Source: Linnemannia elongata (Eukaryota > Mortierellomycota > Mortierellomycetes > Mortierellales > Mortierellaceae). Taken from it: 64,000 bases of DNA. Under the pieces are notes generated by a model. It did not search any database. It saw only the letters and a program-made list of their open reading frames with translations, and had not been told where the DNA came from. The stretch spans positions 833,455 to 897,454 of the forward strand of contig JAXBDG010000021.1 of NCBI GenBank assembly GCA_036320915.1. Reading direction: 5' to 3'. Both the position numbers and the translations under genes were made by a program. Position 1 is the first letter of the stretch. Every line of letters starts with the position of its first letter. Positions 1 through 64,000 of this stretch are shown here, piece by piece.

Positions 1-1956
1 AAAAAATCAAACGACATTTGACAAGGGTATACGGCCCCAGAAAGTTGCTTGAGCTCTCATGTAATGTTGACAGGCCAGGCGATGGACAATTTTTCTTTTT
101 TTTTTTTTATACTGAAGGATATTTCGCCCAGTAAGTAGCGTACGCGAAAATAACAGAGATGACATGGATTAACACTCTTGCTCGCACCATTGTCGACGCT
201 GGATTTTTTCTTTCAAAGGAGGTCCAAACGAAATGTTGAGGTCCGGAAAGCTCGACAGATACAGCGAGTAAGTCGGATCTGAGCGCTGACTTGATGCAAC
301 AGCATCAAAAAGGGCGAAGCGCAGAGCTGTCTGGATTGAGGAAAAAAATCTCTTTCTGTCGTCACAACTGATGCTGTGCCACGCGAAGAAAACAAGTAGC
401 GCGTTTTAATTGGACACACATACACATACATCCGCCAATCATTTTTATTATATTGGTCCCTGCACTTTAACATGGACCGACTATGGCTATGACAGCGGTG
501 GCTGTCAGAATTGATACTAAGTTAAAATAGCTGGCACCTTGTTCATTTGAATGAGACGTGCTTCCTTTTTCCCTTTGCATCGGACGGAGCCGCAATGAGG
601 AAGAATAGAAAAAAACAACAAGGGTAGGTTATCCGCCATGGTGTTCGCCGATAACGTTGATTATGATCTGCAGTCAAGTGTGTGCTGCTCAATAGTACCT
701 ATGCCCATCACACACATTTTCTCCCACTGAAAGTATTCTCATACACAATTGAGAGAAAAGGAAAGGAAGAGACAAAGAAGAAGAACAAAAAGTAAAGAAC
801 AAATATAGTGCTATCCCTGACCTCCAGGGAACATAAGGGAGCCTGACAGGTGGGGAAAAAAAGGCATAACGCAGCCCTTGATTTCCTTGGCCGTACCAGA
901 TTTCTTTTTCAGTCTCGGTCTGAGCCACTGCTCGTCGCACATTGCTTTTGTTGGCACTCATATTCATTTTCGATATACGTAGTTCATACACCTATTGACA
1001 CATACTAACAAGTCAAAGTTGCAAAAACAGCGTGAATTATAAAGTAGCATTTGTCAAAAAAAAGGGCACTCACAGAAAGAAAATTTTGTGCCAGTACCAG
1101 GCTTCCTTGTTGTACTATGCATGATTGAGGGGGTATATCCCTAATTGACGTGTCAACCGGTAGAAATACGGTTTAGTACCAATGCAGCTTCTGGCTATCG
1201 TGTGGATCACGCTTTGAAGAGAGCTGACACCCACCTATCACAAAGAGAGGCGAAGAGCGATACACACCACGCGCTACCCAACAGAGACGACTCCTTTTAT
1301 TTTTACTTTGGATTAAAGGTAGCGCGCGACTCGATACAACCTTGATGATAGGACAAGAGGGTACGGAAGGAGTGCACTGAGTCGTTGCCTCTCGCAAATA
1401 CAAGTCGTACATATAAATGATCGGTTCTCGGTGGTGTTTCGACTAGTCTGCTTTCATTTGCCTGTGGTCTAGACGAACTCACGCGCATTTCTTTCCCTAA
1501 TAAACAGGATACCTCAGCCTCCTGGATTGATTTGTCGGATGGTGATACTTGACCTTACTCAATCGCTCATATTCTTCCAGAACGAGGTCAATTCTACTTA
1601 CTCAGCACCTTACCATAGACGGACACATTCGATAGCGTGGTTTTCGCTGAAACTTTTGGACGAAGTGGATGTGAGTTTCTGCCGTTGCGGTACTCCACAA
1701 ATAGTTTTTTTTAACTAGATTCTCGTCCTCAGTTGATTTTACGCAATCTCTAAGACGATGCTCTGCCTTTGCCACATAGCTGCTGAATAAAAATTGTGCA
1801 CCAGAATGGATGGAGAGATTGAATGTACTTGTCTCTTGCGCTTTGATTATAAAAGCACGCGTCAGTGAGGAAAATCTGACGCAATAATCTTGACCAGTGT
1901 TCTGATTTTCTTTTTTCTCTTCGCCATGGTCAGGGTTTTTTCACTCAACCTTGAAC
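1..1956. other. intergenic, no supported gene
   Basis: All open frames here are short (under about 120 codons), start at arbitrary positions, overlap on both strands and show no domain, signal peptide or exon-like continuation. I see no RNA gene. The last part runs into the inverted-repeat element that begins at 1957. Confidence 0.6.
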
Positions 1957-2769
1957 GGATATATCTATTTATTGCCCACCTTTTTTTGGCCTCTTATATG
2001 TTGCCCATAGTGAAGTCTATTCATTGCCCTCCCCGGTTGCCATCGGAGATTGAGTACTCTTATACGTTGCCAAAAAAACGCCAATCTGTTGCCCACCCCG
2101 CAAAATTATTTGTTGCCTTCGACATAGTTACCCAATGTGTTGAATTGTATCCTTATGAGCCACGCACTTTCTTTCATCCCTTTCTCGTTCTCTCCTCCCA
2201 CCTGCACCATTACCGACATGGTTGCCTTATGTATCGAGCTATGTACCTCTGAGTTTCGCGTACACCTCTGAGTTTCACGTAGATATGTTGCCTTATGTAT
2301 TAAGTCATGTACCTATGAGTTCTTCTTACTCTTTATCTCTTTCTCTTTTCTCTCTCTCATACTGGTATGGGTTAATTGACCATGAAAGGAAGAAGAGTAC
2401 AGACCTAGAGCTGGTGTAGCATATGGAACAGTGAACACGCGTACGAAATAGAGCTATGTCAAAGTGTACAATTCGTGGCAATATGACTGTGAAGAGAAGA
2501 CACGTCCCCCTCCCCCTGACCTATGAGTTCCTGGTGCACATCCATGGGGTACGTACAAAGAGATTGATTCTCTACAGGTAGATGATGCCGCGGCGCAGGT
2601 GGGGGAAGGAAGATAGGGCAACGTATAGCGGCAGAGCCTTGGGCAACAATTAAGATCTTGGGATGGGCACCGGTTTAAAAATTAGAGCATAATTGTGGGC
2701 AACGAATAGACTTCACTATGGGCAACATATAAGAAGCCAAAAAAAGATGGGCAACAAATAGATATATCC
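1957..2769. mobile_element. non-autonomous TIR element, 813 bp
   Basis: The first ~73 bp (1957-2029, starting GGATATATCTATTT) match the reverse complement of the last ~73 bp (2697-2769) with about four mismatches. The same pentamer TGAAC lies immediately outside both ends (1952-1956 and 2770-2774), as expected of a 5-bp target duplication. The interior has no believable ORF. Its left half is filled with irregularly spaced TTGCC(C) words and its right half with the complement GGGCAA, so the subterminal regions are also inverted with respect to each other. The superfamily is not recognised; a transposase supplied in trans is inferred. Confidence 0.75.
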
Positions 2770-2810
2770 TGAACAGTGGGTTGGATTGTCAGAGAGAGGA
2801 GAAATAAAAA

Positions 2811-2841
2811 GGGTTAATCTATTCGACAACCCGGGTTGCTC
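2811..2841 (+). repeat. left terminal inverted repeat of MULE copy 1
   Basis: It pairs with 10687-10717. It begins GGGTTAATCTATT and contains the palindrome AACCCGGGTT, so each end could form a small hairpin or bind a dimer. Further GACAACCC / GTCAACC words follow to about 2900. Confidence 0.9.
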
Positions 2842-3222
2842 ACCTTGGCTGACAACCCGGCAGTCACACTTTGCAAAATAATTTGTCAACCGGGTTGCGA
2901 TATTACACCCTTCAAAGCATTGGCACCAGCCTCTGTCAACGCTTCTGTGCCACTGCCTCAAATACATCTGCCATACCTCTACACTCAGCTATCTGGCCCC
3001 CAATCACGCTGCCATCACCATTTAACCAAGCATATAAAAGTACCGCAGTTCCCCTGTACCATTAACAGCATCTTTTCTTGCCCCTTTCTTTTGTCTTGAC
3101 ACGGGTGTACCTTGTTCTCTACCCTTGTTTCTTAAGCCCCTGTCTATACACTTGTCTCCTTCTATTCCCTTGCTCACACCCACTTGCTCTGCTGCTTTTA
3201 TAGTAGAATATACGTTTATTGT

Positions 3223-4158
3223 CTAATGAGGACGAACAACGTAAACTGGATCGTTTTGAATTCTCTTGAGGGCTTGTTCATCAACCTCCAAAGTGAACGA
3301 TCCTTCACGCTTTGTTGATAAAAGGCTCTTGACTGTATCTCTAGTGAGCTTTTGTTCGTACATCAACTCTTCTTGCCTTTTCTGTTGGATATCAAGGTAA
3401 ATACGCTGTTGCTCGAAGGCCTTGCGATGTTGTTCCGCGAGGGCGCTCTGAAGATCGGTGCTTTGTTGAACTTGAGCAGTGGTGAAAGCCTGTAAGAACG
3501 TCATATGGTTCTCGGTCATTGAAGCCATAAACTTGGCATGCTGGGCTGTCGTATGCTCGGTGAATGACTCCAAGAAAACTTGATGACGCTCAATCATTTT
3601 TTGCTCCAGAAGCTGCCCGATAGTAGGTTCAGCCACCAAGGCCATTGATGTGGGCGCACGTGAAACAATGACGTCGCCGCATGAGGTGCCGTCGCTCGAG
3701 GTACTGCTGCTTGAAGTGCCGCCGTTCGAAGTGCCGCCGTTCGAGGTGCCGCCCCTTGAGGCGCCGAAGCTTGAGGTACTGGCGCTTGAGATGCCGCCGG
3801 TTGAGTCGGATAAGCGTAAAGATACATCTTTCTCTTGTCTAGGAACCGAACCATCGACTTGCGCCGTCTTCTTGAGTGCCTCTAGAGCGGTGTTTTTCGC
3901 AACCTTGCAGAGCTGATAGTGGCGTTGTAGAGACGAGTTAAGGGTAAAGGTTGATCCACAGTAGCAGACAAAATCCATGCCCTTTGCGATTTGTCGATTG
4001 AAAGTGGTTGGTTGATCGGTATGCCTGCAAATGAATGTGATGGGTTGGTCTGTGTGGTAGGCTACAACGTGGTTCTTTTGAGCCTTGGATAGTGGTCGAC
4101 CAAGGACAAGAAGGCCTTGGCCACAATCATAGTACGAACAAATGGTTCCGCGAGGCAT
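3223..4158 (-). CDS. MULE accessory protein: Cys/His finger plus coiled coil
   Basis: This is a 311-aa single-exon ORF read away from the transposase gene. I chose the ATG at 4158 (MPRGT...) because the second element copy starts at the equivalent methionine, although the frame stays open upstream to 4302. The first ~90 residues hold regularly spaced Cys and His, ending in a CxC-x(n)-HxxxC finger (CYCGSTFTLNSSLQRHYQLC). A Ser/Thr/Gly repeat follows (about residues 125-175), then a Gln/Glu/Lys-rich segment likely to be helical coiled coil (about 190-290). I recognise no named family. Its fixed position beside the transposase and its preservation in both copies suggest a transposon function such as end binding, analogous in position only to the second gene of plant MuDR. 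Confidence 0.75.
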   Translation of the reverse strand: MPRGTICSYYDCGQGLLVLGRPLSKAQKNHVVAYHTDQPITFICRHTDQPTTFNRQIAKGMDFVCYCGSTFTLNSSLQRHYQLCKVAKNTALEALKKTAQVDGSVPRQEKDVSLRLSDSTGGISSASTSSFGASRGGTSNGGTSNGGTSSSSTSSDGTSCGDVIVSRAPTSMALVAEPTIGQLLEQKMIERHQVFLESFTEHTTAQHAKFMASMTENHMTFLQAFTTAQVQQSTDLQSALAEQHRKAFEQQRIYLDIQQKRQEELMYEQKLTRDTVKSLLSTKREGSFTLEVDEQALKRIQNDPVYVVRPH

Positions 4159-4392
4159 GCCAAGAGAGGGTGCTGGAAGGTTTAGTGAGATGGGGTTGGC
4201 AAGAAGATGAAGAATGTGTGAGGAATCGGAGGTGCTATGTTTTCGGATATTTATGTGCCTCATTTTATATACAAACCATTGATATGAAAATGCATAATCC
4301 AAAGTTCACTATTCAACAGATGATTATGAATAAGACAATACTCTGAAAGAGATACTTGATCAAGCTAGCTGAGTAGCCATATATATGTATAT

Positions 4393-5090
4393 TCATTGAG
4401 GTATCGTAGCAAGTGTGTAAGGCGCCTCTCTTCCTTGCAAAAACAATTCTCCTTGAGAACGGAGCATGGTATGCAACAGGCATGTACATACATCCTTCAA
4501 GATATCGTAGGAAGTGTGCGAGACGCCTCTCTTCCTTGCAAAAACAATTTTCCTTGGGAACGGAGCATGGTATGCAACAGGCATGTACATACATCCTTCA
4601 AGATATCGTAGGAAGTGTGCGAGACGCCTCTCTTCCTTGCAAAAACAATTTTCCTTGGGAACGGAGCATGGTATGCAGCAGGCATGTACATACATCCTTC
4701 AAGATATCGTAGGAAGTGTGCGAGACGCCTCCCTTCCTTCCAAAAAAATATTTTTTCCCCGAAAGAGGAACGGAGCATGGTATGCAACAGGCATGTACAT
4801 ATATCCTTAAAGATATCGTAGCAAGTGTGCGAGACGCCTCTCTTCCTTGCAAAAACAATTTTCCTTGAGAACGGAGCATGGTATGCAGCAGGCATGTACA
4901 TACATCCTTAAAGATATCGTAGGAAGTGTGCGAGACGCCTTGCTTCCTTCCAAAAAAAATTTTTTTTCCTAGAAAGAGGAACAGGCATGTACATACATCC
5001 TTCAAGATATCGTAGGAAGTGTGCGAGACGCCTCTCTTCCTTCCAAAATTTTTTTTTTCCTTGAAAGCGGACTGGAGCATCACATAGCAT
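4393..5090. repeat. ~101-bp tandem repeat array between the two MULE genes
   Basis: About seven copies of a unit containing GATATCGTAGGAAGTGTG, GCCTCTCTTCCTTGC, GGAGCATGGTATGCA and CATGTACATACATCC. Units start near 4398, 4501, 4602, 4703, 4812, 4913 and 5006 (spacing about 101 bp, with 93 and 109 variants). Variable poly-A/T runs cause the length differences. The short ORFs on both strands here are repeat translations and are not listed as genes. The array sits between two divergently transcribed transposon genes, so it may be the element's bidirectional control region (inference). Confidence 0.9.
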
Positions 5091-5581
5091 ACATACGCAT
5101 CCAACCATTGTGGTACCGTAGTATATGTGCAAGGCACCTGGCTTTCTATCTTTTTTTTTTTTGATGCATCGCAAAAGGTACAGCTGGGAATTGATGTGTT
5201 GCGGACTTGCAACATAAACTGGTCCCGCTACAATTTTAAGCATACCAGCGCAAGACGATTACTTTTGACAACCCTGTACTCTCTGTCACTTGTAAGAGAC
5301 TTTAGAGCTGCTTGATCCATAATGAATAGGTGTAATTTGTGCTAAAGGAAAGGCGGTTTTCTCCTATTTTTGACACATCAGCAATAAGCTATAAAAGCTG
5401 ATATAGGATAAGGTAGGATAGGAAAAAAACCATCGAGCTTACTTGTTACACTCTTGACCCATCCTTTGCTGATCTCTTTTTCCCGCAGTTCCCGGTTAGT
5501 ATTAAACTTATATCCAGTCTTGTTGCACTTGAACAATATGCAGTTGTTAATAGTTGATGTTGTGCTGATTGTAAAGCTAGA

Positions 5582-8500
5582 ATGTCAAGCACCGAGCCTA
5601 TTCCTGTTGAGGACTGTCCTCCAAAATCTAAAGAGTCAAGGGTTATGTACAGTACTTACTGGCAAAAGTTGCAGACCGGTCGAATGTTGCTGGGAATTCC
5701 CTTGCCCAATATCAAAACAAATGCCAACGTTGAGGTCATCTATGAGCCCCCGCCACCCAAGGAGAGGATATATGAGGCCAGACTCGCAGCCCTCAGGACT
5801 ATTCCATCAAGAAACATTGCTTTGCAAGCCAACTCCATGTTAGGTATGAAGCGCATAAACAATATCGTTTTCATTTGCCTTTGCATCATTTTTTGGATTG
5901 AACTATTCGACAACCCCCCCTCCCATTTTTTTTTGGTATATAACTCTGTGCTAACTTTAGTAATCCTTTTTTTATAGTTGAAGCTGAAGGGGCTTGGGGA
6001 ATTCGTATCGAAGGCATAGGCGATTTTACATCCGCAGCTGTCAAGATCTTACTAGGTGCGGTGGACACGAACATTTTCATCGTCAAGGCCAGAGAGATAC
6101 TGAATTGGATCGATGTAAATTCCGACCGTGAGTTCGCCGATTGGTTCCGTACCCTTCTTTACACTACCCCGGGCATCATGATGTGGAAATTCAATCCAAC
6201 GTCTGGCGCGTCGCTAGGCATTTCAAACACCTTTGACCTCATGAAAGAGATTTACATTGACGATGAGATTGTGCGTACAGTCATGGAGCTCTTTTCCATG
6301 TCATATGGTGCAAACGATCGATATCTCTTCATTCCTCCCCTTCAAATCATTCTCTGGGGTCAAAATATCCTTTGGGAATGGAAGAAGGACCTAGTCAAGA
6401 GTGGGCGACTTGAAAAGGCATTCGCGATTGTTCATATGCCGGATCACTGGGGTGCTCTTGAAGTCGATTTTGAGCGGCGCAAGATCTCATTCGGGGATTC
6501 TCTCTCGTGTTCTATCCCTGAAGTGACCATCAACAACGTTCGCAATTGGATAAAATGCTGCGGCATTGACATTGGTCGGTGGGACTGCGACACTGGACAC
6601 TTTGCCGTTCCTCAACAACCTCCTGGAAGCGGATCGTGCGCTGTTAATGCCATTAATGCAGTGGAGAGGAGCGTGAATCCAAGGACGGCAATTTGGACCC
6701 ATACAAAGTCTGCGCAACATCGATTAAGGCTTCTTAAGCTGGTAACTGGCTATAGCAAGGTAAATATTGTTACAAAACATCAAGCTTCATTACTATGTAT
6801 GAAAATATCTTTCTTTACAACCTAACAACCGCTGTTAACATGTAGATCGAACCTCAAGGTCATTGCAATGTTGCTACAAAAAGTGATCGGAACCGAGAGG
6901 TAAAGATACTTGATCACAGAGCCGTATCGGGAATGAAGGCTGCTATGGGGAAGGTTAGTGAGGAGATTGGTAAGGAGGAGATTGCCGAGGTGGAGATTTC
7001 TGAGGTGGAGATTTCTGAGGAGGAGATATCTGAGGAGGAGATTGCCGAGGTGGAGATTTCTGAGGAGGAGATTTCTGAGGAGGAGATTTCTGAGGAGGAG
7101 ATTGCCGAGGTGGAGATTTCTGAGGTGGAGATTTCTGAGGAGGAGATTGCCGAGGTGGAGATTTCTGAGGTGGAGATTTCTGAGGAGGAGATTTCTGAGG
7201 AGGAGATTGTCGAGGTAGAGATTTCTGAGGAGGAGATTGTCGAGGTAGAGATTTCTGAGGTGGAGATTGCTGATGAGGAGATTGCCGAGGAGGAGATTTC
7301 TGAGGTTGGGATTCCTCAGGTGGAGATTTCTGAGGTGGAGATCACTGGAGGGGAAGTTGCTGAGGACAATGCTGGTGGTGAAACTAGCGTGGTGGACAAG
7401 CCTGATGAGACGAATAACGGATCGATGTGGATACCTCAGCTTGGCCAACAATTTGAAAGTCTGGAGATCTTTGAAGATCTGGTCCATCCTTGGGCACACC
7501 GACAAGGATTTCAGTTGCGACGAATGCAGTCTAGACTTGAAGAACAACATGGCCAATGTCCCCGAGGTAAATAATGAAACTGCTAGTTGTACGTGCTCCT
7601 CCTTGAATACAATTTCCGTCTAACCCATGTATTTTGTTTATGAATAGTAATTTTTGGTTGCTCTTACGCCGGCAAACACGAATCGCGGAAAAACGTGGAT
7701 CCAGAAAAGCATCGCAACAAGATTTCCAAGCGCACCAACTGTCCTTGCCGTATTGTTCTTCGATCTCCAAAAATGATATCTCCGTACTGGCACATCACCA
7801 CCGCTGTCACAGCTCACAGCGGTCACGGGTTCGAGCAAGGCACCATGGAATTCAACCGACGCGACAGACAGCTTACCGACAAAATGCTGGAGCAGATTTC
7901 TTCTCTGGCAGGCAGATTCAACGCAAAGCAAATTATCTACTTGCTGAATCAAGAGTGGCCTGACAAGGTGTTCGATCTTCGAACGGTCACTAACGCCATC
8001 CAAAAGGCGAGGAACAATGTGTACTCTGATGGCTCCGAGGCTGCAGAGTTATACAAGCTTCTACAAGACAAGGCGCGCAAGGACAAGGAATGGTACTTTG
8101 CAACAGAACTTGATGCCGAAGGACGCCTTCAACGAATATTCTGGATGAGTCCTTCTCAGAGATCCCTCTACCGACGTTATCGGGATGTGGTCCTCAGCGA
8201 TAATACCTTCAAGACGAACCGGTTTGGTATGCCCTTCAATGCTATCGTTATCGTCGACAACAGTGGAAAAAATCGCCTGGTTGGATGTTCATTGGTCTCC
8301 GGAGAGCACACAAAGGACTATGAGTGGATTCTTCGACAGTTGTTGATGGCAAACGACAATCTTGCTCCGCATACTATTATTGTCGATAACGATCACGCAA
8401 TGGAAGCTGCCTGCGCCAGCGTCATTGGACGCACGGTTCTCTTGAACTGCATCTGGCATCTTGGTCATCAAAATCTAGGTAGAAATCTTCGTGGCGCGCT

Positions 8501-9481
8501 CGGCAAGGACTGGCAGGCTTTTATTTCCACTTTTTGGACTACACGAAATGCTCTCACAGTTGTCGATTTCGAGAATAGATGGTCGCAGCACGTTAAAGTC
8601 TTTGGCGTTGACAAACCAGACGTTGAGGCTTACTTGGAGTGGATCTTTAAGCGTCGCGAGCACTGGGCGTGGCCGTGGGCTGGTACAAGATTCACCGCTG
8701 GAATTCAAGCAACACAAAGGGTGGAGAGTGTAAACGCAATCATCAAGCGAGCCGTTAACAGCAAGACCTCCCTTCCAGTCCTATTCGAGTCTACTGAAAA
8801 GATGCTATCGGATGAGGCCAGGACGTCGCGGTATCTACACTACAGGATGGATATGACAGCTGATCCTTCACTGACCCAATTCACCAAGAAGATGTTTGCT
8901 GATATTATTGATGTGAACAGTCGCTTTCTTGGCATCGCAGCAAAAGGCCAGATGATGATGGAGATGATGCGATCCATCTATTATCAATCCGAATTGCACC
9001 AAGCTACCAAGGTCGAAAGAGCTGCCGAGTGCAATGAAGATCAGCCAAACGAGGCTGGCGATGATGACAAGGTAAGCATATAATAAAATCGTGAGATGAT
9101 GAAAAATACTAAAGCCCCCCCAAAAAAATGGTCAAGGCATTAATGATTGATATTGCCTTCGTCTGTAGTTTGAAAAGGCGTCCAAGGATGAAGGCCTACC
9201 AACCGAGCGCAGTGGGGAGCAATTAAACGAGGCAGGCGATGTTGAGGAGGTAAGCTTATTTAAAAAAAAAGATCGTTTGTTGATGAAAGTTGCTAAGCCC
9301 CCAAAAAAAAATGAATAAGGCGCTGAAGATCGCTCTTGCCTTCGTCTGTAGTTTAAAAGAGCATCCAAGGGAGAAGGCCTACCAACCGAGCGCAATGGGG
9401 AACAATTAAACGAGGCAGGCGATGTTGAGGAGGTAAGTTTATAAAAAAAAAAGATCGTCAGTTGATGAAAGTTGCCAAGCC

Positions 9482-9514
<33 letters not shown>

Positions 9515-10497
9515 TCAAGGCATTAATGATTGCTATTGCCTTCGTCTGTAGTTTGAAAAGGCGTCCAAGGAAGAAAGCTCACCAACCAAGCGCAGTGGGG
9601 AGCAATTAAACGAGGCAGGCGATGTGGAGGAGGTAAGCTTATAAAAAAAAAGATCGTTAGTTGATGAAAGTTGCTAAGCCAAAAAAAAAAAAAAAAAAAG
9701 ACTAGGGCATTAATGATTGCTATTACCTTCGCATGTAGATTGAGAAGGCATCCAGGGATGACCGTCTGAAAACCTCGCTCAAGTCCTTGATGGCAACTGT
9801 CACTTGCGACCGGATTAAGTGCGTGTTTGATGTGACATACCGCCTAGACGTTGATCAAAAGACACGACAGCATGTTATCCTGCTGAACGACGACTCGTAT
9901 CTTTGTACTTGTCTTCTGCTCCAAAACAATGGACTTGTGTGTCGGCACTTTTTCCACCTCATGCAAGTCGATAGTCGATGCAAGTATCATCTCAAGCTTA
10001 TTCCCAGACGGTGGTTCAAGGAAGAGCTGCAGGATTCAATTGACCTTGAAGAGTCGATGGGGCCTTTCCTGCGCACCAAGACGCAGAAGGCATATGTCGG
10101 CTTGGAGGACGCAACTGTCAACCCTGCCGCCACGTACATGGTCGATATTCAAAAGATTTTTCCATTGGCGCCCTCCCTCTCGCGAGATGATCAAAGCCAG
10201 CTTTCAAAAAAGCGCCGCTATGGCGAGATATCGGGTCTGATGAAGGATATTATTACGGTGGTAGACTCAAATCCGGACGTGTTCGATATGGTCAAGGAGA
10301 GTCTCGATCAAGTCATTGTGAAAGGTAGAGGAGTTGAAGGAATGAGGGATCCAGTTCACGTAAAGACGAAAGGCAGACCCAAAACGTCGCGGATAAGGAG
10401 TGTAACCGAGGTCAAGAAGCACTCGACAAAATGTGGAGTATGCAATGGAGAAGGTCACAATGCAAGAAAACATCGTCGCTCTCAGTTTGACCCATAG
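5582..10497 (+). CDS. Ulp1-like protease fused to MULE transposase
   Basis: Eight exons join in frame: 5582-5843, 5978-6759, 6846-7566, 7648-9071, 9169-9249, 9352-9432, 9552-9632 and 9739-10497, giving 1396 aa. Residues ~230-320 look like a C48/Ulp1 cysteine protease, with His244-Trp, Asp261 (GDSLS), Gln300/301 and Cys308. Ulp1 enzymes cleave SUMO or its precursors; the target here is unknown. An acidic EEI/EVEIS repeat follows (about 380-520). A FAR1-like Cys/His region comes next (about 590-650), then the MULE DDE core: Asp773 in SDNTFKTN, Asp835 in IIVDND, a CIWHLGH motif and Glu948 in RVESVN. A SWIM finger (CTC...CRH, ~1200) and a C-terminal CxxCxxxGH zinc knuckle end the protein. All catalytic residues are present. 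A single transcript is inferred from phase-matched splice sites; no cDNA was seen. Confidence 0.8.
6955..7360 (+). repeat. coding minisatellite (GAGGAGATTTCTGAGG-type)
   Basis: This is an array of 15-bp and related units based on GAGGTGGAGATTTCT, all within exon 3 of the Ulp1-MULE gene. It encodes about 130 residues of alternating EEI, EVEI, SE and AE. The frame stays open throughout, so unit gains and losses have been multiples of three. It forms a strongly acidic linker between protease and transposase and is deleted from copy 2. Confidence 0.9.
9160..9750 (+). repeat. tandemly triplicated 81-bp exon with its intron
   Basis: Exons 9169-9249, 9352-9432 and 9552-9632 are near-identical 81-bp units (27 codons each), each preceded by TCGTCTGTAG and followed by GTAAG(C/T). 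The introns between them are also alike, carrying GTTGATGAAAGTTGCTAAGCC and poly-A runs of different length. The start of exon 8 (9739) resembles the same unit. The decayed copy has only one unit (about 57655-57730). Confidence 0.85.
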
Positions 10498-10686
10498 AAC
10501 GACCTGGATTAAACAAAGACGCAACATTTATGCACAAAAAATACAAGGTGATATTAGTCCAGGTAAAACGGTTGAGCCTCAGGCCTTCTGTTATACGGCA
10601 ACCCGGTTGGAAAATGAGAATAGATTGGGGGGTTGTCAAATAAGCCATGAAACTTTCCTAATAAGGAAAGGGTTGTCAAATAAAAT

Positions 10687-10717
10687 GAGCAACCCGGGTT
10701 GCCAAATAGATTAACCC
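10687..10717 (-). repeat. right terminal inverted repeat of MULE copy 1
   Basis: It is the reverse complement of 2811-2841 with two mismatches. Two direct copies of GGTTGTCAAATAA lie just inside it (10631 and 10671), probable subterminal transposase-binding words. The 9-bp target duplication follows at 10718-10726. Confidence 0.9.
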
Positions 10718-10764
10718 AAATAAAAAAAGAGAAAAGTGCAGCTCCCAGAAAAGCAAAAGATAAT

Positions 10765-10836
10765 GGGCCGAACCGGGAATTGAACCCGGGACCTCTCGCA
10801 CCCTAAGCGAGAATTATACCACTAAACCATCCGGCC
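10765..10836 (-). tRNA. tRNA-Pro (AGG)
   Basis: 72 nt, no intron. The acceptor stem GGCCGGA pairs with TTCGGCC, and the anticodon stem-loop CTCGC-TTAGGGT-GCGAG gives anticodon AGG. Box A (TGGTTTAGTGG) and box B (GGTTCAATTCC) are present. It is transcribed away from its partner at 10979. Confidence 0.93.
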
Positions 10837-10978
10837 AATCTTGATATGAGAAAATTTTTTGACATAGTTTAGTTCCTGAGAATGGACAGACTTTGAATTG
10901 GTGGCGTCGCTAAATTGGTGGCGTAGTATTTTGCTGGAATTAGTATGACAGATATTCAGCTTAATCAACAAGTTGATT

Positions 10979-11050
10979 GGCCGGATGGTTTAGTGGTATA
11001 ATTCTCGCTTAGGGTGCGAGAGGTCCCGGGTTCAATTCCCGGTTCGGCCC
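10979..11050 (+). tRNA. tRNA-Pro (AGG)
   Basis: Identical in all 72 nt to the gene at 10765 on the other strand. Anticodon AGG. A TTTT terminator lies at about 11056 in the 3' flank. Confidence 0.93.
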
Positions 11051-11310
11051 ATTATCTTTTGCTTTTCTGGGAGCTGCACTCTTCTTTTGCTACTGTTTGG
11101 CCTGTGGTTCAAACGAGGCATGGAGCCAGGTGGCGCCCTGTCACTATATATATTTCTCTATTCCTCGATAGTAATGGTTACGGATTTTTTGTTCCTCAAT
11201 CACTCAGTCATCTACACTCTGCTTTTGCTTTTCTTTTCTTCTGGCCATTTTTTTTTTTTTTTTTTCAAAAATGGCGAAGGAACGAATGCAAAATGGTATT
11301 GAAGTGGTAT

Positions 11311-13479
11311 CTATGCTTGTTGGTTCTTGGGCATGCCCAACGAGAGCTCGGAGAACGAGCGTGATGTATGTTGAAGGTTGAGCGTGGTGGATATTGTACT
11401 GCTGCTATTGTTTGATGGCAGTCCGTCCCCCGTAATACTATCCCCAGTCGTGGTCGATCCGTGTCCGTTACCGGTCGGATGGATTCCACCGTGCATACCA
11501 GGAGCAACCATCCCAAAGGACCCATGTCCATGTCTAAAGAACGATCCGGTACCTGAAGGTGAGGGAAGTGAGGCGATTTTGGATCGAGAGTGTCCAGTCA
11601 AGTGACGAGCGGGAGAACTCGAGGGGCTCCTCCGATGGCTGACAAGTGGTCCTATAGACGGCGACACTGCCCTCCGCTTGAGATGGATGCTGTGGTACGG
11701 ATCGAATCGCTCCTCGCAGGTCGAAGACTTGCGCTTTGAACGCGTCGACATTGGCGCCAGCAGCGGCGAAGAAGGTGAGGATGCCATGGACGTGTACTGG
11801 GCTAGATATGATGGATGAACAGGACCTTCCATGTTCTGCGGTTCCTGGACTGGTAACATTGCCTGCAAAGGGTGGGGATGGGCTTGAGTCTCTGCATGTG
11901 TTGTTGCCTGCGAGAGTTGCTGCAGTTGTTGCAGCTGGTATATTTTGTCAAACTCTTCCTGTTGCCGCTGAAAGTCCTAATATTTTCAAACACAATTAAT
12001 GTCAGTGGTGAGTACAAACGGTAGAGTGATTGGTATTTGCGTTTCTATATGGTAAAACAGTGGTTAAACATACGTGTAGCTCTTGTTCGGGATTCAGGCG
12101 GGATGTTGACGGCCGACGCATGTTGCCCAGCAAATGAAGCGGAGGAGTACCATGGCGAGGTATAGTGACCTATGTTGTTTAAGTATCAACATGGAGTTAG
12201 AACACATTTACGACCTCGCAGCATAGACAGGTTAATGTTCAGATAAAAAGTGCGACTGACCCCTCCAGTGTCCATGAGAGTTGGTCCAGATTCCGTGCCA
12301 TTGCCCTTGCGTACTTGAGTCGTCTCGCGCTCGTGGTCATACTCGTGGCGATTATGGTGAGCTTCCTCCTACAAAGTGAGAGTGAGAGTTAAAAAAAAAC
12401 TTAAGTATCACAGCTAAATGTATCTCACCATTTAGGAAAGCGGTGAAATTAATATAATGCGGGGTTACCTCAAGTTGAGAAAATACTTTGAGTAGGCCTT
12501 TGGGTTTAGGCTACAGGGATGCGAGAGCGTGCGTTAGATTGCTGTCGGCATAAAGCATGCCGTGGACGTGGACATTCGGAGTACACGCTGTAACCCAAGA
12601 TCAACTTACTAGGAGGGCTGACCGCCGCACACTTCTCTCGTATGGAACAACGGCTGGCGAATGTCTTCGACTGCGTTCGCTTCCAGAGTTGTTGCCACCG
12701 TCGCTCATATTGGTGTCCTCTGACGGTTTCCTAACGTGTCGTGACTCCATTGAAACACTATTGGCCCTGGAGCTGCGTCGAGACAATGTGTTGGAGATGT
12801 CGCCTCTCATACTGAATAGGGGGAAGGGGTATCCATGATTTATCCCGCTAAAGCCGCCTTCAGAGGACCGAATCAACAGCCCTTGACTGCCAGAGCCCGG
12901 ACCAGCTGTAGACCCAAAGCTTGACCCAGAATGGGAGGACGACGACTCGAGGTCCATTAAAGACAACGGAGGCGGCGTGTCAAGGGCCATGGCGCTGATA
13001 GCACTATTCCGGCGCGAGTAGCTGCCGGAGCCAAATGTCGGGGTACACATTGCGTTATCAGAGTCGTCAGCGTTGGAATAGGCTGAGTTCCGGGGAGGTG
13101 TCGATGGTGCTGCCATGTCAAAGTTGGACCTGGAGTGGCTAGCTGGCGTTACTGGGACAGATATTGTTGGGTGAGGCTTGGATCGGAAGAGGGGCCATGT
13201 GGTGTTGGTGTTGGAGAAACCTTTGAGGCCGGTATTGGTTCTGGACTCCACACTGGACGAAACGGGCTGGATGATGGGCGGCATGTCCCACGGACTGTAC
13301 GACTCTTGGAGGGGGATCGTCTTATTCAGCTCGGCAGAAGAGTGGGCGATAGTGCTGGCGCTGTTGGTGGTGTCGGCGGCAACAGGGAGCAAGGAGCCTT
13401 CGACGCTGGCAGGCCGCGAAGCAGCAGCAGTCTGTTCAGTCTGTGGCACACCGCTGGAAAGAGTCGCAGTGCTCTCCAT
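11311..13479 (-). CDS. low-complexity hypothetical protein, five exons
   Basis: Exons 13479-12610, 12510-12469, 12368-12261, 12169-12074 and 11976-11311 all join in phase 0 and give 593 aa. The middle, around residues 280-345, is the least repetitive and probably the conserved core: a basic Pro-Lys stretch (PKPKGLLKVFSQLE) leads into an acidic/His segment. The rest is Ser/Pro/Asn-rich with a Gln-rich patch (QLQQLQQLSQ) and several basic SRR/KRK clusters that could be nuclear targeting signals. I do not recognise a family; a regulatory phosphoprotein is possible. It shares a 413-bp divergent promoter with the DDX59-like gene. Confidence 0.7.
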
Positions 13480-13892
13480 TGTTTCGGGGGGTTACTCTGT
13501 GTGGTTGTGCGTGTGCAAATAAGGGATAAAAGGGAGTGTGAACAGGAAACAAGAACGAAGAAGTAATTCTCGTTGGTGAAGTTGCTGGTGTAAAATGAGG
13601 ATGGGGGTTTGTTTTGTGACAAAGTGTGGAATGAAGTTTTCTCTATTGTTGGTGAAGTATATGGGAGTGGAGAAAGGAGGACAAGGAAAAGAAAGGAGGA
13701 GTGAGTGGAGTGGGAACACAAAAAGGTAAAAAAAAAAGTTGAGGGGAAACAAGCAACAAAAGGGGAGAGAGAAAGAGGAAGTGGAGGGTGAGCAAGGGCC
13801 CTCTTTTAATACGAGAGGGGTTATGCTCTGCTTTATTTTTCTTTCGCTCTCACACCTCATCAACAACACCCAGCAGGATGTCCTAGAGACCC
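13480..13892. promoter_or_regulatory. divergent promoter region, 413 bp
   Basis: It lies between the start codons of the hypothetical protein (minus) and the DDX59-like helicase (plus). It is purine-rich on the plus strand (GGAGGA/GAGAAAG tracts around 13670-13800), i.e. CT-rich for the minus-strand gene. No specific operator was recognised. Confidence 0.5.
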
Positions 13893-15962
13893 ATGTTTGT
13901 CCCAAGGAGCATCAGCATACAGAAGGGTTCTCGGCAGCCTTCTCGCGTCCCCTCACGCTCGCCTGTGCAGCAACCAACAACAGCTACAATTCATCCTGGT
14001 GACACCCTCATGCAAGCTGTTCAACATCAGGACCGTCAGAATGAACACGCACGGTGGCTTGCAGAAAGAATGGCGGCACGACAGACAAACCTCGAGGATC
14101 CTTTTAGGTACAATGATACCAGCAATATCAACAGCAGCTGTAGCAGCAGCAGCAGTAGGTATGAAGCAATCAGGGGCTCGACTTCCGAACAAAGTAAACC
14201 ACCGTGAAAATAATGGCTTGCTGACTGCAGCATGTTGGTTTCTGTCATTAGCAAAGGAGACACACTGACCCACCGGAGCAATGCTGATCAATCGACGCAG
14301 AGTGGATTGGAATACGCCCTTGAGCCATTGCCCTCCGATACACTCGCTGAACCGTCTCTAGCACCGTCTGCTCATGCGCCCCAGGCTACATGCTCAACCA
14401 CCAGGATCATCGCCAATATCACCGGATACAGAGAGTCAGCCAGGACAGCATCTATGTCACCTCAGGATGTCAAGGACCTTCGAGAGGCTCACAAGATTCA
14501 TATCGAGGGTAAGCACCCTCCAAGGCCTATCATGTCCTTCGAAGACTGTGGGCTTCCCTCCAAGATGCTTACAAACTTGGTCGACAGGGGATTTGCGCGA
14601 CCGAGTAGTGTTCAGGTGCAGTCGGTCCCAGCTGGACTATCTGGAAGAGACATGATTATCTCTGCTGAGACAGGATCTGGCAAGACCGCGGGATTCTTGA
14701 TACCGATCCTCTCCCACGCCTATGGACTATCACAATCCTCTGCGGCTACGACCCAAGGACCCTACGCATTGGTCTTGACACCAACTCGCGAGCTGGCGAT
14801 GCAGATCGAGCAGGTCGCCAAAGATATTGTTCAAGGGATGCCAAATATGCGGACGGCATTGCTTGTTGGTGGCCAAGCCATGGTAAGCCAGGCACATCGA
14901 CTTTCGCAGAATATTCAAATCGCCATCGCCACACCAGGACGATTCATCGACATTCTTGCAAAGCACACGGACATCACCTTTTCGAACGTGTTTTGCCTAG
15001 TGTTGGATGAGGTCGATGTGATGTTCAGTCTTGGCTTTGGCAGGCAGGTCAAGAAGATCCTGGATATCCTTCCGAATCCTCCCCATGGTCGTCAGTCAAT
15101 CGTGTGCTCGGCAACCATCTCGAAACAGATCCAGTGGATTGTCGAGAAGCATATGGAAAACCCTCTCAGGATCAGGATCGGTGACATGAAGGAGCAGAAA
15201 CAGGAACCAAAGTCAACTGCCCGCGTCACGGATATCTTTTCGCCCTCCTCCAAGATCAAGCAGACAATCATATGGGTGGAGAACGACTCTAAGAAGAAGC
15301 AACTCTTTTCGCTTCTCAAGGACCCAAAGTACTACCGACCACCGGTCTTGATATTCGTGGAGTCTCGAGTCGGGGCTGACCTGTTGGCGAGCACAATTCA
15401 GGCCAAGTGCCCAGGGGTAAAGGCTGCATCTGTTCACGGCGACAAATCTCTAGAGGAGCGAGCGTCAATATTAAAGTCCATTGTGGATGGCATACTGCCT
15501 GTGGTCGTGGCGACGGGTCTTCTTGCTCGAGGTCTGAACCTTCATGTTGCGACGGTCATCAACTTTGACATGGCACCATCCATCACAGAGTACGTGCACC
15601 GTGTCGGGCGTGCAGATCCAGAGGAGGCGACCAAGGTGGCGGCGCGAATAAAGGGCGGACCTAAGCTTGGTGGTATGGCATGGGCCATTACCTTTATCAA
15701 CAACGACCACCAGTCGATCCACAGCGAATTCGCAAGCATGCTTGATGGACTGGACATCAATCAAGTGACCCCCCTTCCGCCACAACTCAAACGCCTAGTA
15801 GTCCGAGACACCCGTCGGATATTGGATTCATCCCAGCAACCGGCCTCAGCAAGGCCTGCAGTCAACACCTCCAAGCGGAAAGCTGCTTTTGCTCAGCAGA
15901 GCCAAGGCGGCGGCGGCGGCGGCGGCGGGGTTCTTGGAGCCAAGAAGCGCAGGTGGTTATGA
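13893..15962 (+). CDS. DEAD-box RNA helicase, DDX59-like
   Basis: Exons 13893-14158 and 14252-15962 give 658 aa. The start is supported by the N-terminus MFVPRS, which matches how DDX59 proteins begin. Helicase motifs in order: Q-motif region, AETGSGKT (motif I), PTRELA, ATPGR, LDEVD in place of DEAD (motif II), SAT (III), LIFVESR (IV), ARGLN (V) and HRVGRADP (VI, normally HRIGRTGR). About 15 extra residues follow motif VI before AITFINN. The PPQL near the C-terminus is also DDX59-like. No cysteine cluster of the HIT zinc finger seen in animal DDX59 is visible. The C-terminus has a poly-Gly run and a basic tail (KKRR). Probable role: RNA remodelling in the nucleus. Confidence 0.88.
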
Positions 15963-15978
15963 TCAGCACTAGTAAATA

Positions 15979-16012
15979 AATGTTCCTGAAAATATTGGTG
16001 GCGTCCCTGGAA
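15979..16012 (+). repeat. fragment resembling the tRNA-Pro pair spacer
   Basis: It reads GTTCCTGA, then ATTGGTGGCGT, then CCCTGGAA in 34 bp. The same words in the same order lie in both tRNA-pair spacers (10837-10978 and 55622-55767) with longer gaps. It lies between the helicase stop and the COQ2 start. Confidence 0.4.
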
Positions 16013-16097
16013 CGACAGAAACACAGTCAGTCGAATAAATAATGTGCGCCGGGTCCTTCCTTTCGCTTTTCCACTTCACATACACTCCACTCTAACG

Positions 16098-17560
16098 ATG
16101 CTGAACAGCGCAGGGACATCGATTTGGCACCATGTCGCCATCGGTACAGTCAAGACACGCCAAACATTCATCCTTTCACAACTCAAGTCAACTCAGTACC
16201 ATGCACCACTTGCTCACGGAATGGTTTTAAACAGATCACTCTTGCCCTCAAGAACCCTGACCATGTTCGCAAGAAGATCTCTTAGGGCCAAGAGCAAGTC
16301 TACAGCCACAGCACCCGTCAATATGCTGTCAGCCGTCAGAGAGCGGACATATGGAGCACCGTCAATCGCCAATGGACTCCGTCACACCTTCTCCACAGGA
16401 ACGAGCACCCAAGCTGTGGAGGAGAACAAGGACGCCATGCCCTCTGCAGTCACTCCAGGAACCTGGTTGGACCGGATGCCAAAGTCCGTGCAGCCTTACC
16501 TCTACCTGACACGCATTGACAAGCCCATTGGAACTTGGCTGCTGTTTTGGCCCTGTGGTAATCGATCTTAATCTTGGAGACGCTGTTTCGATTGTTCACG
16601 CTATCGAGTTGTCAATTGCTTACTCGATTTTTATGTTCTTATTATCTTCTTTCGCGCTTTTAGCCTGGGGAATCACAATGGCTTCATACAGCGCCCACCT
16701 CCCTTGGACATCAACACTCTCGACAATTGGACTCTTTGGAGTCGGAGCTGTTATCATGCGCGGCGCAGGATGTACCATCAACGATCTCTGGGATCGCAAC
16801 ATCGACAAGAAAGTCGAGCGAACAAAGGTTCGACCTCTAGCCTCTGGCGCCGTTACACCCACTCAAGCGGTCGCCTTCTTAGGTCTTCAGCTCGGTGCAG
16901 GACTTGCAGTGTTGACCCAGCTCAATCTCTATAGGTAACGAGCAAGTAGCGACATGTGAGAGAAAGTCGACCCCTACCTTCATTGTTTTTCAGTTTCTAA
17001 CAGATTCTATCCTTGTCATTCCTAGCATTCTTCTTGGCGCGTCTTCCTTGTCGCTGGTTGTGACTTACCCAGCCATGAAGCGCATTACATACTGGCCTCA
17101 AGTTGTTCTCGGGCTTGCATTCAACTGGGGCGCATTACTGGGATCATCCGCCATGCTGGGGGCCGCCAACTGGCCAGTTGCTCTCCCTCTCTATGCCTCA
17201 GGTGTCTGCTGGACCCTCGTCTACGATACCATCTACGCCCACCAAGACAAGAAGGACGACGTCAAGATCGGCGTAAAGTCTACGGCCCTGCGTTTTGGTG
17301 AGAAGACCCCCGAGTTCTTGGCCGCCTTCTCAACAGGAATGGTCTCTATGCTGGCATTGGCGGGATATATGAACGACCAAGGACCGCTTTTCTATGCTCT
17401 CTCCGTTGGCGGTGCAGCTGCCCATTTGGCATGGCAACTCAAGACTGTCAACTATGAGAATCCTGCAGACTGCTGGAGCAAGTTTGCTAGTAACAAATGG
17501 ACAGGTGCCTTGGTGTTCAGCGGTATCGCCGGAGACTACCTTCACCAGTTGATGATGTAG
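16098..17560 (+). CDS. COQ2: 4-hydroxybenzoate polyprenyltransferase, mitochondrial
   Basis: Exons 16098-16557, 16664-16934 and 17026-17560 give 421 aa. It attaches the polyprenyl tail to 4-hydroxybenzoate in ubiquinone synthesis at the inner mitochondrial membrane. The first ~120 residues are Ser/Thr/Arg-rich and lack acidic residues at first, as in a mitochondrial presequence. The UbiA core follows, with the first Asp motif NDLWDRNID, the conserved KVRPLASG, the second motif around [13 protein letters not shown], and several hydrophobic segments. An upstream in-frame ATG exists at 16044; I prefer 16098 because the upstream codons are unlike a conserved N-terminus, but either is possible. 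Length is normal for fungal Coq2. Confidence 0.92.
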
Positions 17561-17761
17561 GACAATAAAACACGCACGAATGATTAATATTCTTCTAGAT
17601 ATTTGAACGACACTGACATCAGCAAACAGAACCACTCATACAACATAACCAATCATCTCCCTAAAAGTATTGTTATAAAATGCTGTAATGAGTGGGTATG
17701 ACGAAGAAGAAGCAAAGTACAAACTATCAAACAAATAGGCATAGATTAATGGGGGGATGAA

Positions 17762-20700
17762 TTAAGCAACAGAAGAGCTAGACGAAGAAAGAGGCGATCC
17801 AGGCGTGGTCCCGGTAGGAGAGATAATCCTTGACGAAGGCGCGCTCGAACTGGGGACAAAGTCATAAGTGGATTCGATTTCGAAATCCTGAAGGGCTGCC
17901 TCCTGGAAGTCGATTCCGTACTGCGCAAAGTGGGACTTGATCGAGTCAGGAGGCGATGGGGGTGTCAACAGCACTGTTGTCAATCTACATGTATAGCGTG
18001 AAGGAGGGAAAGGTGATAAGTTTTCATGACTTTGGATCGAAAGTATTGCGATAAGAAAGCGAATACCATCACGTAGGTTTGCTTACCCTTCGCGTCCGTT
18101 CAGGAATTGCTTGAAGTACTTGTTGTAGACTCTCTTTAAATCGTCAACGGTGACCTTGTAGAGATAGTTACCAGTCTTGGACAGTTCATCCACAGAAGTA
18201 TATCCCTATGGGAACGCGCACAAAACGAAAAACACAGGTTAGTACCTTACACTGAAAACAGCACGAAAAACTACGACACAAAAAATAACAGAGAGGAAAG
18301 CAAGGGTTTACCCGAACAGCGCCACGGAGAACCCAGGAGAGGGCACCGCCAGCAGTAGCACGCTCCATACAAGTCTGGTAAGCCTGAGACGCCATTGCAG
18401 TCTCAATCTCAAACTGGCCCCCAACAGTCTCTTCCCATTCTGTGTCCATACGACGAATAATATCCAAGAAGGCGTCATAGGCCTTGATAGGGTCCATGGC
18501 ATCTCGGATCTCAAACGCCATCTGGGCCGTCCAAAGGTACACCGAGATCGAACATCCATACGCGTAACCCTGTCCTCGGATAGCCGAGTAGAGAGGACCC
18601 TCGCTGCGAGAGAGAATCTCGCACAACAGGAGGGTGGCATATTGATCCAGGTGGTTCTCCTCACTCGCCTTCTCCGGGTGGTAGACAATGTCACAGGGAA
18701 CAATCGACACCAAGTAGGAGGATGTGATCGATTTGGATGGGATTAGAACGCTGCTGGGTGCCTTGACGCCATCGCTGGCAGCGAGTGGTCGGTAAGGTGT
18801 TCTTGGGAACGGGAAAGGATTTAGACCCTTCTTTGTCGATCCATTGCTGGGTTGAGTGCCGTCGTTCAAGGTCAGGTTGGAGGTCTTGACCGTAGCCTCG
18901 ACCTCGTCCTTGGAGATCCTGATGCTGGGTTGGTCCTGTTGCTGATGGAAGGGCTCAGAGGGCTTTCTCTTCTTGGAGTTCAACGTTGCGGCCGAGTAAG
19001 CAAGAGAGACCCCAGATGTAGCTTGGTAAAGCGCATGCTCCTGATCCCAGATCTCAGTCAACATCTGGACAGGGTCCGCCGTCTCTGCTCCAAACCCGAT
19101 AGGAACACCGATCTGCGCAAAGCCCGCAGCCTCAGTGTTGCCGTTCCTCTTGGAGTTCATCATCACCTCCGAAACCGACTGTAACATCGCCTGCTTGATC
19201 CTCTCAAGTCGAGAAAGAATCTTGGGCACCTGGTCTGTCTTTAACTTGAGCTCCTGAACAATCCTCTTCAGGAACGGTTCTTGGCGGAAGGCCGAGATCG
19301 CCATGTCGTTGCCGAGGATAGGTGTTGTCGATTCCAACTGCGCAGGGTTGGCCTTGGGTCGAGGGGTCATATCTACCTTGCGGCAGTATCCAGTGGACAG
19401 CTCGTACCCACGGACAGGTGTCGTCATCCTAGTGCTGACCATGGCCAACATGTCAGCGCCATCTCGCTTGAGCTCCATGATCTGGGTCAACAGGTTCTTG
19501 GCCACTGTCAAGATCCGGTCCTCCGTGAACTCTGTGAACATCAAGACTCGGAGAAGAAGCTGACACTGCTCCTTGAACTTGGATCGCTCGGCAGAGCAAG
19601 CCAGGACAAACAGCTCCGATAGCCATGAACAAGCAAAGATATCGTTTCCGAAGCCAACGGCAGCCTCGTGTGACACAAAGGTGTTGGAGACCAAGGTGAC
19701 AACAGACTGGTAGTCCAGGTTCTCAAACACAATCTCCTCCGAGCCATCCTCGCCTACATACTTGGGGATCGCACATGATGACTGGAAGATCAGCTCCTGG
19801 AAAAGGACCAAGTAAGGTCGAAGATCCTCGTCCAGATGTGTCAAGGGTAGACAGAGCTTGACATGAGCAAAGAACGTGTTGGTCTCGACCACCTGAACAA
19901 CCTTGAAGGGCCGCGACTCGTCCTGTCCTTGACTACCCGTGATAACATAGCTCGATTCGATAGGGATGATGGGGACCAGAGAGGCATCAGGGATGGGTGG
20001 CATTGTCGCAATGATCTCTGGTGTCATATTAACCTTGTTGGCCTCGACAGCCTCCGCTACCATGACTCCTTGCTTGGCCAAACCCTCAACTCCAAATGAC
20101 TCCACGAGATCCTTGTGGTTTTGCGAGACAGTTGCCTTGATCACCTTTCCAAGCTGGCTGTTGGGGATCATCTGGACTTCCACCATTGAGGGCTCCAACA
20201 GCCATGTCCGGGCAAGATCCCTCCAGAACTGTGGCTCCATCGTCTCCATCTCGTCGATAATCGCAAAAATGTTGGATCGCGTACCAATCGACGCAGGCTT
20301 GGTCTTGTCCTTTTCCAGATATGCATGTGCCAAAATGTCAGGAACTAAATAAGATGTTGCAGCTTCATGAGGGTCGTCCTCGATCGATTCGTAGATTTTT
20401 GTCCGGTGTCTGGCGATAATTCGGCTCATCTCTGTTGGGTCGGACAGGCCGTTCTTGACAAAGTCGTCCAGCACCTTCAAGACCAAGCTGTGGAAATATC
20501 CTGGCTCGAACAAGTCCTGGGATTCTTCTGCATCGTCGCCTCCTTCTGCGCCTTCCAATTCCTTTTCGTCGTCTTCCCCGTCACTCTCTGCATCCTCTTC
20601 CTCGTCGTCTTCCTCTTCCTCGTCATCTGACTGATCGCCCTCGCTGTCGTCACCTTGATCGTCAATCTCATTTTCTTCGCTCTCCTCCTCATCATCCGAC

Positions 20701-22189
20701 ATGGCTTCACTCTCTCCTTCAGGATATCCGTTCTTGCTCTTTCCAGACTTGGCCTTTGACCGGACAGGCACACCAGAGAAGAGCAACAAAAGCGACGAAT
20801 CCATGCAGCCCTTTACGTCAAAATCAACATGACTGGCAATAGGGTTCCTCCGCTCCACAAACGCCTGTGAGAACGGTGATGCAGAAGTCTCATGCAAACA
20901 CCTGAAAAGAATATCCAGCGCGACCATTGTCCTGATGTCGTACAGGTTGGGACCCAACCACGCATATCCAATCGACCCTACGTCCTCATCCGCCGAGGGG
21001 AACCGAATGGTCCTCGATGTAAGCTTCGTCTCTTTGGACATGATTGGCGCATTCCCACGACCCTGAGAAAGATCCATCTCCCGCGTGATGTCAAAAACCT
21101 CTGTCTTAACGCCGTCGAGAATCTTTTGTCGGATCAAGGTATCAAAGATCCTGTCGGGCTGTAGACTGTCTCCTGCGACAACGATGGTCATATTGGAGGG
21201 GTGATAGAACTTTTTGTGATATTCCCGAATGTCGTCGTTGGTCATCTTTGGGATCTCGGGTGTCAATCCTCCGCACTCGTAGTAGTATGTCTGTGACTCT
21301 GGGTAAAGCAGCCTCCTCAATCCAAGATCCAGCTATAAAACGTATAGCAAAAGCGCCAGAGCGGATCAAATTGAGAGTATATGGTTAATATATTGCACCA
21401 TCACAGGCTCCAAGAACAATAAGGCCGTTTGTTCAAATTCTCGCAATTGCAAGCCCAATCCGCGATGATAGGGAAACACATACAAGATCAGCCTCTGAAT
21501 TCTCTCTGGCGGCCATTTCTGAAAAGACGACACCCTGCTGCTTGCCCTCGCCATCGACATGATACACCTCTGTGACATACTGGTCGTCTCTGAGGGTTGG
21601 GTGAAGTACATGATCCAGAAAAACGGGTAAAATCTCGGCCATTCCATCTCGTCCTGCTGTCGCGATAGTATATCCCGTGTAATCCTCAGTCTAAGGCAGC
21701 AATTGAACGGAGGTGCTTATTAGTTGCCTTGAATGGACAAGTACGTATTGATTGCATCTCAGTTGAAATATCGCTGTTAGAGAGCGTACTGTATATGCGT
21801 TGGTTCCTGTTGACAAGCAGCGGTTGGCTAATGAATCCAGGTATCCTCTATTAGGGTAGTTTGTCGATCCACAAAACACCACTGCATTCGTGTCACCATA
21901 TAGAAGAAAAGAAAAGACATTTGGTCTTGTTAAGAGAGCTGTTCAGACACATAAGGTATTTGAAATCAATTGGCGCCCTGTTCCTGAACGTACGGTGCTC
22001 GAGGGTATGAGGGAGACCCCTTGAATCCTTGACAACGGTGGGGACAATAATGGTGGCAGTTGCTTGAGGACCGGGGATAGAGACGAATACGAAGCGCATG
22101 CTTGTTGCGCGGTGCTTGTAGACTGCCACGGGGGTGGGCTGGCTTGGCCCGGGGAGGGAGACCTCTGATTCCAGCAAGAAGTGATCCAT
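17762..22189 (-). CDS. M16 (insulinase-family) zinc metalloprotease
   Basis: Exons 22189-21994, 21881-21790, 21690-21484, 21332-18312, 18205-18087 and 17984-17762 give 1285 aa. The HxxEH zinc-binding motif is HTLEH at about residues 62-66, formed across the first intron (exon 1 ends within the His codon-Leu junction) and followed by LVFCGS. It is organised like the large eukaryotic M16C proteins of the yeast YOL098C/Sdd3 type, which resemble presequence protease but have little-known substrates. An Asp/Glu-rich insert of about 80 residues (around plus-strand 20510-20740) and a Lys-rich KKRKPSE segment interrupt the fold. These are likely surface loops, and they make the protein longer than the yeast relative. 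No clear mitochondrial signal is seen. Confidence 0.85.
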
Positions 22190-22366
22190 GTTATGTGTGA
22201 ATGTAGGTGTGAGTGGAATGAGAGGAGTGAGGACGAAGTCTTTAAAAGAAAAAAAAAAAAAAAATGCGTAGTCGTGACCGTTGTTTGCATTTCAATTTGC
22301 CATTTGCCATTTATTCTAATGTACAGGTGAGGGAGAAAGGGAGAAGGGGGAGAGCAGGTCTACTTC

Positions 22367-23769
22367 TTAGTAACCAGACTTGGTGTCGGCGGCGAGACTA
22401 TCGCCTGCGGGGTAGAAGCGGAGGTTGAGCGATGCATTTGACGTGCTCAGCTTGACATCGCTCGAGCCATGGCCGCGTGAGCCACGCTTGTTCGACTTCT
22501 TGTCCGTGTCGAACTGAAGGTGAGTTCCCTCGACAGTAGCTGAGCTATTGCTCGTCGCAAGATCAAATCGTCCCTGGAATGCCTCCGTCTATTTCATTGC
22601 ACGGATTCAAAGGCGAAGACAGACAGCACAATTGATTAATCAAACATGACCAAAAGACCAAAAGTAAAAGAAGTCATGTATCACACATTGTGAGACAACA
22701 CGCATAACTTACAAGGTTGACAGTAACAGAGCTGTTGGAGGTCTGTGCAAGACCCTTAAAGGGCTGGTCCTGTGGCACCATGATCGATGAGACAATGCTT
22801 GCATTGGATGTCTTTGTATGCACCTCAAGAGGCTGCCCAGTCTGGGAAGCATCCAAGCTGAGCTCAACTTTTGAATTGGCAGAGGTTACGCTGACATATG
22901 ATCCGCGCGAAGCTGGTCCAAGTAGACATCCAACAATGGCCTTGCCGTTCCTGGTGGAATTGTCCATCCACAGTCCTTGGCCTGTGGGTGTAGCATCAAC
23001 ATGCAGTTCGAGTCCAGAGTTTGAAGTCTTTGTTGTCACAGAAGACTGACGGCCATCACGAGGCTCGTGGACAACAAGCTTGGCAGAAATGGATCCGTTG
23101 GAGGTGTTGAGATCGATATGTCCTGCCTCGTATGAGCCAGAGATTGAAGAGTTGCTTGTGCGGAGGTCAATAGTATCGGCATGAAGAGTCTCCAGGGCAA
23201 TGGAGGAATTGGAGAGATCCGATTTGACCTTGTTCCAGATCAGGTTATGGAGTCCATCGCCTGAAAGGGAGCTGTTGGGAATATCGATGATCAAGTTCTC
23301 CATGGTGCGTACTGAGCTAGGGATCGAAATGGTTGTCTCGTGATAGATGTTCAGGTTGGCGAACCGTCTGGGACCCTGTGGACATGAAATAGCAAAGTTG
23401 GTTATGTGGTTAACAATCCTTTCTTTGATGCGTATTTCATGCGTGTTTCTTCTTTACGTTGCTTGGCACTTGTCAGAGCCCATCTTGTCGGTTTACCTCG
23501 AGTGTAAAGGTAAGTGTTCTGTCTTCAAATCGGGTTCTGATAGCAACTTCCTCTTTGTCGTTGTCTTTGGTTACCCAGATACGGGTCGAGATCAGTCCCA
23601 GGCCGGAGTCATCGTCGGTGTTGTGGATCAGACGGATCTTGCCCTGGACTTTGCCTTGGGCAATGACAGTAACGTTGGGATACTCCTTGGGGTTGAATGT
23701 GGTGTCGTCTCCCGGGACTCTGAGAGCGATGCTGGGCTGGTGAAGAAGGCCGACGAGAGAAGCAAACAT
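22367..23769 (-). CDS. DUF4097-like beta-repeat protein
   Basis: Exons 23769-23497, 23375-22713 and 22588-22367 give 385 aa. The central part is a series of short strands with repeated S-N-S-S / T-S-N-(A/G/S)-S turns, the look of the DUF4097 or toastrack beta-solenoid-like domain found in bacterial and fungal proteins of unknown role. The N-terminal ~90 residues form a separate strand-rich region with no signal peptide, so a cytoplasmic location is likely. Function is not known. The assignment rests on repeat style rather than on a catalytic motif. Confidence 0.7.
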
Positions 23770-24254
23770 GTTGTAGTTACAGTAGTAGGAGTAGTTGTTG
23801 TGGTACTGAAGTTCTTTCAGTAGTTGGATGATTGTCTGGTAGCTTGGTTGGTGAAAGGGGTCGTTGTTGAGCAGTGAAGAGAAGAAAATGGAAAATAAGA
23901 GAAAAGACAAGTGAAAAGAAACCTTCAAAAACATCCTTTAAATGTCTGTTGCTTTGTTGCTTTGGCTTGGCACGGCGCCTGTTTTGAGTCTCAAATGGAA
24001 AAAATGAAAATCTCTTGGCTTTTTTTGTGCTGCTTTGACTCTTGGCTTGATATCCACCAAAAACAACACCTTTCAATAGTCGACAATAGGATCAAACACG
24101 TCTCACTTTTCCTACGGTCTTCTCGTTCTTAATGACTACAGCCATGTTAAGTGAGAGTCGTGTCTGTTGGTTTGTGGCTTTATTAGATGTAGGTAGAAAG
24201 AGAAGCATAAAATAATAATAATAAAGAATAGGGGGATAAAGGCCATGTGCCATT
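23770..24254. other. intergenic
   Basis: 5' region of the DUF4097-like gene and 3' region of the secreted 8-Cys gene. It is AT-rich with an AATAATAATAATAAAG stretch at about 24212. No further gene seen. Confidence 0.5.
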
Positions 24255-24752
24255 TCAAAGGGCAGAAAGCACTGCCATGACAGTTGAAAGGACCACAGCC
24301 CATCCCAACACTGTAGCAGACTGCGTAATCGACAACTGAACACCGGCAGAAGGAGAGGTAGGCTTGCTGGTATCAGCAGTAGTGGTGGCTGCAGGGGTAG
24401 GGGTAGGAGAGGGTGTTGGCTTGACACAGGTGATGTTCAATCCTGTCAGCAAGTTGGCAGCGAACCCGTTCTTAAAGGCTGTCAACTCGTTGGCCTGACA
24501 ACTGGTCGCGCAGGCGTTGGTCCATGTAAAGTCAAAGCTCGCGTCGCAAAGGCAGGTCTTGTACTCTGGTGTGGTCTGGTTGCTCAGGTTGACGCCAACA
24601 CAGGTGGGCAAGGCTGAAATTTGACCGACCAGGCAGTTGTTGCAGGGGACAGAGAGTCCGAACTGGGCTGAGACTTGGTTGTTCATCTGTGTCAGGACAA
24701 TCAGGAGAAGGACCTGCAGAGCAAGGATGAAGACGGAGCGAGAGGGTGCCAT
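24255..24752 (-). CDS. secreted 8-cysteine GPI-type protein (family member 1)
   Basis: 165 aa, single exon; start at 24752 (MAPSRS), chosen because a typical signal peptide (hydrophobic core LALQVLLLIVL, cleavage near SAQ) follows at once. The mature part has eight Cys in the order CxxCL, C, CLC, WxxxC, C, C. A Pro/Thr-rich stalk and a hydrophobic C-terminus (VVLSTVMAVLSAL) fit GPI anchoring. The cysteine order resembles CFEM domains, but spacing and lack of the usual Asp differ. A cell-wall or cell-surface location is inferred; function unknown. Related proteins lie at 41085, 43119, 45065 and 46777. Confidence 0.8.
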   Translation of the reverse strand: MAPSRSVFILALQVLLLIVLTQMNNQVSAQFGLSVPCNNCLVGQISALPTCVGVNLSNQTTPEYKTCLCDASFDFTWTNACATSCQANELTAFKNGFAANLLTGLNITCVKPTPSPTPTPAATTTADTSKPTSPSAGVQLSITQSATVLGWAVVLSTVMAVLSAL

Positions 24753-25336
24753 CGTGTTGAAATGAGTATGTATGTATTTGTGTTTTGAGGAGTGAAGAAA
24801 GGTGGAAAGGACAGCAAGAAGGGGAAAGAAGTTAGAGAGAAGTGCAGTGAAGTGTACAAGGAAGGAGAGGTGAGAAGACAAGAAGAGGAAGAAGGGCTGT
24901 ATGTATGTATCCGGTCTGGGGAATTGAGGCTAGTGTGGAGTCAGGGGGAAAGGGCACAAAAAAGTTGGCACAGAGTCAGGGGCATAAGAGAGAAGAGGGG
25001 AGGGCGAACAAAAGAGAAAAAAAAAGAAAACAATGCGGCATGTCCATCTCCTTATGTATTCATCCGGAAGGTACGGTAAGGAAGGACAAAGGACAACGGC
25101 TAACCAGCAACCAGCAGCGGGCTGAGAAGAAAAAAAAAACGATGACATCGAGCCGTCGAACCCTATTCATTCCCACATCCACTCCCACTCCGAAAGGCGT
25201 TGCACCGCACCAGAACGTTAATGGTCCGATTCCAAGTCTACATGCATCCCAGCATGTATCCACGTTAACAACCATGATCCACTCACATTAGCTCATCCAT
25301 GTGTGTGATATAAAGCGAACCGTTTTAATGATCAAT
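24753..25336. other. intergenic
   Basis: Promoter of the secreted 8-Cys gene (GA-rich on the plus strand, i.e. CT-rich in the transcribed sense) and the HIS5 3' region. The two small ORFs here are low-complexity and were not accepted. Confidence 0.5.
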
Positions 25337-26710
25337 CTAAGACGAAAGCTGCTCGGTCAGGCGGCGGATCACAACATCGTTCTCCTCAGGGGTGCCAACA
25401 GTGATGCGTAGGCAGCCCTCGCATCCAATCTCGGTACCACGGAATCGCACAACAAGTCCCTGTCTTGAAGCCATATCCGAGTAGATCTTGAACGCCCGGT
25501 CGTTGCAAGGCTTGCCGTCCTTGTCAAGAACCTCGACCAAGACAAAGTTTGAGTCGTTGGTGCCCAAGATGCGACCGAGGCCAGAGATGGACTTGAAGGC
25601 CTCCAACAGCCTGTCTCTCTCCTGGACCATGACTGCGATGTGCTTGTGAAGGATCTCGAGACCCTTGGGCTGAAGAGCCTCCTGTGCGACTCTTGAGGTG
25701 GTGCTGGCAATATTATAAGGTGCCTTGGTGGCGTTCATATAAAACGCGATCTCGGGCGATGTAATCGCAATCCCCAAACTATGTTTTAAGAAAAAATATG
25801 GCAGCGTGGATGAGTATGCACCTTTGAGCAGGGACCATTATTATCAACATATGTACCCTTCATAAACAACAACCCTTACCGAACTCCAGCCAATCCAAAG
25901 CTCTTGCTCATGGTCTGCATGACAACGAGGTTGGGATAGTCCTTGACCCAGGTTGCCGTTGACCCCTCCTTGCCAGCATCAATAAAGTCCACATAAGCCT
26001 CATCCACGGCAACGATTCCCTTGTAGTTAGGCATGGTCAGGACACGCTTCATGCTTTCGTGACTCAGAGCAGATCCTGTAGGGTTTCCTGGGCTGCATAA
26101 GAAGATGATTTTGATGTTTGGGTGAGCTGCCACCTGCTTCTCGATCTATTATAGCAATGAACAATTCACAACAACAAATGCATTAGGGCCCTGTTCGTTG
26201 ACGACTGAAAGCAGCGGAGATTGGTTCTTTGTCCTTTTCATTTGGAGAAGGTACCTCCTCGACGTTCAATTGGAACTGGCCGTCCAGGGTCAGGTTAGCC
26301 TTGTGGACCTGGACATCGTTGATCTGGGCAGAGACAGAGTACATGCCGTAGGTGGGAGGGGTTATCAGGACAGCATCCTTGCCGGGCACACAGAAGACAC
26401 GGAAGAGCATGTCGATGACTTCGTCACTGCCGACACCGAGAAAAAAGTTTTCAGGGCCGCCCTGGATATTCCTGAACTTTGCGATCAGGTTCTTGAGGTC
26501 GTGCTGGTGAGGGTCAGGGTAGCGGTTGATGTCGAGTCCTGCGCTCGAGACGGCGGCCTCAGAGATAGGGTTCAGGGCGGGGCCGTAGGCGTTCTCGTTG
26601 GCGTCGAGCAGGACACCTGAGGAGTAGTCATCACGGGCACAGCGGTAGGGCTTCAAGGCCACGATATTGGGGCGAACGATGCTCTTGATATCAAAGGTTG
26701 TAGCAGCCAT
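25337..26710 (-). CDS. HIS5: histidinol-phosphate aminotransferase
   Basis: Exons 26710-26255, 26145-25880 and 25778-25337 give 387 aa, the usual size. It transfers an amino group from glutamate to imidazole-acetol phosphate in histidine synthesis, using pyridoxal phosphate. Family marks: LLDANENAYGP near the N-terminus, the VDEAYVDF motif that contacts the cofactor, and TMSKSFGLAGVRLG containing the PLP-binding lysine, which is completed across intron 2. The C-terminus RITVGTPEEND is typical. It is divergent from the SDR gene, with a ~1-kb shared upstream region. Confidence 0.93.
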
Positions 26711-27704
26711 TTTCTGTGGTAAGATATTAGTGAGTGATTATGTTGCAAAGGAGAGCAAGGCGTGCAAGGTATAAAGAATGGATGAGTGGGTGAAAGAGAA
26801 TGAGGAGAGTAGAATGCAATTGAGAAGAAGAGAAGAAGAAAAAGAAGTGAATGCAAGAAGGAGAAAAGAAGAAGAAGGGAGAAGGGAGAAGTAGGAGTGG
26901 AGTGGGAAAAAAGAGGAGTGAGTCGAATAAGAGTCGTTCATTTTTTTTTTCTTTATCTTATTTTTCTTTGTCCCTGTTCACATTGACTCACTGACTTTTC
27001 ATTATTTGCGGTGACTGGCTGTGGTTCACAGGGCAGGGATCTTCACAAACACACGCACACCTGGAACCGTTCTATGATTGATGATATTCTCCGAGCGGGG
27101 TTGAACAAAGGTCAGAAAGGGGGAATTATTGTCTGGATAACGTGGGGGGGGGGGGGGGGGGGGGGGGAGGGGATGGCTTGTCACAACACACGCACACACA
27201 CTCATTTGGGTGTCCTCGATACTTCGATACATACAAGTCTCTTTCTGCCCTTGACTCTAGCCTCAACGTCTTGCCTAGGATACGTCTATGGAGATAATAC
27301 GCGTTGCAATTGCTGTCAATGTGTTAATGCTATTCAATTGTAGAAAACCAACTCTGTTCAAAGGTTTATTATTCAACCGATTCGCCCCTCTCCATTCCTT
27401 CTTTGTTCATTCCCTCCGGCTCGCATATTTTCATCCCTAACCACCATACTCGATCCAACCAGTCAACGGTCTATCCGATCCCTTCACTCTCCACCTTTCG
27501 TACTTTTTTTGTCGAATCAAGGCAACCTTTTTATTATTATTCTTTTCCTTTTTTTTTTTGTTTTCTCTTCTCTCTACCTTTTTCTTCACTTCTCCCACAC
27601 GTACTCTTTATTCGCTCTCACTCACTCTCTCTCTCTTTGTCTCTCTCCCTTTCATCGTCCCCTCATTTACTTTTACCCTCTCATTCAACACATACATACA
27701 CGCA
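26711..27704. promoter_or_regulatory. divergent upstream region of HIS5 and the SDR gene
   Basis: It contains a 24-bp G run (27144-27167) and a long CT-rich block (27530-27690) just before the SDR start, as seen at many fungal transcription starts. The ORFs in it are low-complexity. No TGACTC-type Gcn4 site next to HIS5 was searched exhaustively; one TGACTCAC occurs near 26987. Confidence 0.45.
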
Positions 27705-29131
27705 ATGTAAGGTCGACTTACTGTTACATTCCCCTCTCGTCACGCTGCAAACCTTTTCGTATATACAAGACTCTGACAACAGCAATTCCTATGTGTACTG
27801 ACTATCTACCATAGGCGCATTCAAGGAAAGAATTTCATTGTAACTGGCGGAAGCTCTGGTCTCGGTAAGAGCTAACCCTCCTCGCCTTCTTTCAAATGAA
27901 CCTCTCGCTGAGACCTTCATAAGAAAAAACTCACCTCCTCATTGATAAACGTATTGACACTAGGCGAAGCGACTGTTCGCAGCATTGTCGAGAAGGGCGG
28001 CAAAGTGGTCGTGTTTGACATCAATGAAGAGCGTGGTGAGGCCCTTGCTGCCGAGTTGGCCGGCTCAGTCTTTTGGCCTGGTGCAACCGACGTCGCAGGA
28101 GAGGAGTCGGTCATCAGCTCGATTGAGAAGGGCGTTACTGCCTTTGGTAACATCTCGGGAGTTGTCAATTGTGGAGGCGTGGGTATGGCACAGAAGGTAA
28201 GACAACGACTTCCCAGTAGTTTTTGCGTGTCAATGCACCAAGTCCTTGGCACTTTGACCCCTCTGCGAGCCGGCCAATCAATCCACAGCCTAAACTGAAC
28301 CTTTTTTGTCTCTTTCTCAATTGAATGATGGGCGGATGTAGATCGTGTTCAGGAACGGCGAGCCTCAGCCTTTGGATATCTTTACCGAGGTAGTCAGGAT
28401 CAACCTCATCGGCACCTTCAACGTCTGCCGCCTGGTCGCCGCTCACATCATTTCCAACATTAAGGAGTCGTCTGAGAAGGAGGAAGACCCTGGTGTCATC
28501 ATCAACGTCGCCTCTATTGCATATACCGAGGGGTACGGCCTACCTCTGTCAATTCGTACTTTCAGTTGACACATTTGAATTTGCCCATTTCGCAACACTT
28601 GTTAACCGCCCTGTGTTTTTTCTTGTTTTCTCTTGCAGACAAGCTGGTCAAACTGCCTACTCTGCTTCCAAAGGTACATGAAGTGTTTTATGTGCATAGA
28701 TTCAGAAGCGACTGCAACCAAACACAACATAGTATCTGACATTTTTCTCGCTCGGCTGTAATCAAACCGAATAGGTGGTGTTGCCGGTATGACCTTGCCT
28801 ATGGCTCGCGATCTGGCTGGCCAGGTTCGTGTCTGCACCATTGCCCCTGGTTTCTTTGGTAAGTGCACGTATCTCTATCGAATTGCCAGTTTCTCTTTCC
28901 TATAAGCTCAACCACAATCGCGCTCACACCTAGCCCTTTTCTTCAAACCTCACAGGCACCCCTATGGGCAACGCTGTCAAGGACTCGAATCTGGAGAAGC
29001 ACATGATCCACCCCTACCGTATGGGCAAGCCAAGCGAGTTTGCCCACCTCGCCTGTGCCATCATCGAAAACCCCATGATGAACGGCGAGATTGTCCGTAT
29101 CGACGGTGCCGTTCGACTCGGAAAGTTGTAA
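27705..29131 (+). CDS. short-chain dehydrogenase, 3-hydroxyacyl-CoA dehydrogenase type 2-like
   Basis: Exons 27705-27706, 27815-27864, 27964-28196, 28342-28532, 28639-28673, 28775-28858 and 28956-29131 give 256 aa. The start codon is split: exon 1 supplies AT and exon 2 supplies G, after a 108-nt intron with clean GTAAGG...TAG ends. Classical SDR motifs are present: GGSSGLG (NAD pocket), Asp in FDINEERG (NAD rather than NADP), NVAS, and the catalytic Tyr-x3-Lys in AYSASKG. Overall it looks like HSD17B10/type II HADH, a mitochondrial enzyme oxidising 3-hydroxyacyl-CoA in beta-oxidation and branched amino acid breakdown. If the split ATG is wrong, the N-terminus would need another short exon. 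Confidence 0.88.
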
Positions 29132-29261
29132 AAAAAAAATGTTCACAAAGGATTATCGGAATAAAATATTCAATCCAAAAGAAAGAAAAAACCGCATAGT
29201 TTTTGTTTTAACGTCTATGATTGTATTGCATTATGGGTTCAAATAGCGGCATGGACGAAAC

Positions 29262-31660
29262 TCACTTCTTCCTCTTGGAGGCGCGTCCCCAAACTTTGAC
29301 GCTGAAATCGGCGGAACCGGAAGCAAGAACGTGGTCTACAGGGTGGAAGTCAACATCATACACGCGGTCTGTATGGCCCGAGAGCTTCTGCAGAACTTCG
29401 TATTGGCCGTCGCCAGCGCCCACGTCAAAGAGGTACACATATGGGTCCATCGATCCTGAAGCCAGGATAAGGCTCGATTCCAATGGAATGTCTTTGTCCG
29501 AGATGGTTGATGGTGGCTCGTCTCCATCTCCTCCACGTACTTTTCCGGTCCTTCTGCCTGCAGCACCTGCAATATCTATGAAAAAAAAAAAAGCATTGGA
29601 AGCTCGCGAGTCAGTTTCATGTACATGTAATATCACTAGAAAGTGCCTGATAGCGAGGGAAAGGTTGAATTGACTTACAGTCTTTTCCGTGGAAAAATGC
29701 ACTCTTGATGGGCCAGTGCTTGTTCCTGTATCCTTTGAGTGAATAAACCAGGCGAGGCATGGTTGTAGGCGGCTCGAATCCTCGATCGTACACTCGGATG
29801 ACTATGGTTTTAGTCATAGTTACAGTAACAAAATTCCCTTGTAAATAATCAACATTCTGTACTCAAATTCAAAGCTTTTGTTCACATCCAGCACGACATG
29901 ATAAAAATAATCTGGCTTGCCATTGTCGTAGCTGTTCACTGCGAGCCATCGTGACTCAGGTTCTTCTGTTTCTGCCAAGCTGACTCCGTTCAGCGAGCCT
30001 CGTTGCTTGGAGATTGCCAAGTGCGAAATAGGCTTCTTGGTCGGCTCATTTAAAATCGCCTGCAGAACCTTGCCTGTGCGCATATCCCATGTCTTCAGGT
30101 ATCCAGAAGAGTCTCCTGAAATAACTGTCAGACCGTCATGATAAACGTAGCTATCAATGAACAATGACTTGACTTGATTAGATAATGAGCATGAGTATAT
30201 TAGCAGGGGACAGAACGAAGCCAGTTTCATCCTTACATGGAGTTAACCATGGTATCGTTTTTGATGGCGATAGCTGATCCAGATGTAGGGTTAGCGTCCT
30301 TCCTGGTGTCGACCATGGTCAACATGTTGCGCGTAGTACCACTAAAGAAAATGTGGTTATCTGGTCAAATACAGGGAGGGTATGATGACTTAATTAGCAC
30401 TGTGACATCTAGCTTTTCAATAAACAATACCCATGATCATAGTTGCGACAGCGTTCATACCTTGAGGATGGAAACGCACACATTGCACAAATCCTTCTCC
30501 TTCAAAGCTGTCCAGTTGCTTGCCAGATTCCACATCCCACAGCTTGCATGTCTTGTCGTACGCTCCTGAAAGAAGCAAAGTCGAGTCGTGACCCCACGCC
30601 AGATCGGAAATGTTAAGACCGTGTCCCTTAAGCACATAGAGCTGACATAACACAAAATGAAGAAAGTAAAACGGTGGTTAGTAGTGTGATACAAACGGCA
30701 CAAGGTTCATTGGGCGCATTAAGAGGCAGTGCATCCCGCGTGACAAAGAAAAAAAAATGGCGGGATCCCTCTCCACTGAAGTTGTTCTTCACCTCGTTCT
30801 GATTTGTGGTGCCATCCCAGATCCTCACAGTCTTGTCAAAGGAGCCCGTTGCGAGATATTTTCCATTGGGTGAGTACTGGACTGCATAAACAGCCCCCTG
30901 ATGTCCCTTCAAATCATTCTTCAAGAAAAACTGCCTTCCATCCGACTTTGATGACCCATCCTGCCTCGATACTAGAGAGATGAGGGCGGGAACGTGTGGA
31001 ACGACGTCAACATCAACTTCAAGATGAATAAGACAATGATTCACAAACAAACATGTCCCAAAAATAGCCACCGCAATGAGCTCTTGAAAGAAAAAGAAGA
31101 TGGATCGAATCTCACTCACCAATATTGCCCATGTTCAGGCGGCGCACGCCATCTTCCTCGACTTTGATCAGGTCTGTTGCGTTCTTGAGCTGCGCGTCTG
31201 TGCCCCTTGAAGCCACATCAGAGCCATTGGCCGGATTGGATGACGCAGCCTCTGCGCCGTGACTCTGCTGGGCCGCCGACATGTTTGATAAGAGTTGTCC
31301 GACGGCCAGGACCATGTCGTTTTGGTGAGATCCTGCCGCATTAAACGCACTATTTGAGGTGTAGGGCAATGATGTTGTTGTTGATGATACAGACACGTCA
31401 CTGCTGATGCCACTGTTGTTGTTGTTGAGTGGACGTGACGCCGAGGTGGTATTGTTGTTGCTATTGGACTGGTGGTTGGATGAGCCAAGTTGGGCAGAAT
31501 AGATGTAGGAGAGTTCGAAGAGAGACTTTTTGAGGGCCTTGTTTTCAGCCTCGAGGACGTCGATCTTTGCTTTGAGGGACTTTTGTTCGCGGACGAGTTT
31601 CTCTATGGCGGGGTCGACCTGCTGAGATGACTGGTGGCCTGGGGCATTTGATGCCGACAT
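29262..31660 (-). CDS. WD40 beta-propeller protein with N-terminal coiled coil
   Basis: Exons 31660-31120, 31016-30793, 30641-30431, 30360-30237, 30150-29921, 29801-29679 and 29575-29262 give 588 aa. Residues ~15-50 are a heptad-like helix (LVREQKSLKAKIDVLEAENKALKK). An Asn/Ser-rich linker follows, then about six to seven WD repeats (for example LKGHQGAVYAVQYSPNGKY, SGAYDKTCKLWD, ASGSADFSVKVWG). The intron after residue ...SYDN appears to use a GC donor (GCAAGC), since only this joins to VIRVYD in frame. The C-terminus is basic (RASKRKK). WD proteins are scaffolds; I cannot name the orthologue. Divergent from USP7. Confidence 0.8.
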
Positions 31661-32401
31661 GGCGGGAGTGGTTTGTGGGTGATGCTGGTTGGTGCTTGCT
31701 TGCCGTTTGCTTGGGCTTTGCTTAGGCTGAGCTGGCCTGACTGAAGTGAAAAGTCAAGGGAGAAAGCAGTCACGGATGACACACGTGATGAGAGCCGTAC
31801 GTCATTAGGACAGGAAGGGTCGTCGTCGTCTTCGTCAACAAAACCGCCCCTGGCGTGTTGTTATATCCATGCGTTATCCTTTGTCATCCACATCTTTATT
31901 CTTCTTATTCTTTTCTTTATCTACTTTATTACTTACTCCTCCTTCTTTTCCACAGTTTCCCGTCGAACTGAACGAAAGAATTGAGTGAACCTGGACTGTC
32001 GACAAGTCGACCCTCAATTTTTTTTTATTCTTTTTATTCTTTTCGTTCCTCCGACGCGACGACATTTTTTCTTGTCTTCTGTCCCTCCTTCTCTTTCCTC
32101 TTTTCTCTCTTCTCTCCACTTCTCTTTTGTTTTTGTGATTCTTTTTCCCATTGAGCATCGCTCTCACTCACAGACACAAACGACAACGACAAAAACACCC
32201 ACACCACTCTCTCACCTCACCTTTCTCTTACCACCACCACCCCTCTCACCCACATTTTTCTCGGCAAGACCAAACGCTTGCTGAGCCAACTCGGAGCTAT
32301 CCACCATTGACCTCCTACCCTATCTAACTAAACTCGCCAACCCTCAGACCCTCCTCGTCCTCTGCGCCCTCGTACTCGCCTACAACTATCTTCACGCCAA
32401 A
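31661..32401. promoter_or_regulatory. divergent upstream region of WD40 and USP7 genes
   Basis: 741 bp. The part from 31880 to 32270 is strongly CT-rich on the plus strand (TTCTTATTCTTTTC, CTCTTTTCTCTC, CACCACCACC), the sense expected for the USP7 transcript leader. ORFs in it are low-complexity. Confidence 0.5.
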
Positions 32402-37732
<5,331 letters not shown>

Positions 37733-37920
37733 AGAAGCTATTGGCATAGCAGACCTAGGAGCAGCATTGAGGAGGCGGAGGAGCGGTGGAGGAGCGCAAC
37801 CCATAAACAAACAAAAAACTTTAAGAAAAAAATCATTATCAAGTAACAAATCAACAATAACAACCATGATTCGAACATTCACCCTTTTTGAATGTGTTTT
37901 TATTTGGTTTTTTTGTTGTG

Positions 37921-39183
37921 TTACAATTGCGGAGATGGCGTCCGATACCGAGAGGTGTGTTCGTCATGATCGTATTCGTCATAGTCACTGCCACCACCGA
38001 AACTGCTGGCGACTTCGATATCGGCGTCCAGATCGTGCTCCTCATACATTTCTTCCTCTTCTTCTCCTAGCTGTTGTTGCTGTTGATATTGTTGCTGTAA
38101 GAGTCGTTGCTCTTGGAGCTGAAGTTGTCGCGTCCATCTGTCCGCATCACCTTGCTCGTCTTCGTCAATTACGAGTAGACCATCGTCGTTCTCTTCATCC
38201 TCTTCTTCTGCCTCGTGGTAGGGTTCACGCGGATGGCGGCGGTCGTGGGGGAACCGAGTGTCTCTGTCGTCAATAATGCTGTTGCTATCATCGATACTGC
38301 CCTCGTCTTCATCGCCTCCGCTACCCTTGTCCCTGTGGTAGTGCCTGGATGGATAGGGGCTATAGATGAACGACTGGTCATCAATCCTTTGGCAATGATC
38401 CAGTTCATCCTGCTCATGAATCATCGTATTCCGACGCTGGTCCTCCAACAGTCCGTCCATGGTCAGCATCATATCCTGCCGACTGTCGTCGTCTTCAATG
38501 CCGTAATTGCTCTGATCACCGTAGTTGTGAGTATCTTCGTGGTCTTCCTCCTCGTCGTCGCCGGATTGACCAATGTCTTCATCAAGGTCCCGTCCCATAT
38601 CCATATCATCTTCGCCCTCCCCCTCGCCTTCTCCTTCTGCGTCTTCATCGTCTTCTTCGTCGTCGTCTTCTTCGTCCTCATCCTCGCCCTCTTCATCCAT
38701 GTCCTATGTTGATTATGTTCAGAATTAATATGGAGTTAATTTCGCTGTTTCCTGGACTTTGGATCTGATAAACAAATAGTAGATATTGCATGATAAGTTG
38801 CCTATTGATCGCTTTTGCTTATTACAATAAAGGGCTTGGAGAGTCCAACGGGGATCAAGTGTGTGCCCGAGTACCTGATCTTCTTCAGCTATCAAAAACA
38901 AACAGTAACAAAGAAAGTTTTCTTTCGTTGAGACACTACTACCAAACTTCTGCGCACAAAATAAAAGGCGCCTTTTAAGGTCGTTCTGTTTTTTTTTTTC
39001 TTTTTTTTTTTTTCTTTGTTTGCTTGACATGCATATGTATACCTTGGCGTTAAATTCTTTTTCCTCGTGTGAGAGTTCGTCGTGCATATGCTCGACATCG
39101 CGTTCGCGCGGGTACCAGAGCACGTCTGTTTTTTGTGGGAGCAATGTTGGCATTCGACTTTGTGGTGGGAATCGTGGTGCCAT
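37921..39183 (-). CDS. acidic hypothetical protein (gene model incomplete)
   Basis: The main exon runs from about 38706 down to the stop at 37921. It is extremely Asp/Glu-rich at first (MDEEGEDEDEEDDDEE), then has mixed polar sequence with a Gln-rich stretch near the end. A likely first exon is 39183-39043 (MAPRFPPQSR... to EKEFNAK), and a 14-nt exon around 38877-38890 (reading EEDQ) probably lies between. The phases do not quite fit with canonical sites: the first join is one base out unless a GC donor just downstream (GCATGT or GCAAAC) is used. No family recognised. Convergent with USP7 (188 bp between stops). Confidence 0.5.
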
Positions 39184-39592
39184 TTCTGTGTGTGTTATAT
39201 GCTGTCTTTCTGCTGTGGTTGTTCGTAGTTGTCGTTGATTGTTGTCGTGAGGTTGTTGTGATGGTAGTTGATTGTGTCGAATGAAGAACGGAGAAAGGTC
39301 TTCATTAAATGGAAGGCTTTCGTGACTGTCGAGTCTCTCTTTTCTTTCTTGTTCCTCTCAGGCACCAAGGTTCCGGTTCTTTGTTCTTTTTTTTTTATTT
39401 TTCTGTGAGGAGAGCATATCGACCGATGAAGATGGTGTCCTTGGCAATGTTGCGATGCAGAAGGGAGGTTTTAAAATTACAACAAGCGCCTGAGTAAATG
39501 AAAAAAAAATGACTGTCTAGTGGACTGGCTGACATGACAGAACCCCCCCTCCTCTTCCTCGGTCAGCAGCAACACATCCATCTTTCTCCCGC
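39184..39592. other. intergenic
   Basis: Upstream of the acidic gene and downstream of AMMECR1. T/G-rich; no gene seen. Confidence 0.5.
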
Positions 39593-40775
<1,183 letters not shown>

Positions 40776-41084
40776 GCTTCTTGTGGGTGCAAGGGTAAGA
40801 GTGGAGAGGAGGGGCAGGAGAGGTGTGAAGAAATAGAGAAAGAAGGAGAGAAAAGGTGCGTAGTCTCTTGATATGTCGTTGATAAGAAGAATGTGTGACT
40901 GGCCATGAGCCACTGGTTGGGCGAATGCAACTGAACTATGAGCATTGAGAGAATGTGATGAATGGATTGGGGACTTTTTATTTTTCTCATCGATAAAGTT
41001 AATAATGATACAACGTTTTTGTCTTGACAGACTATGACTAGGGGAGGGGAGGATGGGAACAAACGTGCAAGTCTTGAACACCCT

Positions 41085-41528
41085 TTAGAGGATAGCGCCA
41101 AGGACAGCAACGGCAGCAACGGTCAACCCAGCAGCAGCAGACTTTGAGCCGGTGCACGAGTTTCCGGCATTTCCTGTGGTAGAAACACTGCCAGCGGGGC
41201 AGACCTGGGTCTTGAGGGCAGCATAAGACTGTAGAAGACCATCGGTGATGGCCTTACCACAGATCTCGGGTTTGGCGCAATCGTTGAGCCAGGTCGAGGA
41301 CGATGCAATCGCGCAGAGACACTTCTTCTGGGCATCAGTCAACTGACCGACCATGTTGGGAGGCTGGGTCAGACCATTGAGACCGGCACAACTGGCGCTC
41401 AGGGACTCGGCACCCTTGCTGAGACAGTTACCACAGGCCAGAGGATCAGTAGGGGCGGTGGGAGGAGCTTGAGCGGCGACGAGGGAGGCCAAGACGAGGA
41501 CCGAGGCAATGATGGCATGGAAACGCAT
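41085..41528 (-). CDS. secreted 8-cysteine GPI-type protein (family member 2)
   Basis: 147 aa, one exon. Signal peptide MRFHAIIASVLVLASLVAAQ. Cysteines follow the family order CxxCL, C, CLC, WxxxC, C, C, with one extra Cys in the short Ser/Gly stalk. The C-terminus (AAAGLTVAAVAVLGAIL) is a GPI-type hydrophobic tail. No catalytic motif. It is the first of four family members transcribed in the same direction over 6.5 kb. Confidence 0.82.
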   Translation of the reverse strand: MRFHAIIASVLVLASLVAAQAPPTAPTDPLACGNCLSKGAESLSASCAGLNGLTQPPNMVGQLTDAQKKCLCAIASSSTWLNDCAKPEICGKAITDGLLQSYAALKTQVCPAGSVSTTGNAGNSCTGSKSAAAGLTVAAVAVLGAIL

Positions 41529-43118
41529 GTTGGGTGAAAGAGTTGAGTAGTTCTGAAAGGCGTGAAAGAAGGGTGTTTTGATTGATGCTTAAGAAGTTGA
41601 GGGTAGTTGTTGCTGTTGTTGCTGTGGAAGAGTTATTGAGAGAAGCTGATGATAAAAAAAAAAGTCAGGGAGGAGGCCTCTTTTTCTACTGTTTTCAAAA
41701 GTAGGATTCGTTGGCGAGACCTAGGACCTAGGCCATCTTTATTATTCACACACATTGTACTCTTCCTGTGCGCCTTTTTGATGTCTTCATTACTTTGTCT
41801 ACAACCATGTATACATCTTTATGTCTCACTGCCTGATATCTTCCAAAAAGTGAAATCAAAACAAGCTCATCTATCACTTAATTGTAAGAACCGCCATCCA
41901 TTCCGCCTCAAGAGCCGTTTTTCATCAAAATCGACACTGTAAGTGAGAGTGGCGGTGCCTTGCTTGTTTTGCTGTTATTATTTGCTCTTTGTCACTTGTC
42001 ATCCACTCCTTCGTTGCTGTCTCTCCCCCGATTCTCCAAATTTCATATCCATTGTGAGGAGGAGTCGACAAATTTTTTGTTTGTTTTTATGCTTATTTTT
42101 AGGAGTGACGAGTTGACGTGCGATGATGATGGACATCAAGATTATTGATTGCTGTTCATTTCTTTGAGTGTGTGGGCCACTTTGTCTTTCTCCAAGCGTC
42201 GTGACAAGAAAAAAAGGGGGGTATCTACAGTAATGAACAACGTGCGGATCTAAACAAGCATAGATTCAGGTATAACTCTACTTACGGGCTGGTTGCTTGG
42301 TCTAGATTGCTCCAAAGGCTGGTTGCTCTCGCTGCAGGAGAGAAAGGGTGGGGGTCATGTCTACGATGTCTACTCTAAATCAAGATATGGTGGTTGCTCC
42401 GCCTCAAACAACGTGCTGTGAGCAACAGTCGACAACTCAGCAGCAGGGAAATATAGACAGCATCCGATACCTGAACAATCTAGGGCCGTAGGATGAAGAA
42501 TGGGTGGCTACCAATATAGGATCGGTGTTGGGCAAGCTCGCGTTTGGCAAGCGGTGCACATAGTTGTATGGGCGTATCAGACAAAGCTCAGTTCTATGTA
42601 GCCTCGTAGGCTATAATAGTTCGTTTGCTTGGGTGTCGCTATAAAAGTTGTATATTCACCGTTGTCCGAAAAGAAAAGAAGACAACAACGCAAGTGCAAC
42701 GCAAGCAGAGTAAAGAGGCGCCCTCTCCACAAGTTTGTAATCATTCTGGTCGAATGCGGGTCAGTGCATCGATGCTGAATTCGATCGATCGTCAATGAAC
42801 AACCGTCGTACCGCTCCTCGTTGAATTAGCTCACTTGTGCAATCAGAGACGAATAAGCAAGAAAGCAAAATGAGGCCTTCTTCTGTATCTTCCTACTCGG
42901 TAAGCAAAGAATCTGGTCTTTCGGCTCTCCCTGGGTCTCAATTCCAACGCCACCAAAATTCCTCCAGGAACCATCACCTCACCTCACTACTACTTCGCCG
43001 CCGCAATGAAACATTCCTCAACCGTTCCTAAGATTTTTCTTTGTTTTTTATTACAAGTAAGTGTAAAGAGTGTACAAGGGGATACATACATGCTGCTCTG
43101 CTTCTTGTATACATGTGC
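41529..43118. other. intergenic, 1.6 kb
   Basis: No convincing gene. A plus-strand ORF around 42870-43031 (MRPSSVSSYS...) could be a short peptide gene but has no homology mark I recognise. The GGCTGGTTGCT word repeats near 42290-42335. Upstream of 41528 there are GTTGTTGCTGTTGTTGC microsatellite bases. Confidence 0.45.
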
Positions 43119-43652
43119 TTAGAGGAAGCTGGCTCCGATGGCAGCAACAACAGCCAAGACACCCATGGTCTCAGCAAGCATGAACGAAGATGCAGAGATA
43201 CTCTTTTGGCCTGCAGATGTGCCATTGCTGCCAGTAGGCTTGGCACCACTACCTGAGGTGGCCGAGGCTCCATCACCGCCACTGGGCAAGGCAGAAGAGG
43301 GGGCCACGGGGGCTGTGGTAGCAGGGATAAAAGTAGGGGTGGTGCCGTTGCAGTTGAGACCAATCTCAGTCAACGAGGATGCGTAGGTGGCCTTAAGGGA
43401 GAGGACGTCCTCCGAACAGGTTTTAGAGGCAATGCAAGAGTCGATCCAGGTTCCTGAGGTCGACTGGCAAAGACAAGCAGCATAGGCGGGGGAGGCGGCA
43501 GGGTTAAAGTCACCGATGGTGATGTTGACACCTGCACAGAGGGGGAGGGCTTTGATAGCGGTTTGGAGACAGTTCTGGCACGCGTCTGTCTGGGCGGAGA
43601 CGGCGGAGGCGAGAGCGAGAGCTGCGATGGGTGCGAGTGCGGCGAACTTCAT
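43119..43652 (-). CDS. secreted 8-cysteine GPI-type protein (family member 3)
   Basis: 177 aa, one exon; start MKFAALAPIA at 43652, followed by a signal peptide ending VSAQ. Eight Cys in family order (ACQNCLQ, LPLC, ACLC, WIDSC, TC, LNC). A Thr/Pro/Ser/Gly stalk (about 95-150) and a hydrophobic tail (MGVLAVVAAIGASFL) fit a GPI-anchored wall protein. It is closest to member 4 (shared SPAYAACLC / DPAYAACLC and WID-x-C). Confidence 0.83.
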   Translation of the reverse strand: MKFAALAPIAALALASAVSAQTDACQNCLQTAIKALPLCAGVNITIGDFNPAASPAYAACLCQSTSGTWIDSCIASKTCSEDVLSLKATYASSLTEIGLNCNGTTPTFIPATTAPVAPSSALPSGGDGASATSGSGAKPTGSNGTSAGQKSISASSFMLAETMGVLAVVAAIGASFL

Positions 43653-45064
43653 TGTGAAAATGGGGTATATAGGGGTAGGAGGTTGGTGTTGTGGAGAAGA
43701 GTTGGGAAGAGATGGAGGAATGAGGAGAGGGAATGAGGAAAGAAAGGGAATAAAGAAGAAAGAGAGATGAGCAAGTGAAGAATGAGACAAACAAAGAGGA
43801 GTAGGGTTCATCCAGGACCCTCACCCACCCTCCCTTCGCTTTGTTGAGAAGACAAAGAGTACCAGGACATGCAATCCGTGGGTTGATGAACGGAGGACAC
43901 CGATAGCCCACAATTCCAATGACATATGTTTTTTTACCATAAGCTGTCATGTATAATGCATGCCTCTGATTCGCTCCCTTTTCGGAAAAGAGAAGGGCTC
44001 CTTTCTGCGAACTTGTTTCTCTCCAAACGCTCTTTCTCCACTCTTGCTTTTCTTTTTGCTTTTGCACGATAGCACATGCACCCCTGTCCTGAACTCTTCA
44101 TTGCTCTAAAGTTTTCGCACTTTAAATGATCGAAAGCAAAAGTACCCCTGCAACGATACAACTCAACAACATACTCGATTATATACATACCCCTGAACGA
44201 TACCGAGTACAGTACCCCGTCCTCCAACAACTATCATCAAAAAGAGGGTGTAAGTCTCTTCGATGATGCCTCCTCATGCAGTGCTCACGGTTCCGAAGTG
44301 ACCGGCTGGTATTGCCATGTTGCGGACACCCATCCTTTTACTCCTTTTTCTCCGGTGGCAGTGAGAAGTTCCTTCAATCCTCTTGCTCACATCCCACCCT
44401 GTCTCCATCCTCTGTTCTCTCTTGCCCCCCCCCCCCCCCCCCCTACACATCATTCAATGCCATTCGCCCTCCTCTCTTCCTTTGTTTGTTTGTTTTGCAC
44501 CGTGCTCATGTTCTGTTGTGGGTTGTGGAGTAAGGCAAACGACCCCAAACAAATGCACGGCATACAGCCTAACGGTTGACTAAAAAAAAGCCCTGATTAT
44601 TTGGCATTCCGGTTGAAGGACGAGAGTTTCTCCTCCTTGCCCCCCTTGCCCCTATGACCTGACCGTGCCCATTTCCTCCCTGTATTTGCGCGCTTGGATG
44701 CCTTCTACTTCAGCACTGAATTGGACATGGTTCTTGTTTGTGGGCTGACGATGTGTGGGTGAGTTTTGGTGGTAGTGGTGGTCAATGGCATTCCGTGGAA
44801 TGTAATAATTCAACCGAGGAGGACGAGTGGAAAACTTTAGCTATCAATTGTTCAAAGGCCTTTTTTTTTTTTTTTTGCGAGAACCAACGCTATGACCCTT
44901 CATAGCATCCACATCTTTTTACTCGCCTTTCTTGTGTGATGACCATGGCGCGCCTTGGATGATATCAGTCGTTATTTTTTTATTTACTTTTTCTGTTCAG
45001 CATGTTTTGTACACGCGACGCTGGGTATTTTTTTTTTTCAACATCTCCATAAACCCTCAGTATC
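43653..45064. other. intergenic, 1.4 kb
   Basis: Promoter side of member 3 and downstream of member 4. It holds a 19-bp C run (44425-44443) and T-rich tracts. The small ORFs spanning the C run are low-complexity. Confidence 0.5.
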
Positions 45065-45430
45065 TTAAGCAAAGGAGGCAGGGACAAATGTAGGTTGAGC
45101 ACCACAACTCAACCCAGCAGCCTGGATATTCTCAGCATACGCGTTCTTGAACGACTGCACATCCTGGCTGCAGGTCGACGTGCACTTGTCGATCCAGGCA
45201 CCGTCGAGGGAGGAGCAAAGACATGCGGCATAGGCGGGGTCCGAAGCCGGGTCCATTTCTCCGATCACGACCTTTAGAGTTGTGCAGGCTGGGAGGGATT
45301 GGAGGGAATCTTGGAGACAGACCATGCATGGGGTGGGGGCATCGGTCTGGGCGGAGCCGGTACTGGCGTCTTGGGCGAGGACCAGGGTCAGGGTTGTGGC
45401 GAGGAGTGCGAGGGCCTTGAAGAACTTCAT
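45065..45430 (-). CDS. secreted 8-cysteine protein without GPI tail (family member 4)
   Basis: 121 aa, one exon; start MKFFKALALL at 45430, signal peptide ending VLAQ. It has the family cysteines (PCMVCLQ, LPAC, ACLC, WIDKC, STC, LSC). It stops 13 residues after the last Cys, so unlike members 1-3 it has no stalk or hydrophobic tail and is probably released rather than anchored. It may be a truncated duplicate of a member 3-like gene; I see no frameshift in the remaining sequence. Confidence 0.8.
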   Translation of the reverse strand: MKFFKALALLATTLTLVLAQDASTGSAQTDAPTPCMVCLQDSLQSLPACTTLKVVIGEMDPASDPAYAACLCSSLDGAWIDKCTSTCSQDVQSFKNAYAENIQAAGLSCGAQPTFVPASFA

Positions 45431-46157
45431 TTTTTGTATTGTGGTGTGTGGGTTGAGAGAAGTAGGGAGAATAAGGAGGGAGGGTTGGGGTGCGATATAG
45501 TGGGTAAATGGAATTGAAAAGTGAGAAAGGTGGGGTGCAATGGGGTTTATATAGGCGACACTTGTTGACCCTCTCTTTCCAATTGAGTCCCCACTTAACC
45601 CCTGCCCATCGTGTGAGTTAACCGTTGGGAAGGTCCCGTAAACAAAAGACGGTGTAGAGTGGAGAGTGTGGATGAGCATATGTCTGTGTTCACTGACTGG
45701 ATAGTCAATCAATCCTCCTCTCTGCTACATCCCCATCAACCCCTTCCTTTCAATTTATTTGGCGTTGACATAAACAAACACAAACTATCTCTGGTGTTTG
45801 TGGCCTCCCAAAGGCGTCCTCACCCTTCCATCCAGGGTCCCAAAAAAGTGGGGGAAGAGCGACCAGAAGGGAGCAGGAGAAAAAAAAACAAGCAATCAAA
45901 GGGAAATTGAGACTGTACCCACATGCACATGCCAAACAGGGTAGGTTTGCAGGGAAAGGGGAGGGGGGGAGGAGCTCAGGGTCCGGACCGAATCATAAAA
46001 CCGGATTACCGACTGATCGAGTAGGATGGTCAAGCGCACAAACATGGGTTGGTTTCTGAAATGCAATACGTTGAAGGGTAGTCCAATGGTGAGCCAGAAG
46101 GTGACCATGGGTCTAAGCGACCAAAACAAACAGGATGAGGATATAAATCGATACAGT

Positions 46158-46494
46158 TCACAAGAATGAAATGGAACTAACCTCCTCTTTCTTGAGAGCC
46201 TTCTTTTTGCAATCGCTGGTATTGTCTTTTGTGTCAATTGGCGTTGGCGTCTCAGGAGGAATGGCAGTAGTTTTAAACAAAGAACGGATGAATGAAAGGG
46301 AACGCTGGAACTGGCTCTCAGGCTAAATGGTTGACGAAGCAGAGGAGGAAAAAAAAACGCCAATGGCTGGCTGACAAGCACATATTTGTAGGCCGCCCCA
46401 GCCTGTGAATCAGAAACGTTTACAATATAAAAAAGGGTCCTCGACAAATAATGTGGGCGGATGCTCACACGCCATACCCGGTCATGCCCTCCAT
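46158..46494 (-). CDS. possible small three-exon gene, 69 aa
   Basis: Exons 46494-46471, 46402-46382 and 46322-46158 join in phase 0 with GT-AG ends. They read MEGMTGYG, AGAAYKY, then PESQFQRSLSFIRSLFK... ending KKALKKEEVSSISFL. The third exon has clear coding character (no stops, balanced composition) in an otherwise empty region. The stop could instead lie in a further exon if the GTTAGT after KKEE is a donor. No signal peptide and no family recognised. Confidence 0.35.
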
Positions 46495-46776
46495 TTGCAC
46501 ATTGCAGCCAGCCCCTGTTAAGAACTTTAGCAATTGAAAAAGAAGGTTATGGACACGTTAGGTCGAAAGATAACCCTGTCGGACCTGGGACCAGGCGGCG
46601 TTTGCGATTGGATGGATAATGGCAATGGATGGACGCGTGCTGATGGTTTGGAATGTTGTAAATTACCTAACAACCAAACATCGGCGCACGCGTGTCTTTT
46701 TTTTTTGTGTAAGTTCATGATGAGACAGTAGTCACTTTGTTTAATTAGGTTGGATAATAGAGGAGTGGTAGATTTG

Positions 46777-47535
46777 TTACAAGGCGGGTTTCGCGTCTCC
46801 TCCCGTTTTGCTATCTTTCGTGTAGGGCGTAGTGTCGCTAGTACTAGCGGCAGCAGCGATTGACTCCTTTTCAGCAGCAGCAGCGAGATTGGGGTCCGGC
46901 TCTGTGACGGTGACCTCTTTGAGCTTGGGAACAGGGGCGCTTGGAGCAGCAGCATTAATGCCGGCAGCGGGTGGCGCTAGTGTTGGTGGTGCCTCGTTTG
47001 CCGGTTTTCGGACAGGAGGCGCTCCGAGGGTTTGAGAAACACTTTGAGGCGAATTGCACGAAGCATTATCATCACCACTGACAGTTTCCACCTTTCCCTT
47101 CCCCTCACTATCACTATCGCTACCACAGGACAACTGCTTCTGAAAAGCCTCCAAAACCATCTTCTGGTTCTTGAAAACAGCAACCGTACAGACATTATTA
47201 CACCTTGAGATCCAATCCTGGGGTCCTCCCTCAACTTCAGTCCACTTGGCTGCCAAACACAAACAATCAACTGCGTCCGGGTACGTGTCCTTGTACATCT
47301 GGATGATGACCGCGTTATTTTCAGAGGATGGGAGGGCTGGGGTGGAGGGCGAGAGAAGACCACATTTGGGGACCGTGCGGAGTTCTCTTGCAAGGCATGG
47401 GCGGCATTTGTCATCGGGGGTTGCTCCTGCTGGTGGTGGAGAAGAGGTTTTGGGGGCTGCAGTGGTAGTTGAGATGGAGAGCAGTGAGAGGAAGACATGG
47501 AGGAGAGGAACTGAGACTGGAGTGAGGAGTTGCAT
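46777..47535 (-). CDS. secreted 8-cysteine protein, long form (family member 5)
   Basis: 252 aa, one exon. A signal peptide of ~26 residues ends TTTAAP. The eight Cys follow the family order (KCRPCL, VPKC, DCLC, WISRC, VC, LSC) with longer loops, especially between the third and fourth Cys. The C-terminal half is Pro/Ala/Thr/Glu-rich, with no hydrophobic tail, so GPI anchoring is unlikely. It is more divergent than members 1-4. Upstream of its promoter lies a 35-bp A run (47737-47771). Confidence 0.7.
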   Translation of the reverse strand: MQLLTPVSVPLLHVFLSLLSISTTTAAPKTSSPPPAGATPDDKCRPCLARELRTVPKCGLLSPSTPALPSSENNAVIIQMYKDTYPDAVDCLCLAAKWTEVEGGPQDWISRCNNVCTVAVFKNQKMVLEAFQKQLSCGSDSDSEGKGKVETVSGDDNASCNSPQSVSQTLGAPPVRKPANEAPPTLAPPAAGINAAAPSAPVPKLKEVTVTEPDPNLAAAAEKESIAAAASTSDTTPYTKDSKTGGDAKPAL

Positions 47536-47735
47536 TTTGAGAGAGAGGGAGGAGAGGAGCAGTGAAATCTAACGATTCGTGTGGGCAGGATAGGAACAAA
47601 AACAAGAAAAACAAAAAAAATCGGCACAACACAAACGAATTGGCGCATCGCTACTCTTATATCTCTGGCCACCCCAGCAGCAAAACACTAATTCCCAAGA
47701 GTAAGAGAGAAGCGTAAGAAAAAGGTGGTCGTGGT

Positions 47736-47773
<38 letters not shown>

Positions 47774-48635
47774 GGAGTCGGGCATCACCATCTGACCCTT
47801 TATGCATTAGTATTTAGCATCAACCCAACTGCAGAAAAATAAAATAAATGATTAGGGAGGCACAAGGGAGACGGCCGGGAAACGGGAAACAGGAGACATA
47901 AAACAGAAAAACACACATCATATAATCGGTGGTTTTAAAAAAGAAAATCCCTTGCAAAAGGACCAGAAAAGAACACACCACAGGCCTTTCATCCCCGGAG
48001 GTACCCGAGAGCCGAAGATTGCGGGACGGGGCAGTGTTTACCTCCTCTTGTTTCTTTATATGTCACTGGGGTGTCCTGAAGAAGCTCCTTGTCGGAAGGA
48101 GATAATACTCTCCCTGACCTTGGCCGTTTAAGAAATGTGCGACAAGATTGTTGATTTCGAAATCGTGATACAACAACATAGAAACGAGAACTTGTACTCA
48201 AAATGTAGCGCAAAAAAACTACGCGCACAAGGCCCGAATCGGCATAACGTTTCTTTTATTTAACAAAAGCAAGTGGGTAAAAACACAATGAGCGCGAATG
48301 CAGCTCGAAGAGAGGGAAAGATGATCGTGAAGTGGCAAATAGTGAGAGTGTTCGAACAAAAAGGTGGCTAGTAAAAACTTTTTTGGGTGTAGGTCGTAGG
48401 ATATGTATGGGTGTAATAATGTTTTGAGGGTAAAGTATGATATTCGTAAAAAAAAGAGTAATATGTGCAGTCAGTCAATTAAGAGGACATGCTGAAACAA
48501 AAAGGAAGGGTTTATCATAAAAATGAACATAGGAAGACGTGAAAAAAGAGTAAATGGGAAGAGAATCGATGCAGGGTACAGGAGGACAAAAAGAAAAGAA
48601 GTTAATAAATGGCGCTGGTGATTCTCAGTCGCTCC
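47536..48635. other. intergenic, 1.1 kb
   Basis: Contains the poly-A run 47737-47771 and AT-rich sequence. The ORF at 47989-48228 on the minus strand has no support. No RNA gene seen. Confidence 0.5.
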
Positions 48636-51495
48636 TTATCCAATCGTGCTGCGTGCAGCCTCTTCATACAATGCTTCATACTCTGATCCACCGGTGTGTT
48701 GAGGTTGGATATGTCCGTTCTGCCTCATGCCATTGCTCTGGCCTTGGCTAGGCCTTGCTTGTGGGGCATCGTGAGGGAACCGGGCACGGATGCTCTCGAA
48801 CATCTGAACAATCTTCTCCTCGTTGCCGTTGAAGATGTCCTTGACGGTGTAGCCGTCCGTTGAGACGCCAACGCGATCCATAAACTTGAAAGCCGTCAAC
48901 AGGTTCTCAAGCATCTGGAGGGTATAGGTGGCGTTGGGGATCCTCTTGTCGACCTGTTCGCCCGAAAGCTGCTCGATCAAACGAACAAGGACGACTCCCG
49001 AACGCAACGACTGTGTCATGTCACTGACGGGTCCAGCCGAGTCGGGAAGGTTGCGGTTCATCCAGTCAATGTACTGCTCCTGAGTCTACTCCATTCAGTA
49101 TGCAAAAAGAAAGCAAGAACTGCGTTAGTAAAATGACACTGTTCTCGCTCGCTCGCTCTTTTTCAAAGTGTCAGTACATAATATAGTTTATTTTTGATCT
49201 CAATCGATTCCTCGTCTTCTCAACCTACCCAACGCTGACCAGGGCTCTGGCGAGGAGCCGACTGTTGGTCGTCACTGTGCTGTCTGAATGTATCGAGCTC
49301 ACTGTCCGGACGCATGTTCTTCAAGTGCTGTTGCTGTTGGTGACGGGGCTGGGGTGCCTGTTGCTGGCCAAAGCCTTCGTCATCCTCATCCCTCCAGGGA
49401 TCATCATGTCCATTGTTGTCGTCGTCCTGCAAGAAACTCCGGCGCTGCTGTTGCTGTTGCTGTTGTTGGTGCTGAGGGGACAGACTCTGGAGAATCGGGC
49501 TCTCTTGTTCATGGCCTTGGTTGTGATGGTTACCGTTCATGCCGTTGCTACCACCTGGGCCAGGCCTGTAGTTGTTGTTGTGATTGTCCCCATACTCGTT
49601 CTGAAGGTATCCTTCCCCGTCAGAGTCCTGGTCATCATAGTCCAACTGCTGCTGTAGTTGTTGCTGCTGCTGCTGTTGTGGCCTCTGATTCTGCTGTTGT
49701 TGTTGTTGCCTAGGGTCGTATTCCTGTTGGCGCTGTTGCTGTTGAGGCTGGTTGGGCTGACCGTTGGGTCCCATACCGCGGTTTCGCTTGGAGGGTGAGG
49801 GTGGGCGAGGGGCCATCCTCCGGGCGACATGCAATGGGATTGTGGGAATGTTGCTTGAAGAGATAACAGGGGCCGAGGGATCGCGGCCAATAGTAACCTT
49901 CATCAACGCCTTAAGCCAGCCCTTCATGTCCTGCTCACTCTCTGTATAAAAGTAAAAGTTGCGGAGCTCTTCGTGAACAGCCTTGAAGCAATACTTTCCA
50001 GCATAGATGTTCTCGTCTTGAATAATCTTGTATCCGACAAGGTTGATGTAGTCCTTGCTGGCGTTATCCTTGGGCGAGTTCATATAGTAGAGGGTCACAC
50101 CCTTCAGCATGAACCAACGGCTCTTCCATGTCCTATAGGTATCACCTCTCTTCTTGAGCCATCCAGCATAGTCAGGCTTGCCAATATTATCCAACGACAC
50201 CACCTTGTCGCCTGGGTCTGCCTTCCCATTCATTGGGCGGTTGGTGCTGTCTGGGGGAGCATGTGCCTTGCGTTGCTGAGGAGAGACCTGCTGGTACTGT
50301 GGCTCAGGTGAGAATTGCTCCTGGTGGTACATCTCAGGGCTGGTGGGGGCCACTCTATCCATGGGTCTTGGGTATTGGTCCATGGACTGCTCCATAGGAT
50401 GGGGAGCAGGACTAGGCATCTGAGGAGGGCGGGGGGCATTGCGCTCCCACTGGTTACGCTGAGGTCCAGATGTGGACGAGTAGGCTGAGGTGATACTTTG
50501 GCGCTGGCCGCCGCGACCATTATGCTCACCAGTGCTGCCGCCGCTGATAGAGCCCATTGTGTCAGAGCGTGCAAGAGCGTTGTTGCGAGAATGCATGTCA
50601 TAGTCAGATGGATGGACGGGCTGCTGCTGACGCATGCTGGGGGATTGGACCGAGGCAGGGGGAGACATGGGGGCACCACGAGTCTCCTGTCGGGGATCCT
50701 GCATATAGTCATTGCGAGGATCATAAGTGGATGCTCTAGGGCTTGGACCTCCGACGGCTGAAGTCATGCGAGGAGGGATGTTGGGTCCACCGGGGGCACC
50801 ACCGGCGAACATGGCGCCGACAGAGTTGGCCAATCCAGAGTACTGACCCTTCCCGCCCTGGTCTCCTTTAGTGGCCTGCTTAAGCGAGGTGATGGCGTTC
50901 ATGATGTTGAATCGCTTCCCGAACGAGTTGATTTCCAGCTCCTTTAAGTTGTTGAGGTTCAGCTCCAGCAAGATGGCGCCTGAGATCTCGTTATCTAATA
51001 TTGGGGATGGGATAATAGACGCGGGTGGGTCAAAACATGGTCGCGACATGGTTGTAATGCCCTCCCTCCCTGGATTGTTTCATCAAAGTCATTTCGACAT
51101 GGGCATTGACATGCAACTTACCAATGAAACTTGGGGCAATGCTGCCAAACCCGCACCAGCGCAACCAGTAGGCAACTTGGTCAATTGACCATGTGGATGG
51201 ATGGCCCGCCAACTGGGGGTCGTTCAAGCTCTCTTCGACGCTCTGAGCAATCACCTTACTGTTCGGAGCTCCGCCGCTAGGGGTAGACGCCCCAGACGAG
51301 GAGCCGAAACCGTTACGGCCGCTAGGAGGAGGGCTGGCGATGGCTGGGTTTTGGTGAATGTGCATATTGTTCATGCTGTTAGCAAGGTGGGACTGGCTCG
51401 ATTGCTCCATCGAACGATTGTGGTCCTGGCCATTGCTGTTGTTATTGTGGTAGCCGTTCATATGACCATTGTCCTGACTGTTGCCGCCTCCGTAT

Positions 51496-51533
<38 letters not shown>

Positions 51534-52194
51534 GCTGTTGTTGCTGTTGTTGCCTCCAGATTTGACACTGTCGTTGAGGAAATCATTGGGCTCGGCGATA
51601 GGAGAACCAGGCTGGTTCTGCTCTGGCGGGTCTGTGAGGAGAGAAATAAAAGATAAGATAAAAAGGTGAGGTTAGAAAAGGTCTGCCCACTTTTTTCTCC
51701 TGTTGCACTCCCTGTAAAAGTGAGCCGTGTCGAATGTCCTTGGTTCACAGGACGCCCATTTCAGGTACCCTGTCCACCGTTATTGCTCGTTGTGCTAATT
51801 CTACGCTCTCAATTTTTAGTTTCATGGTTTATAGTGCTGAGCACCATAATATTTGCTTTGAAGTGCCTCTTTTCTTTCCTTCTTATTACAACAAAAAAGC
51901 GTCTTACCTCGAACGGTGTAGTTCACTGGGAAAAGACCCGTTTCGCCACGGACATTGGTACCCTGGAAAGATGGAAGGTGGGGATGGAAAAGAGTTTTGA
52001 TTAGAAAGTTGAAAAGAAGTGTGGCTAAGGAGAGAGATGATCCGATAAATTGAGTAGTAATTGCCTACCTCCCACCAGCCGTCCTGATAGAGATCGTCCT
52101 TTTGGAGGACAATGATGGGTTCTCCGATATGGAACGAGATCTCGTCCTCGGCCTCGGCCTCAAAGTTGTGAATTGCCCATACTGTCTCTGGCAT
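48636..52194 (-). CDS. Boi/Pob1-like polarity protein: SH3-SAM-PH-CH
   Basis: Exons 52194-52069, 51962-51908, 51631-51122, 50994-49229 and 49085-48636 give 968 aa. SH3 domain: residues ~3-60 (AIHNFEAEAEDEISF, GWWE, GLFPVNYT). An Asn repeat follows, then a SAM domain (~170-240, WSIDQVAYWLRWCGFG...), a PH domain (~430-530, AGWLKKRG...WFMLKG) and Gln-rich low complexity. The last 150 residues resemble a calponin-homology domain (YIDWMNRNLPDSAG, GVVLVRLIEQL). Yeast Boi1/2 and fission-yeast Pob1 have SH3-SAM-PH and link Cdc42 signalling to exocytosis; the CH-like end suggests actin contact and is absent from those relatives as I know them. Trinucleotide repeats (CTG/TTG) encode the Gln and Asn runs. 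Confidence 0.85.
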
Positions 52195-53372
52195 TGTGTA
52201 TCAAAAGTGTGGGCCCAGGACAGAAGAGATGGAGCTGTGAGATCAAAAGGGTATTCAAGAACAAGAAAGAGGCATTTGTTAGTTTTGGGTTGGACACGTT
52301 TTTGCTGTTGTTGTTCTAAAGTTTGTGTTTACATATAATTGAATGCACGAAGGAGAGGAGAAAGAGGGCAAGAGGTTCAAGGAGAGGAGAAGGTGCGGCA
52401 GCTGTCAAGACAGAGAGAGAGAGAGACAAGCAATGAAAAAGCAGAGACGGGAATGCGGAGGTAAGGACTCAAAGATAGGCGCATTGGCCGGGGTAAACAA
52501 GCAATAATAAGACGGGTCTAGAGTGTTAAGAACGAAGAGAGAGAGAGGGGGATTGGTACAGCACAAGGCGATACACCAAGGACCATGAGCTATGAAGTGC
52601 CCAGCCCAGTTCAGTGCCTTGCTTTTTTATCTCCTTTTCCCTTTGTTCACAAACCCACTCGCTCTTCAATCGATATCGGTTGTTTTTTTTCTGCTTTTTA
52701 TGTCTTCAATACATTGGCCCGCGTGGTGTTCTGTGGGGTCAAAGCGGGCCTGATCTGGCTGTTTCTCATGAAACGTGCCGAGGGCAACATGATAGTCCCA
52801 CGTTAGAGTGAGTATACAGGCCGGTGGGTGTATGAAAGAATGTCGTATGCGAGTGCGGGCGATAGAGAGTTGTATATCAAAAGGAGGTGCGCTGTATTGG
52901 TGTGTTCGGGGATGGATGGAAGAACGAGGCAACTACACCTCGATTGGGAGGAGAGAGAACTTTCAGGGTGCTGGGTGACAATAAAGGGAGGGGCAAGACA
53001 TACGTTTTTGGAGGTGTGTGTGGTTTGAGACGGATAAAAGGGAAAATGAAAAAAAAAAGCTGGCGAGAGAGAGGCAGAAGGTGCGCAGGGGAAGGGTCGT
53101 TTAGGCAGAAGAAGAAGAGGGAAGTGGTTATGAAGATGTGGAGGAGGAAAAGGATGATGAGCGGAAGGAAGTGAGAGGGAGAGAGGGTGATGAATGAAGA
53201 AAGAGAGGGGGGGAGGAGGATGATGACAGACCCAAAGAGAGGAAGGGAAGAAGGAACGGGTGGGAGGGGGGAGTGAAGGAAGGTGGGAAGGGGAAAAAGG
53301 GAAAAAGGGGGAAAGTGAAGGAAGGGAAGAAAGGAAGGAGAGGGAAACGAAAACTGAAAAAGAAAAAAAAAG

Positions 53373-53406
<34 letters not shown>

Positions 53407-55549
53407 GAAAAAAGGGACAAATGGGCAAAAGGGAGGGAAAGGGAGGGAAAAGGTGAAAGTGAGAATGAACATATCTTTGGAGACAGAGAGAGAGAGAGTG
53501 GATTGGAGGGGAGTGAGGGGTGGCACAACACTCAACACTCTTCAACGGCCGCTCACAAAAGGGGGAATAAGAGGACAAAACAGGACAACCAGCAAGAAAG
53601 GGGCAAATCACATCCATTCACTCTCACCCATTCTCTGTCTAAAGAGAATAAGAGAATAAGAGAATAAGAGAATAGAGGAGCGGAGATCGCAATTAGTGCA
53701 TCGCAACGAGTAAAAGGAGTCGGACACATCGCTAGAAAAAGGACTATCTATTCCATCGCAACTGTAATCGTACAGTACTCCTTTGCTCAAGGGAAAACAT
53801 TCTCTTCTTTCCCTTTATTTCTTTTCTCTCTCTCATTCATTCACGCTGAACATGGACAATCATTGGGAGAATGTTGTCTTCCTTTCATAATGCAACTGGC
53901 TTGTGTACCTATCGATCATCACCAATGTTCGCACTGTCACCTCCTTCCTTCCCTCCCTCCTTCCCTCCCTCCTTTCATCCTGCTCCACCCCAGTCCGTAG
54001 GGCACTCTCAACTATTTGCTCTTCCTGCTGCTGCCGCTCCCCCCTGGCTGGCCTTTGTGCTTTCGACTGTTTTGAACCATACAACCCGGCTCTCATTTTT
54101 TTTTCTTTTTTTCAACAACAAGGACAGGGCTCCTTCTTTCACGCAAATGCTCTTATTTTGTTTTCTCTTTCACTCGCTCTTTCACTTTTGTCCACTGGTT
54201 CTCTATATCCATCCACACCTTTTTTTTTTTGGCTCAAAGTCCAGGTCGTTACTCCAATGTCAACACAAAACAGGGGATACTGATATGACTTCACGATGGA
54301 GTTGTGGTGATTTTGTTGGATAGGCTGCGGTGGTCATTTATTTGTATGTTGCCGTGGTGGAGGGATGAAGGAGGGACATCGTTGGCATTTTGCTCACGCG
54401 ATGTCCCTCTTTCTATTTGCTTTGTTCGTTCTTTCACCCCGTTGTATGCCCCTTTCAGCATTCCTCACACCATCATCGACATTCTGGGATTTATGTATTT
54501 GCTCCGCCTGTCTTCAAACCAGCATACAATCACTCTATCAGCAATTAACCTTGCGCTAAATGAGACGCCAAAACATAAACAATGGAATGATGGAACAGAA
54601 AGGAAAATATGAATAAAGGGCCCAGGGTGAACAAGCGCAGACTGATGCTCCACCTTTGTCATTCGCACATGCTTTCAATATCTCTTCCTGCATTACTATC
54701 TGTAATGTTTCTTCTTTTTCAATTATTCGACAAGAAAGGAGTATGTATAGCATGCTCTCGTTTTTCATATTTGTATTTTTTGTGCAACGTCAATTTTTCA
54801 GCTTTCTCTCTCTTTCTCGCTCTCTCTCTGTCTCTGTATTTGTGTTTTCTCGTTTTTATTTTTCTTTGTCAAACATATTCTCAACCTTGTAGATAAAACA
54901 GCATTCAAAACAAACGGAACAGTCAGGGGTTGAGGGGTCAGGGGTCTGAAGGTGAGTCCAGATGCACGTCCACAAATCGTTTATTCTACCATCTTTGTAT
55001 CCTTTGGGTGTTCGGGCTTACCATGTCCGTCCCTTCATCGTCATTAATTGTGATGGAAGGCTAAAATATTCTTTTGTTGCGGTTTTTTCTATAACCTGTT
55101 CCCAGGAACAACACCCCTTTTTTGCTCATAGAGCTACGATAGTTGTTACACTTGTTTCTTACTCTTGTGTTCATCTACCTCATTTAGCTGTGGGCATAAA
55201 AACAAGAAATGTAAAGGGAAAGAACAACACAAAGCCGACGCTTGAGATACAAGAATGTTGAAACATAACAAACGTACAGGATGGCAGAGATCGATTGTGG
55301 TTGAAGGTGAATATGTAGTAGAGAAGACACAGAACAGAATGAGACTACCTTGGAGAATAAAGAAAAACAAAAACGCCTAAGCGAAAAGAGAGAGAAAAAG
55401 AAAAGGCCAAGTGTGATTGACCGAGTAAAGGGAGGAATGGTCTCGGACACTTCGCCCAAATACCAAAAAAAAAAAAAAAAAAAAAATGCCAACGCGAAGC
55501 AGCAACAGGTTAGCATCACGAGTGTCCACTGCCAAAAGTAAAAGAGAAT
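52195..55549. other. intergenic, 3.4 kb, low-complexity
   Basis: Between the Boi-like gene and the second tRNA pair. It has a purine-rich plus strand from about 53030 to 53500 with a poly-A core (about 53370-53405), CCTTCCCTCCCT repeats near 53940-53980, AGAATAAGAGAATAAGAG repeats near 53645-53675, CT-rich tracts at 54800-54830, and a poly-A at 55466-55486. The long ORFs (for example 52803-53531) are translations of simple sequence. I see no gene. Confidence 0.55.
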
Positions 55550-55621
55550 GGGCCGAACCGGGAATTGAACCCGGGACCTCTCGCACCCTAAGCGAGAATT
55601 ATACCACTAAACCATCCGGCC
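55550..55621 (-). tRNA. tRNA-Pro (AGG)
   Basis: 72 nt, identical to the copies at 10765 and 10979, with the same anticodon loop TTAGGGT and A/B boxes. Divergent from its partner at 55768. Confidence 0.93.
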
Positions 55622-55767
55622 AATCAGCTTGATGTGAGGCAAAATTTAAACACAGGTTGGTTCCTGAGCTCAAATATGTCCGAATTTAGTGGCGTCGTTA
55701 ATTTGGTGGCGTATTATTCCCTGGAAACTAGTAGGTCAGATATTCTTTTGGATGCAACAAGCTGATT

Positions 55768-55839
55768 GGCCGGATGGTTTAGTGGTATAATTCTCGCTTA
55801 GGGTGCGAGAGGTCCCGGGTTCAATTCCCGGTTCGGCCC
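55768..55839 (+). tRNA. tRNA-Pro (AGG)
   Basis: Identical 72-nt gene, TTTT terminator in the 3' flank (about 55843). The 146-bp spacer to its partner shares word order with the spacer at 10837-10978 (TTCCTGAG, GTGGCGTCG, TTTGGTGGCGTA, CAGATATTC) but has diverged clearly more than the tRNAs. Confidence 0.93.
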
Positions 55840-55936
55840 ATTCTTTTGCTTCTCGTGGGAGAGGCCTCTTAGTTTGGTTCTTGGACGCCTTCTGGACACC
55901 AGCATTATCTCCTTGGAATATTCTACTTGGCTGCCC

Positions 55937-56316
55937 GGGTTGCTCGAATTATTCGACAACCCCCGTACTAAGTCCATGCAACTCAATTTTTTGTTTTTTT
56001 TTACACAGCACCTTGTTGCAACATCACAAGCTCGTTACTAATGTGTTCAATTCGTTGCCCTGCTTCCTGTGGTTCAATTCATGGAGTTCGTGTCCCATAT
56101 CGTCATTACCACGGTTTGTCAGTAGCTAGAAAGTGATGATTTCAGCCAAAACGCTTCAATGATCTACTCTGAGGCTGCGAAAATGATGCTCCGAGAAAGC
56201 GCGAAGGGAAGCAAGCTGTCTCCATGAGTTAGGCCTCTCCTGTGCACGTTTTCGTCTTGAAAACAAAAAAAGTGAGTTACATGGACTTAGTACGAAGTTG
56301 TCGAATAGGTTAACCC
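55937..56316. mobile_element. small inverted-repeat element related to the MULE ends
   Basis: The segment from about 55948 (ATTATTCGACAACCC, then CGTACTAAGTCCATGCAACTC) is repeated in inverse at 56270-56316. Outer ends carry ATTCGACAAC, the same word as the MULE terminus, and the right end reads GGTTAACCC. It is about 380 bp with no ORF, so likely a non-autonomous derivative. The left outer ~10 bp are altered and no target duplication is clear. Confidence 0.55.
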
Positions 56317-56599
56317 TATCTCCTTCTCCTCGTACATAAACAGTATCCGCTCTTAGCTTCTCTCCCCGTCCCTACTACTTTCTTATCCTTACCTTTATCC
56401 CTGTTGTCCTCTATTCTCCTGTCCTGCTCTGCTTGTTACAGATAGCCTGAATGAATCGCTTCCCTTTTTTCGTTTTTTATTATTCAAATTATAGGCTAAC
56501 TTGGTCACAGAGGCATAAAAGGTATCGAATCTTTTGCACTTTTTTAAACGCTCACAAAAGAAAACTGCCAAAAAGCAAACAAACAAAAGTTATACAGGG

Positions 56600-56740
56600 A
56601 GTCGCATCTATTGTAATAGCAGCAGCGCAAGGAGGTGCAAACGAGGGAATAGAAGGGGACAAGGGTGTAGGACAAAAGGCTTAAGTAACAAGAGTAGTAA
56701 ACAAGGTACGCGCGTGACAAGACCAGAGAAAGGGCCTGTC
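56600..56740 (-). repeat. detached fragment of a MULE left end
   Basis: It resembles the reverse complement of 3080-3205 (left subterminal part of MULE copy 1) and, in the same direction, 61865-61985 of copy 2 (shared GGGAATAGAAGG, TGTAGGACAA, AGGCTTAAG). In copy 2 it is joined to sequence from the opposite, right end of the element, so it must come from rearrangement or a neighbouring third element. Confidence 0.5.
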
Positions 56741-56851
56741 TATTGTATGTTTGAAGTGGTGGCTCAACCGTTTACTTGGATTACTATCGCCTTGGAATGT
56801 GATTTTTTTTTTGTGCATAGATGTTGCGTCGTTTGTTTAAGTTAAATCTGG

Positions 56852-58828
56852 CTATGGGTCTTACTTAGAGCGACGATGTTTCCTCGCATTGCGACCTTCT
56901 CCATTGCATGCTCCACACTTTTCGAGTGTTTCTTGATCTCGGTTGCACTCCGTATCCGCGACGTCTTGGGTCTGCCTTTCGTCTTTCCGTGAGCTGGATC
57001 CCTCATTCCTTTAACACCTCTACCTTCACGATAACTTGATCGAGATTCTCCTTGACCATCTCGAACACCAAATTGAGTCTACCATCGTAATTATATCCTT
57101 CATCAGGCCCGACATCTCGCCATAGCGGCGCTTTTTTGAAAGCTGACTTTGATCATCACGCGAGAGGGAAGGCGGTAATGGAAACATGTTTTGAATATCG
57201 CTATGTTCGTGGCAGCAGGATTGACATTTGCGTCTTGGTGAGCAGGAAAGGCTCCATCGACTCTTCATGGTTAATTGAATCCTGTAGCTCTTCCTTGAAC
57301 CACCGTCTGGGAATAAGCTTGAGATGATATTTGCATCGGCTATTGACTTGCATGAGGTGGAAAGGGAGCCGACAGACAAGTATAAAGATACGAGTCGTCT
57401 TTCAGCAGTATAACATGCTGTCATGTCTTTTGAGCAACGCCTAGGCGGCATGTCACATCAAACACGCACTTTGTCCGATCATAATTGACAGCTGCCATCA
57501 AGGACTTGAGCGAGGTTTTCAGACGGTCATCCCGGATGCCTTCTCAATCTATAGACGAAGGCAATAGCAATTATTAATGCCTTTTTATTTTTTTTTATTT
57601 TTTTGGGGGGAGGGGGGGCTTGTCATCTTTCGTCTAACGACTTTTTTTTAACAAGTTTGCCTCGTTTAATCTCCCCACTGCGCTTAGTTTGTAGGCGTTC
57701 TTCTCTGGATGCCATTTCAAACCACAGACGAAGGTAAGAGCAATCATCAGTGCCTTATCCATTTTTTTTTTTTTTTTTTTTTTTTTTTGGGTGAAGGAGC
57801 GGCTGTCATACCCATCTTGTAGTGTAGTTACCTCGACGTCCTGGCCTCATCCATAACATCATTCAGTAGGCTCGAATAAGGCTGGAAGAGAGGCCTTGCT
57901 GTTAAAGGCTCGCTTGATGATTACGTTAACACTTTCCATCCTTTGTGTTGCCTGCCTTCCAGCGGTGAATCCTGTACTATCCTACGGCTAGGCCCAGTGC
58001 TCGCGACGCTCAAAGGTCCTCTCCAAGTAAGCCTCAAAGCCTGGTTTGCCAACGCTAAAGACTGCAACGTGCTGCGACCATCCATGCTTGAGATCGATAG
58101 CTGTGAGAGCATTTTGTGTTGTACAAAAAGTTGAAATATAAGTCGCCAGTCCTTATCGAGTACGCCACGAAGATTTCTGGTTAGATTTTGATGTCCAAGA
58201 TGCCAAATGCAGTTCAAGAGAACCGTGCGTCCAATGCCGTTGGCGCTGTCTTTGGATTCACGCCCCTCGCCACTGCATTAATGGCACCCCAGTGACCCAT
58301 CTTATAAACAACTGTGAATCCCTTTTTGAGTCGCCCACTCTTTACTAGGTCCTTCTTCCATTTCCGAAGGATATTTTGACCCCAGAAAATGATTTGAAGG
58401 TGAAGAATGAGGAGATATCGATCGTTTACATTATATGACATGGAAAAGAGCTCCATGTCTGTAAGCACAATCTCGTCGTCAATGTAAATCTCCTTCATGA
58501 GGTCAGAGGTGCTTGAAATGGCCTGCGGCGCGCCAGACGTTGGCTGGAATTTCCACACCGTGATGCCCGGGGTAGTGTAAAGAAGGGTGCAGAACCAAGC
58601 GGCGAGTCCATGGTTGGAATTTACATCGATCTAAATCAGTGTCTCTCTGGCCTTGAAGATGAAAATGTGCGTGTCCACCGCACCTTGTAGGATCTTGACA
58701 TCTGCAGATGTGAGATCACTTAAGCCTTTGATACGAATCCCCATACCCCTTTGGCTCCAACTGTCAAAAAAAGAACTGGCTGGAGATTAGCACAAAGGTA
58801 TCTGCCAAAAATAAAAAAAAGAGTAATC

Positions 58829-58875
<47 letters not shown>

Positions 58876-59177
58876 AAAAGGCAAATGGGAACGAGATTGT
58901 TTATGCGCTTCATACATAAAATGGGGTTGGCATTCTAAGCAATGTCTCTTGATGAAATAGTCTAGAGGGCTGCGAGTCTGGCTTCATATACCCTCTCCTC
59001 GGGTGGCAGAGGCTCATAGATGACCTCGATGTCAGCATTCGTTTTGATATTCGGCAAGGGAATTTCCAGCAACACTCAGTCGGTCTGTAAGTTTTGCCAG
59101 TACGTGCTGCACATAACCCTTGACTCGGGTGATTTTGGAGGACAGTCCTCGACAGGGATAGGCCCGGTGCTTGACAT
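56852..59177 (-). pseudogene. Ulp1-MULE fusion gene, broken
   Basis: Matches the intact gene at 5582-10497 from the ATG (59177) to the zinc knuckle. One deletion removes the stretch between the protease His-Trp and the region after its Cys. A second removes everything from there to just after the second catalytic Asp of the transposase, so the acidic repeat and two of three DDE residues are gone. Premature stops are visible (for example in the region near 58630), an exon acceptor is changed from TGTAG to TGTGG (near 57730), and a 44-bp poly-A lies at 58830-58873. Not functional. Confidence 0.85.
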
Positions 59178-59699
59178 CCTAACTTTACAATCAGCACAAC
59201 ATCAACTATTAACACCTGCATGTTGCTCAAGTGCAACAAACCTGGATATAAGTTTAACACTAACAGGTAACTGCGCGGAAAAAAGGAATCAGCAAAGGAT
59301 GGGTCAAGAGTGTGACAAGTAAGCTCGAAGGTTTTTTCCCATTCTATCATATACAATCGTTTATAGCTTAATGCTGCTGTGTCAAAAAGAAGAGGGATCT
59401 TCCATTCCCCTAGTAAAAATTACACCTATTCATCATAGATCGAGCAGCTCTATAGTATCTTACAAATGACAAAGAGGAATGTGCTGTCCAAAGTAAGCTT
59501 CTTGCGCTGGTATGCATAAAATTGTAGCGGGACCAGTTCATGTTGCAAGTCCGCAAGATATCAATCCCAGTCTTACCTTTTGCAGATAGATCAAAAAAAA
59601 AAAAAAAGATAGAAAGCCAGGTGCCTTGCACATATACTATGGTACTGTACCGCAATGGTTGGATGTGTATGTGTGCTATGTGATGCTCCCGTCCGCTTT

Positions 59700-60310
59700 C
59701 AAGGAGATTTTTTTTTTTTTTTTGGCGAGGAGGCGAGGTACCTTGCACACTTTGATATCTTAATGGATGTATGTACCTGCCTGTTCCTGTTGCATACCAT
59801 GCCCCGTTCCTCTTTCAAGGAAAAAAAAATTTTTTTTGGAAGGAAGCAAGGCGTCTCGATGCCTGTTGCATACAAGCCCCGTTCCACTTTCTAGGATTTT
59901 TTTTTTTTTTTTTTTTTTTTTTTGGAAGGAAGCGAGGGTCTCGCACACTTGCTGCGATATCTTTATGGATGTATGTACATGCCTATTGCATACATGCCCC
60001 GTTCCTCTTTCTAGGATTTTTTTTTTTTGGAAGGAAGCGAGCGTCTCGCACACTTGCTACGATATCTTTATAGATGTATGTACATGCCTGTTGCATACCA
60101 TGCCCCGTTCCTCTTTCAAGGAAAAAAATTTTTTTTTGGAAGGAAGCGAGCGTCTCGCACACTTGCTACGATATCTTTACGGATGTATGTGCATGCCTGT
60201 TACATACCATGCCCCGTTCAACTTTCAATGATTTTTTTTTTTTTTTTTTTTTTTTGGAAGGAAGGAAGGAAGCGAGGCTTGGCCATGTACACTTGCTACG
60301 ATACCTCAAT
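59700..60310. repeat. ~100-bp tandem repeats of MULE copy 2
   Basis: About six units with GGAAGGAAGCGAG, TCTCGCACACTTGCTACGATATC, GATGTATGTACATGCCTGTTGCATACCATGCCCCGTTCC and poly-T runs of 9-24 bases. They are the counterpart of 4393-5090 and again separate the two element genes. Confidence 0.9.
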
Positions 60311-60562
60311 GGATGGATATGTATGTATATAATGCTACTCAGCAATTTTATTATGACCAGCTATCTCTTGCAGAGTGTTATCTTATTCATAGTCATCTGT
60401 CGAATAGTCAACTTTGGATTATGTACTTTTATATCAATGGTTTGTGTATATAATGAGGCACATAAATATCCGCAAACATAACACCTCCGATTCTTCACAC
60501 ATTCTCCATCTTCTTCCCAACCCCATCTCACTCATAATCCTTCCAGCACCCATTCTTTTGAC

Positions 60563-61510
60563 ATGCCTCGCGGAACCGTTTGTTCGTACTATGATTGTGG
60601 CCAAGGTCTTCTTGTCCTTGATCGACCACTATCCAAGGCTCAAAAGAACCACGTTGCATCATACCACACAGACCAACCCATCACGTTCATTTGCAAACAT
60701 ACCGATCAACCAACCACTTTCAATCGACAAATTGCAAAGGGCATGGATTTTGTCTGCTACTGCGGATCGACCTTTACCCTTAACTCGTCTCTAAAACGCC
60801 ACTATCAGCTCTGCTTGGTTGCGAAAAACACCGCTCTAAAGGAACCCAAGAAGACGGCGCAAGTCGATATTCCGGTTCCTAGACAAGAGAGGGCTGTATC
60901 TTTACGTTCATCCGACTCAAGCGACGGCATCTCAAGCGACGGTATCTCAAGCAGCAGTACCTCAAGCAGCAGTACCTCAAGCGGCGGCACCCCAAGCGCC
61001 AGCACCCCAAGCAGCAGTACCTCAAGCAGCAGTACCTCAAGCGGCACCTCATGCGGCGGCGTCAGTGTTCCACGTGCTCCTACATCAATGGCTCAGGTGG
61101 ATGAACCTACTACCGGGCAACTTCTGAAGCAAAAAATGATTGAGCGTCATCAAGTTTTCTTGGAGACATTCAACGAGCATACGACAGCCCAGCATGCCAA
61201 GTTCATGGCTTCAATGACGGAGAACCATATGACGTTCTTGCAGGCCTTCACCACCGCTCAAGTTCAACAAAGCACCGATCTTCAGAGCGCCCTCGCGGAA
61301 CAACATCGCAAGGCCTTCGAGCAACAACGTATTTACCTTGATAACCAGCAGAAAAGGCAAGAAGAGTTGATATTTGAACAAAAACTCATTAGAGATACAG
61401 TCAAGAGCCTTTTATTGACGAAGCATGAAAGGTCATTCACGTTGGAGGGTGATGAACAACCGCTCAAGAGAGTTCACAACGATCCAGCTCACACTGCTCG
61501 TCGTCATTAG
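60563..61510 (+). CDS. MULE accessory protein, copy 2 (intact)
   Basis: 315-aa single-exon ORF starting MPRGTVCSYYDCGQ, about 85-90% identical by eye to the protein at 3223-4158. Finger cysteines and histidines are all kept (FVCYCGSTF...HYQLC) and the coiled-coil half differs by only scattered substitutions. The Ser/Thr repeat in the middle differs by in-frame gains and losses (SSSTSSGGTP type). It is intact although the transposase in the same copy is destroyed. A TATATAATG stretch lies upstream near 60447. Confidence 0.75.
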   Translation: MPRGTVCSYYDCGQGLLVLDRPLSKAQKNHVASYHTDQPITFICKHTDQPTTFNRQIAKGMDFVCYCGSTFTLNSSLKRHYQLCLVAKNTALKEPKKTAQVDIPVPRQERAVSLRSSDSSDGISSDGISSSSTSSSSTSSGGTPSASTPSSSTSSSSTSSGTSCGGVSVPRAPTSMAQVDEPTTGQLLKQKMIERHQVFLETFNEHTTAQHAKFMASMTENHMTFLQAFTTAQVQQSTDLQSALAEQHRKAFEQQRIYLDNQQKRQEELIFEQKLIRDTVKSLLLTKHERSFTLEGDEQPLKRVHNDPAHTARRH

Positions 61511-62030
61511 ACAATAAACATATATTTTACTATCCCACTGAGCGTTAGATGGGCAAATTTGCCTGTTAAAAACTCTTTAGCCATGTTTTTTTTTACATTC
61601 TCTCGACAATTGGTTAAGCCGCGCCCCAATTTCTAAGCTCAAATGAAAGCGTGGAATAACACACCGGTGACGACGATTGCCATCACTCGTCCAACTCTCA
61701 TCAAGCCTAATTTGTCAACTCATTACTCCCATGCCGCAATGAACAGCTCATCTTTCGCAGCACTAATTGCTGGAGTTCGAACAAAAAAATTGCGCTGATG
61801 TGGTACAGGAAAACAAAAAATGACGGGCTTTGCCAGTTATCCCTTACAGACGAAGGGATAATAGAGGCAGAGCAAGCGGGTGTGAACAAGGGAATAGAAG
61901 GATATAAAAGTGTAGGACAAGAGGCTTAAGAAACAAGGGTAGAGATCAAGGCATTCGCGTGCCAAGACAAGAGAAGGTGCAAGAAAAAGTTGCTGTTAAT
62001 GGTACAGGCGAACTACGGTACGTTTGTATG
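61511..62030. other. MULE copy 2 subterminal sequence
   Basis: No gene. From about 61865 it matches the reverse complement of 3050-3205; the part before that (61511-61860) has no counterpart in copy 1 and may be an insertion. Confidence 0.5.
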
Positions 62031-62454
62031 ATTAGTTAAATGGTGATGGTGGTGTGATTGCGGGGCAGATGGCCGAGTGCAGAGGTATGGTAGGTGTACC
62101 GGAGTCAGTGGTACAGGCGCATGGTTCAGGGGCGTTGACAGAGATTGGTACAAAGGCTTTGTACAGGCGCATCAAAGCATCAAAGGTGTAATATCGCAAC
62201 CCGCATTGACAATTTATTTTGCAAAATGAGACCGCCGGGTTTTCAGTTAAGGTGAGCAACCCTTATCCCTTCGATTGTTTCTGGTTGTTTGAACAACCAG
62301 ATTTTTTGAATTTTTTGTTAGTCTGTGATATCTCGAAACGTCTGGAGGTGTGTTTTGTTAACCAACGGTCATAAATTTTTTCTGTCAAAGTCGATTGCAT
62401 TGAATACCTGAACTCTTCCACAGTCATTCAGCGTCCTAACTTGCCCCACTCACT

Positions 62455-63640
62455 TCGCGCAATTCCCAATCTCCATACCCCCACGCCGTCGTCCGATTGT
62501 GGAGGAGATCCCTGCTCCTGTTGGGGAGACCCCTGAACCTGTTGTTAAGGAAGTGGACGCAAACGATATGGGGAAGAAGGTGAGAAGGAGGGGAGGAGGA
62601 ACTAACGTTCACGATCACACAGCGCCCACGCACGACACTGATTGAGGACCCCGAGGAAGAGGAGGAGGAAGAAGACGAGGAAGAAGAGGAGGAAGAAGAG
62701 GAGGAGGAGATAATCCCTCATGTTGGGTCCTCGACGACCAAGCGAGGCACCAAAAGGAAAGCGCGTACCCGCACCGTCACCAAGAGGTTGCCTCCAAGCT
62801 TCCCGATCCACCCCACTTCGATAACGTCTTTCTACTCTCCAAGCCATCCCACGGAGTCACCCCAATCTCCCACTCGAACTTCTCAACGAGGCCTTACCTC
62901 CTCTGAGGATTTTCTCCTTTTCTTCCGACAACATTCTCGAACAAATCGCCATCAACGCCAATGCTTACGCCGCACTTCGCGGAGCAGGGTCGACTCAAGG
63001 GTCTCGCAAGTGGCAGGATACAACAGTTGGCGAGCTTTGTATCTTCATCAGCATTACCATCTACCTCGGCATCTTCGTCCCCAAAGGCCCTGCTCACGAG
63101 CTCTGGACTACATCGCCACGTCTCCCCACGCACGACATCAGCTATTTCATGACCTTCAGCCGACTTCAACAATTAGAGCGCTTTCTCCATATATCTCCAC
63201 CACATGACCCTGAGGAAGACTGAAACTCCAAAATCGAACCTCTTTCATTCAAACTCTCAGATGGCTTCAATAAGTATTACATCCCCTCCACCGATGTCGG
63301 AATGATTGTTCGTTTCTCTGGACGCAGTGCGCACACAGTGAAAATGAAGTGTAAACCCACCCCGGAGGGTTACAAGATCTATGCCCTGTCGTCAAAAGGA
63401 ACAAGATCGGCCTCACTCCCAAAAAGTGGCGTACGTGACTAAGAATCACTCAGAACTCCTCGCCCTTGGTCTCACTAACAAAGGTCTACATCACCCTACC
63501 AAAGTGGAAGGCTCTCTCAACTGCATTCTTTGGCGACTCAAGGCTCAGAAGGATCCAGCATACAAGCAACGTACAGCTACGAAGTTCAAGTGCGGATTTT
63601 GCAACGTAATCCTTTGTTTTGTTGCCCGAGATTGGTAACT
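62455..63640 (+). pseudogene. degenerate piggyBac-like transposase
   Basis: Reading across frames gives a proline/acidic N-terminus (exon ending GKK at 62578, acceptor CACAG before RPRTTLIEDPEEEE at about 62623). After a frameshift near 62930 it gives ILEQIAINANAYAALRG, then GELCIFISITIYLGIF and MTFSRLQQLERFLHIS. A stop replaces the expected Trp after DPEED (near 63222). Then comes a segment with GMIVRFSGRSAHTVKMKCKP and GYKIYALS, the region around a catalytic Asp of piggyBac transposases, followed by a deletion/frameshift and VEGSLNCILWRLK to a CGFCN remnant. No ends or TTAA duplication identified. Non-functional. Confidence 0.7.
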
Positions 63641-64000
63641 TTGAGGTGTGACCAGATCAAAAAATAATAAGAAAAAAAAAAAAAAAAAAAAAGAGAGAGA
63701 GTAAGGACTAACGGAAGCGATATGTTCGATAAGCGGAGCGAGAGTGAGAGAGTGTGTGGGTGCGAGTGTGGGTAATGAGGGGATTGAGAAGGAAATGGTT
63801 GAATACAGAGAAGATTAGGAAGAAAGGAATGAATGAGTGAAGAGAAGGGATGGCTAAAGAAGAGAAGGGAAGAGGAGGAAGAGAGAGAAGGAAAAGACAA
63901 AAGAGAAGGACGAGAAAGGAGAGGAGCGAGACGAAGGACCTGAAAGGAAGAGAAAAGGAGGGAGAAAAAAAGGGGGGGGGGGGGGGGGGGGGGGGGGGGG
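63641..64000. other. purine-rich sequence ending in poly-G
   Basis: GA-rich simple sequence (63680-63960) followed by a run of 29 G from 63972 to the window end. No gene. Confidence 0.6.

Follow-up and report, generated by a model that had tools for sequence, protein, structure and literature searches.

A predicted protease-transposase gene inside a Mutator-like element

The window, i.e. the whole 64,000-nucleotide stretch analysed here, carries a gene (5582-10497) predicted to encode a protease joined to a transposase. The element to which this gene belongs is larger than the gene itself and includes a second gene on the minus strand (Table 1). The same ends were found in other copies of the element, and the target-site duplication (TSD) is an exact 9 bp in ten of the 11 copies and 7 bp in the C12 copy. 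Both the ends (terminal inverted repeats, TIRs, and a TSD of about 9 bp) and the domains (MULE with DDE motifs, FAR1 and SWIM modules) place it among the Mutator-like elements (MULEs). The second gene, in which an additional in-frame Met lies upstream of the one used for the count, encodes a product with, by eye, a C2H2-like finger and a coiled-coil-like tail; it gave no Pfam family above cut-off, and one copy of the 11 differs by 1 aa.

Table 1. Positions of the element, its genes and neighbouring features in the window
Feature	Position	Strand	Remarks
Whole element, family A copy	2811-10717	+	7907 bp, apparently autonomous; inverted ends, TSD, other copies
TSD, left	2802-2810		AAATAAAAA
TSD, right	10718-10726		AAATAAAAA
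Left TIR	2811-2858	+	48 nt, 85% complementary
Right TIR	10670-10717	-	48 nt, 85% complementary
Second gene	3223-4158	-	311 aa from internal Met; open in 11/11 copies
Minisatellite between the two genes	4402-5048		101-bp unit
Exon 1	5582-5843	+	residues 1-88; GT-AG model
Exon 2, Ulp1/SENP-like C48 protease	5978-6759	+	residues 88-348; model, alignment, profile, fold
Catalytic codons of exon 2	6445, 6496, 6616, 6637	+	H244, D261, Q301, C308, respectively
Exon 3, linker (acidic 5-aa repeats) and beginning of FAR1 domain	6846-7566	+
15-bp tandem repeat encoding acidic linker	6960-7342	+	length varies among copies
FAR1 DNA-binding domain	7491-7817	+	residues 564-645; spans exon 3/4 junction
Exon 4, transposase	7648-9071	+
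MULE domain	8187-8462	+	residues 769-860; Pfam match
Exon 5, 27-aa repeat exon	9169-9249	+
Exon 6, 27-aa repeat exon	9352-9432	+
Exon 7, 27-aa repeat exon	9552-9632	+
Exon 8	9739-10497	+	SWIM finger (9904-9948), zinc knuckle (10432-10473)
tRNA-Pro	10765-10836	-	ARAGORN; 3' end 47 bp from right end of element

To build the gene models, GT-AG pairs were enumerated in narrow stretches around the seven expected introns. This yielded three open models of 1394-1400 aa, which share identical exons 3-8 and differ at intron 1 only, where three acceptor choices are open. The original prediction, in which eight exons keep one frame from the protease into a MULE transposase, is thus borne out by open models, and the two halves would be expressed from a single mRNA, hence as one fused protein. 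An artefact of one damaged copy was ruled out as the origin of the fusion: ten of the 11 copies retain it, and the related families B and C have the same order.

The two halves of the predicted protein

The transposase half is complete by motif, as first proposed, with MULE (PF10551, E 9.7e-21) and FAR1 (PF03101, E 1.2e-7) domains above the Pfam cut-off, a SWIM finger (CxCx9CxH at residue 1200) and a zinc knuckle (at 1376). It displays the motifs LSDNTF (771), IVDND (833), CxWH (856) and RVES (946), which we take to represent the MULE DDE triad. The linker is variable, its repeats being GEMDG in P0003, QDKAT in P0006, Pro/Ser in family B and Asp/Glu in family C, and no sequence is common to the linkers of different relatives. 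Note that the acidic repeat was also considered as a conserved SUMO-interacting stretch, which is ruled out by the unrelated repeats carried by the relatives.

In the predicted protein, His244, Asp261, Gln300/301 and Cys308 all stand where they had been proposed, Q301 being the conserved one of the two glutamines. The corresponding exon-numbered positions, H156, D173, Q213 and C220, are invariant, in the order His-Asp-Gln-Cys, in all 19 aligned sequences, whose identity to the protease of the window goes down to 35%; they are retained in the family B and C proteases, and the protease of the window also aligns to the host Ulp1. A single-sequence Pfam scan of this protease was empty even at E 10, and the C48 assignment therefore rests on alignment, profile and fold. 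Of the 19 members, 12 match PF02902 with E values no higher than 1, the best being 1.9e-6, with the family B protease above the cut-off and that of family C below it. The matched Ulp1/SENP fold and the conserved catalytic set agree with the C48 identity originally suggested, and the N-terminal part would be an active cysteine protease of the Ulp1/SENP type, with SUMO as its presumed substrate.

Copies, related families and insertion beside tRNA genes

Family A comprises 11 near-identical copies, which argues for recent mobility; the element is apparently an autonomous fungal Mutator-like DNA transposon that has moved recently. The named relatives of its host fungus are Mortierellomycetes. Family B, with two copies, displays the same domain order, and family C copies align right to the ends of the compared stretches. 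Family D was considered as a transposase-only group and rejected, the protease being present with a frame break; over the stretch compared, it shares 99.7% identity with family C. Since its five loci lie about 22-32 Kbp from contig ends, family D may have spread along with subtelomeric blocks. Among viral contigs, 29 pattern matches included no relative, and neither the plasmid records searched nor the region searches for long fused proteins gave anything useful.

Most family A copies are positioned next to tRNA genes: in nine of the 11, the nearest one is 41-129 bp away, and nine different tRNA genes are concerned. A further ten short elements whose TIRs are similar, six of them assigned by position only, are also tRNA-adjacent. 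Over these nine copies and ten short elements the distance ranges from 32 to 129 bp, and the insertion is always on the 3' side of the tRNA. Beside copies C1 and C3, an Rfam search returned nothing useful and the rejoined empty sites contain no tRNA. In family B, neither of the two copies has a tRNA gene within the about 4 Kbp read on each side. A segment at 55915-55962, considered as the 3' end of an old relic, was reassigned to a short TIR element, of which it forms one end and which has a TSD of its own (TATCTCCTT), and the relic was therefore left out of the tRNA-adjacent count. These insertions downstream of tRNA genes raise the question by what means a DNA transposase locates Pol III genes, and whether a SUMO protease is involved.

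A proposed role for the fused protease and its relation to known systems

We consider it fairly probable that the main gene yields one fused protein, in which a variable linker of low complexity connects a C48 protease to a FAR1-MULE-SWIM transposase, and that its protease acts in cis on SUMO at the transpososome. The transposase half would move the element, creating the 9-bp duplications, and would bring the protease half along to the ends of the element and to its target site. There, the protease would act in cis, stripping the transposase itself and chromatin proteins nearby of SUMO, or of a related modifier, which would keep the transpososome from being marked for silencing or degradation. 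The apparently fused protease is present in 11 near-identical copies with its catalytic residues kept, a clean setting in which a single C308A mutation could show whether transposition needs it.

The gene could instead give two products, which we regard as possible but doubtful. Retention of intron 2, where read-through opens a 293-aa ORF (stop to stop) that ends at 6825, would produce a stand-alone protease stopping there and acting in trans, the transposase being made from an internal Met (an in-frame ATG, seen by eye, at 6933) or from the spliced form; the relatives that appear spliced contain protease and linker only. However, the GT at the protease end is conserved, and the 107 bp from the protease stop to Met 6933 leave little space for a separate promoter. 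Moreover, the exon 3 frame opens directly after a stop, and splicing or internal initiation is therefore required. That the protease, or its SUMO binding, guides insertion next to tRNA genes, on SUMO-bearing Pol III chromatin, seems unlikely. SUMO at tRNA genes is described for yeast and mammalian cells (PMC6128692), and the placement of the nine copies fits such guidance, but family B has the same domain order and no neighbouring tRNA, and the short elements share the placement while lacking the gene, as expected with any trans-acting part of the transposase. The more specific version, in which the transposase brings its own fused SUMO eraser and this either clears sumoylated Pol III factors or docks on them, enabling insertion just downstream of active tRNA genes, is slightly less likely again; if true, a DNA transposon would reach a landing zone otherwise taken, in the literature examined, by retrotransposons, Dada inserting inside the genes themselves. 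Self-cleavage of the protease from the transposase within the linker appears improbable: Gly-Gly pairs occur at linker residues 516 and 525 and recur in the P0003 linker, but none is shared by all linkers, which have no sequence in common, the available part of the P0006 linker and the family C linker exon lack them, and the family B pair precedes Pro. A captured passenger without activity is very improbable given the invariance of the four catalytic positions down to 35% identity and their retention in families B and C, even though frequent capture of gene fragments by MULEs, ULP pieces included, is reported (PMC2528002).

Returning to the fused protein acting in cis, the novelty first attached to an Ulp1-transposase fusion was overstated, such proteins being already published. 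According to PMC2836005 (Bao and colleagues, 2010), an Ulp1 or OTU domain lies at the C-terminus of Ginger1 transposases, within the same protein (Ulp1 is listed for 8 of the 16 families tabulated there), Ulp1 is encoded in hydra and lancelet Mutators (the aligned sequences being labelled 'Mutator TPases'), and Ulp1/OTU-type proteases are reported on several unrelated transposons, with a role in transposition already proposed. For CACTA elements, rice proteins that combine Tnp2 with ULP1 domains are mentioned (PMC2528002). Ginger1 thus shares with the fungal element a protease and a DDE transposase in one protein, but its transposase is Gypsy-integrase-like and its target sites are CCGG/CCGT, whereas here an N-terminal protease precedes a FAR1-MULE transposase with a 9-bp TSD, which sets the element outside Ginger1. 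The hydra and lancelet Mutators, compared by description only, also bear an Ulp1 domain but have animal hosts.

The Kaonashi (KI) MULEs of plants, with their KIU genes, likewise bear a C48 protease gene. That this protease is not spliced into the transposase, as originally stated, holds for the Arabidopsis KI-MULEs, non-TIR elements with ULP reverse to mudrA; the direct orientation has been described as well, in melon, rice and grapevine (PMC2528002). With 48-bp TIRs and both domains on the same strand in one joint frame, the fungal element is distinct from Kaonashi. In the literature searched (titles and abstract openings, most subscription journals lying outside), we found neither a fungal protease-MULE fusion nor a MULE targeting tRNA flanks; relative to it, the fungal N-terminal protease-FAR1-MULE form and the landing site 3' of tRNA genes are new. 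Dada DNA transposons are also tied to tRNA genes but insert at fixed positions within tRNA or snRNA genes, creating a TSD of 6-7 bp (PMC3706591), whereas the fungal element lies outside them, 41-129 bp downstream at varied distance with a 9-bp TSD, and does not belong to Dada. The closest placement is that of the dictyostelid elements TRE3 and Skipper-2, which insert about 100 bp and 7-136 bp downstream of tRNA genes, respectively (PMC5006619, in part); those are amoebal retrotransposons, whereas a MULE and short TIR elements occupy this position in the fungus.

Predicted gene structure of the protease–transposase fusion

The original prediction placed a single gene, running from an Ulp1-type cysteine protease into a MULE transposase, at 5582-10497, and open GT-AG models for such a predicted gene were indeed obtained. 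Enumeration of the GT-AG alternatives in narrow stretches around all seven introns gave three open models of 1394-1400 aa, differing solely at intron 1, from which we adopted the one of 1396 aa. His244, Asp261, Gln300/301 and Cys308 are found in this model at the positions predicted for them. Besides the FAR1 and MULE domains, we detected DDE-type motifs, a SWIM finger and a zinc knuckle, and the transposase half is an ordinary MULE; no C48 domain was matched in the protein by a single-sequence Pfam scan. Inside the transposase gene, a unit of one intron and one 81-bp exon is tandemly repeated (9122-9758), yielding three similar 27-aa exons flanked by phase-0 introns.

Features of the element, of the 1396-aa gene model and of a short element in the window
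Feature	Position	Remark
Family A element, window copy	2811-10717	7907 bp; inverted ends and duplicated flanks
Inverted ends	2811-2858 and 10670-10717	
Exon 1	5582-5843	
Exon 2	5978-6759	
Exon 3	6846-7566	
Exon 4	7648-9071	
Exon 5	9169-9249	
Exon 6	9352-9432	
Exon 7	9552-9632	
Exon 8	9739-10497	
FAR1 domain	residues 564-645	Pfam, over cut-off
MULE domain	residues 769-860	Pfam, over cut-off
Short TIR element	55915-56316	75 bp from tRNA-Pro

The single-gene case needs three links: protease to linker (an acidic repeat), linker to FAR1, and exon 3 to exon 4. Linker and FAR1 both lie within exon 3 and are thus joined without splicing, and the FAR1 domain spans the exon 3/exon 4 junction. The protease-linker link depends on the intron 6760-6845. 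Among 18 aligned relatives, 13 continue past the protease end, all with Val as the next residue, which implies a GT in the DNA at that point, and their similarity stops after this Val. Three others (NCBI models) have different residues there followed by low-complexity repeats, as if spliced, and carry no transposase part; of the last two, one stops at the protease end and one falls short of it. In family B, another MULE group of this genome, a single canonical intron suffices to connect the protease with the linker/FAR1 exon, and a second connects that exon with a frame of >960 aa containing the transposase; PF02902 and MULE are both over the Pfam cut-off, FAR1 not being reported by Pfam. Family B thus appears to be an independent case of protease-to-transposase joining. 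The domain order of family C, the same as in the window, would back the fusion weakly, because several introns allow 158 open paths.

Copies of the element and MULE loci across the genome

The window element is flanked on both sides by AAATAAAAA, a target-site duplication (TSD). In the genome (51.1 Mb, 32 contigs), we found 11 copies of it (family A), with a 100% identical protease exon and a near-identical transposase, and a TIR search gave 22 perfect ends, two for each copy. Ten of the 11 copies have an exact 9-bp TSD, and no two TSDs are alike, which indicates separate insertions. The whole fusion is encoded by 10/11 copies (1356-1396 aa), identical up to the linker, with 0-3 differences after it and four linker lengths; the C7 copy has a 1-base deletion in exon 1. 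A second gene (3223-4158, minus strand, 311 aa from an internal Met) is open in all 11 copies and identical in 10, the remaining copy differing by 1 aa. Its product matches no Pfam family over the cut-off and shows, by eye, a C2H2-like finger and a coiled-coil-like tail; it is perhaps an accessory protein resembling MudrB or VANC. The window also holds, at ~56.8-62.3 kb on the minus strand, an old broken relative of the element that is ~80-87% identical to it and lacks large parts of the linker and transposase.

Genome-wide, 22 MULE loci exceeded the Pfam cut-off: 11 of family A, 2 of B, 4 of C and 5 of 'D', the latter near identical to C in the stretch compared. A protease lies upstream in the same orientation in 20/20 loci examined, i.e. 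11/11 of family A, 2/2 of B, 4/4 of C and, with a frame break, 3/3 of those examined among the five 'D' loci. Searched alone, the Pfam protease model recovered only family B among them. Five family C-like copies (contigs C1, C13, C17, C18 and C20) sit ~22-32 kb from contig ends, a location suggesting spread by subtelomeric block duplication; the frame is broken in all three examined. A large-subunit rRNA fragment lies near a family B element on contig C17 (locus L086, 1033-1689).

Insertion beside tRNA genes

The nearest tRNA gene is 41-129 bp from one end in 9 of the 11 family A insertions (window 10765-11050 and loci L053, L054, L057, L068, L070, L071, L074 and L075), with the insertion on its 3' side in 9/9. 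These nine genes represent eight amino acids (Pro, Ile, Ala, Leu, Val, Asp, Arg, Ala, Tyr); eight are also matched by the Rfam tRNA model, and the window's tRNA-Pro was called by ARAGORN. Additional tRNAs lie 261-570 bp off the window and C12 copies, in either orientation, and the flanks read of the C1 and C3 copies contain none. Counting all 1419 first-look candidates as genes, 9/11 within 200 bp of a tRNA by chance has p ~6e-16. For comparison, the 162,687 bases of 44 loci around the other families and the window relic (overlapping stretches entering more than once) contain two tRNAs, both of them adjoining the same old relic, on contig C30. No tRNA lies in the flanks read of the two family B copies, which speaks against tRNA-flank insertion as a general rule.

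Family A-type TIRs with 1-3 mismatches occur at 26 further sites, eight of them read (L093-L100), six placed by position and 12 neither read nor near a listed tRNA. At six of the eight read, the two ends of a 427-456 bp element were seen, and an exact 9-bp TSD accompanies three of these six elements. Three of the eight have a tRNA at 32, 73 and 86 bp, with the insertion on the 3' side; the other five have none in ~115-160 bp each side, where a tRNA more than ~45-85 bp off would escape. The six placed sites adjoin one of 63 listed tRNAs by position only, with gaps of 65-102 bp, all 3', if the element is ~427 bp long. In total, ten of these non-autonomous-looking elements (400-456 bp) lie 32-102 bp 3' of tRNA genes, six by position only.

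The window contains two oppositely oriented tRNA-Pro pairs, at 10727-11088 and 55534-55870, ~85% alike, the former inside an inverted repeat with 114-nt arms, 98% complementary.

Possible use of the protease and relation to known transposons

Judging from catalytic residues kept in relatives down to 35% identity and in three families, the fused protease very probably has an enzymatic activity that the element uses. On the same chain as the transposase, it would act where the transposase binds; as to substrate and purpose, we infer that its simplest use would be to strip the transposase, or chromatin close to it, of SUMO or a comparable tag. Its taking part in tRNA targeting would be an attractive idea, as SUMO is present at tRNA genes in the excerpt drawn on (PMC6128692). 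The family B copies, lacking a tRNA in the flanks read, argue against the protease being the sole determinant of the insertion target.

Ulp1 on transposons is already known. In the parts of the publications consulted, Ginger1 transposases carry C-terminal Ulp1 or OTU domains (Ulp1 in 8/16 tabulated families), Ulp1 is also listed for plant, hydra and lancelet Mutators, and a role in transposition is proposed for it (PMC2836005); ULP lies in reverse orientation in KI-MULEs and in either orientation in other plant MULEs, and some rice CACTA proteins unite Tnp2 and ULP1 (PMC2528002); and KIU-bearing Vandals are associated with hypomethylation (PMC13317346). For Mutyl, a MULE described from a fungus, the excerpt gives TIRs of 22 bp, TSDs of 9 bp and a second protein, and mentions no protease (PMC5014426). 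Neither an Ulp1-MULE fusion from a fungus nor a MULE targeting tRNA flanks turned up in the titles and abstracts searched; both would be new to that literature, and the window element thus appears to vary a known theme. As excerpted, Dada inserts within tRNA and snRNA genes (PMC3706591), and the insertion sites of TRE3 and Skipper-2 lie downstream of tRNA genes (PMC5006619).
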